The notes under the pieces are model-generated. The model saw only the letters and a program-made list of their open reading frames with translations. It was not told where the DNA came from and did not search any database. The position numbers and the translations under genes were made by a program. Source: Gemmatimonadaceae bacterium (GTDB lineage: Bacteria > Gemmatimonadota > Gemmatimonadetes > Gemmatimonadales > Gemmatimonadaceae). Taken from it: a stretch of 64,000 nucleotides of DNA. This document shows positions 1-64,000 of the stretch, in pieces (position 1 is the stretch's first letter; every line of letters starts with the position of its first letter). Location: NCBI GenBank assembly GCA_020852815.1, contig JADZAN010000019.1, positions 186,001 to 250,000 of the forward strand, given 5' to 3'.

Positions 1-911
1 GGCACCGGCCCGATCCCCATGATGCGCGGCTCCACCCCCGCCGCTCCCGCCGCCACGATGCGCGCAATGGGCGAGAGCCCCTCCTGCTTGCACGCCGGCT
101 CGCTGGCAATCAGCAGCGCACAGGCGCCGTCATTGATACCTGACGAGTTCCCCGCCGTCACCGAACCCTTGCCGTCGGTCCGGAAGGCGGGCTTGAGCCT
201 GGCCAGGACGTCCAGCGTGGTGTCGGGTCGGATGAACTCGTCGTGCACGACGTCCACCGTCGTTCCGCGCCTGGGGCCAGGCACCTGCACGGCGACGATC
301 TCCTCGCCCAGCCGCCCCGAGTCGCGCGCCGCCGCCGCCTTCTGCTGCGAGCGGAGCGCGAAGGCGTCCTGGTCGTCGCGCGACACCGACCACTGCGCAG
401 CCACGTTTTCTGCCGTTTGTCCCATCGAGTCGATCCCGTACCGCTCCTTCATCGCCGGGTTCACGAAGCGCCACCCCAGCGAGGTGTCGAACAGCTGCGC
501 GTCGCGGGCAAAGGCGGTGCCCGCCTTGGACATGACGTAGGGCGCGCGCGACATGCTCTCCACGCCACCGGCAATGTAGATCCCCCCTTCGGCCAGCTTC
601 ACCGCCCGCGCGGCATTCGCCACCGCGCTCAACCCCGACGCGCACAGGCGGTTCACGGTCTCGCCGGGAACGGTCACCGGGAGCCCCGCCAGGAGCAACG
701 ACATGCGGGCCACGTTACGGTTATCCTCGCCCGCCTGGTTGGCGCACCCCATGATGACGTCATCGACCTTCTCCGGCTCCACGCGTTGCACCCGCTCGAG
801 CAAGGCACGAATCACGAGGGCGCCGAGGTCGTCCGGGCGCACCGAACTCAACGCACCGGCGAAGGAACCGATCGGCGTCCGCACGCCGTCGACGATGAAG
901 GCATCACGCAT
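1..911 (-). CDS. paaJ: PaaJ-like acetyl-CoA acyltransferase (thiolase), 3' end cut by the window edge
   Basis: Thiolase predicted to cleave 3-oxoadipyl-CoA into acetyl-CoA and succinyl-CoA, the last beta-oxidation-like step of phenylacetate breakdown. The visible 303 residues begin MRDAFIVDGVRTPIGSF and carry the acyl-accepting cysteine in NRLCASGLSAV at about residue 90. A further family block, GKGSVTAGNSSGINDGA, lies near residue 260. The C-terminal third with its second catalytic cysteine lies beyond base 1. The ATG at 911 overlaps the end of paaI by 8 bases, so the genes are translationally coupled as the last members of a paaG-H-I-J run. Thiolase identity is secure. Assignment to PaaJ rather than a general acetyl-CoA acetyltransferase rests on the neighbours. 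Confidence 0.88.
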   Translation of the reverse strand, partial: MRDAFIVDGVRTPIGSFAGALSSVRPDDLGALVIRALLERVQRVEPEKVDDVIMGCANQAGEDNRNVARMSLLLAGLPVTVPGETVNRLCASGLSAVANAARAVKLAEGGIYIAGGVESMSRAPYVMSKAGTAFARDAQLFDTSLGWRFVNPAMKERYGIDSMGQTAENVAAQWSVSRDDQDAFALRSQQKAAAARDSGRLGEEIVAVQVPGPRRGTTVDVVHDEFIRPDTTLDVLARLKPAFRTDGKGSVTAGNSSGINDGACALLIASEPACKQEGLSPIARIVAAGAAGVEPRIMGIGPV

Positions 912-1359
912 GGCGAACCTGGGAAGTCCCGTCGGGAAAGTGGGGGCGCGACGTCTTGTAGGCCGTTCCCTTGAACAGCGCCACGATCGCCCCGTGCTGG
1001 TTGGTGACGGTGACCCGGTAGTAGCCGAGCCGGTTGGACGACGCCTCCTCTGCCGCCACGGCCGTGAGCACGTCGCCCGGATGGATCGCCGCCGGGTAGG
1101 TGATGGAGTTGTCCACCGCCACCGTCACGTTGCCGTGCGTGTTGCAGGCAAAGGCGAACGCCGAGTCGGCGAAGGAGAAGACGATCCCGCCGTGGGCGAC
1201 GCCAAAGCCGTTCACCATCTCCGCGCGCACCGTCATGCGGCAGGTCGCGCGGCGCGGCGCGATGGCGACGACCTCCAGCCCCAGCCAGCGCGACAGCGCG
1301 TCGCTGGCCAGCATCCCCTCCACCACACGCTCGGCGAGCTGCTGCGGATCGTTGGTCAT
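904..1359 (-). CDS. paaI: PaaI-type hotdog-fold acyl-CoA thioesterase
   Basis: A 151-residue single-domain hotdog thioesterase. PaaI hydrolyses hydroxyphenylacetyl-CoA and related dead-end thioesters, freeing CoA when the phenylacetate pathway stalls. The segment NGFGVAHGGIVFSFADSAFA around residues 50-70 is the hotdog signature, with the HGG turn and an Asp in the active-site helix. The ATG at 1359 lies 5 bases after the paaH stop, and the gene's own stop lies inside the start of paaJ. Length fits the family (about 140-155). Confidence comes from both the domain and the paa context. Confidence 0.88.
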   Translation of the reverse strand: MTNDPQQLAERVVEGMLASDALSRWLGLEVVAIAPRRATCRMTVRAEMVNGFGVAHGGIVFSFADSAFAFACNTHGNVTVAVDNSITYPAAIHPGDVLTAVAAEEASSNRLGYYRVTVTNQHGAIVALFKGTAYKTSRPHFPDGTSQVRHA

Positions 1360-1364
1360 CGCCG

Positions 1365-2579
1365 TCACACCTGGAAGCTCTCGGCGTTGCGCACCATGCG
1401 CCGGAAGAGCGGCGATGGCCGATACCGGTCGTCGCCGGTCTCCGCCTGCAGCGCCTCGAGGTGCTCGAGGAGCCTGGAGAGCCCCACCTCGTTCCCCCAG
1501 GCCAGCAGCCCCTTGGGATAGTTGACCCCCTTGGTCATCGCCAGCTCGATGTCGGCCGCGCTGGCAATCCGCAGGTAGAGCGCGTCGGCCGCCTCGTTCA
1601 CCAGCATGGCCAGCGTGCGCCTGACGATGACGGTGCCGAGCGTTTCGTCCTTGACCGGCTGCGGCGCGGGCGCTCCCTCGCGGTAGTCGTAGAAGCCGCG
1701 CCCGCTCTTGCGCCCCAGGAGCCCCGCCTCGAGCAGGCGCTTCTGCGTGAGCGACGGGCGATAGCGCGGGTCGTAGTACATCGCGCTCCACACGCTCTCC
1801 GTCACCACGTAGTTCACGTCGTGGCCGATGAAGTCCATCAGCTCGAACGGCCCCATTCGGAAGCCCCCGATGGTCTTCATCGCCCAGTCGATCGTTGCCA
1901 CGTCGGCCACCCCTTCCTCGAGCATGCGCAGCGCCTCGCCATAGAAGGGGCGCGCGATGCGGTTGACGATGAAGCCCGGCGTGTCGGACGCGCGCACCGT
2001 GACCTTCCCCCAGGACTGCACCAGGCGCGTGGCACGCTCGGCGACGGCGGGATCGGTGCGAATGCCGGGGACGATCTCCACCAGCGGCATCACCGGCGCC
2101 GGGTTGAAGAAATGCACGCCGAGCACGCGTTCCGGCGACTGGCACCCGCCGCCGATCGACGCCACCGAGAGCGAGGAGGTGTTGGTGGCCAGGATGCAAT
2201 CGTGCGAGACGACGTGTTCGAGGGCGCGGAAGGTGGCTTGCTTCACGTCGAGCTTCTCCACGATCGCCTCGATCACGGTCGAGCACTCGCGGAAGGCGCC
2301 CACGCCGTGGTCGGGTTCCACCAGCTGCAACCGCGCCAGCGCGGCGTCGCGCGTCGCGGCGGTCAGGCGCCCCTTCTCCACCTCGCGCGCGAGCGCCCGG
2401 GCGATCTGTTCCTGAGCCCTGAGCACCGTGGCGAAGAGGGCATCCGTCAGGAGCACGCGGTGTCCGTGCACCAGTGCCACCTGGGCAATCCCGCTCCCCA
2501 TTGCCCCCGCTCCCACCACGCCGACGATCGCGTCGTCGTCCGCTCCGCCTGCGGCGGTCGCGCCCACGCGGTTACTCAC
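1365..2579 (-). CDS. paaH: 3-hydroxyacyl-CoA dehydrogenase of the phenylacetate pathway (PaaH)
   Basis: NAD-dependent 3-hydroxyacyl-CoA dehydrogenase (404 residues), predicted to oxidise 3-hydroxyadipyl-CoA to 3-oxoadipyl-CoA. An N-terminal Rossmann fold shows VGVVGAGAMGSGIAQVAL near residues 20-40. The family block ERVLGVHFFNPAPVMPLVE is present, and the C-terminal dimerisation domain includes GPFELMDFIGHDVNY and GRKSGRGFYDY. Length is between short HbdA-type enzymes (about 280) and E. coli PaaH (about 475), so part of the second C-terminal domain appears trimmed. The start overlaps the 3' end of paaG by 8 bases. Substrate assignment comes from the cluster. Confidence 0.88.
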   Translation of the reverse strand: MSNRVGATAAGGADDDAIVGVVGAGAMGSGIAQVALVHGHRVLLTDALFATVLRAQEQIARALAREVEKGRLTAATRDAALARLQLVEPDHGVGAFRECSTVIEAIVEKLDVKQATFRALEHVVSHDCILATNTSSLSVASIGGGCQSPERVLGVHFFNPAPVMPLVEIVPGIRTDPAVAERATRLVQSWGKVTVRASDTPGFIVNRIARPFYGEALRMLEEGVADVATIDWAMKTIGGFRMGPFELMDFIGHDVNYVVTESVWSAMYYDPRYRPSLTQKRLLEAGLLGRKSGRGFYDYREGAPAPQPVKDETLGTVIVRRTLAMLVNEAADALYLRIASAADIELAMTKGVNYPKGLLAWGNEVGLSRLLEHLEALQAETGDDRYRPSPLFRRMVRNAESFQV

Positions 2580-3363
2580 CGCGGAACTCCGGCGCGCGCT
2601 TCTCGAGGAAGGCCTTCACCCCTTCCACAAAGTCGTGCGTGCGACCCGCCTCGCGCTGGAGCGCTTCCTCCAGGTCGAGCTGTGCCGAGAGGTCGCGGGT
2701 CATCGACGCGTTGAGCGCCCGCTTGGTGAGGGCGAAGCCGCGCGTGGGCTGCGTCGACAGTTGCAACGCGAGCCGCGACGCTTCGGAAAGCAGCGCGTCG
2801 GGCTCGCACACCTGCCAGATCATCCCCCACGCCTGCGCCTGCTCCGCCGACACCTTCTCGGCGAGGAAGGTCAGCGCCGTGGCGCGCGCCATGCCCACGA
2901 GGCGCGGGAGGAAGAAGGTCCCGCCGCTGTCGGGGATGATCCCGAGCTTGCTGAACGCCTGGATGAACGAGGCCGTCTTCGACGCGAGGACGATGTCGCA
3001 CGCAAGCGCGAGGTTGGCCCCGGCCCCCGCGGCGACGCCGTTCACCGCCGCCACCACCGGCTTCTCGAGTTCCCGCAGTTGCCGCACGATCGGGTTCCAC
3101 AGCTCGCGCACCACATGGCCGAGGTCGGGGGTCGCGCCCGGATCGTCGAGCGAGACCGAGCCCAGGTCCTGCCCCGCGCAGAAGGCACGCCCGGCGCCCG
3201 TGATGAGCACTGCCCGCACCGCGCGGTCGTCGGCCGCCCGGGCGAGGGCGGATTGCAGCTGTCGACCCATCGCCAGGTCGAACGAGTTGAGCACGGCGGG
3301 ACGGTTGAGGATGATGCGCATCACCCCGCCCTCCATCTCGTGCAGGATTGTCGTATCGGTCAT
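2572..3363 (-). CDS. paaG: Ring-1,2-epoxyphenylacetyl-CoA isomerase / enoyl-CoA hydratase (PaaG)
   Basis: Crotonase-fold protein of 263 residues. Family features are the oxyanion-hole segments GRAFCAGQDLGS (about 59-70) and GVAAGAGANLALACDIV (about 109-125). In GIIPDSGGTFFLPR the Asp at about residue 145 is in the position of the catalytic Asp of PaaG-type isomerases, which convert the epoxide to the seven-membered oxepin-CoA. That Asp favours PaaG over a generic hydratase (PaaF). No Shine-Dalgarno-like purine run is visible before the ATG at 3363. The sequence there is a short GTC/TGTCG repeat tract, which is odd. The paaH start overlaps its 3' end by 8 bases. Confidence 0.85.
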   Translation of the reverse strand: MTDTTILHEMEGGVMRIILNRPAVLNSFDLAMGRQLQSALARAADDRAVRAVLITGAGRAFCAGQDLGSVSLDDPGATPDLGHVVRELWNPIVRQLRELEKPVVAAVNGVAAGAGANLALACDIVLASKTASFIQAFSKLGIIPDSGGTFFLPRLVGMARATALTFLAEKVSAEQAQAWGMIWQVCEPDALLSEASRLALQLSTQPTRGFALTKRALNASMTRDLSAQLDLEEALQREAGRTHDFVEGVKAFLEKRAPEFRGE

Positions 3364-3380
3364 GCCGTCGTCGTCGTGAG

Positions 3381-3400
3381 TGTCGTGTCGTGTCGTGTCG
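3381..3400. repeat. TGTCG pentanucleotide tandem repeat (4 units) upstream of paaG
   Basis: Four perfect TGTCG units, followed after a degenerate unit by GTC trinucleotides at 3367-3376, fill most of the space between the HEAT/cyclophilin stop (3462) and the paaG ATG (3363). The tract sits where the paaG ribosome-binding site should be. A change in unit number would alter the spacing before the start codon. Confidence 0.7.
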
Positions 3401-3461
3401 TCTCGATGGAAGCTACCGACCGTGCCCCCGATGGTCGACCGCGCCCCTGCACCGCGTCCGC

Positions 3462-5858
3462 TCAGCGCGCCCGCACCACGTCCACGCGCTCGATGACGTC
3501 GCCCTCGATCACCCCTTCCGCCACCTCGCGCCCCTGGATGATCTCCCCGAACACGGTGTACTCGTGATCGAGGCGGAAGTTGTCGATCAGGTTCACGAAG
3601 AGCTGGGCGTCGCCCGTGTCACGCCCGCGCGTCGAGATCCCCAGCGTCCCGCGACGGTGCGACAGGAGCCCAACCTCGTCGCGCATGAAGGGACCGTCGC
3701 CCACGTATTCGGTCGCCGCCGGGCTCCCCCCCTGGATCACGAAGCCCGGCTCCACGCGATGAAAGGTGAGGCCGGCGTAGTAACCGGCGCGCGCCAGCCG
3801 AACGATGCGCGCGACCGTCACTGGTGCCTCGTCGGGAAAGAGGCGCACCACGAACGACCCGCCGCCACTTGCCGGCGACATCTTCACCAGCAGGCGCAGG
3901 TCGCTTCCCACCACCGCGGCGACCGGCTCGACTGGGCGAGGCAGCGGCTTGGGCGTGGCGGCGACACGGCGAAGCGTCCACCGCTCGAGAATCGTCGCCG
4001 CCTGCCGCGCCACCGTCGAGTCGAAGTCCGAGGCATAGGGCGCGAGGCGCGGAGCGTACCTGGCCCCTCCCAGTTCGCCCAGCCGTTCGAGGAGCGCCAC
4101 GCGCGGGTCGTGGGCGTTCTCGCGCTTCTCAGCGCTCAGCCGCTCGAACGCCGCCAGAATCGCCGGGACGACGGAATCGGGGAGCGGCGCTCCCTTGAGC
4201 GACTGCGCCGCCTGCAGGACGACCTGATAGTCGTTCGACGCCAGGGCGGCGACGAAGACGCGGTCGGCCACGTGCCCCAACGAGCCGGAGATTCCGGCCA
4301 GCGCCGCCTCGCGCACGTTGCCGTTGGGATCGTAGGCCAGCGCCGACAGGGTGAGCGTGTCCTTGACGGCGGCGGCGGCGCGCGCGACGTAGAGCCGCAC
4401 CTGCCACAGCGGATGCCGCGCGTCGCGCCGCAGGAGCGGGACCGCTTCCGACGGCGCCACGCGCGCCAGTGCGGCCAGGGCGTGCGCGTGGGCGTGCCAG
4501 CTCGTTCCCCCCCTGGCGCGGATGGCGCGCTGCGTGTTGCGCGTGTCGATGATGCGCAGGAGGGTATCGGCCGCCACAGTGCGCTCGTCGCACCCGGCGC
4601 CTAACGCGTCGATGGCGGCGAGCTGCACGTGCGGGTTGGCGTCGTACGTGGCCGCGACGAGTGGGGCGCACGGGCGCGGGAGCGGGAGCCCCCGATAGGC
4701 GCGCACCGCCTCGAAGCGCACCAGGAACGACGGGTCGCGCATCCCGCCGAGCACCGTGGCGCGGCGCACCGCCGTGTCGCGCAGCGCCTGCGACGCCACC
4801 ACGGCCAGCCGGCGCACCTGTTCGTCCGCATCCTGGCGCGCACGCTTGACCAGCTCCGACGATGTATCGCCAGCTGCAATCAGGGCGAGATAGGCCAGGC
4901 GACGCACCACCGCCCCCCCCTCGCCCCCGTCCACCGCCGCACCGCGCTCCCCGCCAGCCGCAACTCCCACCGACACCGCGCGCCCCCCCTCCCCAGGCGT
5001 CCCGAACGTCGTCGCCCACCGCATCGCCGAGAGCGCGCGCGCCGACGGCGCGCCCAGCTGCCGCCGCGCACGCGCGAGCGAGTACAGCCCGTGCATGATC
5101 CCCCCGGCCACGCGCGCGTCGCTCCGCACGAGCGGCCGTCCCCCCGCCCCCGCCCCTGGGCGCTCGCCAAGCTCCACCAGCACGCGCTCCACCTCGCGCG
5201 GAACCACCGAGTCCGCATACGGCAGTCGCCCCAGCGTGCGAGCCGCCACGCCACGGAACTCGGGATCGGGATATCGCTCGGCGTTGCGCACAATCGCGTC
5301 GATCGCCTCGTCGAGCATCGCGCGGCGTTCCACCAATGGAAGGTCCCGCGTCCGCAGCTCCTGCAGCGCCTGGGCGATCGCGTTCACCGCTTCCAGGCGG
5401 ACGCGCGCGTCGGCGTCGCCAACCATCGGCACGATGGAGTCGAGGAGCGAGGCGCGTTGCAGCCGTCCGAGCCCGCGCACCGCCGTGCGGCGAACGAACG
5501 GCGACTTGTCATCGAGCGCCGCCATGAGCGGGGCTACGCCGTCCGCATCTGTGCCGCGGGCATCCTCGGCGGCGATCAGCCTGAGCAGCGTGCTGCGTTC
5601 TCCAGCGCTGAGCCCCACCGTGGGCACCGACGGCTGGCTGGCCCCGCTGCTACGCGCCCCCGGCCGCACGGGCGATACCTTTTGCGCCGCCGACGGCAAC
5701 GGCAGGACGCCCAGCGCTCCCCACACCAGGAGGGCGGCCAGGACCACGCGCGGCAGCGCGCGAGCCTCGCGCGGCAGAGCGCGAGCGTCGCGCGACAGCG
5801 CGCGAGCGTCGCGCGGCAGTGCGCAGGTGACGGCGGGACGCCTAACGAACCACGTCAT
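3462..5858 (-). CDS. Exported HEAT-repeat protein with C-terminal cyclophilin-type peptidyl-prolyl isomerase domain
   Basis: A 798-residue two-part protein. From about residue 75 to 600 it is a chain of HEAT-like helical repeats (for example PFVRRTAVRGLGRL, ARVRLEAVNAIAQAL, PHVQLAAIDALGA). The last 150 residues are a cyclophilin domain: GYYAGLTFHRVEPGFVIQGG, DEVGLLSHRRGTLGIS and DAQLFVNLIDN are the classic active-site blocks. ATG 5858 is chosen; an upstream ATG at 5948 would add a low-complexity tail. A hydrophobic segment (about 38-60, ending PLPSAAQ) looks like a signal peptide preceded by four Arg-rich heptads. Likely role: periplasmic proline isomerisation, with HEAT repeats as client scaffold (inference). 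It precedes paaG by 98 bases, but no paa function is implied. Confidence 0.85.
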   Translation of the reverse strand: MTWFVRRPAVTCALPRDARALSRDARALPREARALPRVVLAALLVWGALGVLPLPSAAQKVSPVRPGARSSGASQPSVPTVGLSAGERSTLLRLIAAEDARGTDADGVAPLMAALDDKSPFVRRTAVRGLGRLQRASLLDSIVPMVGDADARVRLEAVNAIAQALQELRTRDLPLVERRAMLDEAIDAIVRNAERYPDPEFRGVAARTLGRLPYADSVVPREVERVLVELGERPGAGAGGRPLVRSDARVAGGIMHGLYSLARARRQLGAPSARALSAMRWATTFGTPGEGGRAVSVGVAAGGERGAAVDGGEGGAVVRRLAYLALIAAGDTSSELVKRARQDADEQVRRLAVVASQALRDTAVRRATVLGGMRDPSFLVRFEAVRAYRGLPLPRPCAPLVAATYDANPHVQLAAIDALGAGCDERTVAADTLLRIIDTRNTQRAIRARGGTSWHAHAHALAALARVAPSEAVPLLRRDARHPLWQVRLYVARAAAAVKDTLTLSALAYDPNGNVREAALAGISGSLGHVADRVFVAALASNDYQVVLQAAQSLKGAPLPDSVVPAILAAFERLSAEKRENAHDPRVALLERLGELGGARYAPRLAPYASDFDSTVARQAATILERWTLRRVAATPKPLPRPVEPVAAVVGSDLRLLVKMSPASGGGSFVVRLFPDEAPVTVARIVRLARAGYYAGLTFHRVEPGFVIQGGSPAATEYVGDGPFMRDEVGLLSHRRGTLGISTRGRDTGDAQLFVNLIDNFRLDHEYTVFGEIIQGREVAEGVIEGDVIERVDVVRAR
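5748..5822 (-). repeat. 21-bp in-frame tandem repeat (about 3.5 units) in the N-terminus of the HEAT/cyclophilin gene
   Basis: Imperfect 21-base units encode ALPRDAR, ALSRDAR, ALPREAR and a partial ALPR immediately before the hydrophobic signal segment. The unit length is a multiple of three, so copy changes would lengthen or shorten the positively charged n-region without shifting frame. Confidence 0.75.
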
Positions 5859-6183
5859 GCGGCAGGGTCTCGAGTGTCGGTTCCCCGTGCCCCCCCACGC
5901 CCCGACGCGTGCGGCGAGGGGCGCGAACGACGTGGAAACGCGGGTCACGGAAGCGGTCGCGGCGAAATCTGCAGCATGGTGCCCGTACGTGCACCCGGCC
6001 GGCCGCTGCGCTCTCGGTGAATGTCACCGTTTCCACTGGAGATTGACAGCGAAACGAGCCCCGCAACCGGCGTCGCGCCAGTAGATTTCCTGAGCACTTC
6101 CATCGCACGCCCTTCGCCTCTCGTCAAACAGGGCGGCGGCCCCCGCGCGGGTGCTGCTCCCTCCCGATATTCGGTCGCTCCAC
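5859..6183. other. Divergent intergenic region between the HEAT/cyclophilin gene and the E1 gene
   Basis: 325 bases with no convincing gene. It holds one GCCTAACG-independent stretch of moderate GC, a perfect TTGACA at 6043-6048 with no matching -10 box at 16-18 bases, and a TAGATT element at 6082-6087 (about 100 bases before the E1 start). It presumably contains both divergent promoters, but I cannot place either with confidence. Confidence 0.4.
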
Positions 6184-8370
6184 ATGTCGCGATCCAAGTC
6201 AGCCCCACTCCCGCGCGCGCCGAAGGGCTCCCCTTCCGCCAGCCGCACCGGCAGCGCCAAAGGCGCCACCGCCCCGAACCTCGCGGCCGACGCGCCCGCC
6301 GGCATCGATTGGCGCCGAGTCGCGTATCACACGCTGGTCTCGCGCGCACTCGACGACAGCGAGGAGCAGACCAACCGGAACCGCACGCAGGTCCCCAAGG
6401 ATCACCTGGTCCTGTACCAGTTCTCTGCGCGTGGGCACGACATGGCGCAGGCCATCCTCGGCTCGCTCCTCACTCACCCCAACGACGGCGTGGGGGCGTA
6501 CTATCGCTCACGCCCCCTCCTCCTCTCGGTCGGGTTGTCCATCGAGGACGGGCTCGGCTCGCCGCTGGGGCGCTCCGGCGGCTTCAGCGACGGTCGCGAC
6601 ATCGGCGTGGTCTGCAACCTCCCCAGCCGCAACGGTCCCAAGGTCCTCCCCATGTCCGGCGACGTGGGGTCGCAGTACACGCCAACGGCGGGGTGGGCGC
6701 AGGCCATCACCTACCATCGCGACACGCTGGGCGACCGGGCGTGGGACGGCGCGATTGCCGTGACGTTAGGCGGCGACGGCTCGGTGGCGACGAACGGCTT
6801 CTGGTCATCGCTCACCATCGCGACCACGCTCCGCCTCCCCATGCTCTTCTACGTCGAGGACAACCACCTCGGCATTTCGGTGAGCGGCGACATGCAGACG
6901 CCGGGCGGGAACATTGCCCGCAACCTTGCCTCGTTCGGCAACCTCTTCATCCAGGACGGCGACGGGACCGACCCGGCAGACGCCGCGACGAAGATCAAGG
7001 CCTGTGTCGACCACGTGCGCGCCGGCCGTGGCCCCGCCCTCGTGCACCTGACGGTACCGCGCCTGTCGTCGCACTCGGGACCGGACAACCAGAAGGGCTA
7101 CCGTACCGACGCCGAAATCGCCGCCGACGTCGCGCGGGACCCGCTCCCGCGCCTGCGCTCGTTCCTCGTCCCCGCGCACCTGAGCGAGGAGGAGTGGCGC
7201 GCACTGGAGGCCGAGGTGGCGCGCGACGTGGAGGGCGCCCTCACGGCGGCGCGCGAACGTCCCGCCCCCGACCCGACCACCATCTTCCGCCATCGTTACG
7301 CGGAGCCCGACGCTCCGGCCGACGAGGCGATGGGAGGGCTGTCGGCGGCGGAGCGCGAGGCGCTGGGCGGCTCGACGACCGCGCAGGAGGAGGGCGAGAC
7401 ACTGCGCTTCCAGGAAGCGATCCGCCGCACGCTGCGCCGAGAACTGGAGGTGAACCCCAAGCTCGTCGTATTCGGTGAGGACGTGGGACTCAAGGGCGGC
7501 GTGCACCTCGTGACCGAGGGATTGCAGAAGCAGTTCGGGCGCGAGCGCGTCTTCGACACGTCGCTCTCCGAGGAAGGAATCATCGGGCGTGCCGTCGGCA
7601 TGGCGATCTCGGGACTCGTCCCGGTCGCAGAAATCCAGTTCCGGAAGTACGCCGACCCCGCGACCGAACAGTTGAACAACACGGGGACGATGCGGTGGCG
7701 CACGGCCAATCGCTTCTGCGCCCCCATCGTGGTCCGCATGCCGGGGGGCTTCGGGAAGGATGTTGGCGACCCGTGGCACTCGCTCAGCGCCGAGGTGCTG
7801 TGGACGCACGCCATCGGCTGGCAGGTCGCGATTCCGTCCAACGCCGCGGACGCCGTAGGGCTCCTGCGATCGGCCATGCGCTCGCCCAACCCGACGATCT
7901 TCTTCGAGCACCGCTCGCTCCTGATGACGAGCGATGGGAGCGCGCGCTATCCCGGCGACGACTACGTTGTGCCGTTCGGGGTGGGGAAGGTGCTGCGTGA
8001 GGGGGGCGACGTCACCGTCGTCACGTGGGGGGCGATGGCGCATCGTTGCGTGGATGCACTGTCGCAGGTCGACGCATCGGTCGAGCTGATCGACCTGCGC
8101 TCCATCGCCCCGTGGGACAAGGCGCTCGTCCTCGACTCCGTGCGCAAGACGGGGCGCTGCCTCATCGTACACGAGGACACGAAGACCTCCGGCTTTGGCG
8201 CCGAAGTCGGTGCCGTGCTGGCGCAGGAGGCGTTCTGGTTCCTCGACGCACCGGTGGAGCGGCTGTGCGTCGAGGACGTCCCGATGCCGTATCACCCGTC
8301 GCTGCTCGATGCGATCCTCCCCTCCTCGGGAGAGATCGCCTCGCGCATCGACGCGCTGGTGCGCAGCTAG
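6184..8370 (+). CDS. Fused alpha/beta E1 component of a 2-oxoacid (branched-chain type) dehydrogenase
   Basis: A 728-residue thiamine-diphosphate enzyme joining E1-alpha (about 1-400) and E1-beta (about 410-728) in one chain. The alpha half has the ThDP/Mg motif GGDGSVATNGFW (GDG...N). The beta half has VFGEDVGLKGGVHLVTEGL, FDTSLSEEGIIGRAVGMA and the C-terminal domain FGVGKVLREGGDVTVVTWGA. It would decarboxylate 2-oxoacids such as branched-chain keto acids and pass the acyl group to an E2 lipoyl protein. No E2 or E3 gene is in the window. The start at ATG 6184 is preferred over 6151 because the extra residues are not conserved-looking. Substrate is uncertain. Confidence 0.85.
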   Translation: MSRSKSAPLPRAPKGSPSASRTGSAKGATAPNLAADAPAGIDWRRVAYHTLVSRALDDSEEQTNRNRTQVPKDHLVLYQFSARGHDMAQAILGSLLTHPNDGVGAYYRSRPLLLSVGLSIEDGLGSPLGRSGGFSDGRDIGVVCNLPSRNGPKVLPMSGDVGSQYTPTAGWAQAITYHRDTLGDRAWDGAIAVTLGGDGSVATNGFWSSLTIATTLRLPMLFYVEDNHLGISVSGDMQTPGGNIARNLASFGNLFIQDGDGTDPADAATKIKACVDHVRAGRGPALVHLTVPRLSSHSGPDNQKGYRTDAEIAADVARDPLPRLRSFLVPAHLSEEEWRALEAEVARDVEGALTAARERPAPDPTTIFRHRYAEPDAPADEAMGGLSAAEREALGGSTTAQEEGETLRFQEAIRRTLRRELEVNPKLVVFGEDVGLKGGVHLVTEGLQKQFGRERVFDTSLSEEGIIGRAVGMAISGLVPVAEIQFRKYADPATEQLNNTGTMRWRTANRFCAPIVVRMPGGFGKDVGDPWHSLSAEVLWTHAIGWQVAIPSNAADAVGLLRSAMRSPNPTIFFEHRSLLMTSDGSARYPGDDYVVPFGVGKVLREGGDVTVVTWGAMAHRCVDALSQVDASVELIDLRSIAPWDKALVLDSVRKTGRCLIVHEDTKTSGFGAEVGAVLAQEAFWFLDAPVERLCVEDVPMPYHPSLLDAILPSSGEIASRIDALVRS

Positions 8371-8384
8371 CGACCGTGTGCCGG

Positions 8385-8885
8385 TCACGCGGGGGCACTC
8401 CCGCGCGAGGGGTGCAGCCGACTGAGTTCTCCCCCATGCTCGACGACGACGCGCCCCAGGTAGCGGCGAAACTCGGGGCGCGCCCCGAAGTGGAGGAGCA
8501 TCCCCACCTCGGCTTGCGAGCAGCGCATGCAGTTGAGGAGGCGCATGCGGTCGGTGTCGTGCAGCTCCGCGCCGCCGCGCACGAGGACGACCACCTTGCC
8601 GTCCACGACGAGGTCGGCCGCATACGTCCCGATCTTGCGCCCCTTGTAGAAGACGCCTAACGGGACGTCGGGCTCTGCCTGCAGCCCGCGGGCGATGAGT
8701 TCGAGCGTGAGGGCGCGCAGGTAGACCGCATCGGCGAAGCCGTGCCCCAGCTCGCGGTGCACCGCGAAGAAAGCGGCGAGGAGGCGACCGGTGGTATGCT
8801 CGTGCACCAGGCGCGAGGCGGGGGGGCGCTCATCGGCAACGGGGAGCGCGCGTTCGGCGTCGAGGGCGAGGACAGGAACGGACAT
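8385..8885 (-). CDS. GxxExxY family protein
   Basis: A 166-residue protein of the GxxExxY family, small proteins with a PD-(D/E)XK-nuclease-like fold and unknown cellular role. The signature stretch is HRELGHGFADAVYLRALTLEL. The usual Glu of GxxExxY is replaced by Asp. The later strand YKGRKIGTYAADLVVDGKVVV contains the D...K pattern typical of the fold, and LLNCMRCSQAEVGMLLHFG follows. ATG 8885 is preferred over 8924. It ends 14 bases from the convergent E1 gene and starts 93 bases after paaD, so it may be read through from the paa operon or stand alone. Confidence 0.8.
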   Translation of the reverse strand: MSVPVLALDAERALPVADERPPASRLVHEHTTGRLLAAFFAVHRELGHGFADAVYLRALTLELIARGLQAEPDVPLGVFYKGRKIGTYAADLVVDGKVVVLVRGGAELHDTDRMRLLNCMRCSQAEVGMLLHFGARPEFRRYLGRVVVEHGGELSRLHPSRGSAPA

Positions 8886-8978
8886 CGGCGATGCTCGCGG
8901 TTGGGGGACGCAGGCATCATGCACGCACGCATTGGCGCACGCGTTACCGAAATCGCGCGCTCCGTACCGTTTTGCCGA

Positions 8979-9488
8979 TCAGATCGCCTTGAAGTGCTCG
9001 AACGGCTGGTGGCAGGCGTTGCAGCTGTGGAGCGACTTGCACGCCGTGGAGCCGAAGTCGCTGCGCGTCGTCGTGTCGTGCGACCCGCAGAACGGGCACG
9101 CCGGCGGCGCGGCGCGGCGCATGAGGGGGATGAGCGGCGACTCGTCCGCCTTGCCCGGCGGTGCGATCCCGTAACGGCGCAGCTTCTCGCGCGCCTCCTC
9201 GCTCATCCAGTCGGTGGTCCACGCCGGGGTGAAGACCGTGTTCACGCGCGCCGTGACGCCGCGGGCGGCGAGGGCGCCCGTCACGCAGCGGGCAATCTCG
9301 TGCATGGCCGGGCAGCCGGAGTAGGTAGGGGTGATGTCGATGACCACCTCGCTCCCCTCCTGCCGCACGCCGCGCACGATCCCCAGCTCGACGACACTCA
9401 GGACCGGGATTTCCGGGTCCTTCACCTCGTCGAGCATCGCCAGCATCTCGTCGCGAGACGGGACGCCGGTGGGGGGGAACGCTACCAC
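8979..9488 (-). CDS. paaD: PaaD, 1,2-phenylacetyl-CoA epoxidase accessory subunit (iron-sulfur assembly type)
   Basis: A 169-residue PaaD protein with an N-terminal DUF59/MIP18-like domain (EVKDPEIPVLSVVELGIV; TPTYSGCPAMHEI) and a C-terminal zinc-ribbon-like pair, CPFCGSH and CNAC. PaaD helps mature the diiron/FeS parts of the PaaABC(E) epoxidase. The start is probably the GTG at 9488, which overlaps the paaC stop by 7 bases. A later ATG at 9446 would lose the first 14 residues. It is the last of the paaA-B-C-D run. paaE, often next, is absent. Confidence 0.88.
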   Translation of the reverse strand: MVAFPPTGVPSRDEMLAMLDEVKDPEIPVLSVVELGIVRGVRQEGSEVVIDITPTYSGCPAMHEIARCVTGALAARGVTARVNTVFTPAWTTDWMSEEAREKLRRYGIAPPGKADESPLIPLMRRAAPPACPFCGSHDTTTRSDFGSTACKSLHSCNACHQPFEHFKAI

Positions 9489-10246
9489 GACGCCCCCGGG
9501 AACGAACGGGCGACGATCTGCATCTCGGCCAGCAGGTGTCCCAGGTGCTCGGTGTGCCGCCCCGTGCGACCGCCGCGCTGCATGTAGCCGTCCGCGGGGA
9601 GCGTGAGCGTGGCGATCGCCACCACGTCCTTCACCTGTGCCAGCCACCCCTCGCGCACCGACGCCGGGTCGACCGCGAGCCCCTGCGCCGCGAGGCGTCG
9701 CTCGATGTCATCGCCGACGAAGAGCTCGCCCGTATAGCTCCATGCCTTGTCCAGCGCCGCTTGCACCCGGCGGTGACTCTCCTCGGTGCCGTCGCCGAGC
9801 TTGATGAGCCACTCGCCGCTGTGGCGCACGTGGTAGCGCGCTTCCTTGTACGCCTTGGCGGCGATCCCGGCCAGCGCCTCGTGCCGGCAGCGTTGCAGCT
9901 GGTCGAGCACCAGGAGCGCGTACACCGAGTACAGGAACTGGCGCACGATGGTGTCGCCGAAGTCGCCGTTGGGCGTCTCGCACAGGATCGCGTTGCGGAA
10001 CTGCGTCGCCTCGCGGAAGTACGCCAGCGCGTCCTGGTCGCGCCCCTGCCCCTCCACCTGCCCCGCGAGCTGCAACAACAGGTTCGCCTGCCCCAGCAGG
10101 TCGAGCGCGATGTTGCTGAGCGCGATGTCCTCCTCGAGAATCGGACCGTGCCCGCACCACTCGGAGACCCGGTGCCCCAGGATCAGCCGGTCATCGCCGA
10201 GCCGCAGGAGGTACTCGAAGAAGTCCCGCGAAGTCTGTTCGTCCAT
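9482..10246 (-). CDS. paaC: PaaC, structural subunit of phenylacetyl-CoA 1,2-epoxidase
   Basis: A 254-residue ferritin-like helical protein. PaaC pairs with PaaA in the epoxidase core but lacks a full diiron site. Recognisable blocks are LGDDRLILGHRVSEWCGHGPILEEDI, ALSNIALDLLGQA and KEARYHVRHSGEWLIKLGDGT, all typical of PaaC. Length fits the family (about 250). It is separated from paaB by 81 bases filled by an octamer tandem array, an unusual spacer inside an operon whose other junctions are tight. Confidence 0.92.
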   Translation of the reverse strand: MDEQTSRDFFEYLLRLGDDRLILGHRVSEWCGHGPILEEDIALSNIALDLLGQANLLLQLAGQVEGQGRDQDALAYFREATQFRNAILCETPNGDFGDTIVRQFLYSVYALLVLDQLQRCRHEALAGIAAKAYKEARYHVRHSGEWLIKLGDGTEESHRRVQAALDKAWSYTGELFVGDDIERRLAAQGLAVDPASVREGWLAQVKDVVAIATLTLPADGYMQRGGRTGRHTEHLGHLLAEMQIVARSFPGASW

Positions 10247-10260
10247 TGCCGTATGCCTCG

Positions 10261-10321
10261 GTTCTCGTCCTCTCGTCCTCTCGTCTTCTCGTCTTCTCGT
10301 CTTCTCGTCCTCTCGTCTTCT
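10261..10321 (-). repeat. Octanucleotide tandem array between paaB and paaC (post-stop array)
   Basis: On the coding (minus) strand it reads as repeats of AGAAGACG/AGAGGACG, about 7 units with an A/G variant. It begins about 6 bases after the paaB stop and ends 14 bases before the paaC start. It belongs to a family of similar arrays at 14498, 15779 and 22471. Confidence 0.85.
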
Positions 10322-10327
10322 GCCGTA

Positions 10328-10648
10328 TCAGAAGACGCGAACGCCGCGCGGGGTCTTGAAGAACTGCGGGTGCCGGTACGCCTTGTCGTTGGCCGGATCG
10401 AAGAAGGGCCCCACGTCCTCCGGCGTCGAGGCGATGATCGTCACGCTGGGGACCACCCAGATCGAGATCGCCTCGTTGCGACGCGCATACACGTCACGTG
10501 CGTTCTGCAGCGCCAACTCGGCGTCCGCCGCGTGCACGCTCCCCGCGTGCTGGTGCGGCGCCCCCGCCTCTTCCTGCGTGAAGACTTCCCACAGCGGCCA
10601 CTGCGTCTCACCCCCCTTGGGGGCGGTGGCGATCGTCGGGCTCGTCAT
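10328..10648 (-). CDS. paaB: PaaB, phenylacetyl-CoA 1,2-epoxidase subunit
   Basis: A 106-residue PaaB protein, a small non-catalytic bridging subunit of the epoxidase. The core WPLWEVFTQEEAGAPHQHAGS near residues 17-37 and the block AELALQNARDVYARRNEA are diagnostic. The C-terminal PANDKAYRHPQFFKTP is also typical. It is flanked on both sides by short tandem repeats (a 9-bp array upstream, an 8-bp array downstream). Confidence 0.93.
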   Translation of the reverse strand: MTSPTIATAPKGGETQWPLWEVFTQEEAGAPHQHAGSVHAADAELALQNARDVYARRNEAISIWVVPSVTIIASTPEDVGPFFDPANDKAYRHPQFFKTPRGVRVF

Positions 10649-10697
10649 CGTGCTCGTCCTCGTGCCAGTCGTTTGCCGTTCGGAATGCGATCGTCAG

Positions 10698-10733
10698 GTC
10701 GTGCCTGTCGTGCCTGTCGTGCCTGTCGTGCCT
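10698..10733 (-). repeat. 9-bp tandem repeat (four perfect units plus partial) between paaA and paaB
   Basis: Four perfect GTCGTGCCT units on the plus strand (AGGCACGAC on the coding strand), with a fifth partial unit to 10740. The tract lies in the 158-base gap between the paaA stop (10807) and the paaB start (10648). Confidence 0.85.
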
Positions 10734-10806
10734 GTCGTGCTCGCTCGGTGCTGGAGCTGTGCCTCTTCCGCGTTGGGCTTCCTGCCGTGTGCCTGACGGC
10801 GAGTCG

Positions 10807-11796
10807 TCAGGCGGCCACCGCGCGGCGCGCGGCGCGCTGCTTCGCGGCGTAGGCCTCGGCGGCCTCGCGCACCCACGCCCCGTCGTCGTGCGCCTTGCGG
10901 CGAGCCGCCAGGCGCTCCCGGTTGCACGGGCCGTCTCCCTTCACCACCGCCTTGAACTCGGCCCAGTCGATCTCGCCAAAGTGCCAATCGCCGGTCGCCT
11001 CGTCGTAGCGCATCGCGGGATCGGGGAAGGTGAGGCCGATCGCCTGCGCCTGCGGGACCGTGAGGTTGACGAAGCGCTGGCGCAGGTCGTCGTTGGACTT
11101 CCGCTTGACGCCCCACTTCATCAGCTCCGCCGAGTTGGGCGAGTCCTTGTCGCTCGGACCGAACATCATCAGCGCCTGCCACCACCAGCGGTTGAGCGCG
11201 TCCTGCACCATCGCCTTCTGCTCCGGCGTTCCCGCCGCCAGCGTGGCGCAGATCTCGTAGCCCTGGCGCTTGTGGAAGTTCTCTTCCTTGCAGATGCGGA
11301 TCATGGCCCGCGAGTACGGCCCGTACGACGCCTTGGCGAGCATCGTCTGGTTCACGATCGCCGCGCCATCCACCAGCCAGCCAATGATCCCGATGTCGGC
11401 CCAGGTGAGCGTGGGATAGTTGAAGATCGACGAGTACTTGGCCGTCCCGTTATGCAGCTGCTCGATGAGTTCCGCGCGGTCGACGCCAAGCGTCTCCGTG
11501 CCGCAGTAGATGTAGAGGCCGTGCCCCCCTTCGTCCTGCACCTTGGCAATGAGCGTCATCTTGCGACGCAAGGTGGGGGCACGCGTGATCCAGTTCCCCT
11601 CGGGGAGCATCCCCACCACTTCGGAATGCGCGTGTTGCGACATCATGCGGATCAGCTGCTGCCGGTACCGCGGCGGCATCCAATCCTTAGGCTCGATCAC
11701 GCCACCCTCGGCGATCCGCTTCTCGAAGGTCGCCAGGCGCTCGGCGTCGTCGGTCGACGCGGGGCCGTTCGATTGGGGGCTGGACGGGGTCATCAC
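10807..11796 (-). CDS. paaA: PaaA, catalytic diiron subunit of phenylacetyl-CoA 1,2-epoxidase
   Basis: A 329-residue ferritin-like catalytic subunit that epoxidises the aromatic ring of phenylacetyl-CoA using O2. Typical PaaA blocks are present: [35 protein letters not shown] (first E..H iron ligands) and [13 protein letters not shown] (second E..H). The C-terminal [12 protein letters not shown] is also family-like. It is the first gene of the leftward paaABCD operon. A candidate promoter with an inverted repeat in its spacer lies about 50 bases upstream. Two ATGs (11796, 11793) are both possible starts. Confidence 0.95.
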
Positions 11797-11847
11797 GATT
11801 CTCCGGCAGGTCTCAGGAGGCCACGATAGGGCACGGGGCGCGTTACA

Positions 11848-11875
11848 AGTATCAGGGCATCTCCTGACACGGCAA
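11848..11875 (-). promoter_or_regulatory. Candidate paaA promoter (TTGCCG - 16 bp - GATACT)
   Basis: Reading leftward, TTGCCG (11875-11870) and GATACT (11853-11848) match the -35 and -10 consensus at 4 of 6 positions each with a 16-base spacer. The -10 box ends about 50 bases before the paaA ATG. An inverted repeat fills the spacer, as expected for a repressor site. Confidence 0.5.
11849..11870. promoter_or_regulatory. Inverted repeat, possible paa operator
   Basis: GTATCAGG (11849-11856), 6-base spacer, CCTGACAC (11863-11870): 8-base arms with 7 of 8 complementary. It coincides with the spacer and -10 of the candidate paaA promoter. A PaaX- or PaaR-type repressor responding to phenylacetyl-CoA would be the expected ligand, but no such regulator is encoded in the window. 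Confidence 0.5.
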
Positions 11876-12054
11876 AGTCTTGCATCTCGGCGATCGCGAT
11901 ATTAGGACCCATGAGTCCGACCAAGATTCGGCGCCGCGCCGCATGGCGGGCGGGAGTTCGGGGCGCGGCGACGGGGCGGGCTGCTAGCTTACCGCCGCCG
12001 CCGGGGGTCCACGGCGGCGGCTGACCATACCTCCACGCCGACCGTTCGCACTCC

Positions 12055-12828
12055 ATGACTGCACCGTCCCCGCTCGACGCCGGCACCGTCGCCCTCGCGG
12101 TCGACGCCGGCATCGCGACCGTCACCTTCGGGCATCCCAAGGGGAACTCGCTCCCTGGGGCGACGCTGCGTGAACTCGCGTCGACGTTCGATGCGCTGGC
12201 CGCGCGCGACGACGTGCGCGTGATCGTGCTGCGCAGCCTCGGCACCGGTCCCTTCTGCGCCGGCGCGTCGTTCGACGAGCTGCGCGGCATCGCCACGACG
12301 GACGAGGGGACGGCCTTCTTCAGCGGCTTCGCGCACGTGATCCTGGCCATGCGCCGCTGTCCGCAGTTTGTCATTGCGCGGGTGCACGGCAAGGCGGTGG
12401 GCGGTGGCGTTGGGCTGGCCGCGGCGGCGGACTACAGCATTGCCACGCGCGGCGCCGCGGTACGCCTGAGCGAGCTGGCGGTCGGCATCGGGCCGTTTGT
12501 CGTGGGTCCCGTCATCGAGCACAAGATCGGCCACGGACACTTCATCGCGATGTCGGTCGACCACGACTGGCGCGACGCGGCCTGGGCCGAGCGCGCCGGC
12601 CTGTACGCACGCGTGAGCGAGTCGGCGGCCGAGATGGACGTGCTCGTGGACGCGCTGGCGCGGAAGCTGGCGGCGGCCAACCCGGGAGCGGTGCGCGCAC
12701 TCAAGCGCGTCTTCTTCGAGGGGACCGAACACTGGGAGACCCTTCTCTACGAGCGCGCCGCGGTGTCGGGATCGCTGATCCTCACACCGGCGGCGCGCGA
12801 GGCGCTGGCGGCGTTGGCGCGGGGGTGA
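12055..12828 (+). CDS. Enoyl-CoA hydratase/isomerase family protein (crotonase fold)
   Basis: A 257-residue crotonase-fold protein transcribed divergently from paaA. Oxyanion-hole segments are GPFCAGASFDEL (about 64-75) and HGKAVGGGVGLAAAADYSIA (about 108-127). The usual second catalytic Glu region reads SELAVGIGPFVVGPVIEHKIG. Specificity is unclear: it may be a second phenylacetate-pathway hydratase (PaaF- or PaaB-like) or methylglutaconyl-CoA hydratase. A TAGCTT element at 11985-11990 could be its -10 box. Confidence 0.8.
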   Translation: MTAPSPLDAGTVALAVDAGIATVTFGHPKGNSLPGATLRELASTFDALAARDDVRVIVLRSLGTGPFCAGASFDELRGIATTDEGTAFFSGFAHVILAMRRCPQFVIARVHGKAVGGGVGLAAAADYSIATRGAAVRLSELAVGIGPFVVGPVIEHKIGHGHFIAMSVDHDWRDAAWAERAGLYARVSESAAEMDVLVDALARKLAAANPGAVRALKRVFFEGTEHWETLLYERAAVSGSLILTPAAREALAALARG

Positions 12829-12986
12829 CGCCGACGCCTCGCGCGCCGGACGCGCGAGCGTAGAGAAGTTGGCGCGAAGTGTGCCGTGCGCTCGTCAGCG
12901 CGCGCCACATGGGGTCGCTGGCGCGCGCGCCTGTTCGAGAGCCTCCCCGTGCGCACCACCGCGCGCCGCCATCCTTCGCCCCGCAT

Positions 12987-14417
12987 ATGTCCTTGCCGTC
13001 CCCGTCAATTCCCACGGTCGCCGTGATCGGCGCTGGATTCAGCGGCACCATCGCCGCCGCGCACCTCCTGCGACGCGCCGCGGAAGCACCGGCCCGCGTG
13101 CTCCTCATCGACCGGAGCGGAGGCGTGGGACGTGGCGTCGCGTACGGAACCAGGTCGGTGCGCCACGTCCTCAATGTTCCGGCGGGGCGCATGAGCGCCT
13201 TCGCCGCCGACGAGGACGACTTCCTTCGCTTCGCCAGGTCGCGTGATGCGCACGTGGTGGGCGGGTCGTTCGTCCCGCGGCGGCTGTACGGCGAGTACCT
13301 GGCGGCGACGCTCGATCAGGCGGAGCAGTTCGCGCGCGCTCATGGCGGATCGCTCATGCGCATCGGTGCGACGGTGACGGATGTCGTCGTCGACGACGGT
13401 GAGCGGGGCGGCGTCCGTTTGCTCCTGGCGGACGGCGCCGCGCTGGCCGCCGACCGCGCGATTGTGGCCGTCGGCAACTTCCCGCCGGCCGATCCACCGA
13501 TTCCGGGGAGCGAGGACTTCTTCCGGAGCACCCGCTACGTCCGCGACCCATGGGCGGGCGACGCGCTCGCCGAAGTCCCCGGCGACGCCCCGGTGCTGCT
13601 CATCGGGACGGGGCTCACGATGCTCGACGTGGCGATCGAACTCGCGGCGCGCGACCGACGGGCCCCTCTCATCGCCCTGTCGCGCCGCGGCCTCGTCCCG
13701 CTCCCGCACCGCCCCAACGGCGCCCCTCCCTCGTACGGCCACCTCCCTCCGGGGCTCATTGCCTGCGAGCCGACCGCCGTCGCCTACCTGCGCGCCATCC
13801 GCCGCCACGTGCGCACGGTTGCCCGCGACGGGGTCGACTGGCGTGACGTGGTGGCGTCGCTGCGCCCCATGACGCCACGCCTCTGGGAGACGCTCCCGCT
13901 CACGGAGCGCCGGCGCTTCCTGCGCCACGCCCGGGCGTACTGGGACGTGCACCGCCACCGGGTGGCCCCCGAGCTGCACCTGCGGTTCGAGGCGCTGCGC
14001 GACGAGGACATGTTGCAACTGTCGGCCGGGCGGTTGTTGCGCCTGGCGGAACACGGCGACGGCGTCGACGTCACCTGGCGCCCGCGCGGTGCCGCCGCCG
14101 AGGAGACGCGCTCCGTGGCGGCGGTGGTCAATTGCACCGGCCCGGCCGGCGACGTGCGATCGATCGATGACGCGCTCCTGCGCGCCCTCCTCGGGCGCCA
14201 GGCGGTACGCGCCGACCCCCTCGGCCTGGGCCTCGACGTTGCGCCTGACGGGCATCTCCTGCGCGGCGACGGCACCCCCAACCCCCACCTCGCCCTCGCC
14301 TCCCCCCTGCTCAGGGCGCGCTACTGGGAAGCCACCGCCGTCCCCGAACTCCGCCTCCACGCCGCCCGCGCCGTCACCACCACCCTCGCCTCCCTCGCCA
14401 CCGCCACCCTTCCGTAA
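12987..14417 (+). CDS. FAD/NAD(P)-binding oxidoreductase (YdhS-like, NAD_binding_9 type)
   Basis: A 476-residue flavoprotein. The N-terminal dinucleotide-binding motif is VAVIGAGFSGTIAAAHLL (about 10-27), followed by GRGVAYG and HVLNVPAGRMSAFA, both hallmarks of the YdhS/HcnB-like family. A second Rossmann motif, LLIGTGLTMLDVAIELA, lies near residue 200. No signal peptide. Substrate unknown. The ATG at 12987 is preferred over 12879 because the extra 36 residues are Arg/Pro-rich and unlike a folded start. It stands alone, 158 bases after the crotonase gene. Confidence 0.78.
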   Translation: MSLPSPSIPTVAVIGAGFSGTIAAAHLLRRAAEAPARVLLIDRSGGVGRGVAYGTRSVRHVLNVPAGRMSAFAADEDDFLRFARSRDAHVVGGSFVPRRLYGEYLAATLDQAEQFARAHGGSLMRIGATVTDVVVDDGERGGVRLLLADGAALAADRAIVAVGNFPPADPPIPGSEDFFRSTRYVRDPWAGDALAEVPGDAPVLLIGTGLTMLDVAIELAARDRRAPLIALSRRGLVPLPHRPNGAPPSYGHLPPGLIACEPTAVAYLRAIRRHVRTVARDGVDWRDVVASLRPMTPRLWETLPLTERRRFLRHARAYWDVHRHRVAPELHLRFEALRDEDMLQLSAGRLLRLAEHGDGVDVTWRPRGAAAEETRSVAAVVNCTGPAGDVRSIDDALLRALLGRQAVRADPLGLGLDVAPDGHLLRGDGTPNPHLALASPLLRARYWEATAVPELRLHAARAVTTTLASLATATLP

Positions 14418-14497
14418 CGCCCCGCACAACCGCTGGCACCTGACCTAACTGGAAAGAGCGCCCCAACGGCAAGAGGCCGAGGATCCCTCCCCGGCCC

Positions 14498-14532
14498 CTC
14501 GTCTTCTCGTCTTCTCGTCTTCTCGTCTTCTC
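14498..14532 (-). repeat. Octanucleotide tandem array at the hmgA stop codon
   Basis: About four GTCTTCTC units (GAGAAGAC on the coding strand). The array overlaps the hmgA TGA stop, so the repeats begin at the stop itself. Same family and same orientation to the preceding gene as the other post-stop arrays. Confidence 0.85.
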
Positions 14533-15751
14533 AAGAAGTGGGTGGCGAGAACCCCGCGTGCTGCTGCTCCAACCAGCTCTGGTGGTACTTCGGATCCTCG
14601 ATCGACACCGCCGCCGTCGCCACCTGCAACGGACGGAATGAGTCCATCATCACCGCCAGCTCGTTCGTCCCCTTGGCCCCGATCGAGGCCTCGGCGCGCC
14701 CCGGGTGCGGGCCGTGCGGGAGTCCGTCCGGATGATGCGTGATGGAGCCGTACTCGATCCCCTTGCGGCTCATGAACTCGCTCGATGCGTAGAACAGCAC
14801 TTCGTCCGAGTCGACATTCGAGTGGTTGTACGGCGCCGGGATCGCCTCGGGATCGAAGTCGTACGGGCGCGGACAGAACGAGCAGATCACGAAGCCGTCA
14901 CCCTGGAACGTCTGGTGCACGGGCGGCGGCTGATGAATGCGCCCGACGATCGGCTCGAAGTCGTGAATGTTGAAGATCCACGGGTAGAAGTACCCATCCC
15001 ATCCCACGACGTCGAACGGGTGGTGGTCGAGGACGAGTTCGTTGATCGCGTCGTATTGCTTGACGTAGATCGGGAAGTCGCCACGTTCGTCCCTGGGCAC
15101 GAGCTGCAAGGGTCGCCGGATATCGCGCTCGCAGAACGGTGCCCCCTCGAGGAGCTGCCCGACGTTGTTGCGATAGCGTGACGGGAAGCGCACGTGGCCG
15201 CGGCTTTCCATCACCAGGAACTTCTGCGCCTTGCCCGCGTCGAGCTTCCAGCGATGCGTGATGTTGCGATGCACCACGACGTAGTCACCCGCCTTGTAGG
15301 GGAGGTCGCCGAAGACCGATTCGAGCGTCCCTTCCCCCTCGACAACGTAGACCACTTCGTCGGCCTGCGAGTTGCGATAGGTGTGCACGTCGGTGGTGTC
15401 GGGCTCGACGTACGACATCACGATGTCGCTGTTGAAGAGCAGCGGCATGCGATCCATCGTCGGGCTCCCCCCCTTGCGGGCACGCGCGGTGAGGAAGTGA
15501 CGGTGCCGCAATGAGGTATCCTCGTCCGCCGCCAGCCGCACGTCGGCCACCTTGCGCGCCGACTTGACGGTCGTGGGCGGATGGATGTGATACAGCAGCG
15601 CCGACGTCCCCACGAACCCCTCGTGCCCCATCAGCTCCTCGGCGTACAACCCGCCGTCGGGGCGCCGGAAGATGATGTGCCGCTTGCGGGGGATGCTGCC
15701 TAACGCATGGTAGAACGGCATGAACTCGTTGGAAGAATTGGTGGAAGCCAT
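14531..15751 (-). CDS. hmgA: Homogentisate 1,2-dioxygenase
   Basis: A 406-residue cupin-type iron dioxygenase that opens the ring of homogentisate to maleylacetoacetate in tyrosine/phenylalanine breakdown. Diagnostic blocks are VVYVVEGEGTLESVFGDLPY, FDVVGWDGYFYPWIFNI, PPPVHQTFQGDGFVICSF and HHPDGLPHGPHPGRAE, the last two carrying the iron-binding His/Glu residues. It lies 70 bases downstream of the hpd gene in the same direction. The fumarylacetoacetase and isomerase genes that complete the pathway are not in the window. Confidence 0.95.
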   Translation of the reverse strand: MASTNSSNEFMPFYHALGSIPRKRHIIFRRPDGGLYAEELMGHEGFVGTSALLYHIHPPTTVKSARKVADVRLAADEDTSLRHRHFLTARARKGGSPTMDRMPLLFNSDIVMSYVEPDTTDVHTYRNSQADEVVYVVEGEGTLESVFGDLPYKAGDYVVVHRNITHRWKLDAGKAQKFLVMESRGHVRFPSRYRNNVGQLLEGAPFCERDIRRPLQLVPRDERGDFPIYVKQYDAINELVLDHHPFDVVGWDGYFYPWIFNIHDFEPIVGRIHQPPPVHQTFQGDGFVICSFCPRPYDFDPEAIPAPYNHSNVDSDEVLFYASSEFMSRKGIEYGSITHHPDGLPHGPHPGRAEASIGAKGTNELAVMMDSFRPLQVATAAVSIEDPKYHQSWLEQQHAGFSPPTS

Positions 15752-15778
15752 CCCGCAGACAAAACGACGCGCCCGAAC

Positions 15779-15815
15779 ACCTCGTCCTCTCGTCCTCTCG
15801 TCCTCTCGTCTTCTG
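15779..15815 (-). repeat. Octanucleotide tandem array between hpd and hmgA (post-stop array)
   Basis: About four units of CTCGTCCT/CTCGTCTT (AGGACGAG/AAGACGAG on the coding strand), starting about 7 bases after the hpd stop and ending 27 bases before the hmgA ATG. Confidence 0.85.
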
Positions 15816-15821
15816 CCCCCC

Positions 15822-17051
<1,230 letters not shown>

Positions 17052-17103
17052 CTAACGCGCGCTTCACGCACGCGCCCGATGGTCGGACCGGTTCAACCCG
17101 ATG

Positions 17104-17874
17104 CTATCTGGTCTTGGGAGAGGCGCCTTTCATCTCCGCGCCCGAGTGCGCCGGAGCGAGCGTCGCTGTTTGCGCCGGAGCGTGCGTCGGAGAGGGCGCC
17201 GGAGCCAACGACGGGGCCTGTGCCGGAAGCGCCGCACCGCCCGCGGTCGAGTCGACCGCCGGTCGCCAGACGACGCCGGCGGGATTGGCGAGTTGAAGCT
17301 CTCGCGCGGGGTGCGACAGCAGGACCAGCGACATCGCGACGCTCTCCCCTTCCTGCTCGTACGTGATCGCCATGTGCGTCGTGTCGCCCCGAAGCGTTGT
17401 CACCACGGCGCGCACGGGGTGCAACTCCGGCGGTGCACCAGCGCGCACGGCGATCCCCACGGCGCCATCGGTGAAGGCCAGGCGCCGCTCCGCATACGCT
17501 CCCGCCGCCGTGACCCACTCGCCGCGCAGCCCCTCGGGGATCACGCGCGGCGGCTTGGGCTGCAGCAGGCGGTTTGCCATCACGACGATCGCCAGCGTGG
17601 CGGCGACGGCCGGGAGGGCAACCGACGAGCGCCGCCTTACGCGCCGTGTGGGCTCGTCGGGGATGCTGGCCATCGACGCCGTGGTACGCCGCTTCGGCAG
17701 CTGCATCAGCACGCCGAGTTCGTTCATGAAGTCGACGTACTCCATCGCGGTCGAGAGGTCGCCGTCCTTGAGCGACGGCTTGGGCGCCCCGTCGATCGAC
17801 GGAGTGCCTAACGGCGTGGCGTCGCGCCGCGGATGCTGGGCCGGGCTCGGGACCGGCGTCGGGTTTCGGCTCAT
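17104..17874 (-). CDS. Hypothetical single-pass membrane protein
   Basis: A 256-residue protein I do not recognise. Residues 1-84 are polar and Pro/Arg-rich, residues about 85-101 form one hydrophobic segment (ALPAVAATLAIVVMA), and an outer domain of about 100 residues follows (EGLRGEWVTAAGAYAERRLAF). The C-terminal tail is Ala/Pro-rich with short APA repeats. Its ATG overlaps the stop of the HD-GYP gene by 4 bases (ATGA), so it is translationally coupled and likely works with that signalling protein, for example as an anti-sigma-like or accessory membrane protein (speculation). Confidence 0.7.
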   Translation of the reverse strand: MSRNPTPVPSPAQHPRRDATPLGTPSIDGAPKPSLKDGDLSTAMEYVDFMNELGVLMQLPKRRTTASMASIPDEPTRRVRRRSSVALPAVAATLAIVVMANRLLQPKPPRVIPEGLRGEWVTAAGAYAERRLAFTDGAVGIAVRAGAPPELHPVRAVVTTLRGDTTHMAITYEQEGESVAMSLVLLSHPARELQLANPAGVVWRPAVDSTAGGAALPAQAPSLAPAPSPTHAPAQTATLAPAHSGAEMKGASPKTR

Positions 17875-20009
17875 GCGTGCGTCAGCAGTCCGTCGCGCGC
17901 GCTCGCGACCGCCGCGGCGAGTGTGGACGTGTCCAGGCGAGAGGGTTGCGCGGGGAGGTTCCCCTTGCGGACAACCTCGAGGAACGCCGCCACCACGTGC
18001 GGGTCGAGATGGGAGCCCGCCGACTCACGGATGATCTGGCATGCCTCGGAGAGCCCCAGCCCCTCCCGATACGGGCGCTCGCTGGAGAGCGCATCGAAGA
18101 CGTCGGCAACGGCGAGCACGCGCGCCAGGAAGGGGATGTCGTCGCCCGCCAGCCGATCGGGGTAGCCGGTGCCATCCATCCGTTCGTGGTGCGACCGGAC
18201 CAGCGGGAGCGTCTCGGCGAGCGCCGGAATGGGGCCGAGGATCTCGCACCCCACGACGGGGTGGCGCATCATCACCGTCCACTCGGCGTCGGTGAGCCGC
18301 CCCTGCTTGTCCAGGACGGAGGCGGGGACGGCGATCTTGCCGATGTCGTGCAGGAGGGCGCCGCGCTCCAGCGTCGCCATGTCGTCATCCGGCAGCTGCA
18401 ATTCGCGCCCGACCTGGACGGCAACGCGCGTGACGCGCTCCGAGTGCCCCGCGGTCCACGGCGAGTTGGCATCGATGGCCCGCGCGAACGCGGTGATGGT
18501 TCCCGCCGAGAGGGCGTTGAGGCGGTGCACGAGCTGCACGTGCCGCAGGGCGAGCGCCACGCGGTCGGCCATGCGCCGCGCGTCGCGCCAGGGGGCGTCG
18601 TGGGCGAGGGCGTCGTCGCTCGCCCAAACTGCCACCACGCCGAGGAGCTCAGCATCCTGCCACAGCGGGAGGACGACGACCCCCTGCTGCAGCGCGCCCC
18701 GCACCTCACCACCCACGTAGGACGGCACACGGGCACCCTGCGCCAGGACGAACTGCCGCGGCTGGGCGCGCAAGGCATCCGCCTCCTCCACCGAGAGGCG
18801 ACGGGAGAGGAAGGCGGGGGCCGGGACACCGCCCTCGGTCACCGCGACATCGATCATCATCGGTCGCGAGGCGTGAGCCACCGCGATCGCGACGCGCGGC
18901 GAGGAAAGGAGCTGCTGGAAGCGCGCCGCGGCCTCGCGCACCAGGGCGTCGCGCTCGCGCGCCGCCAGCGCCGATTCGTCGATCGCGTCCATGTTGCGGA
19001 GCAGCGCGAACTGCTGGTCGAGCTCGCGCGCCATGCCGTTGAACGACTCGGCCACGTCCTCGAACTCGTCGTTGCTCCTGACGACGACCGGCGCGCTGAA
19101 GTCGCCCTGTTGCAGCCGCTCGGTCCCCTCCCGCAGGCGCGCCAGCGGCTCGGTGGTGCGGCGAATCTGGGCGTGCGAGACGAGGAAGATCAGCGTGAGC
19201 GCGGCGATGAACAGGATGGCAATCATGCGCCGGAACGACGCCAGCGCGGCCATGGCGGTGCTGGACGGCTGGATCACGATGACACGCCACTCGGCGGCGC
19301 CGAACTCGTAGCGCAGGTACACGTCGCGCGTCGAGGCGAAGCGGCCGTTGTCATCGACCACCGTGCGCGAATCGAGGGTTTGCGCCGCGATGCGGCTGGC
19401 GAGTGCGACCGATGCGCGCGGCATGTCGTGCGTGCAGTGCACGATGGCCAGCGACTGCCGCTCCGCCACGCAGTAGCCGGCGTCCTCGCCGCCGATCGAT
19501 TCGTCGGCCGTTCCCCAGAGATAGCCGTCGTTGACCCGCGCCCAGGCCACGTCGAAGTCGGCCGCGCCGCGCAGCATCGCGCGCCCCAGCAGTATGAGCG
19601 ATTCGTCGCCGGTGCGCCGTACCACGAGGAGCGAGCGCCCGCCACGCAGGTGCGCGTACTCCTCCGCGGTGAGCGCGCGCGCCATGGTCGAGTCGTCGAT
19701 GCCGAGCGGCACGCCGCGTCGCGAGCTTCGGACCACGTGCGCCACGAGCGTGGCGGCGTTGCTGCTCCCGATGGCGCCGCGGCGCATGTCGCCCTCGAGG
19801 TCGCGCACCGCGGTGGCAAGCGTGGCCAGGGTCGAGAGCGAGAGCGACTTGGCCAATCGCGACAGGCGCGCCTCGGCCTCGTTGCGCAGCGCCGACCGCA
19901 CATAGGCTTCCGACGCCAGGGCGATGACCGTCAGCAGCAACGACGACGCCACCAGGTTCGTGGCGAGGAAGCGCCGGCCGACGCGGGTGCGCAGAAAGCC
20001 GAGCTGCAC
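17871..20009 (-). CDS. Membrane HD-GYP domain cyclic-di-GMP phosphodiesterase
   Basis: A 712-residue sensor enzyme. Order: TM1 (about 15-35), a 225-residue extracytoplasmic sensor, TM2 (about 261-279, ILFIAALTLIFLVSHA), HAMP (about 280-335), a GAF-like region, then HD-GYP (about 500-690). The catalytic blocks are GALLHDIGKIAVP, RSHHERMDGTGYP and ARVLAVADVFDAL, so it is expected to be active on cyclic di-GMP. The preferred start is GTG 20009, 4 bases after the pseudopilin stop. The longer ATG 20069 would overlap that gene. Pairing with a pilin suggests control of pilus or surface behaviour. Confidence 0.85.
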   Translation of the reverse strand: MQLGFLRTRVGRRFLATNLVASSLLLTVIALASEAYVRSALRNEAEARLSRLAKSLSLSTLATLATAVRDLEGDMRRGAIGSSNAATLVAHVVRSSRRGVPLGIDDSTMARALTAEEYAHLRGGRSLLVVRRTGDESLILLGRAMLRGAADFDVAWARVNDGYLWGTADESIGGEDAGYCVAERQSLAIVHCTHDMPRASVALASRIAAQTLDSRTVVDDNGRFASTRDVYLRYEFGAAEWRVIVIQPSSTAMAALASFRRMIAILFIAALTLIFLVSHAQIRRTTEPLARLREGTERLQQGDFSAPVVVRSNDEFEDVAESFNGMARELDQQFALLRNMDAIDESALAARERDALVREAAARFQQLLSSPRVAIAVAHASRPMMIDVAVTEGGVPAPAFLSRRLSVEEADALRAQPRQFVLAQGARVPSYVGGEVRGALQQGVVVLPLWQDAELLGVVAVWASDDALAHDAPWRDARRMADRVALALRHVQLVHRLNALSAGTITAFARAIDANSPWTAGHSERVTRVAVQVGRELQLPDDDMATLERGALLHDIGKIAVPASVLDKQGRLTDAEWTVMMRHPVVGCEILGPIPALAETLPLVRSHHERMDGTGYPDRLAGDDIPFLARVLAVADVFDALSSERPYREGLGLSEACQIIRESAGSHLDPHVVAAFLEVVRKGNLPAQPSRLDTSTLAAAVASARDGLLTHA

Positions 20010-20013
20010 GGCG

Positions 20014-20517
20014 TCAGTAGTTGCGGGCCAGGCCAATGAAGCCACCGTCGTTGGCGACGATGACGTCATCGTGCGACGCCTTGGCGGTGAGCGTTTGATT
20101 GCTGCTCCCGTCCTTCCCCAGCGAATACAGGTCGAAGTCGGTGTTGATGGGGACGAGGAAGCGATCCTTGCGCGCGCCGGCTGGCGGCGCCTTCCCCTTG
20201 CGCGGAGCGAACTTCAGGTAGACGTACGGGCGGCCCCAGGGGTCGAGCAGCGTCGCCCGATTGATGGCCGTCAGCGACGCAGGGAGGACGTCCTGCGAGA
20301 GCAGGTCGGTGGTAATCGCCTTGAGGTCGCCGATGGCCTTGGCGACCCGCGCCCGCTCGATCACGTCGGCGTACTTCGGGATGCCGATACCCGCGAGAAT
20401 GCCAATGATCGTCATCGCGGCGAGCAGCTCGATGAGCGTGAAGGCGGAGCGCGTGCCCCAACGCCGATGCAACTGGCGCGCGGACACTCGCGCGTAACGT
20501 CGCGTCTGGGTTGACAA
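20014..20517 (-). CDS. Type IV pilin-like / type II secretion pseudopilin (GspG-like)
   Basis: A 167-residue pseudopilin. The prepilin motif is SA/FTLIELLAAMTIIGILAGI with Glu at +5 and the hydrophobic helix that follows. The usual Gly at -1 is Ala, after a long 25-residue basic leader. The C-terminal half has GspG-type features: LLDPWGRPYVYL and DLYSLGKDGSSNQ. No secretin, ATPase or other pilus gene is nearby, so it is an orphan pilin in an operon with an HD-GYP enzyme. A palindrome lies 40 bases upstream of its ATG. Confidence 0.85.
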   Translation of the reverse strand: MSTQTRRYARVSARQLHRRWGTRSAFTLIELLAAMTIIGILAGIGIPKYADVIERARVAKAIGDLKAITTDLLSQDVLPASLTAINRATLLDPWGRPYVYLKFAPRKGKAPPAGARKDRFLVPINTDFDLYSLGKDGSSNQTLTAKASHDDVIVANDGGFIGLARNY

Positions 20518-20556
20518 CGGGGGGGGGCGGTTGCGGGCGGGAAGGGGGAGACCGGT

Positions 20557-20571
20557 CGAGACTGAGTCTCG
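20557..20571. promoter_or_regulatory. Perfect palindrome upstream of the pseudopilin operon
   Basis: CGAGACT-G-AGTCTCG: 7-base perfect arms around one central base, located 40-54 bases before the pseudopilin ATG and about 200 bases before the divergent kinase. Its size and position suit a dimeric regulator site. The rest of the 257-base gap (20518-20774) holds no convincing gene. Confidence 0.45.
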
Positions 20572-20669
20572 GACGGTACTAGGCAGACCTGTAACCGGTT
20601 TCAGTCGTCACAAAGCTGCCGTCGCCCTCGGTGATTGTGACGCCATGCGGGACGCCGGGTACGGGCGTC

Positions 20670-20692
20670 ATTCCCAGGGGGAGAGCGGGAAT
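20670..20692. repeat. Small ATTCCC/GGGAAT hairpin, REP-like
   Basis: ATTCCC (20670-20675) and GGGAAT (20687-20692) form a 6-base stem within CGTCATTCCC...GCGGGAATCCC. This resembles the GTCATTCCC...GGGAATCC small palindromic elements scattered in many bacterial genomes. Only one copy is seen here. Confidence 0.35.
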
Positions 20693-20774
20693 CCCGAAGG
20701 TCAGGACCATTGCGCTGCCGGTGCCGACTGGCTCCCCCTCCCACGAGCCGCGGTGCCCCACCACCTTTCGCCGC

Positions 20775-22472
20775 ATGACCGCCCCGAACCCCGACACGGC
20801 GAGCTTCGCCGACGCGCTGCATGGTCAGTACCGGCTGGAGCGCGAGATCGGGCGCGGCGGAATGGGGATCGTGTTTCTCGCGCGCGACCTCAAGCTGGAC
20901 CGCGCCGTCGCCATCAAGACGCTCCCCTACCACCTGGCGAGCGATCCCGGCATCCGGGATCGCTTCCTGCGCGAGGCGCGCACCGCGGCGGCGCTCACGC
21001 ATCCGGCCATCGTGCCGATCCACCGCGCCGACGAACTGGACGGTTTCGTCTTCTTCGTGATGGGGTACGTGGACGGCGAGTCGATGGCGCAGCGCATTCG
21101 GCGCGCCGGCCCATACGCCCCCGCCGAGTTGTGCGCGCTGCTGATCGAGATCGCCTCGGCGCTGGGGTATGCGCACGCGCGGGGCGTGGTGCATCGCGAC
21201 ATAAAGGCGGAGAACATCCTGCTCGACGGGACGGGGCGGCGGGCGATGGTCACCGATTTCGGGATCGCGCGCCTGGCGCAGTCGGCGCCGCTCACGCAGA
21301 CGGGGACCATCCTCGGCACGGTGTTCTACATGAGCCCCGAGCAGGTGAGTGGCGAGGCGCTGGACGGGCGGAGCGACCTGTACTCGTTAGGTGTGCTGGC
21401 CTTCCTTGCCCTCACGGGGCGTTTTCCGTTCGAGAGCGAGACGCCGTCGGCCGTGCTGGTGGCGCACGTGACCAAGGCGCCCCCGCCCATCCGGTCGCTG
21501 GCGCCGACGATCCCCGCGGCGCTGGGCGACATCGTCGACCGGTTGCTGGCCAAGGATCGCGAGCGGCGCTTTCCCGACGCCGACGCCGTGGTGGCGGCGC
21601 TGACGAACGCGGCGCGTACCATTCCCCACGACGCCCCCGCCGCCTCGCGCGAGCTGCTGTCGGAAACGGAGGCACAGGCGGTGTGGGAGCGCGCCGCGCT
21701 GCTGCAGGAGATGACGGGACAGTTGACGCCGCCGCCGGTGGCGCGGCGCGACCAGGCGCACGCTCCGGTGAGCGAGACGTCGGGGTATCGCCTGGACGAC
21801 GTGCGCCTGGCGGCGCGCGACGCCGGGATCGGGGAGAAGTACGTCGAGCGCGCCCTGGCCGAGCGTCGCGTGGGGGCGTCGGAGCTCGCCGATGTGGTGC
21901 ACGAGGGGGTGGCGATGCAGGTCGCGGTGAATGCACTGGCGGGGGCGCGCACGAAGCTCGAGTTCGAGGCGATGGTCGACGGCGAGTTGAGCGACATGGA
22001 CCTCGAGGACGTGGCCGACGAGATCCGGCGCAGCGTGGGCGACGTGGGCAACCTGGCCTCGATCGGGCGCAGCGTGACGTGGACGCCATATGCCTCGCCC
22101 ACGTCGCAACGCAAGCTGCAGCTGTCGGTATCGACGCGCAGCGGGCGGACGGTGATTCGCGGCTTCGAGGACCTGTCGCAGCTGTCGGGCGGGATATTTG
22201 GCGGGATCGTGGGCGGGGTCGGGGGGGGAGTCGGCGGCGCCGCCTTCGGCGCCACGATGGCTGCCACCGGGGCGCTCGTCATCGCCGCCCCCATCTTTGC
22301 CGGCGTGGTAGCCGGGGCGTACGGGATTGCGCGATACGCCTTCGTGCGCACCTCGCGCAGCCGCGAGCGCCAGCTCCGCACCGCCGTGGAGCGCGTCACG
22401 CAGCGCGTGCGCGAGTGCGTCATCGCCCGCCAGCTGCAGCGACAGGGCGAAATCTTGCGCCTTGGGCGATAG
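20775..22472 (+). CDS. Eukaryote-like serine/threonine protein kinase with C-terminal glycine-rich membrane segment
   Basis: A 565-residue Hanks-type kinase. All catalytic elements are present: P-loop IGRGGMGIVF (25-34), Lys48 in AVAIKTL, HRDIKAEN (140-147, Asp142), DFG at 161-163 and the activation segment GTVFYMSPEQ. After the kinase domain (to about 280) comes a middle region with a helix pair, RLDDVRLAARDAGIGEKYVERAL. A Gly-zipper-like hydrophobic stretch (about 470-524) precedes a basic tail. The ATG at 20775 fits the usual short lead before the kinase domain. Membrane anchoring via the C-terminus is inferred. Partners unknown. Confidence 0.88.
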   Translation: MTAPNPDTASFADALHGQYRLEREIGRGGMGIVFLARDLKLDRAVAIKTLPYHLASDPGIRDRFLREARTAAALTHPAIVPIHRADELDGFVFFVMGYVDGESMAQRIRRAGPYAPAELCALLIEIASALGYAHARGVVHRDIKAENILLDGTGRRAMVTDFGIARLAQSAPLTQTGTILGTVFYMSPEQVSGEALDGRSDLYSLGVLAFLALTGRFPFESETPSAVLVAHVTKAPPPIRSLAPTIPAALGDIVDRLLAKDRERRFPDADAVVAALTNAARTIPHDAPAASRELLSETEAQAVWERAALLQEMTGQLTPPPVARRDQAHAPVSETSGYRLDDVRLAARDAGIGEKYVERALAERRVGASELADVVHEGVAMQVAVNALAGARTKLEFEAMVDGELSDMDLEDVADEIRRSVGDVGNLASIGRSVTWTPYASPTSQRKLQLSVSTRSGRTVIRGFEDLSQLSGGIFGGIVGGVGGGVGGAAFGATMAATGALVIAAPIFAGVVAGAYGIARYAFVRTSRSRERQLRTAVERVTQRVRECVIARQLQRQGEILRLGR

Positions 22473-22566
22473 AGGACGAGAAGACGAGAAGACGAGAAGA
22501 CGAGAAGACGAGAAGACGAGAGTCGGACGTCCACCTCGTCTTCTCGTCTTCTCGTCCTCTCGTCTT

Positions 22567-22568
<2 letters not shown>
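22471..22568. repeat. Octanucleotide arrays in inverted arrangement between convergent genes
   Basis: Left arm 22471-22522 holds about six GAGAAGAC-like units starting at the kinase stop codon. Right arm 22536-22568 holds about four GTCTTCTC-like units ending at the stop of the minus-strand acetoacetyl-CoA synthetase. The arms are complementary over more than 24 bases with a loop of about 13 bases, so both transcripts would carry a long hairpin at the 3' end. Probable bidirectional terminator. Confidence 0.8.
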
Positions 22569-24669
<2,101 letters not shown>

Positions 24670-24671
24670 GT

Positions 24672-25184
24672 CTACGCGGTGCACCCCGTGGCGACGAGCG
24701 TGACATTGAACAGCAGGTTCGCGTTGCCCGGAACAGGGCCGTTCCCGGCAGACCCATATCCGTACTCGGGTGGAATGAGGAGGCGACGCGTCCCACCGAT
24801 CTTCATCCCCTGCATCCCCACCTGCCACCCCGGAATGAGGTTGTTGAGCGCGAAGCAGATCGGGGTGCCGACGCGCTCGTCGAACTTGGTCCCGTTGGGG
24901 AGGTACCCCGAGTAGAGAACCGACACCGTCGGTGTTCCCGAAAGCGTGGCCCCGGTCCCGACCAGCGAATCGAGGAAGTAGACCCCCGAGGTGAGGCGCG
25001 TGAACTGCGACAACGTTACCTGCAGCGACGTCGCCCACTGCTGCTGCTCCATCGGGATCGCATCCGGCGTCGTGGTGCCGATATTGTTGCAGGCGACGGC
25101 CGCGGTGACGGCGAGGAATGAAGCCGCCGCAACGGCGATGCGGCGAAACGGGCGGGCATGACGAACCGGACGACGTTGGGGCAT
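24672..25184 (-). CDS. FKBP-type peptidyl-prolyl cis-trans isomerase, lipoprotein
   Basis: A 170-residue exported prolyl isomerase. A basic n-region and hydrophobic segment end in AAVAC-NN, a lipobox with the lipidated Cys at about residue 32. The FKBP domain follows: VLYSGYLPNGTKFDERVGT, LIPGWQVGMQGMKIGG, RRLLIPPEYGYGSAG and NLLFNVTLV. These include the conserved Phe-Asp and Trp of the active site. It is coupled to the acetoacetyl-CoA synthetase gene by a 2-base gap, and the operon logic is not obvious. Confidence 0.9.
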   Translation of the reverse strand: MPQRRPVRHARPFRRIAVAAASFLAVTAAVACNNIGTTTPDAIPMEQQQWATSLQVTLSQFTRLTSGVYFLDSLVGTGATLSGTPTVSVLYSGYLPNGTKFDERVGTPICFALNNLIPGWQVGMQGMKIGGTRRLLIPPEYGYGSAGNGPVPGNANLLFNVTLVATGCTA

Positions 25185-25239
25185 GACGGTCTCTGCTGGT
25201 GTGAGTCGCGACGACTCCCGAAATGAAACGCCGCTGCCG

Positions 25240-26319
25240 CTAGGCGTCTACCACCAGGTCGCGCGTCAGTTCCGACACCGACCGGCACCCGGTGAGCGAC
25301 ATGGCCAGATCGAACTCATGGCGCAGGTGCGCCAGCACCTCCACCACGCCGTGCTCACCGCCCACCGCCAGCCCCCACAGCGGCGGACGCCCCACCATGA
25401 CGGCGCGGGCGCCTAACGCGATGGCCTTCACGATGTCCGTTCCGCGGCGGATCCCGCCGTCCACGTAGACCTCGCCGCTTCCCGCCAGCGCCTCCACCAC
25501 CTCGGGGAGCGCCCGTGCGCTGGCGATCGCCGTGTCCAGCTGGCGCCCGCCGTGGTTGGAGACCACCACGCCCGAGGCCCCGTGGTTCACCGCGCGCACC
25601 GCATCGTCGCCCCGCACGATCCCCTTCACGAGCACCGGGAGCCCGGTAACCTCGCGAACCCAGGTGATGTCCTGCGGCGTGAGCGCGGCGTCGTGCAGCG
25701 CCGTCAGGTGCTTGGTGAGCCCCGACCCCTCGGCATCGCCCTTGGGGAGGCGATCGTGCCCGGCACCCGCAGCCACGGCGTTGGCGATGGACAGGTGCGG
25801 CGGCAACGTGAAGCGATTGCGCAGGTCGCGCTCGCGCCGCCCCAGCATCGGCGCGTCGACGGTGAGGACGATCGCGGTGTAGCCCGCCTCGCGCGCGCGC
25901 TCCAGTAGTGCGCGCGTAGCCCCACGATCCTGGTACACGTACAGCTGGAACCACGCGGCCGCCGGTGACGCCGCGCGCACATCCTCGAGCGTGGTGGTCG
26001 CCGTGGTGCTCACGCACATGAGCGTGTCGCACGCCCCGCACGCGCGCGCCATGGCCACCTCGCCGTCGGGGTGCGCCAGCTTCTGCATCGCCGTCGGCGC
26101 CACCAACACGGGAAAGCCGACACGCGCGCCGAGCACGGTGGTGGACAGGTCGCGCACGCTCACGTCCACCATCGTGCGGTAGCGGATCGCGAGGCGGTCC
26201 CACGCCAACCGGTTGTCGCGCAGCGTGATCTCGTCGTTGGCCCCGCCGGCGCAATACCCCCACGCCGACGGCTCCATCGTCTCCGACGCGCGCGCCTCGA
26301 GCTCCGAGAGGTTGAGCAT
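25240..26319 (-). CDS. FMN-dependent alpha-hydroxyacid oxidase/dehydrogenase (lactate/glycolate oxidase family)
   Basis: A 359-residue TIM-barrel flavoenzyme oxidising L-2-hydroxyacids. Visible family blocks are WGYCAGGANDEITLRDN, FPVLVAPTAMQKLAHPDGE, WFQLYVYQDRGATRALL and VVVSNHGGRQLD, the last with the catalytic His and substrate-binding Arg. FMN phosphate is bound at DGGIRRGTDIVKAIALGA and VGRPPLWGLA. Start ATG 26319 lies 1 base after the M28 peptidase stop; the longer 26424 frame adds only Arg-rich sequence. Exact substrate not determinable. Confidence 0.9.
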   Translation of the reverse strand: MLNLSELEARASETMEPSAWGYCAGGANDEITLRDNRLAWDRLAIRYRTMVDVSVRDLSTTVLGARVGFPVLVAPTAMQKLAHPDGEVAMARACGACDTLMCVSTTATTTLEDVRAASPAAAWFQLYVYQDRGATRALLERAREAGYTAIVLTVDAPMLGRRERDLRNRFTLPPHLSIANAVAAGAGHDRLPKGDAEGSGLTKHLTALHDAALTPQDITWVREVTGLPVLVKGIVRGDDAVRAVNHGASGVVVSNHGGRQLDTAIASARALPEVVEALAGSGEVYVDGGIRRGTDIVKAIALGARAVMVGRPPLWGLAVGGEHGVVEVLAHLRHEFDLAMSLTGCRSVSELTRDLVVDA

Positions 26320-26320
26320 C

Positions 26321-28021
26321 CTAGCGCTTGTACTCCGACGACATGCGCAACGGCTCGGTGCACGCCGGCCAGTTGCTCGGCGCCGGGAAGCCGCCCCCCT
26401 GCGACGCCGCGGGACCGCGGTCAAAGGTGCGACGGTCGCGCGACAGCGTCTCCGGATCTTCCGACGCGAGGTAGGCCAGCATCGCCGTCAACGTCGCGTT
26501 GGTGCGCACCTCCTCCGCCACCATCTTGTCGTACGTGTCACGCTGGGTGTGCCAGGTGTACGTCCCGTACGACCAGTCGAGCGCGCCCAGGCCGAACGCC
26601 GGCGCGCCGTAACAGACAAACGACGCGTTGTCGGAACCGCCCCCCGCCGGCGCACCGGGGAAGGAGAGGTTGACGTTGCGCGCAATCTCGGCGGGGATGT
26701 TGGACATCCAGCGCGCCACGTTGCCGCTGGCGGTGGTGAAGCCCGACGCCGAGAAGTTCACGACGCGCCCGGTCCCGTTGTCCTGGTTGAACAGCGCCTG
26801 CAGCCCCTTCACGACCTCGGGATGGTCCTTGGCGTAGCCGCGCGAACCGTTGAGCCCCTGCTCCTCTCCGCCCCAATGCCCGACGATGATGGTGCGCCTG
26901 GGATTGGGGTACACCTGCTTGAGGATGCGCAGCGCCTCGGCCATGACCACGGTCCCGGTCCCGTTGTCCGTCGTCCCCGAGCCGCCGTCCCACGAGTCGA
27001 AGTGCGCCGAGAGGACAACGTACTCGTCAGGCTTCTGCGCGCCCGGGATGCGAGCCACCGTGTTGAAGACAGGAACCTCGCCCAGGAACTCGGCGTCGGC
27101 GCGCACGCGCACCTTCGGTCCCTGCTTGTTGTCCGCCAGGCGGTAGAGCAGCCCGTAATCCTCGCACGAAAGGTCGAACGACGGCACCTTGCTGGTGCGC
27201 GAGTCGAAGACCTTCTGCACCCCCCAGCCGCGCGACCAGTTGCTGGCAATGACACCGGCAACGCCCCCCTGCTCCAGTCGCGCCCCAAGGAAGCCAGTGC
27301 CGAGCCCGGTGCCGTAGCCGGTGGCTTGCACGCGCTTCTGCCACGCCGTCTGTGCCGCGGTGCGCGCCGCCTTCATCCGCTCGAAGGTCTCGGGGAGGGC
27401 GAACTTCTCCCAGTTGTCGTCGGGACGGCACGTGGGTTGGAGCATCGAGACGAGGACGAACTTCCCCTTCGCCTGCGGCAGCCAGGCAACGAACGCGTTG
27501 GAGTCGGCAAACTCGGGAAGGACGACGACTTCACCGGTGACGTCCTTGTTGGCTGTTCCGGCGCTCCAGGCAAGCATCGTCCCTTCGAGCGTGCGCACGC
27601 GCGGCTCGATCAGGTCGATGTGCGACGTGCCGCGACGCCACCCCTTCCACGTCCCGTATTGCTCGTTCTTTGCCTCGATTCCCCATCCGGCGTAGGTCGC
27701 AACGAGCCAGTCGTTCCCTTTCTTCATTCCCGGCGCACCGGTAAGGCGCGGGCCGATCGAGTCGCTCAGTACCTGCCCCAGGCGCGCCACCTGCGAGTTG
27801 GTCATCCCTTCATCCCAGATCTTCCGGATGACGGGGTCGCTGGTGGGCCAGGACTGCGCGCGCGCGACCGAGGGCGCCACGGCGACGGCCAGCGCGAGTG
27901 CGCCGGAAAGCGCAGCGGCGAGCGTGGCGGCGAGGGCACGCGAGGGGACGGCGATGGGCGCCAACCGCGTCTCCGGCCGAGCGGTGTGCGAGAAGTGCTG
28001 CGAACGATGCAGAGGGCGCAT
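26321..28021 (-). CDS. Exported M28 family zinc aminopeptidase/carboxypeptidase
   Basis: A 566-residue secreted peptidase with an N-terminal signal segment (LAATLAAALSGALALAVAV..ARAQ). A PA-like insert sits mid-chain and the M28 catalytic domain is C-terminal. The zinc-site sequence is VVLSAHFDSWDGGSGTTDNG (His, Asp), HWGGEEQGLNGSRGYA (Glu pair), GGGSDNASF (Asp) and YTWHTQRDTYD (His), a complete co-catalytic dizinc set. It heads a four-gene leftward operon with very short spacers (1, 55 and 2 bases). Confidence 0.9.
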   Translation of the reverse strand: MRPLHRSQHFSHTARPETRLAPIAVPSRALAATLAAALSGALALAVAVAPSVARAQSWPTSDPVIRKIWDEGMTNSQVARLGQVLSDSIGPRLTGAPGMKKGNDWLVATYAGWGIEAKNEQYGTWKGWRRGTSHIDLIEPRVRTLEGTMLAWSAGTANKDVTGEVVVLPEFADSNAFVAWLPQAKGKFVLVSMLQPTCRPDDNWEKFALPETFERMKAARTAAQTAWQKRVQATGYGTGLGTGFLGARLEQGGVAGVIASNWSRGWGVQKVFDSRTSKVPSFDLSCEDYGLLYRLADNKQGPKVRVRADAEFLGEVPVFNTVARIPGAQKPDEYVVLSAHFDSWDGGSGTTDNGTGTVVMAEALRILKQVYPNPRRTIIVGHWGGEEQGLNGSRGYAKDHPEVVKGLQALFNQDNGTGRVVNFSASGFTTASGNVARWMSNIPAEIARNVNLSFPGAPAGGGSDNASFVCYGAPAFGLGALDWSYGTYTWHTQRDTYDKMVAEEVRTNATLTAMLAYLASEDPETLSRDRRTFDRGPAASQGGGFPAPSNWPACTEPLRMSSEYKR

Positions 28022-28255
28022 GACGAGTGTAGGGATGAGATGGGAATGACTGGGCGGCGCACCTGGTGCCGCGTCGCGAGAAGGGCGTCCGTAAAGTTCC
28101 GAACGAATCTGCCGCGTGCGCGAGGAAGATGGGAGGTTCACGGTTGAGTACGCCGCGCGCGGCTGAACCGTTCGCCGCCGCCGCGTCCACGCCACAGTCT
28201 TGCTCCGCTCGCGCTCGCGCTGTAACAAGGGTCGTCCATACCGGGATCGACAGCC

Positions 28256-30007
28256 ATGGCGGCTCGAAAGAGGCAGGTGGCGAAGAAGATGGCAGCGAAG
28301 CGCGCGTCGAAGCGCGCGTCGAAGCGCGCGTCGAAGCCGACATCGAAGACGACGCAGGCGGCGTTGAAGCGGGCATCCAGGCCACGCGCCACACCACCCG
28401 CAATCGCGCCCATCACTCCACAAGCGGCAGAGACGCCGATCGCCGCGCGGCGCCCCTCCGGCTTCGATCCGCGCCAGCTCGACCGCACCGTCATTGCCCT
28501 GCCACTGGTCAAGCGGTTCGAGGAGCAGCCGCAACCACCTCGTGACGCGCGGACCAAGGCGGTCGTTGCAGCTGCGCCCCGCTTCGCGGTCGTGATCGAC
28601 CTCAACCTCGACTACCACGACGGGCGAGAGGTGGCCCGCCGCGAGGTGATCGACGACATCGTTCAGGTGGTGAAGGGCGGGAGCGCCTTCACCGCCGAGG
28701 AACGCGAGGCGTATCGCGCGCGCCTCACGCGCCTTTCACCACTGCAGTACGTGGCGGCCAAACTCACCGAGGAAGAAATCAAGAACGTGGTGTGGCGCGA
28801 CGTCACGCAGGCCAACAACGCCTGGAACCAGCGCCGCATCTATCGCGTGTGGCCCGATTTCGAGGTCTCGGCGTGCCTCACCAAGAGCGTGTCGACGGTG
28901 AAAGCCGATGCAGCGCGTGTCGCATTCAAGGCCAGCGGGCGCGACATCGTGTGGGCGGTCATGGACTCCGGCATCGATGGCAAGCACCCGCACTTCGCCA
29001 CACACCAGAACCTCGTCCTCAAGGAACCCATCCGGCACGACACCTTCGTCGATGAAGACAACAGCGACCCGCTGCACGATGCCTTTGGTCACGGGACGCA
29101 CGTGGCGGGGATCATTGGCGGGATACTCGCCGCGCCGGGACGGAAGAAGGGAGTCGTCTACGCGGCGCACAGCGTGCGCGAGGAGAAGAGCAACGAGCGT
29201 CGCGTCGACCTCCGCGCGGTCACGGAGATCGGCGGCATTGCCCCGGAATGCAAGCTCGTGAGCATGAAGGTGCTCGACGAGCACGGCAGCGGGACGACGA
29301 CGGCAATCATCCGCGCCCTGCAACGGGTGAACGAGATCAACCAGGGCGGGCGTCGCCTCCTGATCCACGGCGTGAACCTCTCGCTCGGCTACGACTTCGA
29401 TCCCGAGTGGTTTGCCTGCGGACAAAGTCCGCTGTGCATCGAGGTGGACCGGCTGGTGCGGTCGGGTGTGGTGGTGGTGGTGGCGGCGGGAAACTCGGGG
29501 TACGGCTTCCAGAACACGCAGTTCACGAGCGTGAAGTCGGCGGGGCTCGCGCTGACGATCAACGACCCGGGCAACGCCGACGCGGCGATCACGGTGGGCT
29601 CGACGCACCGCGAGATGCCGCACCTGTACGGCGCCTCGTTCTTCTCGTCCAAGGGCCCCACCGGCGACGGGCGCATCAAGCCCGATCTGCTGGCACCGGG
29701 GGAGAAGATCGTCTCCTGCGCCGCCGGCTCCAAGAAGGATGACATGCTGGGACAGCCGCCCAGCGCGTCGTCTCCCCGCGCCTTCAAGGCAACCGACGTG
29801 CAGTACATCGAGGACAGCGGGACGAGCATGGCCGCCCCGCATGTCTCTGGCGCCATTGCCGCCTTTCTCTCGGTGCGGCGCGAGTTCCAGGGACAGCCGG
29901 AGCGGGTGAAGCAGCTCTTCATGGACAACGCCACCGACCTCAAGCGCGATCGCTACTTCCAGGGGCGCGGGCTGGTGGACCTCATGCGAACCATTCAATC
30001 GGTCTGA
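28256..30007 (+). CDS. Subtilisin-like (S8) serine protease with basic N-terminal tail and no signal peptide
   Basis: A 583-residue subtilase. The catalytic triad is intact: Asp237 in AVMDSGIDGKHP, His279 in GHGTHVAG and Ser524 in SGTSMAAPH. The oxyanion Asn is at 413 (AAGNSG). Residues 1-45 are Lys/Arg/Ala/Ser-rich with KRAS repeats, resembling DNA- or RNA-binding tails, and nothing looks like a signal peptide. This is unusual for a family that is mostly exported. A 190-residue N-terminal region precedes the protease core. The next gene, an alpha/beta hydrolase, starts 12 bases downstream. Likely an intracellular regulated protease; partner and trigger unknown. Confidence 0.85.
   Translation: MAARKRQVAKKMAAKRASKRASKRASKPTSKTTQAALKRASRPRATPPAIAPITPQAAETPIAARRPSGFDPRQLDRTVIALPLVKRFEEQPQPPRDARTKAVVAAAPRFAVVIDLNLDYHDGREVARREVIDDIVQVVKGGSAFTAEEREAYRARLTRLSPLQYVAAKLTEEEIKNVVWRDVTQANNAWNQRRIYRVWPDFEVSACLTKSVSTVKADAARVAFKASGRDIVWAVMDSGIDGKHPHFATHQNLVLKEPIRHDTFVDEDNSDPLHDAFGHGTHVAGIIGGILAAPGRKKGVVYAAHSVREEKSNERRVDLRAVTEIGGIAPECKLVSMKVLDEHGSGTTTAIIRALQRVNEINQGGRRLLIHGVNLSLGYDFDPEWFACGQSPLCIEVDRLVRSGVVVVVAAGNSGYGFQNTQFTSVKSAGLALTINDPGNADAAITVGSTHREMPHLYGASFFSSKGPTGDGRIKPDLLAPGEKIVSCAAGSKKDDMLGQPPSASSPRAFKATDVQYIEDSGTSMAAPHVSGAIAAFLSVRREFQGQPERVKQLFMDNATDLKRDRYFQGRGLVDLMRTIQSV
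28298..28333 (+). repeat. 12-bp tandem repeat (three perfect units) in the subtilase N-terminus
   Basis: Three perfect AAGCGCGCGTCG units encode KRAS repeats in the basic tail. A degenerate fourth unit follows. In-frame expansion is possible. Confidence 0.8.
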
Positions 30008-30019
30008 CGGAGCCCCACC

Positions 30020-31357
30020 ATGGCCACCAAGAACGGCTTTCCGTACGCGGAACTCGAGTTCGATGCCAAGGGGAAGTTCGGCCCTAACCAGCTGAAGGCG
30101 GCGATCGAGACGCTGCGCACCCCCGGGCTCACCGACGTCCTCATCCTCTCGCACGGGTGGAACAACGACATCGGCGACGCCCGCAAGTGGTACGGCGACT
30201 ACCTCAAGTGCCTGCGCGCGGAGCTCGATGCGCGCCTGGTGCCCGGCATCGACGCACACAAACTCGGCGTCGTCGCGATCTTCTGGCCGTCCAAGCGCTT
30301 TGCCGACTCCGAGCTGGTGGCGGGGAACGCGAGCTCGGTGGGGGGGGCGGTGACGCGCGCGGGAATCCGGAAGCAACTGGCGCTGCTGGCCAGCGCCTTC
30401 CCCGACAAGGCGTCCAAGGCAAAGTTCGCCGCCGCCGAGAAGCTCCTCGACAAGATCGAGGGCGACGTAGCGGCGCAGCGCAAGTTCGTCGACCTGCTGC
30501 GCGGCTTTTGGCCGACGGGGAAGTCGGGCGCCGACGCCCTGCCGGCGGCCGGGGCCGGCAAGCCGGGAGACCAGGTGCTCAAGTTGCTCGCCCCGCCCAT
30601 CCTCGACCTTCCGACCGGGACAGGCGCGGGGACGACCGGCGGCGCGACCTCGATCGGTGGCGCCGGCGGGTCCGCCGGCGGAGGCAACGGCGGCCAAGCC
30701 GCCAACATCTTCGGCTCGGTGCTGGACGGCGTACGCAACGCCCTCAACATGACGACGTACTTCACGATGAAGGAGCGTGCCGGGACCGTCGGGGCCAACG
30801 GGCTTGCGCCGGTGGTGCAACGCATCCAGGCGGAGTTGCCGAATCTCAAGCTGCACCTGGCGGGGCACTCCTTCGGTGGGCGCGTGGTGATCGCGTGCGT
30901 GAACGCGCTCCCCAAGGGGGCGGCGAACCGCGTCGCCTCGCTCTTCCTGATGCAGGCCGCGTTCTCGCACTATGGCATGGCGCAGAAGTACGACGGGACG
31001 AGCAATGGCCTGTTTCGCTCGGTCGTTAGCGACAAGAAGGTGGCCGGTCCCATCTACATCACCTACACGTCGAAGGACAAGGCGGTGGGGCTGGCCTATC
31101 CGCTTGCCTCACGCCTGGGCGGGCAGGTGGCGGCCGGGCTGGGCGACGAGAACGACAAGTACGGCGGGATCGGGCGCAACGGGGCGCAGAAGACCCCCGA
31201 GGTGACGCCGCACGAGCTCCTCCCGCCCAGCCAGCAGTATGCGTTCAACGCCGGTGGCGTCTACAACCTGGACGCCAACGCCGTGATCACCTCGCACAGC
31301 GACATCTGCCGCGCCGAGGTGGCGCACGCGCTGGCCTCGGCCATCGCCAGCACCTGA
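30020..31357 (+). CDS. Alpha/beta hydrolase (lipase-like), partner of the upstream subtilase
   Basis: A 445-residue hydrolase-fold protein. A first strand with an oxyanion-type motif is seen at VLILSHGWNNDIGDAR (about 40-55). The nucleophile elbow is LAGHSFGGRV with Ser284. A plausible acid is Asp353 (TSKDKAVG) and a plausible base is His426 (TSHSDI). A Gly-rich insert (about 200-226) splits the core before the elbow. No signal peptide or membrane segment is seen, so it should be cytoplasmic. It follows the subtilase by 12 bases in the same direction, and a perfect terminator hairpin follows. Substrate unknown; lipid or peptide esters are both possible. Confidence 0.8.
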   Translation: MATKNGFPYAELEFDAKGKFGPNQLKAAIETLRTPGLTDVLILSHGWNNDIGDARKWYGDYLKCLRAELDARLVPGIDAHKLGVVAIFWPSKRFADSELVAGNASSVGGAVTRAGIRKQLALLASAFPDKASKAKFAAAEKLLDKIEGDVAAQRKFVDLLRGFWPTGKSGADALPAAGAGKPGDQVLKLLAPPILDLPTGTGAGTTGGATSIGGAGGSAGGGNGGQAANIFGSVLDGVRNALNMTTYFTMKERAGTVGANGLAPVVQRIQAELPNLKLHLAGHSFGGRVVIACVNALPKGAANRVASLFLMQAAFSHYGMAQKYDGTSNGLFRSVVSDKKVAGPIYITYTSKDKAVGLAYPLASRLGGQVAAGLGDENDKYGGIGRNGAQKTPEVTPHELLPPSQQYAFNAGGVYNLDANAVITSHSDICRAEVAHALASAIAST

Positions 31358-31418
31358 CGGACCGGCCCCGCCAGCCGCACGCCCCCGCCAGCCGCACGAT
31401 CTCGCCAGGCGCAAACGA

Positions 31419-31450
31419 ACGCGGCGCCCTCCGGGTGGAGGGCGCCGCGT
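31419..31450. terminator. Perfect 14-bp hairpin between convergent genes
   Basis: ACGCGGCGCCCTCC (31419-31432), loop GGGT, then its exact complement (31437-31450). It lies between the ends of the alpha/beta hydrolase (31357) and the M14 peptidase (31484). No U-tract on either side, so it is a bidirectional GC hairpin rather than a textbook intrinsic terminator. Confidence 0.7.
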
Positions 31451-31483
31451 CGTGCCTGTGCCGCCGTCGGACCGCGCGGGGTG

Positions 31484-34339
31484 CTACTTCCCGCCGTCAG
31501 CGTAGATCCCGTTGAACAGGAACTTGAACGTCCCGTGCGGCGTGGCGCGGAACGTCACCTCGGGACCAAAGAGGTAGAGCATCCCCTTCCCCACCTTGGC
31601 CTCGGCAGCCGCAACGCCGCCCTCGAGGTAGCCCTGCCCCCACGCCCAACCGGAGCGCAGCGGGTGGTCGGTGGCGAACCACGCCACCGGACGCACCCCC
31701 TTGAGCGCGGCATCCGGGCCCAGGCGGAACGTCGGCGAGTCGTCGAAGAAGACGTCGGTCTCGGCGTTGAGGCCGTAGGCGACCGGGACGCTGTTGTCGA
31801 CGCTGGCCCGGAGCACCGAGCCCGGAACGTAGAACTTCTCCCGCGGAATCTCGCGCTCCTCGCCCGTGGGGGTCTTCTCCACGAGATAGTCGTACACCGG
31901 GAGCCCGAGGTGATACGCCAGGTTGGTCGACGTCCCCACCGTGATCACCGTCCCGCCCTGCTCGAGGAACTGCTTGAGCTGCGGAACGCTCTTGTCCGCC
32001 GAGAGGCGCCCCAGCCACGAGCGGTACTGCGCCGGGATTTCGTTAGGCGCGGGCTGGCGGTTGAAGCGCTCCATCATCGCCGACAGCTCGCTCCCGCCCT
32101 CGCGACGCGCCGCCGGAATGGCACCCGTCACGAAGACGATCACGTCATACTTGGCCTTCAGGTTGCCGGCGTCGATCACCGGCGAGTAGATCACGTCGAA
32201 GGGGAACTCGAACTGCTCCAGCAGCCAGCGCGTGTGCCCGGACGGCATGGAGCCGCCGTACGTGTCCCACAGCGCGATGCGCTTGGGCGAGATGCGCGTG
32301 GCGTTCCCCGGACCGGCGCTGGTGCCGTGCACCGGGACGCCGAGTTCCTTCGCCGCCTTCTCGACGATCGACTTGGTGGCGCCGCTGGCGCCGAGGTACC
32401 AGGCGCCGGCCGGATGCGTCACGTTTCCCATCGTGAGCGGCTCGTTGACGCGGTACACCGCGGCGCCGGCCTTGAGCGCGCGGTTGGCCACGACGAAGGC
32501 ATCGTTGACGCGCGGATCGATCACGTAGCCCTTGGCACCAGCACCATTCGCCACGGTGAGTGCCGGCGGCGTCGCCAGCCCCTCGATCTTCTCGCACGGG
32601 CAGTCGAAGCCGTCGAGGATGCGATCGAACTGGATCCCCATCTGGAAGGCGAGCGTCCACCCGGCATTGTCATACGGCGGCCGCGGCGGCCCGCCCGGAT
32701 ACGCGAAGTCGTTCGGGTGATCCTGCGGCTCGAACATGTCGAGGACGTGCGGGCGGAACGCCTGCGCCGACTTCACCACATACGAGCCCGCCGGGTACTG
32801 CTTGCCATTCACCGTGAACGCCGCGGTGGCGCGCTGCACGGTGACGTTTGCCTTGCGCAGCGCATTCACGAACTTGGTCGCCGTCCCGAAGTCGGGCTGC
32901 GTCGTCGGGATGATGTAGCCGCGCGGGTCGCGCTTGGCCGGGTCGCGCAGCGCCGACATGTACGAGCTGGGGACCGTCCCGCCAAACGGGTTGAGCGCCG
33001 CCGACAGACGGTCACGCCCGTTCCCCGTCGCCGCGCCCGCTGCACGCTCCTTGTTGATCCTCGCCTGCAGCTCCGCCACCTCGGTGGGCGTCACCGTCCA
33101 CGAGTCGCGGTTGCCGCGGTCGATCATGTTCTTCGCCATCCGGTAGATGTTGAAGAGGAAGTCTTCCTTCCGCTTCGAGGCGATGTCGAACACGGCGTAG
33201 TTCGCGGTGACCGAGTAGTCGATCGACTGGCGGAAATGCCACTCCTGCGGCGCGATGGGATACGGAAGGTCGGCGCGCGGGAGCTGGTTGTTCACCACCA
33301 GCGGAATCTCCATCGGCGTCGGCGACCCGATGGTCTCCGTGAGGAGGCCGATCATGTTGTGGAAGTACGCCAGCGTGCGAAGCCCGCCGTTCCACCACGT
33401 GGAGTAGCTCGACCCCGAGCGCATCGTGACGCCCGGCTTCCCTTCCACGGCAAAGCGCGTGTGCATCGCCGAGCCCACCATGTCGATGCCTAACGGGATG
33501 AGCGGGTCGAAGTTGTAGTTGAACGGGTCGCGGAACGGTGGCGCGAACATCACCGTCCCCGCCGGACCCGTCTGGTGGTGGTTGTAGACGATCTGCGGGA
33601 ACCACTCCGAATACTGGATCCGCGCGATGTTGATCGACTCGTTCTGGTTCAGGATGAAGAAGTCGCGGTTGTTGTCGTGCCCGATGTACTTCTGGTACAG
33701 GCGCGGAATGGTCCCGAACGTCTTCTTCTTGTCATCGGGCTCCTGCATGTACCACGACGACACCAGCTCCATCCCGTCCGGGTTGGCATGCACCGCGAGG
33801 ATGATGTCGTCCTTCAGGATGCGCTGCGTCTCCTCGTCGTTGCGCGAGATGAGCTGGTACGTGGTCTCGATGAGCTGGTGCGCGCCGAGCACCTCGGTCG
33901 CGTGCAACCCGCCGTCGAACCAGACCACCGCCTTCCCTTCCTTGGCCAGCGCACGCGCCTCGGCGTCGGTGAGCCCCTCGGCCATCGCCAGCTTGCGGGC
34001 AATCTCCTTGTAACGGTCGAGGAGCCGGAAGTTCTCCGGCGACGTGATGATCGCCATGAGCTGCGGGCGCCCCTCGGCCGACTTGCCGATCTCCTGCACC
34101 ACCATGCGATCCGACTCGCTGTCGATCTTCTTCCAGTAGTCGATGAACTGGGTGTAGGTGGCGAGCTTGTAGTCATCGCCGATGTTGAAGCCGAAGAACT
34201 CCTTGGGCGAAGTGACGCGCCCCTGTGCCTGCACGGGGACGGCACTCAGGGCCAGCGCTGTGCCTGCGCCGAGGGTGAACGCGGCGCTCGCGACCAGGCG
34301 ACGAACGCGCGGCGTTCGGGGTGGGACCGTATCGAACAT
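31484..34339 (-). CDS. Exported M14 family zinc carboxypeptidase
   Basis: A 951-residue secreted metallopeptidase. The signal segment LVASAAFTLGAGTALALSAVPVQAQ is cleaved near residue 38. The M14 catalytic domain has the HxxE zinc pair in DGGLHATEV (His146, Glu149), HANPDGMEL, and the likely catalytic Glu in GLLTETIG. A C-terminal half of about 450 residues looks like a glutamine-amidotransferase-like fold (KYDVIVFVTGAIP, LEQGGTVITVG). This large two-domain form occurs in soil bacteria. ATG 34339 is preferred over 34372. Single-gene unit, divergent from thrA. Confidence 0.88.
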   Translation of the reverse strand: MFDTVPPRTPRVRRLVASAAFTLGAGTALALSAVPVQAQGRVTSPKEFFGFNIGDDYKLATYTQFIDYWKKIDSESDRMVVQEIGKSAEGRPQLMAIITSPENFRLLDRYKEIARKLAMAEGLTDAEARALAKEGKAVVWFDGGLHATEVLGAHQLIETTYQLISRNDEETQRILKDDIILAVHANPDGMELVSSWYMQEPDDKKKTFGTIPRLYQKYIGHDNNRDFFILNQNESINIARIQYSEWFPQIVYNHHQTGPAGTVMFAPPFRDPFNYNFDPLIPLGIDMVGSAMHTRFAVEGKPGVTMRSGSSYSTWWNGGLRTLAYFHNMIGLLTETIGSPTPMEIPLVVNNQLPRADLPYPIAPQEWHFRQSIDYSVTANYAVFDIASKRKEDFLFNIYRMAKNMIDRGNRDSWTVTPTEVAELQARINKERAAGAATGNGRDRLSAALNPFGGTVPSSYMSALRDPAKRDPRGYIIPTTQPDFGTATKFVNALRKANVTVQRATAAFTVNGKQYPAGSYVVKSAQAFRPHVLDMFEPQDHPNDFAYPGGPPRPPYDNAGWTLAFQMGIQFDRILDGFDCPCEKIEGLATPPALTVANGAGAKGYVIDPRVNDAFVVANRALKAGAAVYRVNEPLTMGNVTHPAGAWYLGASGATKSIVEKAAKELGVPVHGTSAGPGNATRISPKRIALWDTYGGSMPSGHTRWLLEQFEFPFDVIYSPVIDAGNLKAKYDVIVFVTGAIPAARREGGSELSAMMERFNRQPAPNEIPAQYRSWLGRLSADKSVPQLKQFLEQGGTVITVGTSTNLAYHLGLPVYDYLVEKTPTGEEREIPREKFYVPGSVLRASVDNSVPVAYGLNAETDVFFDDSPTFRLGPDAALKGVRPVAWFATDHPLRSGWAWGQGYLEGGVAAAEAKVGKGMLYLFGPEVTFRATPHGTFKFLFNGIYADGGK

Positions 34340-34585
34340 GCGACGTCTCGTGGGGATGGGGAAAAGGGACATGGGAGCCGATCTCGGCGGGCTATCCGCG
34401 CTACGAGGATACTCTACGTCGCCCTGCAGAACACGTCCATCGTGAACCGCGTGGCAGCGAGCTCTCGCTCTTTACGCGTCGCCGACGATGCGCGCTGCGA
34501 ACGCAGACCACCCGCCACGCGCCATCGGCCGCCCCTTCCCGTTCGCCAGGACCGTGTTGCAGCCGGGAACGGCGCCACGCAGGTC

Positions 34586-34594
34586 GCTAGATTC
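34586..34594 (+). promoter_or_regulatory. TAGATT element 36-44 bases before thrA
   Basis: GCTAGATTC, with TAGATT resembling a -10 box. No good -35 lies at 16-18 bases. The same 9-mer occurs upstream of ccoG (56993) and a related TAGATT upstream of the E1 gene (6082), which raises its plausibility as a promoter core. The rest of the 290-base gap 34340-34629 shows no gene. Confidence 0.3.
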
Positions 34595-34629
34595 TTCCCC
34601 GCGACTCGACCCGCAACGGAAATCCCGAC

Positions 34630-37218
34630 GTGTCTCCCTCTGCAAGAACCCCGGCCAAGGCCCCATCCCGCGCCCGCTCCAGGAGCCGGTCCAAGGCCCG
34701 GTCCACCGCCTCGAGCGCCAAGGCGCTTGGCGTGCACAAGTTCGGTGGCGCCTCGCTCGTCGACGCCGCCGCGGTCCGACATGCCGCGACGCTCATCGCC
34801 GCACAGCCAGGGAGACGCCTGATCGTTGCCAGCGCGATGGCCGGGGTCACCGACGCCCTCCTCCTGGGCGCCACGCGCGCCGCATCTGGCGACGCCGACG
34901 GACTTCGGGCCACAGCGGTCGCCCTCCGCACGAAGCACATCGAGGCGGCACGCGAACTGGTGAAGGACAAGGCGCGGCGCGCCGCGCTCGAAGGCGTGAT
35001 CCTCGACCTCACCGACGAGCTGCAGCACCTGGCTCACGGGCTCGCCGTGTTGCACGAACTCACGCCGCGCACCTCTGACTACATCGTGGCCCGCGGCGAG
35101 CGGCTGAGCGCGCACCTCCTCGCGGCGGCGCTGGCCGAAGCCGGAGTGCGCGCCGAGTACGTCGATGCGACCGAGATCGTGCGCACCGACGATGCCTTTG
35201 GCGGCGCCTCCCCCGACTTCGAGGCCACCGAGCAGGCGGCCCGCGAGCACGTGGCGCCTCGCCTGGCGCGCGGCGTCGTCCCCGTCGTCCCCGGCTTCAT
35301 CGGGCGCGCGGCCTCGGGACACGTCGCAACGCTGGGGCGCGGTGGCTCGGACCTCACCGCCACCCTCCTCGCCCGCTGCCTCAAGGGCGATTCCATCACG
35401 CTGTGGAAGGACGTGGCCGGCTTCCTCACCGCCGACCCGCGCATCGTCAGCGACGCGCACGTGATTCCGCAACTCACGCCGCGCGAGGCCGCCGAGCTGG
35501 CGTACTACGGGGCCAAGGTCCTCCACCCGCGCGCCCTGATCCCGTTAGGCGACCGCAACATCCCCATCCGCATCCGCCCCTTCGCCGACCCGGACTTTGC
35601 CGGGACGGAGATCTCGCGCCGCCGCACGCTGCGCGAATACCCGGTGAAGGCGATCTCCTCGATGTCGGGGCTCGCCCTCCTCACGGTCACCGGAAACGGG
35701 ATGCTCGGCGTTCCCGGCATCGCGGCGCGCACCTTTGCCGCGCTGCACCATGAACGCGTCTCGGTTTCGCTCATCTCGCAGGCCTCGTCGGAGCACTCGA
35801 TCTGCTTCTCGGTCCCCGAGGCGAGCGCCGAGACGGCGCGCCGCGCCCTGCTGGCCGCCTTTGCGCAGGAGATCGCGCATCGCGACATCGATGGCGTCGA
35901 GATGCACCCCGGCGTCTCCACGCTGGCCGTGGTCGGGTTGGGGATGTCGGGAACGCCGGGCATCGCCGCCCGCGTCTTCGATGCGCTGGCCACCGGCGGC
36001 ATCAACGTCGTCGCCATCGCGCAGGGTTCGTCGGAACTCAACATTTCCGTCGTGGTCGACTCGCGAGACGCGACGGCGGCGGTGCGCCGGATTCACGGCG
36101 CCTTTCAGCTCAACCGCATCGGCGGCGGGCGACTCGTCAGGCACGACCAGGTCGACGTGGTGCTCCTCGGCTTCGGCCAGATCGGGCGCGCCCTGGCCCG
36201 CATGCTCCCCCGCGCGCGGCAGGATGGCGTCACGCTGCGCATCGTTGGAGCGATCGACCGCTCGGGCTTCGTCTTCGACCCCGGCGGCTTCTCGACGCGC
36301 CGCCTGCAGCAGCTCGTCGCGCACAAGGCCTCAGGGAAAGGGCTCGCCACCGTCGCGGGGGCGCAGGGCGCAACGGCCAGCGAGGCGGTGCGCGAGATCG
36401 CGCGCCACGCACTGGCCCACCCCATCCTCGTCGACGTCACCGCCGACGACACGGTTGGCGCGCTCACGCTCGCGCTCTCGTCAGGCATGGACCTGGTGAT
36501 GGCCAACAAGCGCCCGCTCGGCGGCCCGCTGGCCGACGCCCGCGCGCTGCTCGACCTCGCGGCCACGCAGGGGCGACGGATGCTGCACGAGACCACCGTC
36601 GGTGCCGGCCTCCCCATCATCGACACCTTCCACAAGCTCGTCGAGTCGGGCGACCGCGTGCTCACCATCGAGGGGTGCACCTCGGGGACCCTCGGCTTCC
36701 TCCTCGACGAGGTGTCCAAGGGCAAGCGCTTCTCCGAGGCGCTCAAGCGCGCGATGCAGCTGGGCTACACAGAGCCCGATCCGCGCGACGACCTCTCGGG
36801 GATGGACGTGGCGCGCAAGGCGCTCATTCTCGCCCGCCTCATCGGCTACCAGGGAGAACTCAAGGACATCGCGGTGGAGTCGCTGGTCCCCGAGGCGCTG
36901 CGCACGGTTGGTCGCGACGAGTTCGTGGCCCGCATGGCCGAGTTGGACGCGCCGTGGGAAGCGCGCGCCCGCCAGGCGCGCGAGAAGGGACAGGTGTGGC
37001 GCTACATCGCCCGCATCTCGCGGCAGCGCGTGACGGTTGCGCTCAAGGCGGTCCCGGGCTCGTCGCCCTTTGCGGCGCTCTCGGGCACCGACAACCAGGT
37101 CGTCTTCACAACCACGCGCTACCGACAGAACCCGTTGGTGATCACGGGGCCGGGGGCGGGGCCGCAGGTGACGGCCGCTGGCGTGGTGAACGACGTGCTC
37201 AAGCTGGCCACGACATGA
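34630..37218 (+). CDS. thrA: Bifunctional aspartate kinase / homoserine dehydrogenase I
   Basis: An 862-residue fusion catalysing the first and third steps from aspartate toward threonine and methionine. Aspartokinase starts at GVHKFGGASLVDAAA (about 37-50). Tandem ACT domains in the middle (SMSGLALLTVTGNGMLG, VGLGMSGTPGIAARVFDAL) are the sites for threonine feedback. Homoserine dehydrogenase begins at VDVVLLGFGQIGRALARML with its NAD(P)-binding turn, and GCTSGTLGFLLDEVS and YTEPDPRDDLSGMD follow. The start is GTG 34630, with an Arg/Ser-rich 35-residue lead. The stop overlaps the thrB ATG by 4 bases (ATGA). No attenuator-like leader peptide was seen. Confidence 0.95.
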   Translation: MSPSARTPAKAPSRARSRSRSKARSTASSAKALGVHKFGGASLVDAAAVRHAATLIAAQPGRRLIVASAMAGVTDALLLGATRAASGDADGLRATAVALRTKHIEAARELVKDKARRAALEGVILDLTDELQHLAHGLAVLHELTPRTSDYIVARGERLSAHLLAAALAEAGVRAEYVDATEIVRTDDAFGGASPDFEATEQAAREHVAPRLARGVVPVVPGFIGRAASGHVATLGRGGSDLTATLLARCLKGDSITLWKDVAGFLTADPRIVSDAHVIPQLTPREAAELAYYGAKVLHPRALIPLGDRNIPIRIRPFADPDFAGTEISRRRTLREYPVKAISSMSGLALLTVTGNGMLGVPGIAARTFAALHHERVSVSLISQASSEHSICFSVPEASAETARRALLAAFAQEIAHRDIDGVEMHPGVSTLAVVGLGMSGTPGIAARVFDALATGGINVVAIAQGSSELNISVVVDSRDATAAVRRIHGAFQLNRIGGGRLVRHDQVDVVLLGFGQIGRALARMLPRARQDGVTLRIVGAIDRSGFVFDPGGFSTRRLQQLVAHKASGKGLATVAGAQGATASEAVREIARHALAHPILVDVTADDTVGALTLALSSGMDLVMANKRPLGGPLADARALLDLAATQGRRMLHETTVGAGLPIIDTFHKLVESGDRVLTIEGCTSGTLGFLLDEVSKGKRFSEALKRAMQLGYTEPDPRDDLSGMDVARKALILARLIGYQGELKDIAVESLVPEALRTVGRDEFVARMAELDAPWEARARQAREKGQVWRYIARISRQRVTVALKAVPGSSPFAALSGTDNQVVFTTTRYRQNPLVITGPGAGPQVTAAGVVNDVLKLATT

Positions 37219-38189
37219 CCCGCTACCGCCGCGCCTCGGCCTTTGCGCCGGGCAGCATCGGGAACGTGGGGCCGGGGCTCGACGTCCTCGGCGCCGCCGT
37301 CACTGGCCCGGGCGATGCAGTTGTCGCCGAGTGGGTCGACGCTCCGGGGATCTCGATCCGCGAGGCCGGCGACGCCGAACTGTCGACCGATGCCACGCGC
37401 CACGCCTCCGGGCTCGCCGCGGCGGCGGTGCTGCGCTCGGCGGCCGCGTTAGGCACGCTCCCGATTCCTCCTTCGCTCCCGGCAGGGGCGGGGATCGCGC
37501 TTACCGTCACGAAGGGGCTGCCGCTCTCTGCCGGCCAGGGGGGGAGCGCGGCCTCGGCGGTGGCGGGGGCGGCGGCGGCCAACGCCCTCCTTGGCTCGCC
37601 GCTTGGCGCGCGCGAACTGCTTGCCGCCTGCCTTGCCGCCGAGGAAGCGGTGGCAGGACGTCACCTCGACAACATCGCCCCGTCGCTCCTTGGCGGGATC
37701 TGCCTGGTGCGATCGCTCGATCCCATCGACGTCGTCGTGCTCCCGGTGCCGCCGTCGCTACGCGTGGTCCTCGCGCACCCCAACCAGCGCTTGCGCACCG
37801 CCGAGGCGCGCGCCGTGCTTCCGCGTGACGTTCCTCGCGCCACCGCGGTGCACCAGGTGGCGCAGGTCGCGGCCATGGTGGCGGCGTTGCACGCGGCCGA
37901 CCTGCCGTTGCTTGGACGCGCCATTGACGATCGCATCGCCGAGCCGGCGCGTGCGGCGCTCCTTCCCGGATTCCACGCGGCCAAGCAGGCGGCGCTGGGG
38001 GCGGGGGCGCTCGGCGCGTCGATCTCTGGCGCCGGTCCCACCGCCTTCGCGCTCTGTGACGGCGACGCCGTGGCCGCGAGCGTGGCCACCGCCATGCGCA
38101 ACGCCTACGCCGCCGCCGGCATCGAGGCCGCGGTGAGGATCGCCCACATCGACACCATCGGAACGCGCATCGAGCGCGTCCCCGCCTGA
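37215..38189 (+). CDS. thrB: Homoserine kinase
   Basis: A 324-residue GHMP-family kinase phosphorylating homoserine. The N-terminus FAPGSIGNVGPGLDVLGAA is the substrate-binding strand. The ATP-binding GHMP motif reads PLSAGQGGSAASAVAGAAA, and the C-terminal GASISGAGPTAFAL is the third conserved motif. The ATG sits inside the thrA stop (ATGA), so translation is coupled, and thrC follows after 8 bases. Confidence 0.95.
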   Translation: MTRYRRASAFAPGSIGNVGPGLDVLGAAVTGPGDAVVAEWVDAPGISIREAGDAELSTDATRHASGLAAAAVLRSAAALGTLPIPPSLPAGAGIALTVTKGLPLSAGQGGSAASAVAGAAAANALLGSPLGARELLAACLAAEEAVAGRHLDNIAPSLLGGICLVRSLDPIDVVVLPVPPSLRVVLAHPNQRLRTAEARAVLPRDVPRATAVHQVAQVAAMVAALHAADLPLLGRAIDDRIAEPARAALLPGFHAAKQAALGAGALGASISGAGPTAFALCDGDAVAASVATAMRNAYAAAGIEAAVRIAHIDTIGTRIERVPA

Positions 38190-38197
38190 CACCTCCC

Positions 38198-39484
38198 ATG
38201 ACCGACACCCACCGCCCGGTGCAGCGCTGCGACAACTGCGGCCACGCACTCCCCGACGACGACGCCGCGCCGCAGTGCCCGCGGTGCGGCGGCCTGCTCG
38301 CCATCGAGCACCCGGCGCCGGCGCACGACGCCCCCTCGCTGCGGGCGCGTTTCGACGCGCGCTGCTGCCTGACGTCGCCAGGCGCAACCGCGTCGGGCGT
38401 ATGGCGCTTTGCCGAGATCGTGCATCCGTCAGCCGCAACCCCCGTCAGCTACCCCGAGGGGAACACGCCGCTCCTGGCGCGCGACGCCGTGCGGGCCTTT
38501 GCCGGGTGCGAGGGGCTCCTCCTCAAGCACGAGGGGATGAATCCCACGGGCTCGTTCAAGGACCGCGGCATGACCGTTGGCGTGACGCAAGCCAGGCGGC
38601 TCGGGGCGCGCGCCGTGGCCTGCGCCTCCACGGGCAACACGTCGGCCTCGCTGGCGTCGTACGCGGCGCTCGCCGGCATCCCGGCCCTCGTCTTTGTCCC
38701 TGCCGGCCAGATCGCGCTAGGCAAGCTCACGCAGACACTGGCGTACGGGGCGCGCACCCTTCTCGTGCGTGGTGACTTTGACGCCTGCCTCTCACTGGTG
38801 CGCGAATCGAGTTCCAGACTCGGGATCTATCTCCTGAACTCGATCAATCCGTGGCGGCTCGAGGGGCAGAAGACGATCGTCTTCGAACTGTTGCAGCAGT
38901 TGCGATGGGAGGCGCCGGATTGGATCGCGCTCCCCGCCGGCAACCTCGGGAATGTTTCCGCGTTCGGAAAGGCGTTGCGCGAGGCCAGGGCGTGGGGCCT
39001 CATCGACCGTGTCCCGCGCCTGCTGGCGGTGCAGGCGGCGGGGGCATCGCCGTTCTACCAGAGCTTTTCCGATGATTTCGCCATACGTCATCGCATGAAG
39101 GCCGACACGATGGCCACCGCGATCAGGATCGGCGATCCGGCGTCGTACGACCGGGCGGTCTCTGCCATTCGCGAGACGAACGGGATTGTGACGCGCGTCA
39201 CCGATGAGCAGATCCTCGAGGCGAAGGCGGCGATCGACGGTGCCGGTGTTGGCTGCGAGCCGGCGAGTGCGGCGAGCGTGGCGGGAGTCCGGCGCATGGT
39301 GCAGGACGGGATCATTGCACCGCACGAGCGGGTGGTCTCGATCCTCACCGGCCACGTGCTGAAGGATCCCGGGGTCCTGCAATGGTACCACCAGGAGGCG
39401 GCGCCGCCACCGCCGCGCGCCAACCGACCGATCGAGATCGATGCCGACCTGGCCGCGGTGGAGCGGGTGTTGCAGATGGGGTAG
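38198..39484 (+). CDS. thrC: Threonine synthase with N-terminal zinc ribbon
   Basis: A 428-residue PLP enzyme converting O-phosphohomoserine to threonine, completing the thr operon. The PLP lysine is Lys121 in NPTGSFKDRGM; CASTGNTSASLASYAA binds the phosphate. Residues 11-30 form a CxxC...CxxC zinc ribbon (Cys11, 14, 27, 30), found in a subset of threonine synthases. An imperfect GC hairpin (39502-39533) follows the stop. Confidence 0.95.
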   Translation: MTDTHRPVQRCDNCGHALPDDDAAPQCPRCGGLLAIEHPAPAHDAPSLRARFDARCCLTSPGATASGVWRFAEIVHPSAATPVSYPEGNTPLLARDAVRAFAGCEGLLLKHEGMNPTGSFKDRGMTVGVTQARRLGARAVACASTGNTSASLASYAALAGIPALVFVPAGQIALGKLTQTLAYGARTLLVRGDFDACLSLVRESSSRLGIYLLNSINPWRLEGQKTIVFELLQQLRWEAPDWIALPAGNLGNVSAFGKALREARAWGLIDRVPRLLAVQAAGASPFYQSFSDDFAIRHRMKADTMATAIRIGDPASYDRAVSAIRETNGIVTRVTDEQILEAKAAIDGAGVGCEPASAASVAGVRRMVQDGIIAPHERVVSILTGHVLKDPGVLQWYHQEAAPPPPRANRPIEIDADLAAVERVLQMG

Positions 39485-39501
39485 CGCGGCGTGAGGTGGG
39501 G

Positions 39502-39533
39502 CGCGGGGGCGCTGGAGCGTGGCGCTCCCCGCG
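39502..39533 (+). terminator. Imperfect hairpin after thrC
   Basis: CGCGGGGGCGC (39502-39512) pairs with GCGCTCCCCGCG (39522-39533) with one bulge. It lies 18 bases after the thrC stop and has no T-run. Confidence 0.5.
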
Positions 39534-39647
39534 ATGTTGCCTGTGCGTCAGGTTGCCCGTCGGTTGACTTTGCGGCGGCTGCCGGGGTCTTACCTGACAA
39601 GTCCCGCGCGTTTGCAGTACTGACAATCGGTTGCCTGACGAGAAAGG

Positions 39648-39677
39648 TTGTCGCGAGGCGCCGGATTCCGCTATGTT
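39648..39677 (+). promoter_or_regulatory. Candidate promoter of the OmpA gene
   Basis: TTGTCG (39648-39653) and TATGTT (39672-39677) with an 18-base spacer match the housekeeping consensus at 4 of 6 positions each. They lie about 90 bases before the start. The surrounding 39560-39680 patch is AT-richer than the coding sequence. Confidence 0.45.
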
Positions 39678-39764
39678 GTCGGTACTTCTGGCGTGGCGTG
39701 CCCTTCGGCGTTTGTGGGGGCGGCCGTGCGACGCAGTGAATCGCTCCATTCACCAGAGGATTGC

Positions 39765-41087
39765 ATGAGACAACGACTCGTAGGGGTTGCGGTGCTGGCG
39801 GTGGCCATGGCTGCCTTGCCGGCCCACGCCCAGAAGCCGCTCGCCGTCGAGGTGGGAGGGTTCGGGCAGTTCAACCTGTTCGACAAGAACCTGGATATCG
39901 ACAACACGCTCACGCTGGGTGGCCGCGCCGGCGTGCATCTCTTCAAGCGACTCTGGGCAGAAGGCGACCTCCAGTTCGGCAAGGCCGACTGGTCGCTCGC
40001 GAGCGGCACGACGAAGTCGCTCACCCTTCGCCCGTGGGCGGCGCGCGTGGTGTATGCGCCCAAGCTCGCGGAGAAGACGAGCCTGCTGCTGGGCGCCGGC
40101 TACCAGAACAACGTGTACATCGGCCGCACCAATCAGGTCACTGGGCAGCTCGCCTCGAAGAACGAGTACGAGGATGCCTTCACAGGACTCGTGGGGCTCA
40201 AGCAGTGCCTCAACGAGAAGTGGAACCTTCGTGGTGATCTCGTCGGCGACTACAACCCGTCGCCGAACCAGAACAGCACGGCAGGGACGCTCGACGGCAA
40301 GGCGACCAACTACGGGCTGCGCGTCGGCCTGGGCTACTCGGTAAACGGCAAGTGCTACGAGAAGCCGGCACCGCCGCCGCCTCCCCCGCCGCCACCGCCG
40401 CCGCCCCCGCCGCCGCCACCGCCTCCGCCGCCGGCCAACGATCCGCCGGTCATCACGATCACCGCGCCCGCCAACGGCTCGGCGTTCACCGGGCCGGTCA
40501 CCTTCACGGCGACCTGCACGGACAAGGAAGACGGCACCATCTCCAACAAGGTGACGTGGCGCAGCAACCGTGACGGCGACCTTGGCACCGGCGCCAGCAT
40601 CACCAAGACGCTCTCCGCCGGCACGCACACCGTGACCGCCAGCTGCACCGACGCCAACGGGCACACGGTGACCTCGACCGTCACGGTCACGGTCAACGAA
40701 CTCCTCGTCCGCCTCAACTGGGTCTACTTCAACTTCGACAAGGCGACGCTGACCAAGGCCGGGCGCGACACGCTCGACCGCGTCATCGCCACGCTGAAGG
40801 ACAAGGCGGACTGGAAGGTGGCGGTCGAAGGGCACACCGACCCGTACGGCAGCGACACCTACAACCAGAAGCTCTCCGACAGCCGCGCGACGACGGTCGT
40901 TGGCTACCTGACCAAGGGTGGCATCGACGCCGGCCGCATCTCGCAGAAGGGCTTCAGCGAGGCCTGCCTCGTGCTCGACGACGATCACGACAAGCCGGTC
41001 AAGTCCAAGCGGGCGCACGGCGTCAACCGTCGCGTCGAGATCTGGTCGGTTGGCAACGCCGGTACGTCGGCCTCCTGCCGCCAGTAG
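39765..41087 (+). CDS. OmpA-family outer-membrane protein with beta-barrel, polyproline linker and peptidoglycan-binding domain
   Basis: A 440-residue outer-membrane protein. Signal peptide MRQRLVGVAVLAVAMAALPAHAQ is followed by a barrel domain (about 24-195) with alternating strands such as RAGVHLFKRLWAEGDLQFG. A run of 21 prolines (residues 203-223) comes next, then an Ig/HYR-like domain (PPVITITAPANGSAFTGPVT, about 227-320). The OmpA C-terminal domain is LNWVYFNFDKATLTKAGRD and VAVEGHTDPYGSDTYNQKLS. AGAGGA before ATG 39765 is a good ribosome site. It anchors the outer membrane to the cell wall. Confidence 0.92.
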   Translation: MRQRLVGVAVLAVAMAALPAHAQKPLAVEVGGFGQFNLFDKNLDIDNTLTLGGRAGVHLFKRLWAEGDLQFGKADWSLASGTTKSLTLRPWAARVVYAPKLAEKTSLLLGAGYQNNVYIGRTNQVTGQLASKNEYEDAFTGLVGLKQCLNEKWNLRGDLVGDYNPSPNQNSTAGTLDGKATNYGLRVGLGYSVNGKCYEKPAPPPPPPPPPPPPPPPPPPPPPANDPPVITITAPANGSAFTGPVTFTATCTDKEDGTISNKVTWRSNRDGDLGTGASITKTLSAGTHTVTASCTDANGHTVTSTVTVTVNELLVRLNWVYFNFDKATLTKAGRDTLDRVIATLKDKADWKVAVEGHTDPYGSDTYNQKLSDSRATTVVGYLTKGGIDAGRISQKGFSEACLVLDDDHDKPVKSKRAHGVNRRVEIWSVGNAGTSASCRQ

Positions 41088-41113
41088 CGCCTGAACGGAA
41101 GTCCCGGAACGAC

Positions 41114-41150
41114 ACGAAGCCCCCGGCGCCAATGGCGCCGGGGGCTTCGT
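41114..41150. terminator. Perfect 17-bp hairpin between convergent ompA-like and cheR genes
   Basis: ACGAAGCCCCCGGCGCC (41114-41130), loop AAT, exact complement (41134-41150). It is the strongest hairpin in the window and serves the ends of both convergent transcripts. Confidence 0.8.
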
Positions 41151-41172
41151 CCATCCGTGACCCGATGGCGCG

Positions 41173-42039
41173 TTAGGCGACGGCCTTGCCGGCGACCGGT
41201 GCCTTGGCCGAGGCGATCTCGCTCGGGCGGCGATACAGCGACGTTGTCGCCCCCGGGACGCGCGCCAGCGACTCGGTGAGCCCCAGCGTGTTCTCCGTCC
41301 CGCCCAGCAGCACCGTCCCGCCGGGTGCAAGCATCCGTGCGATGCGGTCCAGCACGTCGCGCTTGGTGTCGGCGTCGAAGTAGATCAGCACGTTGCGCAC
41401 GAAGACCACATCGAACGTCCCGAGCCCGGAGAACGGCTGCAGGAGGTTCTGTTCGCGGAAGCTGATGGTGCTCCGCAGCGCATCGGTGACCTGGAAGCCC
41501 GCCGGCACCTGCTTGAAGTACTTCATCAGCAGCTGCACGGGGAGCCCGCGTTGCACCTCGAACTGGTTGTAGATCCCTTCCTTCGCGCGGGCCAGCGTCG
41601 CCGCCGCGTAGTCGGTGGCCACGATCTCGACGCGCGTGGTCCCCAGCGTGGCCTTCATCTGGTCCATGATCATCGCGATCGAGTACGGCTCCTGCCCAGT
41701 GGAACAGGCGGCGCACCAGATGCGGATCGCGCGTCCCTGGGCGCGGGCGCGCGGGACGATCTCCGGGATCAGCTGCTTCTCCAGCGCCTGGAAGGGGGCG
41801 TTGTCGCGGAAGAAGAGCGTCTCGCCGGTGGTCATCGCATCGCAGACCGCCTTGACCATCTCGGCGGTGCTGCGCGTGCGCAGGGCCCCGACGAGTGCCG
41901 CCAGGTCGGCCAGCCCGAAGCGTGTTGCAACTGGCGGCAAGCGGCTCTCGAGGAGGTACTCCTTGCCTTCCCCGAGCGCCAGGCCGGAACCGCGCTTGAG
42001 CAGTTCGGCGAGGAATCGATAGTCGTCCGGCGCAATCAT
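41173..42039 (-). CDS. cheR: CheR, chemoreceptor glutamate methyltransferase
   Basis: A 288-residue SAM-dependent methyltransferase that methylates receptor glutamates for adaptation. An N-terminal helical domain precedes the SAM-binding IRIWCAACSTGQEPYSIAM. The blocks ISFREQNLL, FDVVFVRNVLIYFD and GGTVLLGGTENT complete the CheR pattern. The ATG overlaps the cheB stop by 4 bases. It is the last gene of the che operon, ending on a TAA inside a GCCTAACG motif. Confidence 0.95.
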   Translation of the reverse strand: MIAPDDYRFLAELLKRGSGLALGEGKEYLLESRLPPVATRFGLADLAALVGALRTRSTAEMVKAVCDAMTTGETLFFRDNAPFQALEKQLIPEIVPRARAQGRAIRIWCAACSTGQEPYSIAMIMDQMKATLGTTRVEIVATDYAAATLARAKEGIYNQFEVQRGLPVQLLMKYFKQVPAGFQVTDALRSTISFREQNLLQPFSGLGTFDVVFVRNVLIYFDADTKRDVLDRIARMLAPGGTVLLGGTENTLGLTESLARVPGATTSLYRRPSEIASAKAPVAGKAVA

Positions 42040-43133
42040 GCGGCCCCCACACAGCTGATCGAGGTGATCTTCCCGGCGATTTCCTTGAGGGGAAGGACAT
42101 GCTGCGACAGGCCGGCGTGCACCACGGCACCCGGCATCCCCCACACCACCGACGTCGCCTCGTCCTGGGCAATCACGCGCCCACCCCGCTCCCGCACCGC
42201 CGCGCAGCCACGGCATCCATCGTCGCCCATCCCGGTGAGCACGACCGCGAGGGTGGCCGGCCCGTACACCGCGGCAATGGAGCGCAGCATGGGGTCGGCC
42301 GCGGGGCGGCAGTGGTTCTCGGGCGGCGTCTGTTCGAGCTTGAGCACCGGATGTCCCTCGATGGTGTGCACGAGCATGTGCCAGTCGCCAGGTGCAACGT
42401 AGGTATAGCCGGGCTTGACCGGCATCCCGTTGGTTGCCTCCAGGCAGGGACGCCCGGCGTCGCGCTGCAGTCGCTGCGCGAGCAGCGCGGTGAACACGGG
42501 CGGCATGTGCTGCGTGACGAGGATCGGGAGCGGGAAGTCCGCCGGGAGCCCGCCCAGCACGTCGGCCAGGGCGTTGGGGCCGCCGGTGCTCGCCGCGATC
42601 GCCACGACCTTCGGCGTCACGTCGCTCGCCGGGCCGCGCGCGGCGACGATGATCGAGGCGGCCGCCGGAGGCGCGGGGCGCGGCGCCGTGCGCAGCACCG
42701 GGTCGATGTTGGTCTTCTTCGCGCGCCCGATCGCCCGCACCTTGCTCACGATTTCGCGCGACACGCCGGCCAGCGCCGCCCCGCCCGCTCGCGCCGAGGG
42801 CTTCGAGATGTAGTCCGCCGCGCCAAGCGACAGCGCCTGCATGGTGATGGCCGCCCCCTGCTGCGTGAGCGAGCTGGCCATGATCACCCTAACCTTGGGA
42901 TACATGTTCAGGATCAGCGGCAGCGCCGTGATCCCGTCCATCACCGGCATCTCCACGTCGAGCAACACGACGTCGACGTCCAGGTGCCGAAGGGCGTCCA
43001 GCGCCAGCTGCCCGTTAGGCGCCGTCGTCACGACGGTGATGTCGCCGGCATCCTCGAGAATGCGCCCGATGGCACCGCGCACCACCGCACTGTCGTCGAC
43101 CAGCAGGACGCGAATGGGAGGGAGGTTCGCCAT
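42036..43133 (-). CDS. cheB: CheB, receptor methylesterase with receiver domain
   Basis: A 365-residue two-domain response regulator. The receiver domain has LLVDDSAVVRG, the phospho-Asp59 in VVLLDVEMPVMDG, and SKP. The methylesterase domain has the catalytic Ser in VAIAASTGGPNAL, His in LVTQHMPPVFT and Asp in VVLTGMGDDG. It removes methyl groups when phosphorylated by CheA. The start overlaps the cheY stop by 1 base. Confidence 0.95.
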   Translation of the reverse strand: MANLPPIRVLLVDDSAVVRGAIGRILEDAGDITVVTTAPNGQLALDALRHLDVDVVLLDVEMPVMDGITALPLILNMYPKVRVIMASSLTQQGAAITMQALSLGAADYISKPSARAGGAALAGVSREIVSKVRAIGRAKKTNIDPVLRTAPRPAPPAAASIIVAARGPASDVTPKVVAIAASTGGPNALADVLGGLPADFPLPILVTQHMPPVFTALLAQRLQRDAGRPCLEATNGMPVKPGYTYVAPGDWHMLVHTIEGHPVLKLEQTPPENHCRPAADPMLRSIAAVYGPATLAVVLTGMGDDGCRGCAAVRERGGRVIAQDEATSVVWGMPGAVVHAGLSQHVLPLKEIAGKITSISCVGAA

Positions 43134-43498
43134 CAGGCGATTCCGCACGCCGCCAGCTTGCCGCCGATGATCTCGGCGTCAAATGGCTTCATGATGTATT
43201 CGTTGGCGCCAAGCCCGATGGCCTGCTGGATCTTCTCGAACGTGTTGTGCGTCGTGCACATGATCACCGGCGTGTCGGCATACACCGGGTTGGCCCGCAG
43301 CTCGCGCACGAACGTGAGCCCGTCCATCACGGGCATGTCGATGTCGCACAGCACGGCGTCGGGCTTGGCACCCTGGCAGGCGGCCAGCGCCTGCGCGCCA
43401 TCCGGCGCCTCGCGCACGGCGTAGCCCATCGGTTCCAGGATGCGACGGATCGCCTTGCGAATGGCCAGTGAATCGTCGATGACGAGAATCTCTTTCAT
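43133..43498 (-). CDS. cheY: CheY-type single-domain response regulator
   Basis: A 121-residue receiver: ILVIDDSLAIRKAIRR, phospho-Asp in VLCDIDMPVMDGLTF, and the C-terminal EYIMKPFD lysine. No output domain, so it likely binds a motor or competes for phosphate. Immediately followed by cheB. A 220-base gap (43499-43718) separates it from the MFS gene upstream; that gap holds a GC-rich repeat with two near-identical CTGCAGCTCGCGGCGC copies. Confidence 0.9.
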   Translation of the reverse strand: MKEILVIDDSLAIRKAIRRILEPMGYAVREAPDGAQALAACQGAKPDAVLCDIDMPVMDGLTFVRELRANPVYADTPVIMCTTHNTFEKIQQAIGLGANEYIMKPFDAEIIGGKLAACGIA

Positions 43499-43660
43499 GT
43501 CCGCGTCGCTCTAGCGTCGGAGGAGGATCGCGGGTGCCGCGACGTTCGGCGCGGCCCGTACCCGGGAGTATCGGCCGCACCACCAGAAGCTGTTGTGAGG
43601 AATTCCTGCGCCGCGCATGGTGCAGCGCCGGACACGTCGCCGCGCGCGGACTCGGCCGCA

Positions 43661-43714
43661 CTGCAGCTCGCGGCGCAGTTCGAGCTGCGGCTCGCGCTGC
43701 AGCTCGCGGCGCGG
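43661..43714. repeat. GC-rich direct/inverted repeat between MFS gene and cheY
   Basis: CTGCAGCTCGCGGCGC occurs twice about 37 bases apart, with an intervening GAGCTGCGG inverted part. It could fold as a hairpin in the 220-base gap inside the che operon and reduce readthrough from the MFS gene into cheY. Confidence 0.45.
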
Positions 43715-43718
43715 GTCG

Positions 43719-44957
43719 CTAGTTAGGCGACGCGGTGGAGGAACAGCGCGGCGACGTCACGCGCTCGGCGATGTGATGTGCCGCACGATCTTCGCCAACC
43801 TCGCGCGCCAGTGCGCGCAAGGCGCCGAATGCCAGGAGGGCGAGCCCCCCCTCCAGCGCCCCCACGAGCGCGAAGATCGTCCGGTACCCGCGCACGGGAT
43901 CGTCCCCGCGCGTGAGGACGAGCAGGATGCCGCCAACCATCGGCCCCACAAGGAAGCCGAGGGAGCCGGCCACCTGGAAGGCACCGAACAGCCCCTCGCC
44001 GTGCCCGCGTCGCGCGAGGTCGGAGATGAGGAGGAGGTTGGGGGTGAACATCAGCGCCGACAGGACCCCCGAGGCGAGCATCGCCGCCGGGAGCCATCCT
44101 TGCGGCACCACGCCGTACGACGCGAAGACCACACCGAACAGCACGTTGCCCACCATCATGGGAACGAACCAGCCGATGCGATCGGCCAACCGCCCCGCCG
44201 GGTAGCACAGGAGGGCGAAGGGGAGCATGAAGAGCGCGATCAGCCCGCCACGCTGCGACGCGCTGAGTCCGTGGACCTGCGTCAGGAAGAGCGTGAAGGT
44301 CGAGACAAACACGCCGATGCTGAAGCGATCCATGAAGGCGTAGCCGAGCGGAATCCACGCCCGCAGACGTTCACGATCGAAGGCATAACGATGCGTGCGC
44401 GGCGACGCGGCCGGCACCGGGACCGCGGGAATGGCGAGCGAGACCACCGCCGCCACCACGAGGAGTGCGGCTCCCACCGTGTAGACCAGCCCCGTCCCCC
44501 GATCGACGAGCCAGCCACCGAAGGGAGAACCAATCGCCACGCCGATCATGAGCGCCGTGGCCAGCGCCCCCAGCGAGCCGCCGCGTTTCTCCCCCGACGT
44601 CCGGTTGGACGCCAGCATCAGGAGCGTGACCGCCGGAAGGTGCACCGCGCCGTCGAGCACGCGGAACGCAAAGAGCACGGGGAGCGACGGGGCGAGCCAC
44701 ATCCCCACGAAGGCCAACGCGTCGACCACGAGGGCGAGGGCGATCCACCGCCCCACCTCCGCGCGCCGACGCGCCAACCGCATCCCCAGCGGGACGGTGA
44801 ACATCCCAGCCAGCATGTTCACCGTCATGAACGCATGCGCGTCGCTCGCCGAACCGCCATGGGCGGTCATGACCAGTTCGTGCAGTCCCGGGACGAGGAG
44901 CGTCACCGGAACCAGCGTGAAGAACATTGCGAGGGCGATCGCCGCGCGAGTGCGCAT
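43719..44957 (-). CDS. Major facilitator superfamily transporter
   Basis: A 412-residue integral membrane transporter with about 12 hydrophobic segments. The cytoplasmic loop GMRLARRRAEVGRW between TM2 and TM3 and PAGRLADRIGWFVP between TM8 and TM9 are typical MFS A-motif positions. Substrate unknown; drug/sugar efflux-like families look closest. It starts 3 bases after the chemoreceptor stop, inside the che operon, which is uncommon and suggests either a chemotaxis ligand transporter or an insertion. Confidence 0.85.
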   Translation of the reverse strand: MRTRAAIALAMFFTLVPVTLLVPGLHELVMTAHGGSASDAHAFMTVNMLAGMFTVPLGMRLARRRAEVGRWIALALVVDALAFVGMWLAPSLPVLFAFRVLDGAVHLPAVTLLMLASNRTSGEKRGGSLGALATALMIGVAIGSPFGGWLVDRGTGLVYTVGAALLVVAAVVSLAIPAVPVPAASPRTHRYAFDRERLRAWIPLGYAFMDRFSIGVFVSTFTLFLTQVHGLSASQRGGLIALFMLPFALLCYPAGRLADRIGWFVPMMVGNVLFGVVFASYGVVPQGWLPAAMLASGVLSALMFTPNLLLISDLARRGHGEGLFGAFQVAGSLGFLVGPMVGGILLVLTRGDDPVRGYRTIFALVGALEGGLALLAFGALRALAREVGEDRAAHHIAERVTSPRCSSTASPN

Positions 44958-44960
44958 AGA

Positions 44961-47009
44961 TCAGAAAGCTCGCATCTTTCTCAGGAACTCCGCAACCGCC
45001 GCATTGAGCTTCTCCGATTCCGACGAGAGCTGCCCCGAGGCGACCTTGATGTTCTCTGCGGTATGTCCGCTCTCGATGGCGACCTGCGTCACGTTGGCGA
45101 TGTTGTAGCTCACGTCGGCAGTCCCGCGCGCCGCCTCGCTCACGTTCCGCGAGATCTCGCCCGTCGCCGCGTTCTGCTCCTCGACCGCGCCCGCGATGGT
45201 CGTCGAGATCTCGTTGATCTTGTCGATGACGCCGGCAATCTCCCGAATGGCGGTGACGGCCAGCCCGGTGTCGGCCTGCACGCCGGCGATCTTGTTGCCG
45301 ATCTCCTCGGTGGCCTTCGCGGTCTGCCGCGCCAGCTCCTTCACCTCGTTGGCGACGACCGCGAAGCCCTTCCCTGCCTCGCCCGCGCGCGCCGCCTCGA
45401 TGGTGGCGTTGAGCGCGAGGAGGTTGGTCTGCTGCGCGATCGAGGTGATGACCTTCACCACCTGGCCAATCTCCTGGCTCGACTGCCCCAGCTTGGCCAT
45501 CGTGTCCGAGGTCACGGCCGCCTGCTTCACGGCGGTCTGCGAGATCAATGACGCTTCCTGCACGCGCGCCGCAATCTCGCGGATGCTCGCCGTGAGTTCC
45601 TCCGACGACGCGGCCACGGTCTGCACGTTACGCGTCGCTTCCTCTGACGCGGCGGCAACCGCCTGTGCCTGGCGCGTGGTCTCTTCCGACGACGCCGCCA
45701 TCCCCTGCGCGCTCGCCTCGAGCTCGGTGGCCGAAGAGCTGACGACGCTCACGACGGTCTGCACGTTGCGCTCGAAGTCATCGGCCATCTGCACGCGGTC
45801 GGTGATGACCGCCCAGGTGACCATGGCGCCGATGTACTTGCGATCCTTGTCGTAGATCGCGACCACGTTGAGGTCGAGCGTCTCGGGGCCGAGCTTGATC
45901 TTGGCGCGATGCGGGAGGTTCTTGTCCGAGGCCAGCATCCGGCGCTGGTGCGACGGGTCCTTGTGGAAGATGTCGATCTTCTGCCCCAGCACCTTGTCGG
46001 CCGGGATCGGGAGGTACGCCTGCAGCGCCTGCAGCGTGCGGATCGACGCCGGGTTGACGTAGGTCAGCGTGAGGTCGAGGTCCGTGAGCATCACGTTGAT
46101 GTTCACGTTGTCCATCATGTTCTGCAGGCGCTGCGCCTCGCTCTGGGCGCGCTCACGCTCGGTGACGTCTTCCCAGTTCACGATGAAGCCGGCGACCGCT
46201 TCCTTGTTCCAGATGGCGCTGACGCAGAGGTCCAGCTTGCGGCTGCCGACCGTGATCACACGGCGATACGGGAGGTTGCGCGCGTTGGTGAGCAGCTGAC
46301 GGACGCGTCCCTTGAGTTCGCCCACGTGGAAGCGGTCAATCGAGCCGCCGAGCATCTGGTCCTCGCGCAGGCCGAACAGCGCGACCGTCACGTCCTCCAT
46401 CCCCTTCATCGTCTCGTGCGACTTCTTGTTCATCCACACGAGGTCGAAGTTCGTGTCGGCGACAAAGATGTTTGTCCCCACGCCCTCGAGCGCGGAATAC
46501 AGCAGCGCCGGGTTGGAGGTGAGCGGCGAGGTGCCGCGGGCCGCGGCGGCCGGCGCCTCGCCCTCGCCCTCGACCTCGACCGACTCGGCACCGGCGATCG
46601 CAAAGCTCGCGACCGCCTGGTAGGCATCGCCCCACGCCTTCTGCAGCGGCTTGCTCCACAGCGGCCCGGCCACCGTGGCCAGCGCGGCCAGCAGCGCATC
46701 GCCAACCGCCGGGTAGTGCGCGGCCTTGGCGCCGTAGGCCACGTGGCGTGCGCCTAACGCGGTGGCCACTTCCTCGAGGCGCTCCGGCTTGTCGGCGTTG
46801 GCCACGACCACGCTGATGGCCTGGAGCAGCTTCTTGCGCTGCTCGGACATGTCGACGTGGGCAAAGAGCGGCTTCACCTCGGGGTACCGCTCGAAGAGGA
46901 TGCGGTAGAAGGTGCGGGCCAGGAGGTCGGCGCGCGGCTTGAGCGCGTCGAACGAATCACGGAGCAACTTGACGCTGGAAGACACCCGGGCGGGCTTGAC
47001 TCGCGGCAT
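44961..47009 (-). CDS. Soluble chemoreceptor: flavohaemoglobin-type globin, two PAS domains and MCP signalling domain
   Basis: A 682-residue methyl-accepting chemotaxis protein without a membrane segment. Residues 14-140 are a globin with the haem-pocket residues of flavohaemoglobin: Tyr35 (B10), Phe49 (CD1), Gln57 (E7) and the haem-ligating His89 (F8). Two PAS domains follow (about 167-285 and 295-410; [32 protein letters not shown]). The signalling domain ends the protein, with the hairpin tip [25 protein letters not shown]-like core. It should sense O2 or NO and control CheA. ATG 47009 is preferred to an upstream in-frame start at 47204. Confidence 0.88.
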
Positions 47010-47034
47010 GGTTCTGTTCCTGTGTGGAGAGGTA

Positions 47035-47508
47035 TTACGCTGCGGCGAGCTCGAGACGCAGCAGGGCGTGGACGTGGACAACGACAAGCAGGCCGCGTTC
47101 GCGGCGGACGATACCGGCGCACGCCTGGCGCCACGTCGGTTCGAGGGTGGGCGGCGGTGGTTCCACCGCCGTCGCTTCGACCGAGAGCACGTCGCCCACT
47201 TCATCGACGAGGAGCGAGAACAGCTCCCCCTCGTGGCGGACCACGACGTTCGTCGGCGCGTGATCGGGGTCGCGCGGCGGGAGCCCGAGCCGCGTGCGCA
47301 GCTCGACCGCGGTGACGATCTGGCCGCGCAGGTTGAGGAAGCCCGCCACCTCGATCGGCGTGCGCGGGACGCGCGCGATGCGCTGGGCCAGCAGCACTTC
47401 CTGCACGAGGAGGACGGGGATGCCCAGCCACTGGTTGGCGAGGCGGAACGTGACGTACTCGATGGCCGCCGCTCCCGTCTCGCGGGCGTTGGTGCTGACG
47501 GTGCTCAT
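47035..47508 (-). CDS. cheW: CheW adaptor protein
   Basis: A 157-residue CheW domain linking receptor and Che[45 protein letters not shown] and [13 protein letters not shown]. The ATG overlaps the cheA stop by 4 bases (ATGA). Confidence 0.93.
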
Positions 47509-50333
47509 GCAGTTGCCTCCACGCGCGTGGCGTAGCGCGCCAGCGCACTGAGCACGGCGTCGCGGTCGAATTTCACGAGGAACTCGTTGAAGCCGCAGGC
47601 GCGCGCGTGCTCCCGGTCGGCGGGGGTGCTGCGCCCGGTGAGGGCAATGAGCGGCATGTGCGACCATCCCGGGTTGGCGCGCACGGCGCGCGCGAAGGCG
47701 TAGCCGTCCACCGTCGGCATGTCGATGTCGCTCACCACGAGGTCGAAGCGATCGCCCCGCTCCAGGCGGTCGAGCGCATCGCGTCCGTCGTTGGCGGTGC
47801 TGACCTTGTAGCCCGCGCCGCGCAGGACGGGGGCAATCAGGTTGAGGAAGAAGCGCGAGTCATCGACCAGCAGGACGCTGGTGTCCTCGCGTTGCAGCTG
47901 TGCGGCCGGGGCAAACCAGTCGCCGAACGCCTGGCGCAGGAAATAGTTGGTGTCGATGATCTCCGTCGCCTTCCCCGAAATCACGCAGACACCCAGCACG
48001 CCCGCTCGGTGCGCGCCGGGCTCCACGGCCAGGCGCGCACTCACGATGTCGCGGATCTCGTCCACCGCCAGCCCCATCGAGTGCCCGTTGTCGGTGAAGA
48101 CGATCACCGGGCGCGGGGTGCGGGCGCGCAGGTTCATCGCCGGGTGCGCCGCGAGGAGCGGGAGCAGCGCGTCGCGATACTGCACGAGCGCCCGCCCGTC
48201 TGCTTCCTCGATGTTGTCGGCGGGGATCTCCTCCAGCCGCGCCACCAGCGAGAGCGGCACCGCCTGCACCGTGCTTCCGCCCGCGTCGAACAGGAGGACG
48301 CTCTCGGTCGCCGCTTCGTCGTCGCTCCCCTCGGTCGCCGCGGCCATCGCCCCCTGCTCGGCGTGCGCCACCGCCAGGGCCTCGTTGGCAATCCCCGTGG
48401 TGTCGAGGATCATGATCACGCGCCCGTCGCCCAGAATCGTGCACCCCGCATACACCGGGATGTGCTTCACCAGGCGCCCGACCGGCTTCACGACGATCTC
48501 CTGCGTGTCGAACACCTCGCTCACGACCAGCCCGAACGGCGTGTCGCCCACCTGGCAGACGACGATGTTGTACTCGTCAGGCAGCTCGGTGACCTGCAAC
48601 GCCAGGCGCTCGCTCAGGCACACCAGCGGCAAGAGCGTGTCGCGCAGGCGGAAGAAGCGCGCCCCCTGCACCGTCTCGATGCGGTGGCGCACTTCGTCGC
48701 TCACCCGCACCAGCTCGACGACGCCGATCTGCGGAATGGCGAACACATCGTCCGCTGCGCCCACGAGCAGCGCCGAGATGATGGCGAGCGTGAGCGGGAT
48801 CTTGATGCGGACTGTCGTCCCGCGTCCCTCGCGCGACGACAGCTCCACCGTGCCGCCGATCTTCTCGATGTTGCTGCGCACCACGTCCATCCCCACGCCG
48901 CGCCCCGACACATTCGTGATCTTCTCGGCCGTGGAGAAGCCGGGCTCGAAGATGAAGCGGAAGACCTGCGCCTCGCTCAACGTCGCGGCGACATCGGCCG
49001 GCACGAGCCCGCGCTCGACCGCCTTGCGGCGCACCTTGTCGACGCCGATTCCTGCGCCGTCGTCGGTGATCTCGAGGATGACGTGCCCCCCTTCGTGGTA
49101 CGCGTTGAGGCGGATTGTCCCCTGCTCCGGCTTGCCGGCGGCGCGACGCACGTCCGGCATCTCGATGCCGTGGTCGCCCGAGTTGCGCACCATGTGCGTG
49201 AGCGGATCCTGGATGGCCTGCAGGATCTGCCGGTCGAGTTCCGTCTCGGCGCCGTGCATTTCCAGCGCGATCTGCTTGCCGCTGGCGAGCGCGAGGTCGC
49301 GCACGAGGCGCGGCAGCTTGGTCCACGCTCCACCGATGGCCTGCATGCGCGTGCGCATCACCGCTTCCTGCAGGTCAGTGGTCACGCGATTGAGGTGCTG
49401 CACCGGCGCGGCGTAGACGGAGTCGTCGTTCACCGCCGAGATCTGGATGAGCTGATTGCGCGCGAGCACGAGCTCGCCCACGAGGTTCATCAGCTTGTCG
49501 AGCAGCGTCACGTTGACGCGCAGCGTGCTGTCGGCGATGGAGCCGCGCCCTTCGGCCGATGCGCCCCCTTCGCTGGCGGCATTGGCGGGCGCTGGTGCCG
49601 CTGCGGCGGGGGCGGGCGCGGATGTCGCGGCGCTTGCGGCTTCCGGCGCCGGCGCCGGAACTGCCGGCGCCGCGGGCGTTGCGGCTGCGGCCGACTTGGC
49701 CGCGCCCGTGCTGGCCACCAGTCCGGGGGCGCCGGCCGCGAGGGCATCGCGATGCACCGCCATCACCTCGCCGGTGTCGAAGAACTCGAACGTGCCGCGC
49801 GTCCCGCCTTGCAGCTCGGGCGGTTCCGGCGCTTCGGCCGCGGCGATTTCCACCTGGCCGCCGCTGCGCGCGGACTCGCGCGAGCTGTTGTCGGCCATCA
49901 TCGCGCGCACCGCCATGGGCGTGGGCGAGGCCACCGTGCTCCCGGCGGGATTGGTCGCGATATCGAGCCACGCCTGCAACGAACCAATCAGCGCGCCGTC
50001 GTCCCCTTCCGGCTCCACCTCGTCGCGCTCCAGTTCCCCCTGGATCGCCTTGATGGTGTCCACGGAGCGGAGGATGTCACTGATCATCGCCGGAACGACC
50101 ATCAGGCGCGCCTCACGGACCGCCCCCAGTACGCTTTCGGTGACGTGAGCCAGCGCCTCGAGGCGCGGAAGCCCGATGAAGCCGCACGTGCCCTTGATCG
50201 TGTGAATCGTGCGGAAGATGCTGTGCACGAGTGTGAGATCGTGCGGGCGGACCTCGAGCTCGATCAGGTCCTGATCGAGCTTCTGCAGGTTCTCGGCGCT
50301 CTCCGTGAGGAAATCGCGCAGCAGGTCATCCAT
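47505..50333 (-). CDS. cheA: CheA histidine kinase with extra CheW-like module and C-terminal receiver (CheAY hybrid)
   Basis: A 942-residue kinase. The P1/Hpt domain has the phosphorylated His44 in FRTIHTIKGTCGF. No clear P2 domain is seen; an Ala/Pro-rich linker (about 195-260) takes its place. P3 dimerisation is LLDKLMNLVGELVLARNQL. The P4 kinase has HMVRNSGDHGIEMP, ITDDGAGIGVDK and NVSGRGVGMDVV. A P5 CheW-like domain, a second CheW-like segment (about 690-790) and a receiver follow (SVLLVDDSRFFLN, VVSDIDMPTVDGYAF, ALTG, VKFD). It starts the che operon. ATG 50333 is taken from the DDLLRDFLTES consensus; a longer frame upstream is not real coding. Confidence 0.95.
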   Translation of the reverse strand: MDDLLRDFLTESAENLQKLDQDLIELEVRPHDLTLVHSIFRTIHTIKGTCGFIGLPRLEALAHVTESVLGAVREARLMVVPAMISDILRSVDTIKAIQGELERDEVEPEGDDGALIGSLQAWLDIATNPAGSTVASPTPMAVRAMMADNSSRESARSGGQVEIAAAEAPEPPELQGGTRGTFEFFDTGEVMAVHRDALAAGAPGLVASTGAAKSAAAATPAAPAVPAPAPEAASAATSAPAPAAAAPAPANAASEGGASAEGRGSIADSTLRVNVTLLDKLMNLVGELVLARNQLIQISAVNDDSVYAAPVQHLNRVTTDLQEAVMRTRMQAIGGAWTKLPRLVRDLALASGKQIALEMHGAETELDRQILQAIQDPLTHMVRNSGDHGIEMPDVRRAAGKPEQGTIRLNAYHEGGHVILEITDDGAGIGVDKVRRKAVERGLVPADVAATLSEAQVFRFIFEPGFSTAEKITNVSGRGVGMDVVRSNIEKIGGTVELSSREGRGTTVRIKIPLTLAIISALLVGAADDVFAIPQIGVVELVRVSDEVRHRIETVQGARFFRLRDTLLPLVCLSERLALQVTELPDEYNIVVCQVGDTPFGLVVSEVFDTQEIVVKPVGRLVKHIPVYAGCTILGDGRVIMILDTTGIANEALAVAHAEQGAMAAATEGSDDEAATESVLLFDAGGSTVQAVPLSLVARLEEIPADNIEEADGRALVQYRDALLPLLAAHPAMNLRARTPRPVIVFTDNGHSMGLAVDEIRDIVSARLAVEPGAHRAGVLGVCVISGKATEIIDTNYFLRQAFGDWFAPAAQLQREDTSVLLVDDSRFFLNLIAPVLRGAGYKVSTANDGRDALDRLERGDRFDLVVSDIDMPTVDGYAFARAVRANPGWSHMPLIALTGRSTPADREHARACGFNEFLVKFDRDAVLSALARYATRVEATA

Positions 50334-50343
50334 CGGCGCGTGG

Positions 50344-50397
50344 GCGTAGGGGATTCGGTATCGCCCTGTCGGGGGGACTATCGACAGGAGCCTACGC
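50344..50397 (-). ncRNA. Predicted nested hairpin leader of the cheA mRNA
   Basis: Two nested inverted repeats: outer GCGTAGG (50344-50350) with CCTACGC (50391-50397), inner CCTGTCG (50365-50371) with CGACAGG (50382-50388). The structure would begin at about the first transcribed base and end 10 bases before the cheA ATG. No Shine-Dalgarno sequence lies between them. Possible stability or translation-control element. Confidence 0.5.
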
Positions 50398-50401
50398 TTA
50401 A

Positions 50402-50428
50402 TCATCGGTTCACTAGGCCAAACCTTTA
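50402..50428 (-). promoter_or_regulatory. Sigma-28 (FliA)-like promoter of the che operon
   Basis: Reading leftward: TAAA (50428-50425), 15-base spacer, ACCGATGA (50409-50402). The known flagellar consensus is TAAA-N15-GCCGATAA, so this matches the full -35 core, exact spacing and 6 of 8 -10 bases. It lies about 70 bases before the cheA ATG, the expected place for a class 3 chemotaxis promoter. Confidence 0.65.
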
Positions 50429-50630
50429 GATGAGTGCACCGTAGGGCGCGCCCATGGCCGGCCCGTCCCATGGCCGCCGCGCGCACCGCCCCCATGCAAC
50501 TCGGGCGTGCGCATGGAGTTGCACACGACCCTCGCTGCGCGGCGAGGCGCCCCATGTGCCAAGGCGGTACCTTTCCCGCGCCGCCGTGCATCGGTACGCG
50601 GTGGCCGCTGCCCCGTTCCGTGGAGTGTGC

Positions 50631-53546
50631 ATGCCCTCGACTCGCCGCTCGATCGTCCCGCGCCCAGCACCCCGGCACGCATCCCCGCATTGGTCGGGAG
50701 CCCTCGCCTTCCTCGCCGCCGCATCGCTCGCGCCCCTGGCGCCAGCGCGGGCACACGCGCAGGCGACGACGTCGGCGCGACCCGCCGCGGCGGCACAACG
50801 CGCCTCGAGCCGCGACGTCATTCCCAGCGACCCGGCGGTGCGCATCGGGCGGCTGCCTAACGGCTTCCGCTACTACATCCGCCGCAACGCCAAGCCGGCG
50901 CAGCGACTCGAGCTTCGCCTCGTCGTGAACGCCGGGTCGGTTCTCGAGGACAACGACCAGCGGGGGCTCGCGCATTTCACCGAGCACATGCTCTTCAATG
51001 GAACGCGCCGCTTCCGGAAGCACGACATCGTCTCGTACCTCGAGTCGATCGGCGTGCGCTTCGGTGCCGACCTCAATGCCTCGACGTCGTTCGACGAGAC
51101 GCTCTACATCCTCCCCGTTCCCACCGACAAGCCGGGACTGGTGGAGAAGTCGTTCGACATCCTGGAGGACTGGGCGCAGGGGGCGCTCTTCGACTCCACC
51201 GAAGTCCTGAACGAGCGCGGCGTGGTGCTCGAGGAGTGGCGCGGAGGGCTCGGCGCCGCGCAGCGCATCACCGACAAGGAGTTCCCGGTCATCTTCCGCG
51301 GTTCTCGTTATGCAGAGCGGCTCCCCATCGGCCTTCCCGAGGTGATCCAGGGGGCCACGCCGTCTCCCATCCGTCGCTTCTATACGGATTGGTACCGCCC
51401 GGACAACATGGCGGTCGTCGCGGTGGGCGACGTGGATCCGTCGCGCCTCGAGGCGCTCGTGCGCCGGCACTTTGCCGCGCTCAAGCGACCGGCGCGCCTG
51501 CGCCCCCGCCCCACCATCGGCGTCCCCGACAACGACTCGACGCTCGTCAGCATCGTCACCGACCCGGAACAGCAATCGGCGCAGGTGTCCGTCCTCTTCA
51601 AGCACCCGCCGGCGCCGCAGCGCACCGTTGGCGACTACCGGCGTTCGCTCGTGGGTGAGCTGTACAACTACATGCTGAACCAGCGCCTGACGGAGATCTC
51701 GCGTCGCCCCGACGCGCCCTTTGCCTTCGCCGGCTCGGCCTACGGCCGCTTCGTGCGCTCCACCGACGTCTACCAGCTCTCGGCAGCTGCAAAGGATGGG
51801 GGCCTCCTCCCGGCGCTGTCGGCCGTCCTGCTGGAAGCGCGCCGCGTGGGTCGGCACGGCTTCCTCCCCTCGGAGCTGGCGCGGGCGCGGAGCGCCTTGC
51901 TCCGTTCCTACGAGAGCGCGCACGCCGAGCGCGACAAGACCGAGTCGGGGAACTACGTCGACGAGTATGTGGAGCAGTTCCTCACCGCCACCCCCGCCCC
52001 CGGCATTGCCTGGGAATACCGGCAGGTGCAACGCCTCCTCCCCGGCGTCGCGGTGGACGAGGTGAACGCCCTCGCCCGGCGGTGGATCAGCGACCACAAT
52101 CGCGTGGTCACCATCGCCGCTCCGGCCCGCGACAGCGCCACCGTCCCCAGCGAGCGCGCCGTCCTGGCCACCTTCCGCGCCGCCGACACCACCACGGTCA
52201 CCCCTTGGGCCGAGACCGTCTCCGACGCCCCGCTCGTCGCCACGACACCCACGCCGGGGCGCATCGTGGCCGAGTCCACCTGGACCGATCTGGGGGCCAC
52301 CGTCTGGCGCCTCTCCAACGGCGTCCGCGTCCTCCTCAAGCCCACGACGTTCAAGGCCGACGAGGTCATGTTCCGCGCCTTCAGCCCCGGCGGTTCGAGC
52401 CTGGTGAGCGACGCCGACTATCCGTCGGCGATGCTCGCCACCACCATTGCCGAGCGCGGAGGGCTCGCCGACTTCTCCGCCATAGAACTCGGCAAGAAGC
52501 TCACGGGAAAGCAGGCGCGCGCCAGCACCTTCATCGATGGCCTGAGCGAAGGACTGGTGGGCGGCGGCTCGTCAAAGGACCTGGAGACGATATTCCAGCT
52601 CGCCTACCTCCGCTTCACCGCCCCTCGCCGCGACTCCGCCGCCTTTGCCGCGTTCAAGGCGCAGGTGTCACCGTTCCTTGCCAACCGCGCCAACTCCCCC
52701 GAGGCGGTCTTCTCCGACACCGTGCTCGTCACGATGTCGAGTGCCCACCCTCGCGCGCGCCCGGTGGACCGCGCGCTGTTCGACAGCGTCTCGTTTGCTC
52801 GCGCCTTCGAGATCTATCGAGAGCGCTTCGCCGACGCATCGGACTTCACCTTTGTCTTCACCGGGAGCTTCACGCTGGAGCGCATGCGCCCGCTGGTCGA
52901 GCGGTGGCTCGCCTCGCTGCCAGCGCAGGGGCACGTGGAGCGCTGGCGCGACGTGGGGGTGCGTGCACCTGACGGCGTGGTGGAGAAGACGGTGCGCAAG
53001 GGGGTCGAGCCCAAGGCATCCACGCTCGTCATCTTTCATGGCCCCGCCACCTTCGCGCCGGAAACGCGTTATGCACTCCGCGCGCTGAGCGAATACCTCG
53101 AGATGCGCCTCCTCGAGAACCTGCGCGAGGCGCTCGGCGGGACCTACTCGGTGGGGGTGGACGCCCAGGTCACGCGACTCCCGCGTGCCGAGTTCTCGCT
53201 CAGCATCCAGTACGGCTCGGCGCCGGCGCGAGCCGATTCGCTCTTCTCCACCGTGCGCGCGGTGATCGATTCGGTGAAGGCCGGGTCCATCGCCGAGGGC
53301 GACGTGCAGAAGATCCGGCAGCAGCAGCAACGCACCCTGGAGGTCAACCTGCAGGAGAACTCCTACTGGCTGGCCAACCTGTCGGCGCGCCTGGAAAACG
53401 AGGAGGATCCGCGCGGGCTCCTGCGGTACGACCAGTTCATCAAGGGTCTCACGGCGGGGCAGCTGCAGGAGGCGGCGCGGCGGTATCTCGACGTGGGGCG
53501 CTACGCGCGCTTCGTGTTGCTTCCGGCGGCGCCGCCCACGCCCTGA
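50631..53546 (+). CDS. Exported M16 family zinc metallopeptidase (pitrilysin/PqqL-like)
   Basis: A 971-residue secreted peptidase made of two M16 halves. The signal peptide (residues 18-44, LAFLAAASLAPLAPARAHAQ) is followed by the active half with the inverted zinc motif HFTEH (His115, Glu118, His119) and the downstream Glu in LNERGVVLEEWR. The C-terminal half is the inactive clam-shell partner. Length fits PqqL-type peptidases (about 930-970). The gene is divergent from cheA; ATG 50631 immediately precedes the basic n-region. Confidence 0.92.
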   Translation: MPSTRRSIVPRPAPRHASPHWSGALAFLAAASLAPLAPARAHAQATTSARPAAAAQRASSRDVIPSDPAVRIGRLPNGFRYYIRRNAKPAQRLELRLVVNAGSVLEDNDQRGLAHFTEHMLFNGTRRFRKHDIVSYLESIGVRFGADLNASTSFDETLYILPVPTDKPGLVEKSFDILEDWAQGALFDSTEVLNERGVVLEEWRGGLGAAQRITDKEFPVIFRGSRYAERLPIGLPEVIQGATPSPIRRFYTDWYRPDNMAVVAVGDVDPSRLEALVRRHFAALKRPARLRPRPTIGVPDNDSTLVSIVTDPEQQSAQVSVLFKHPPAPQRTVGDYRRSLVGELYNYMLNQRLTEISRRPDAPFAFAGSAYGRFVRSTDVYQLSAAAKDGGLLPALSAVLLEARRVGRHGFLPSELARARSALLRSYESAHAERDKTESGNYVDEYVEQFLTATPAPGIAWEYRQVQRLLPGVAVDEVNALARRWISDHNRVVTIAAPARDSATVPSERAVLATFRAADTTTVTPWAETVSDAPLVATTPTPGRIVAESTWTDLGATVWRLSNGVRVLLKPTTFKADEVMFRAFSPGGSSLVSDADYPSAMLATTIAERGGLADFSAIELGKKLTGKQARASTFIDGLSEGLVGGGSSKDLETIFQLAYLRFTAPRRDSAAFAAFKAQVSPFLANRANSPEAVFSDTVLVTMSSAHPRARPVDRALFDSVSFARAFEIYRERFADASDFTFVFTGSFTLERMRPLVERWLASLPAQGHVERWRDVGVRAPDGVVEKTVRKGVEPKASTLVIFHGPATFAPETRYALRALSEYLEMRLLENLREALGGTYSVGVDAQVTRLPRAEFSLSIQYGSAPARADSLFSTVRAVIDSVKAGSIAEGDVQKIRQQQQRTLEVNLQENSYWLANLSARLENEEDPRGLLRYDQFIKGLTAGQLQEAARRYLDVGRYARFVLLPAAPPTP

Positions 53547-53917
53547 TCGCGAGCCCGAGAGGGTGAGCGAAGGGTCGACGTCGGGGGAGCGCTGTCAGTG
53601 CAATCTCGGACGAGGGGAGCTGCTCGCGGGTTGACGAAATACTTCATTCTACATGCTCGATTCGGGGCCAGCCGTGGCCAGGCACGGATCGCCAAGTCGA
53701 AGCGCGGGCTTGTGATGCGATCCGAGGGGCGCCGCGGATCCCGTTTTCGGACGGCGTCGAACGATGTCCGGGATTCCCTCACCTCCGGGCGGCCCACCCC
53801 CGACGACAGGAAACACCGAGGTTACCGAGATTCTGCGCACGCCAAGCGGTCCGCGTATGTCGTACTATATGCGGATTCGGTAATACAGTTCGACCCATTG
53901 CCCTCGTCGAGGTCTGC
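53547..53917. other. Intergenic region upstream of the cbb3 operon
   Basis: 371 bases without a convincing gene. It includes an AT-rich patch with TTGACG at 53631-53636 (no clear -10 at normal spacing), a small GGCCA/TGGCC hairpin near 53676, and an inverted repeat at 53851-53874 close to ccoN. No FNR/ANR-type TTGAT-N4-ATCAA box was found. Confidence 0.5.
53851..53874. promoter_or_regulatory. Inverted repeat upstream of ccoN
   Basis: CCGCGTAT (53851-53858), 8-base spacer, ATATGCGG (53867-53874): 8-base arms, 7 of 8 complementary, 44 bases before the ccoN ATG, overlapping TACTAT/TATATG sequences that could be a -10 box. Candidate site for the oxidase operon's regulator. Confidence 0.4.
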
Positions 53918-56209
53918 ATGAGCGAATCCCGGAGCGCCCCAGCCGGAGCGGCGGCAGCCGCCAGGCTCGAGTCGTTCAGCTACGATGATGACATCGTACG
54001 CAAGTTCCTGTTCGTGACGATCCTGTGGGGATTCGTCGGGATGCTGGTCGGGGTGCTGATCGCCATCCAGATGGCGCTCCCCGAGCTGAATTTCGCGCCA
54101 TTCCTCACCTTCGGCCGACTGCGCCCGCTGCACACCAACGCGGTCATCTTCGCGTTCGCGGGGAATGCCATCTTCACGGGGGTCTACTACTCCACGCAGC
54201 GCCTGACCAAGGCGCGCATGTTCTCCGACGGATTGTCGCGCGCGCACTTCTGGGGCTGGCAGCTGATCATTGTCGCCGCCGCCCTCACGCTGCCGCTTGG
54301 CTACACGCAGGCCAAGGAGTACGCCGAGCTCGAATGGCCGATCGACATCATGATCGCCGTCGTGTGGGTGATCTTCGCCATCAACTTCATCGGGACGCTG
54401 ATCAAGCGCCGTGAGCGGCACCTGTATGTCGCGCTCTGGTTCTACATCGCGTCGATCATCACCGTGGCGGTGCTGCACATCTTCAACAACCTGTCGATGC
54501 CGGCGGGTCCGCTGAAGAGCTACAGCATCTATGCCGGCGTGCAGGATGCCTTCATGCAGTGGTGGTATGGCCACAACGCGGTGGCCTTCTTCCTCACCAC
54601 GCCGTTCCTGGGAATGATGTACTACTTCATGCCCAAGGCGGCCGAGGGACCGGTCTTCAGCTACAAGCTCTCGATCCTGCACTTCTGGACGCTGGTCTTC
54701 ATGTACATCTGGGCCGGCCCGCACCACCTCCACTACTCCTCGCTCCCCGAGTGGGCGTCGACGCTGGGGATGATCTTCTCGGTCATGCTGTGGGCCCCGA
54801 GCTGGGGCGGCATGATCAACGGCCTGCTCACGCTGCGCGGCGGGTGGCACAAGGTCGCGGACGACCCGATCCTCAAGTTCATGGTCCTCGCGATCACGGG
54901 CTACGGGATGTCGACGTTCGAGGGCCCCATGCTCTCCGTGAAGGCCGTCAACTCGCTCTCGCACTACACCGACTGGACCATCGCCCACGTGCACTCGGGG
55001 GCGCTGACGTGGAACGGCTTCTTCACGTTCGGCATGATCTACTGGCTCGCGCCGCGCCTCTTCCAGACGGAGCTGTACAGCAAGAAGCTGATGAACACGC
55101 ACTTCTGGATCGCGACCGTCGGCATCGTGCTCTATATCGTCTCGATCTACTCGGCGGGCGTCACGCAGGGGTTGATGTGGCGTGCCTTCGACGAGACGGG
55201 GCGCCTGCAGTATCCCGACTTCGTCGAGACCGTCGCCCGCCTGATTCCGATGTACTGGGTCCGCGTGGTTGGTGGGACGTTGTATCTGGTGGGCGTCGTG
55301 ATGTTCGCTTACAACATCATGAAGACGTGGGCCAAGCGCCCGGCGGCGTACCAGGTGCCGGTCATCCAGGCTGCCGCGCTTCCCAAGGCGTACTCGCCTG
55401 AGCCGCTGCGCCCGGGGGCCAACGTCCCGACGACGGCGTTCGGCCGCTTCATGAGCCTGTCGTTCCACCGCGCGTGGGAGCGCGCGCCGATCCTCTTTAC
55501 GGTGCTCACGCTCATCGCGGTGGCCATCGCCTCGCTGTTCGAGATCATCCCGACGTTCCTCATCAAGTCGAACGTCCCGACGATCGCCTCGGTCAAGCCG
55601 TACACGCCGCTCGAACTGGCGGGGCGCGACATCTACATCCGCGAAGGGTGCTTCAACTGTCACTCGCAGATGATTCGCCCGTTGCGCTTCGAGACGGAGC
55701 GCTATGGCGAGTACTCCAAGCCGGGTGAGGCGGTCTACGAGCATCCGTTCCTCTGGGGCTCGCGCCGCATCGGGCCGGACCTCGCGCGCGAGGGAGGGCT
55801 CAAGAGCAACCTGTGGCACCTGCGTCACTTCCAGAACCCGCGTGAAGTGAACGCCAAGTCGATCATGCCGGCGTACACGCACATCGTCGAGAACGACATG
55901 GACTTCGACGTGATCCAGAAGCGTGTCGACGCCATGGCGATGCTCGGCGTGCCGTACGGTGACGCCGTCAACAAGGCGCCCGAGATGGCGCGTGCCCAGG
56001 CGCAACAGATCGCGGCCGACCTCAAGGCGACCGGTGGCGGCGATGGCTTCGAGACCAAGGAAGTGACGGCGCTCATCGCGTACCTGCAGCGACTCGGGCG
56101 CGACATCCAGACGCCCACGGTAGCGCGTGGCAGTGCCGGTTCACCCAACACCGTGGCAACCGCTCCGGCCAGCGCTCCGAGCGTGGCGCCGGGCGGAGGG
56201 CATCCATGA
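53918..56209 (+). CDS. ccoN: cbb3-type cytochrome c oxidase, fused catalytic subunit I and monohaem subunit II (CcoN-CcoO)
   Basis: A 763-residue fusion. Residues about 25-475 are CcoN with 12 or more membrane helices and the haem/copper histidines (PLHTNAVIFAF, WWYGHNAVAFFL, AGPHHLHYSSLP, TIAHVHSGAL). Residues about 520-730 are CcoO: a single anchor (ILFTVLTLIAVAIASLFEII) and one c-type haem site CFNCH (Cys578, Cys581, His582) followed by MIRPLRFETERYG. Together they form the proton-pumping O2-reducing core of the high-affinity terminal oxidase. CcoN and CcoO are separate genes in most proteobacteria. The stop overlaps ccoQ by 4 bases. Confidence 0.95.
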   Translation: MSESRSAPAGAAAAARLESFSYDDDIVRKFLFVTILWGFVGMLVGVLIAIQMALPELNFAPFLTFGRLRPLHTNAVIFAFAGNAIFTGVYYSTQRLTKARMFSDGLSRAHFWGWQLIIVAAALTLPLGYTQAKEYAELEWPIDIMIAVVWVIFAINFIGTLIKRRERHLYVALWFYIASIITVAVLHIFNNLSMPAGPLKSYSIYAGVQDAFMQWWYGHNAVAFFLTTPFLGMMYYFMPKAAEGPVFSYKLSILHFWTLVFMYIWAGPHHLHYSSLPEWASTLGMIFSVMLWAPSWGGMINGLLTLRGGWHKVADDPILKFMVLAITGYGMSTFEGPMLSVKAVNSLSHYTDWTIAHVHSGALTWNGFFTFGMIYWLAPRLFQTELYSKKLMNTHFWIATVGIVLYIVSIYSAGVTQGLMWRAFDETGRLQYPDFVETVARLIPMYWVRVVGGTLYLVGVVMFAYNIMKTWAKRPAAYQVPVIQAAALPKAYSPEPLRPGANVPTTAFGRFMSLSFHRAWERAPILFTVLTLIAVAIASLFEIIPTFLIKSNVPTIASVKPYTPLELAGRDIYIREGCFNCHSQMIRPLRFETERYGEYSKPGEAVYEHPFLWGSRRIGPDLAREGGLKSNLWHLRHFQNPREVNAKSIMPAYTHIVENDMDFDVIQKRVDAMAMLGVPYGDAVNKAPEMARAQAQQIAADLKATGGGDGFETKEVTALIAYLQRLGRDIQTPTVARGSAGSPNTVATAPASAPSVAPGGGHP

Positions 56210-56400
56210 GCCTGACCGAGCTGATGAGCGGGGCCAATCTGGACGGGTACGCCCAGGTCTCGCTCCTCCTCTTCCTCGTGGCCTTCGGCTTCGTGCTGTG
56301 GCGGGTCTTCTCGCCCCGCTACAGCGCGACGTACCGGAAGGCCGCTCAAATGCCACTCGACGACGAGACTCCCCAAACGCCGCGCAACCGCGGAGAGTGA
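56206..56400 (+). CDS. ccoQ: CcoQ-like small membrane subunit of cbb3 oxidase
   Basis: A 64-residue single-helix protein (SLLLFLVAFGFVLWRVFSPRY), the usual size and place of CcoQ, which stabilises the oxidase. Its ATG overlaps the ccoNO stop (ATGA). The next gene starts 2 bases after its stop. Confidence 0.8.
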   Translation: MSLTELMSGANLDGYAQVSLLLFLVAFGFVLWRVFSPRYSATYRKAAQMPLDDETPQTPRNRGE

Positions 56401-56402
56401 CC

Positions 56403-57020
56403 ATGGCCGCCCCACAAAGCAACGACAGCAACCTGATCGAGCACCAGTACGACGGGATCCAGGAGTACGACAACCCGCTCCCGCGGTGGTGGGTCTACCT
56501 GTTCTATGCCACCATCGTCTTCTCGATCCTGTACTGGTTCAACGTGCCGGGCATCGGGATCGGCAAGGGACGCATTGCCAACTACGAGGCCGATGTGGCC
56601 GCGTGGAAGGCGGCGCACCCCGAGCCGGAGAGCGGGGCGTCGCCCGAGCAGCTGGCGGCGCTTGCCTCGGACCAGACGGCGATCGCCACCGGGAAGCAGG
56701 TCTACACCACGAACTGCGCCTCCTGCCATCGCCCCGACGCGGGCGGCATGATCGGGCCGAACCTCACGGACGACTTCTGGATCCACGGCGCCACGCTGGC
56801 CGACATTCACAAGACGATCGTTGACGGGGTGCTGGCCAAGGGGATGCCGACCTGGGGCAAGCTCCTGAAGCCTGACCAGATCAACGCCGTCACGGTCTAC
56901 GTGGCCTCGCTCAAGGGGACCAACCCGCCCAACCCGAAGGCGCCCGAAGGGCAGCCGGCGGGCGCCGCACAAGTCACCGACTCGACGGTGAAGCTAGATT
57001 CTGCAGCAGTACCCAAGTAA
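56403..57020 (+). CDS. ccoP: CcoP, cbb3 oxidase cytochrome c subunit with one haem site
   Basis: A 205-residue subunit with the CcoP N-terminal domain (YDGIQEYDNPLPRWWVYLFY), one membrane helix (about 30-48) and one c-type haem site CASCH (Cys105, Cys108, His109). The probable methionine ligand is in GMPTWG. Classical CcoP has two haem sites and about 290 residues, so this is a shortened, monohaem form. It passes electrons from soluble cytochrome c to CcoO. Confidence 0.9.
   Translation: MAAPQSNDSNLIEHQYDGIQEYDNPLPRWWVYLFYATIVFSILYWFNVPGIGIGKGRIANYEADVAAWKAAHPEPESGASPEQLAALASDQTAIATGKQVYTTNCASCHRPDAGGMIGPNLTDDFWIHGATLADIHKTIVDGVLAKGMPTWGKLLKPDQINAVTVYVASLKGTNPPNPKAPEGQPAGAAQVTDSTVKLDSAAVPK
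56993..57001 (+). promoter_or_regulatory. GCTAGATTC element before ccoG
   Basis: Same 9-mer as before thrA. It lies at the end of ccoP, 56 bases before the ccoG start, and could be an internal -10 box. No matching -35 is seen. Confidence 0.25.
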
Positions 57021-57056
57021 CGACGGTCGTTCTCTCATAGTAGGAGCAGGTCCGCA

Positions 57057-58544
57057 GTGGGGTCTACCAGCGCACCACGAGCTCAAGGTCGGGTCCTCCC
57101 GACCATGAACGAAGACGGATCCCGCCGCTGGATCCGACCCAAGCCCTCCGACGGCGCGTGGCTCACGCGCCGTCGGATCGTTGCGTATGTGCTCATGGCG
57201 GTCTACATCGTCATCCCGCACATCACGATCAACGGCAAGCCCGCCATGTGGCTGAACGCGATGCGCCGGGAGTTCACCTTCTTCGGCTTCACGTTCCTCG
57301 CCACCGACACGTTCCTCTTCATGCTGCTGCTGGGGACACTCGTCCTCACCATCTTCACCTTCACCGCCCTGTTTGGGCGCGTGTGGTGCGGGTGGGGATG
57401 CCCCCAGACCGTCTGGATGGAGTTCCTCTTCCGTCCCATCGAGCGGGCGATCGAAGGGGGGCGCTCGGGGTCGTTGCGCATCGACCAGTCGGGGCGGCTC
57501 CTGCACCCGCGGCGCCTGCTGAAGTACGCGGTGTACTTCGTCATCTCGCTGATCCTGGCGCACACCTTCCTGGCGTATTTCGTGGGGGTGGACGCGCTCA
57601 AGGTCTGGGTCACGCGCTCGCCGGTGGAGCATCCGTCGTCGTTCATGATCATGGCGGTCACGACGGTGCTCGTCTTCCTGGACTTCGCCTACTTCCGCGA
57701 GCAGACGTGCACGATTGCCTGTCCGTACGGACGCTGGCAGTCGGTCCTGCTCGACACGTCGTCGCTCATCGTCGCCTACGACTACGGGCGCGGCGAACCG
57801 CGCATGAAGGGAACCAAGGCGCGCGCCGCCACCCTGGGTGACTGCATCGACTGCAACGCCTGCGTCGCCACCTGTCCCACCGGCATCGACATCCGCGACG
57901 GCCTGCAGATGGAGTGCATCCACTGCACGCAGTGCGCCGATGCCTGCGACGCCATCATGACGTCGATCGGCAAGCCCAAGGGACTCATCCGCTACACCTC
58001 GCGCGAGGTCCTGGCCGGCTCCACGCGTCACCTCCTGCGCCCGCGCACGGTGATCTACCCCGTCGCGCTCGCCTTTGTCTTCGGCACGCTCGTCTACTCG
58101 ATCGACAACAAGCCGAAAGCCGACATCACGCTCCTGCGCTCCATCGATCGCCCGTTCACCGAGGAAGCCGATGGGCGCATTGCCAACCAGGTGCGCCTGC
58201 GCATTGCCAACCGCAGCGACGAGGACCGTCGCTACACGCTCACCGTGTCCGGGGCGGATGAGGGGCAGGTCGTGATTCCGATGAACCCCTTCCCTGTCCC
58301 CATCGGCAAGACGGAAACGGTGTCGATGTTCATCCTCCTCCCGCGCCAAGCCTTTGCGGCTGGCGACCGCATGATCACCATCACGGTCTCCGACGGGAAG
58401 CAGTTCACCGGCGAGTACCCCTATCGCCTGCTGGGGCCGCGCGCCGGCTCCACGGGGGCGAACGCCGCGCACGACAGCAGTGCCAACGCCGCCGCGTCCA
58501 GCGATACGGCGAGCGAGTCCCATGGCGCCAGGGAGAAGCGATGA
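57057..58544 (+). CDS. ccoG: CcoG, cbb3 oxidase assembly protein with ferredoxin clusters
   Basis: A 495-residue polytopic iron-sulfur protein needed for copper delivery or reduction during cbb3 assembly. It has RVWCGWGCPQTVWMEFLFRP, CTIACPYGRWQS and two 4Fe-4S motifs (CIDCNACVATCP, CIHCTQCADACD). A C-terminal Ig-like FixG domain comes last (TLTVSGADEGQVVIP). The start is GTG 57057, with AGGAG 10 bases upstream. Confidence 0.93.
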   Translation: MGSTSAPRAQGRVLPTMNEDGSRRWIRPKPSDGAWLTRRRIVAYVLMAVYIVIPHITINGKPAMWLNAMRREFTFFGFTFLATDTFLFMLLLGTLVLTIFTFTALFGRVWCGWGCPQTVWMEFLFRPIERAIEGGRSGSLRIDQSGRLLHPRRLLKYAVYFVISLILAHTFLAYFVGVDALKVWVTRSPVEHPSSFMIMAVTTVLVFLDFAYFREQTCTIACPYGRWQSVLLDTSSLIVAYDYGRGEPRMKGTKARAATLGDCIDCNACVATCPTGIDIRDGLQMECIHCTQCADACDAIMTSIGKPKGLIRYTSREVLAGSTRHLLRPRTVIYPVALAFVFGTLVYSIDNKPKADITLLRSIDRPFTEEADGRIANQVRLRIANRSDEDRRYTLTVSGADEGQVVIPMNPFPVPIGKTETVSMFILLPRQAFAAGDRMITITVSDGKQFTGEYPYRLLGPRAGSTGANAAHDSSANAAASSDTASESHGAREKR

Positions 58545-59029
58545 AGCGCGGATTGCAGTGGCCCATCGGGATCGCCGCCGTGCTCCTCCTTTCGGCGGGG
58601 AGCAACATCTGGGTCGCCCTGGTCGCCAGCCGCGACGAGTCGTTCGCGGTGGAACCCGACTACTACCAGAAGGCGGTCCACTTCGATGACGAGATGGCGC
58701 TTCGCTCTCAGAGCGAGCGCCTGCGCTGGCACGTTGCGCCCACGCTCGACCTGGGGTCGCCCGGGAAGGCGGGCGCCGTGACCGCGACCGTCACCGATTC
58801 GACGGGGGCGCCGATTCGCGGCGCCACGGTGCAGCTGCTGGCGATGCACAACGCCCGCGCCTCGCGCCAGCTCGCGGTGACGCTCGCCGAGTCGGGGGAC
58901 GGCGTCTATCGCGCCCCGCTGGACGCCGAACGCCCGGGCGAGTGGGAGCTTCGCTTCACCGTGTCGCGCGGCAGCGATCGCTTTGCCGTCCGTGAGCGCG
59001 TGGACGCCGCCCCGCCGGCGGTTCGTTAG
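58541..59029 (+). CDS. ccoH: CcoH/FixH family cbb3 assembly protein
   Basis: A 162-residue protein with one N-terminal membrane helix (WPIGIAAVLLLSAGSNIWVAL) and a periplasmic FixH domain starting DESFAVEPDYYQKAVHFD. It is thought to work with the copper ATPase CcoI. The ATG overlaps the ccoG stop by 4 bases, and its own TAG stop lies within a CGTTAGGC motif. Confidence 0.9.
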   Translation: MKRGLQWPIGIAAVLLLSAGSNIWVALVASRDESFAVEPDYYQKAVHFDDEMALRSQSERLRWHVAPTLDLGSPGKAGAVTATVTDSTGAPIRGATVQLLAMHNARASRQLAVTLAESGDGVYRAPLDAERPGEWELRFTVSRGSDRFAVRERVDAAPPAVR

Positions 59030-59038
59030 GCGGTCCCG

Positions 59039-59824
59039 GTGTCACCCACCCTGGCCCTCGGCGTCCTGACCGCCTCCCTGCTGGGAAGCGTGCACTGCGC
59101 CGGGATGTGCGGAAGCTTTGTCTGCTTCTACGCGGCGGGCAGCGCCGGCGGCGCGCCGCGCGCCACCATGGCGCCGCGCGCCACCATGGCGTCGCACGCG
59201 GCGTACAATGCGGGGCGCCTGGTCTCGTACCTGGCGCTGGGGCTCGTGGCCGGCTTCCTCGGGCGCGGGCTGGACCACGTCGGCTCGCTGATGGGGCTGT
59301 CGCGCGGGGCGGCGGTGGTTGCCGGCTCGCTGATGATTGGCTGGGGGCTGTCCACGCTCCTCGCCGCGCGCGGCGTGCGGCTCCCGCGCCTGGAGGGACT
59401 CCCGATCGGGCGCAACCCGTTAGGCGGACTGCTGGCACGCGTGCGCGGGCGCTCGGCGGCGGCGCGCGCGCTCGCCACCGGGCTGCTCACCACGCTCCTG
59501 CCCTGCGGGTGGCTCTATGCCTTCGTCTTCACCGCGGCTGGCACCGGGAGTGTCCCGGCTGCGCTGGGGACGATGGTGATCTTCTGGGCGGGGACGCTCC
59601 CCGTGATGCTGGGGGTGGGGCTCGGCGCGCAGCGGCTCACGGGGGCCTTCCGCGCGCGACTGCCGCTGGTCACGGCGGCGGCGGTGGTGGTGATGGGCAT
59701 CCTCTCCATCGCCGGCAAGATGCGCATTGCCCCCGCCGTGCTCGACGCACGCGCCCGTCAGGTGCACGCCGCCGGCGCACCGGCGAACGGAGCGCCGACC
59801 GTGCCGCATGGGCACCAGCACTAG
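59039..59824 (+). CDS. TauE/SafE-like membrane protein of the cbb3 assembly cluster
   Basis: A 261-residue polytopic protein of the DsbD_2/SafE-like family that accompanies ccoGHIS genes. The start GSVHCAGMCGSFVC carries the typical HCxGMCG motif, and GLLTTLLPCGWLYAF is the second conserved block. Probable role in copper or cytochrome c handling (from context). Start GTG 59039. It contains an in-frame 18-base duplication giving APRATM twice after the first helix. Its His-rich end (VPHGHQH) overlaps the CcoI start by 17 bases. Confidence 0.82.
   Translation: MSPTLALGVLTASLLGSVHCAGMCGSFVCFYAAGSAGGAPRATMAPRATMASHAAYNAGRLVSYLALGLVAGFLGRGLDHVGSLMGLSRGAAVVAGSLMIGWGLSTLLAARGVRLPRLEGLPIGRNPLGGLLARVRGRSAAARALATGLLTTLLPCGWLYAFVFTAAGTGSVPAALGTMVIFWAGTLPVMLGVGLGAQRLTGAFRARLPLVTAAAVVVMGILSIAGKMRIAPAVLDARARQVHAAGAPANGAPTVPHGHQH
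59153..59188 (+). repeat. Perfect 18-bp tandem duplication inside the SafE-like gene
   Basis: Two exact copies of GCGCCGCGCGCCACCATG (59153-59170, 59171-59188), adding six residues in frame. It looks like a recent slippage event. Confidence 0.85.
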
Positions 59825-62321
59825 CCCGAGCGCCCTGGCGCACGTTGGCGCCGTGCGTGTCGAACAGGTGGCCTGCTCGCACTGCGGCCTCCCGGTCCCC
59901 GAGGGCTTCCTCGAGCAGGGGAGCGCGACGCAGTTCTGCTGCGCGGGATGCCGAACCGCCTTCGCCATCCTGCGCGACCACGGGCTCGACCAGTACTACG
60001 CCTTTGCCGATCGCCGCACCTCGCCCGTGCGTGCCACCGGGCGCACGTACGAGGAGTTCGACCACGAGGCCTTCAGCACGCTGTACGTCACGCGCACGGC
60101 CGAGGGGTTGGCGCGCGTCGAGCTTTTCCTCGAGGGCGTCCATTGCGCGTCGTGCGTCTGGCTGGTCGAGCGCGTCCCGTTGCTCCTGCCGGGGGTGGCG
60201 CGCGCCGAGTTGAACATTGCTCGCTCGCTGGCCGCCATCGAGTGGGACGATGGCAGCGTGAAACTCTCGGCGGTGGCGCGGGCGCTCGAGTCGCTGGGCT
60301 ATCCCCCGCATCCGTACCTGGGGGTGCGGCGCGACGAGGTGCGCCGCCGCGAGGACCGCACGGCGATCCAGCGCATCGGCGTGGCCGGCGCCATCGCGGT
60401 GAACGTGATGCTGGCCGCCATCGCGATGTATGCGGGCTGGCTCTCCAACGGCATGGAGTCGCAGTACGAACAGTTCTTTCGCTGGGTCTCGCTGGGGCTC
60501 ACGATCCCGGCGATCGTCTTTCCCGGTCGCGTCTTCTTTGCCGGGGCATGGGCGGCGCTGCGCACGCGAGCGTTGCACCTGGACCTCCCCATCGCCATCG
60601 CCCTGAGCGCGGGGGTGGTGCGCGGGACCATCAACACCATCACCGACAGTGGCCCCGTCTACTTCGACGGGGTAACGGTCCTCATCTTCCTGCTCCTCGT
60701 GGGGCGCTACCTGCAGCAGCGTGGGCAACGCGCCGCCACGGACGCGTCGGAGCTGCTGTACTCGCTCACGCCGCAGGGGGCACGCGTGGTGGACGAAGCC
60801 GGCGCCGTGCGCGAGCTCCCGGCCGCCGCGCTCCTCCCGGGGATGATCCTCGACGTCCGCGCCGGCGACACGATTGCGGCTGACGGCGTGGTGACCGAGG
60901 GACGCTCGGCGGTGAACCTCTCGCTCCTCACCGGCGAGTCGCGCCCGGTGACGGTGGAGCCGGGGGCGGCGGTGTGGGCGGGGACGCTCAACATCTCTGC
61001 CCCGGTGCGGGTGCGCATTGACCGCGCCGGCGAGGAGAGCCGGGTGGCCAAGCTCCTGCGGCAGGTGGAGGAGAGCACGCGCCGGCGCGCCCCGGTCGTG
61101 GTGCTGGCCAACCGGATGGCGGGGTGGTTCGTCGCGGTCGTCCTCGTCCTCGCCGTGATCACCTACCTCGTCGGTGCGCGCCACGATCCCTCGGCGGCAC
61201 TCGACAACGCGATCGCCCTCCTTGTGGTCACTTGCCCCTGCGCGCTGGCGATGGCAACACCGCTGGCCGTCACGGTCGCCACCGGGCGTGCCGCGCGGCG
61301 CGGACTCTTCATCAAGGGGGGCGATGCCATCGAGGCGCTCTCCCGCCCCGGCATCCTCCTCCTCGACAAGACCGGGACGATCACCGAGGCGCGCGTTTCG
61401 CTCGTGCGCTGGGACGGTCCGGAGTGGGTCAAGCCGCTCGTCCTGGCGCTGGAACAGGAATCGACACACCCGCTGGCCGACGGTTTCCGCCGCGCCTTCG
61501 CCGAGTTTGTCCCGGCCCCCGCGGTGGAATCGAGCACGCACGTGACCGGCGGAGGGATCGTTGGTCGCGTCGATGGCCACGACGTCGTTGTGGGCTCCCC
61601 ATCGTTTGTCTCGAGCCGGGCACGCGTGGACACGGCGGCCACGGACGCTCACGCGCCCGACGATTCGCTCTCCCCGGTTTGGGTTGCGGTGGACGGTGCG
61701 CTGGTCGCCCGCGCCTTCCTGGGCGACCCGGTCCGTGCCGATGCGAAGGCGAGCATCCAGGCGCTGCGCGCCGCCGGCTGGTCGGTGCGCATCCTCTCGG
61801 GCGACGCACCATCGGTGGTGCGCGCGGTGGGGCGTGCGCTCGGCCTCACGCCCGAAGAGTGCCAGGGTGGCGCCACACCAGAGGAGAAGTTGCGCGTCGT
61901 CGAGTCGTTCAAGGGGACGCACCGCGTGGTGATGGTGGGCGATGGCGTCAACGACGCGGCGGCGATTGCCGCGGCCACCGTCGGGATCGGAGTGCACGGG
62001 GGCGCCGAGGCGTCGCTCGCCACGGCCGACATTTTTCTGACCACGCCGGGGCTGGCCCCGCTCGTGGAGCTGATGCAGGGTGCTGAGCGCACGATGAGGG
62101 TGATTCGGCGCAACATCGCTTTCTCGCTGGCGTACAACGTGGTGGGCGCCTGGCTTGCCATTGCCGGGTTGATCAACCCCGTGGCGGCAGCGATCATGAT
62201 GCCGCTCAGTTCGCTCACCGTGGTGCTCGGCTCATGGTACGGCAGTACCTTCGAGCGCACGCCGATTTCCCCGAACGCGGCGGCACCAGCGACTGCGGCA
62301 GCCGTTGCCAGCGCCAGCTAG
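59808..62321 (+). CDS. ccoI: CcoI, copper-transporting P-type ATPase for cbb3 oxidase assembly
   Basis: An 837-residue P1B ATPase. The N-terminal CcoI cap has CSHC (23-26) and FCCAGC (43-48). A heavy-metal domain carries VHCASC (Cys113, Cys116). The TM6 CPC motif is LVVTCPCALAMATP, the phosphorylation site LLDKTGTIT, and the hinge MVGDGVNDAAAIAAA. This CopA2-type export ATPase supplies copper to the oxidase, not bulk detoxification. The ATG at 59808 overlaps the previous gene by 17 bases. Confidence 0.94.
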   Translation: MGTSTSPSALAHVGAVRVEQVACSHCGLPVPEGFLEQGSATQFCCAGCRTAFAILRDHGLDQYYAFADRRTSPVRATGRTYEEFDHEAFSTLYVTRTAEGLARVELFLEGVHCASCVWLVERVPLLLPGVARAELNIARSLAAIEWDDGSVKLSAVARALESLGYPPHPYLGVRRDEVRRREDRTAIQRIGVAGAIAVNVMLAAIAMYAGWLSNGMESQYEQFFRWVSLGLTIPAIVFPGRVFFAGAWAALRTRALHLDLPIAIALSAGVVRGTINTITDSGPVYFDGVTVLIFLLLVGRYLQQRGQRAATDASELLYSLTPQGARVVDEAGAVRELPAAALLPGMILDVRAGDTIAADGVVTEGRSAVNLSLLTGESRPVTVEPGAAVWAGTLNISAPVRVRIDRAGEESRVAKLLRQVEESTRRRAPVVVLANRMAGWFVAVVLVLAVITYLVGARHDPSAALDNAIALLVVTCPCALAMATPLAVTVATGRAARRGLFIKGGDAIEALSRPGILLLDKTGTITEARVSLVRWDGPEWVKPLVLALEQESTHPLADGFRRAFAEFVPAPAVESSTHVTGGGIVGRVDGHDVVVGSPSFVSSRARVDTAATDAHAPDDSLSPVWVAVDGALVARAFLGDPVRADAKASIQALRAAGWSVRILSGDAPSVVRAVGRALGLTPEECQGGATPEEKLRVVESFKGTHRVVMVGDGVNDAAAIAAATVGIGVHGGAEASLATADIFLTTPGLAPLVELMQGAERTMRVIRRNIAFSLAYNVVGAWLAIAGLINPVAAAIMMPLSSLTVVLGSWYGSTFERTPISPNAAAPATAAAVASAS

Positions 62322-62347
62322 CACGACATACCCACAGCCAAACCAGC

Positions 62348-62539
62348 GTGAGCATCCTCTACCTCGTCCTTCCGCTCGCCCTCGTGATCGTGGGCGCAGC
62401 GGTCGTCGCCTTCTCGTGGGCGGCGCGCCGGGGGCAGTTCGACGATCTGGAGACGCCGGCGCTGCGCATGCTGCACGACGACGACGACCGCGCCGGCACG
62501 TCGCGCCCCGCGCCGCCCACCGGGGACTCGACGCCCTGA
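62348..62539 (+). CDS. ccoS: CcoS, cbb3 oxidase maturation protein
   Basis: A 63-residue protein with one N-terminal helix (ILYLVLPLALVIVGAAVVAF) and the diagnostic WAARRGQFDDLETPALRML. CcoS is required for cofactor insertion into the oxidase. The start is GTG 62348, 26 bases after ccoI; it ends the cbb3 operon. Confidence 0.88.
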   Translation: MSILYLVLPLALVIVGAAVVAFSWAARRGQFDDLETPALRMLHDDDDRAGTSRPAPPTGDSTP

Positions 62540-62570
62540 GTGCCGCTGCCGCCGGTTAGCGACGAAACGG

Positions 62571-62604
62571 AGCGCCCCCCGCGCATCACGGCGCGGGGGG
62601 CGCT
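62571..62604. terminator. Perfect 14-bp hairpin after ccoS, between convergent genes
   Basis: AGCGCCCCCCGCGC (62571-62584), loop ATCACG, exact complement (62591-62604), followed by TGTTC. It lies between the ends of ccoS (62539) and the M19 dipeptidase (62656). Confidence 0.75.
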
Positions 62605-62655
62605 TGTTCAAGGAGCGTCGGCGCCGTGCGGGAGGCCCCGACAGCTGCAACCTGC

Positions 62656-64000
62656 CTAACTCGTCGTGCGACCTGCCGTTCGCTGGAGTCCGGCCGCCAC
62701 GCGTTGCACCTCGTCCAGGACGCGGAGCAGGTTGCCGCTCCAGAGCTTCCCGATCTGCTCCTCGGTGTAGCCGCGCCTCACGAGTTCGAGCGTCACGTTG
62801 AACGTCTCGGTGGCATCGTTCCATCCATCCACACCGCCGCCGCCGTCGAAGTCGGAGCTGATCCCCACATGGTCGATCCCGATCAGCTTGACCGCGTAGT
62901 CGACGTGATTGACGAAGTCCTTCACGGTGGCCTTTGGCGGCGCCGGGTACTTCTGGTTGAGCTCCGCGAGCCGGCGCTGGAACTCGCTGCGCTTGTCGGC
63001 TGGCAGCTGCTGCATCGCCCCCGGTCCAACGCCCCCCGCCCCGCCCGGCCCGCCGCCCGCGAGACCGAACTCGGCGCGCAACGCCTGGATCGCCTTCACC
63101 CGCTCCGGCGAGTCGGGGGGACGGATCTTCACGTAGCCGTCGAAGGCGACGAGCTGCGCCACGCCGCCGTTCTTCGCCAGCGCCTTGAGCTGTTCGTCGT
63201 CCAGGTTGCGGGAGTGGTCGGCAAGCGCACGCACGCCGGAGTGCGAGGCGATGATCGGGGCCTTGGAGAGAGCGAGCGTCCGCATCATCGACTGCTTGGA
63301 TGGATGCGAGATGTCGAGCATGATCCCCACCCGGTTGGCCTCGGCGATCACCTGTTCACCCAGTGGCGAGACCCCGTTCCACTGCCACTTGCCGTCCCGC
63401 TCTCCCGTGTTGGAGTCGGAGAGCTGCGAGTGCCCGTTGTGCGCCATCGACAGGTAGCGGGCGCCGAGGTCGTAGAACTGCTTCACGCGCGTGACGTCGG
63501 TCCCGATGGGATAGCCGTTCTCGACGCCGATCAGGATCGCCTTCTTCCCCTGTGCGCTGGCGCGCCGCACGTCGCTCCCGGTGAGGGCGAGCGCCGCCTG
63601 GTCGGGGGCGATGGAGTCGACGAGGCGATGGATGGCGCGGAACTTCTCCATCGCCTGGGCATAGGCGCGGTCGTACGCCTCGGGGGTGAACTGCGGCGAC
63701 TGTCCCACGTAGACGATGAGGAAAGCGGCGTCGAGCCCTCCCTCGCGCATCTTGGGCAGGTTGACCTGCGTGTTGAGGCGGTCCTTGTAGTTGGGGGCGT
63801 CGAGCCGGAAGTTGGCCGGGTTGATGTCGACGTGCGTATCGAGCGTGATGACGCGCTCGTGGATGCCGCGCGCCTTGGCCACGAGGTCGCCCTCGCTGAG
63901 AGGCGCCGGCGTCTGCGCCGTGGCGCAGCCTAACGCGGCGAGGGCCAGCGCCGCGGCCGCGGCGGGTGGCAGGGAGGCGCGGCGCAGGCGCCGCGAGCGG
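62656..64000 (-). CDS. Lipoprotein M19 (renal-type) membrane dipeptidase, 5' end beyond the window
   Basis: Zinc dipeptidase hydrolysing dipeptides. The reading frame stays open to base 64000. Its visible start encodes a signal segment LPPAAAAALALAALGC with a lipobox Cys (codon at 63925-63927), so the true start is just outside and the protein is an anchored lipoprotein. A GTG at 63882 is internal. Catalytic-domain blocks are ITLDTHVDINP (zinc His/Asp), ILIGVENGYPIG (bridging Glu), YLSMAHNGHSQLSDS, MLDISHPSK and IIASHSGVRAL. A Gly-rich insert (GLAGGGPGGAGGVGPGA) lies near the C-terminal third. Confidence 0.9.
   Translation of the reverse strand, partial: RSRRLRRASLPPAAAAALALAALGCATAQTPAPLSEGDLVAKARGIHERVITLDTHVDINPANFRLDAPNYKDRLNTQVNLPKMREGGLDAAFLIVYVGQSPQFTPEAYDRAYAQAMEKFRAIHRLVDSIAPDQAALALTGSDVRRASAQGKKAILIGVENGYPIGTDVTRVKQFYDLGARYLSMAHNGHSQLSDSNTGERDGKWQWNGVSPLGEQVIAEANRVGIMLDISHPSKQSMMRTLALSKAPIIASHSGVRALADHSRNLDDEQLKALAKNGGVAQLVAFDGYVKIRPPDSPERVKAIQALRAEFGLAGGGPGGAGGVGPGAMQQLPADKRSEFQRRLAELNQKYPAPPKATVKDFVNHVDYAVKLIGIDHVGISSDFDGGGGVDGWNDATETFNVTLELVRRGYTEEQIGKLWSGNLLRVLDEVQRVAAGLQRTAGRTTS

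Follow-up and report, generated by a model that had tools for sequence, protein, structure and literature searches.

A conserved gene pair of a subtilase and an alpha/beta hydrolase that may form a protease-triggered self-damage module in bacteria

A gene for a subtilase of peptidase family S8 and a gene for an alpha/beta hydrolase lie side by side in bacteria of at least four phyla, and the pair is probably a protease-triggered self-damage module, because relatives of each of the two proteins pair with known or predicted immune parts. The pair considered here occurs in a window of 64,000 nucleotides from a Gemmatimonadaceae bacterium of the phylum Gemmatimonadota. The protease gene comes first (28256..30007, plus strand) and encodes 583 amino acids, as defined by its open reading frame, its translation, a PF00082 match and a family alignment. 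The hydrolase gene follows 12 bp downstream on the same strand (30020..31357) and encodes 445 amino acids, as defined by open reading frame, translation, family alignment and structure model. The gap between them (30008..30019, plus strand), CGGAGCCCCACC, contains a GGAG motif that resembles a ribosome-binding site, and among relatives the corresponding gap varies from 5 to 31 bp. Both reading frames and the 12-base gap had been given in a preliminary description of this DNA, and these coordinates are confirmed. The same description placed a strong terminator behind the pair. Between the convergent genes for the hydrolase and an M14 peptidase there is indeed a strong 17-bp hairpin (31415..31453, without strand; -37.4 kcal/mol, z -3.2), but it has no U-tract and the intrinsic-terminator scan called none at this position, so that an intrinsic terminator 3' of the hydrolase gene is rejected. 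No Rfam elements were found at the locus.

The subtilase matches PF00082 over residues 228-565 (E 9e-43), and this match together with the family alignment delimits the S8 catalytic domain (28937..29950, plus strand). The protein carries the catalytic Asp, His, Asn and Ser that characterize family S8: Asp237 (codon 28964-28966), His279 (29090-29092), the oxyanion Asn413 (29492-29494) and Ser524 (29825-29827), all on the plus strand, are invariant in an alignment of 13 homologues, and the Asp/His/Ser triad noted earlier is thus intact. The top PADLOC model is 'subtilase' PDLC03014 (4.5e-49), which scores far better than the weakly matching IetS profiles. Ahead of the catalytic domain the structure model has the order beta-alpha-beta-alpha-beta, and here residues 109-205 (28580..28870, plus strand) form a prodomain-like segment of the ferredoxin-like I9 type, identified from the structure model and its PDB matches, which has no Pfam match and is a predicted inhibitor in cis. 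The model is of moderate confidence (mean pLDDT 65.6), and its best PDB matches are the unautoprocessed pro-subtilisins 3afg, 3whi and 2z2z. These matches, taken with the prodomain-like region, suggest that the subtilase is a zymogen under the control of its own N-terminal domain. Prodomains are also found in ordinary secreted subtilases, and this counts against the specificity of such a reading. In two relatives (L022 and L029) the N-terminal region appears by eye in the alignment to be longer and partly repeated.

The first 68 residues of the subtilase (28256..28459, plus strand) make up a basic tail of low complexity, the sequence of which is not conserved in the alignment, and pLDDT is below 50 at residues 24-77. 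A KRAS repeat in this protein had been proposed to suit binding of nucleic acid or membrane. It is encoded by a perfect 12-bp tandem DNA repeat of 3.5 copies (28296-28337) that is absent from the relatives, so that the functional reading is unsupported and the tail is rejected as a binding feature of the family; short basic N-termini are seen again in some relatives. When both members of 17 pairs were scanned with a simple, untrained hydropathy method, neither N-terminus showed a hydrophobic segment of signal type, which bears out the earlier statement that neither protein has a signal peptide, and a single high value of 2.31, at locus L030, lies within a conserved internal motif. Judged by its sequence, the subtilase is apparently intracellular.

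The GHSFGG motif first noticed in the hydrolase is real. It holds the nucleophile Ser284 (codon 30869-30871, plus strand), which together with Asp353 (31076-31078) and His426 (31295-31297) forms a triad that is invariant in all 17 aligned relatives. An oxyanion HG is located at residues 45-46 (within 30020..31357, plus strand) from the alignment or the structure model. With its GxSxG elbow, acid, His and alpha/beta core the protein has the alpha/beta hydrolase fold, in a model with a mean pLDDT of 81 and a pTM of 0.85. It scores above the cut-off for no family in Pfam or NCBIfam, and none of the PADLOC models matches it. Its relatives carry the annotation of hypothetical protein, and a PDB search with the model gave no match below E 0.001, the weak matches being lipase-like. 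In the cap region, residues 196-230 (30605..30709, plus strand) form a Gly-rich insert, disordered as judged by pLDDT below 50 and by the alignment, which may serve as a gate or as the segment that is cleaved. At this site a linker of 23-48 residues, variable among the relatives, is present in all 17. Since both its length and its sequence vary, one glycine being the sole invariant residue, no conserved cleavage site can be named in the insert.

In a search of the phylum, the hydrolase was present in 12 of 298 Gemmatimonadota genomes, and in 11 of these the preceding gene is the same subtilase (identity 44-70% for the 10 relatives); in the twelfth, L033, a caspase-type operon takes the place of the subtilase. 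The subtilase was found in 22 of 179 genomes at the family level, where its partner is the adjacent hydrolase in 15 cases, another alpha/beta hydrolase fused to it in four and an adjacent metallo-beta-lactamase (MBL) hydrolase in two, while one locus lies at a contig edge. A hydrolase partner, adjacent or fused, thus accompanies the subtilase in every readable case. A Terriglobus MAG also carries the pair, as do plasmids of Rhizobium, Sinorhizobium and Rhodococcus; the survey went deep in one Gemmatimonadota family and sampled other phyla by way of MAG and plasmid loci. The subtilase and hydrolase distance matrices are correlated over 17 pairs (Mantel r = 0.87, uncorrected for species phylogeny), and none of 10000 permutations gave a value as high. 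The pairing is far above chance, and no neighbours other than the two genes are shared broadly across genera. The preliminary description had named rare adjacency of the homologues and a cleavable secretion signal as findings that would speak against it; neither occurred, and the homologues are neighbours across phyla.

The strongest clue to the function of the pair is that both proteins swap partners. The same hydrolase family adjoins caspase-fold peptidases of the CHAT and C25 types in Nostoc, Planktothrix, Bradyrhizobium, Gemmobacter and Embleya. In Bradyrhizobium, in Gemmobacter, in two Embleya and in one member of the Gemmatimonadota, the order is hydrolase, unknown protein, CHAT peptidase and C25-like protein, and this operon spans Pseudomonadota, Actinomycetota and Gemmatimonadota. 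The conserved four-gene loci are L043:5968-11567, L044:5965-11372, L033:8798-14434, L041 and L045. The hydrolase gene is followed by C25 in Sinorhizobium terangae and in Nostoc, where CHAT is also present, and by CHAT in Planktothrix. The Nostoc CHAT shares its chain with an nSTAND1 NTPase and WD40 repeats, and the Planktothrix CHAT is likewise fused to nSTAND1; the layout is NLR-like.

The subtilase, in turn, has a sister branch which precedes MBL hydrolases in Gemmatimonadota, Methylorubrum and Miltoncostaea, and these partners match the PADLOC models LmuA, Avs1a and RTasMBL. Experiments have shown proteins of this MBL class to be pro-nucleases, which a trypsin or caspase encoded as partner opens (PMC12799240, 2025). 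In four genomes an alpha/beta hydrolase precedes the subtilase within a single chain (L071:3625-6273, L072:5862-8504, L073:3207-5978 and L074:6316-9045), the proteins having 880-923 amino acids and Lys/Ala-rich N-termini. The motifs of the fused domain are VHG, VAHSQG, DPLDP and HPHS, and membership in the family of the paired hydrolase is rejected (hhalign probability 0.4%); by its sequence, the same subtilase has here taken up a hydrolase of another family. In the subtilase tree, the MBL-paired proteins fall into one supported group and the fusions into another.

Conflict-type neighbours are present at two sister loci. On the Methylorubrum plasmid pCMU01 (L048:281-6956), a Pycsar-like nucleotide cyclase, an E2-domain protein and a CAP12/Pycsar TIR effector are encoded directly upstream of the subtilase and MBL genes. 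In a Gemmatimonadota locus (L075:1061-8406), genes for a patatin lipase, the subtilase and an LmuA/Avs1a-like MBL protein are followed by a SIR2-pYEATS gene, and this cluster is possibly a multi-effector conflict locus. On a Miltoncostaea plasmid (L047:4047-8185), the subtilase, an MBL hydrolase and a Tle1-like phospholipase share a single operon.

On these grounds we give about even chances to a self-contained effector module of two genes, in which a cytoplasmic zymogen subtilase, once triggered, cleaves and thereby activates its partner hydrolase. The subtilase would be held inactive in the cytoplasm by its own prodomain-like N-terminal domain until a trigger, for which infection or cell damage is the likeliest candidate, activated it. 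The active subtilase would then cut the hydrolase, with the disordered insert beside the cap as the likeliest site, and the freed lipase, phospholipase or esterase would damage the lipids of the cell itself, the presumed substrate, or another ester pool, so that growth of the host cell would stop. The simplest account is that a regulated cytoplasmic protease switches on a hydrolase in the way that proteases of the trypsin and caspase types do with MBL nucleases. The pattern of a regulated effector or conflict module, put forward in the preliminary description, is supported by an intracellular-looking protease, a coupled hydrolase and their adjacency across phyla. A stronger version, in which one subtilase zymogen serves both as infection sensor and as activator of a gated lipase in a stand-alone immune or suicide system, is put forward only tentatively, and we consider it rather doubtful. 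If it were true, two genes with a subtilase would do what caspases do, and protease-gated immunity would have lipases as effectors of a second class, next to the MBL nucleases.

The closest comparison is with HamM/HamA, Avs1a/Avs1b, Lamassu and Canu, in which a gated MBL pro-nuclease is combined with a protease of trypsin or caspase type (PMC12799240). As in these systems, protease and hydrolase genes are adjacent and co-inherited, and the hydrolase has a disordered insert. The first of these likenesses is clear and the second partial, since the insert would also have to block the active site and to be cut. Unlike them, the present pair has a stand-alone S8 subtilase and an alpha/beta hydrolase instead of an MBL-fold nuclease, a partner seen solely in the sister branch of the subtilase, and the STAND, HamB and LmuB sensors are absent from its operon; no sensor gene is conserved alongside the pair. 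Tuck et al. 2025 (PMC12799240) state that protease-activated pairs also include proteases of other families, and they predict further enzyme types in the class; subtilases and lipases are unmentioned in the main text of that paper, from which its supplement may differ. Caspases paired with alpha/beta hydrolases are known from the VMAP and GAP1 conflict systems (Kaur et al. 2020, PMC7159879), which likewise combine a peptidase with an alpha/beta hydrolase gene, and the present hydrolase family also joins caspase-fold peptidases. Here, in contrast, the peptidase is an S8 subtilase from outside the caspase and trypsin superfamilies, its gene comes first, and the MoxR-vWA, VMAP and GTPase core is absent beside the pair. 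With IetAS, an AAA ATPase and a subtilase, the pair shares a PF00082 subtilase, but no AAA ATPase IetA is adjacent. With pro-subtilisins and other prodomain subtilases it shares a prodomain-like domain ahead of an S8 domain, but no signal peptide is found and a hydrolase gene is adjacent or fused wherever the locus can be read.

Since pairs of a protease with a proenzyme and of a caspase with an alpha/beta hydrolase are already known kinds (PMC12799240, PMC7159879), the earlier designation as an undescribed system needs qualification. For the combination of subtilase and alpha/beta hydrolase, a search of the openly readable literature, the supplements of the two key papers aside, found no description. 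If borne out, the present reading would extend the newly recognized protease-activated immune pairs of bacteria by a new kind of activator, the subtilases, and a new kind of effector, the alpha/beta hydrolases, and the pair, with no more than two genes, is a minimal case for a direct test of the 2025 prediction of further enzyme types (PMC12799240).

In a different assignment of the two roles, killing would be the work of the subtilase, with the hydrolase modifying or limiting it, or else both would act as parallel effectors freed together by some other sensor. The hydrolase-subtilase fusions place both activities in one chain, and lipases (patatin and Tle1-like) accompany S8-MBL pairs, so that lipase and protease may act in parallel. 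In the related MBL systems, however, activation is the task of the protease and the hydrolase acts as effector (PMC12799240), and we hold the reversed or parallel arrangement to be unlikely.

Equally, the pair could be a conserved cytoplasmic housekeeping complex, for example for stress-induced turnover of proteins and of storage or membrane lipids. The preliminary description raised residence in a defence island, but in the window and in its Gemmatimonadota relatives, where the pair is chromosomal, the flanks are mostly of housekeeping type. The neighbours in the window are metabolic (M28, M14, an FMN dehydrogenase, an AMP-binding enzyme, homoserine dehydrogenase and kinase, and PALP), and 63 proteins from the flanks of 12 loci gave few PADLOC matches, mostly housekeeping-like and counted without a random-locus baseline. 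Residence in a defence island is not supported for these loci. Synteny is, moreover, maintained within the genus. Against a housekeeping complex stand the patchy presence of the hydrolase (12/298 genomes), the occurrence of the pair on plasmids, and the swapping with partners of the CHAT-STAND and MBL pro-nuclease types, and we give it only a small probability. As the neighbours in the window are metabolic and the flanks of related loci not visibly rich in defence genes, the putative immune role of the pair rests on partner swapping among homologues and on the sister loci. No relatives were found in phage records and none was confirmed in viral contigs, and a viral origin of the pair is rejected.

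It is very unlikely that the two proteins are digestive or antagonistic enzymes exported by a signal-less route, such as type VI secretion (T6SS) cargo. The hydrolase does resemble the T6SS lipase effector Tle3 weakly in fold, and genes for the exopeptidases M28 (26321-28618) and M14 (31484-34372) lie on the opposite strand on either side of the pair; the arrangement is confined to the genus, however, no signal peptide was found in 17 pairs, and no secretion or immunity gene is conserved beside them. A peptide maturation pair, with the subtilase as leader peptidase of the cyanobactin PatA type and a thioesterase-like hydrolase, is least probable of all, since its signs are a very weak PatA-like score (E 0.18) and, at one locus in Rhodococcus, a nearby LanC gene, while no gene for a precursor or a modifying enzyme is conserved beside the pair.

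Two Rhodococcus plasmids carry apparently altered forms of the locus. On pNit of Rhodococcus rhodochrous (L042:3969-7320), the hydrolase is preceded by only a fragment with similarity to the subtilase (residues 466-583), possibly a frameshifted or decayed partner, and on a plasmid of Rhodococcus DK176 (L040:7108-8408) the hydrolase is apparently truncated beside an IS5 transposase.
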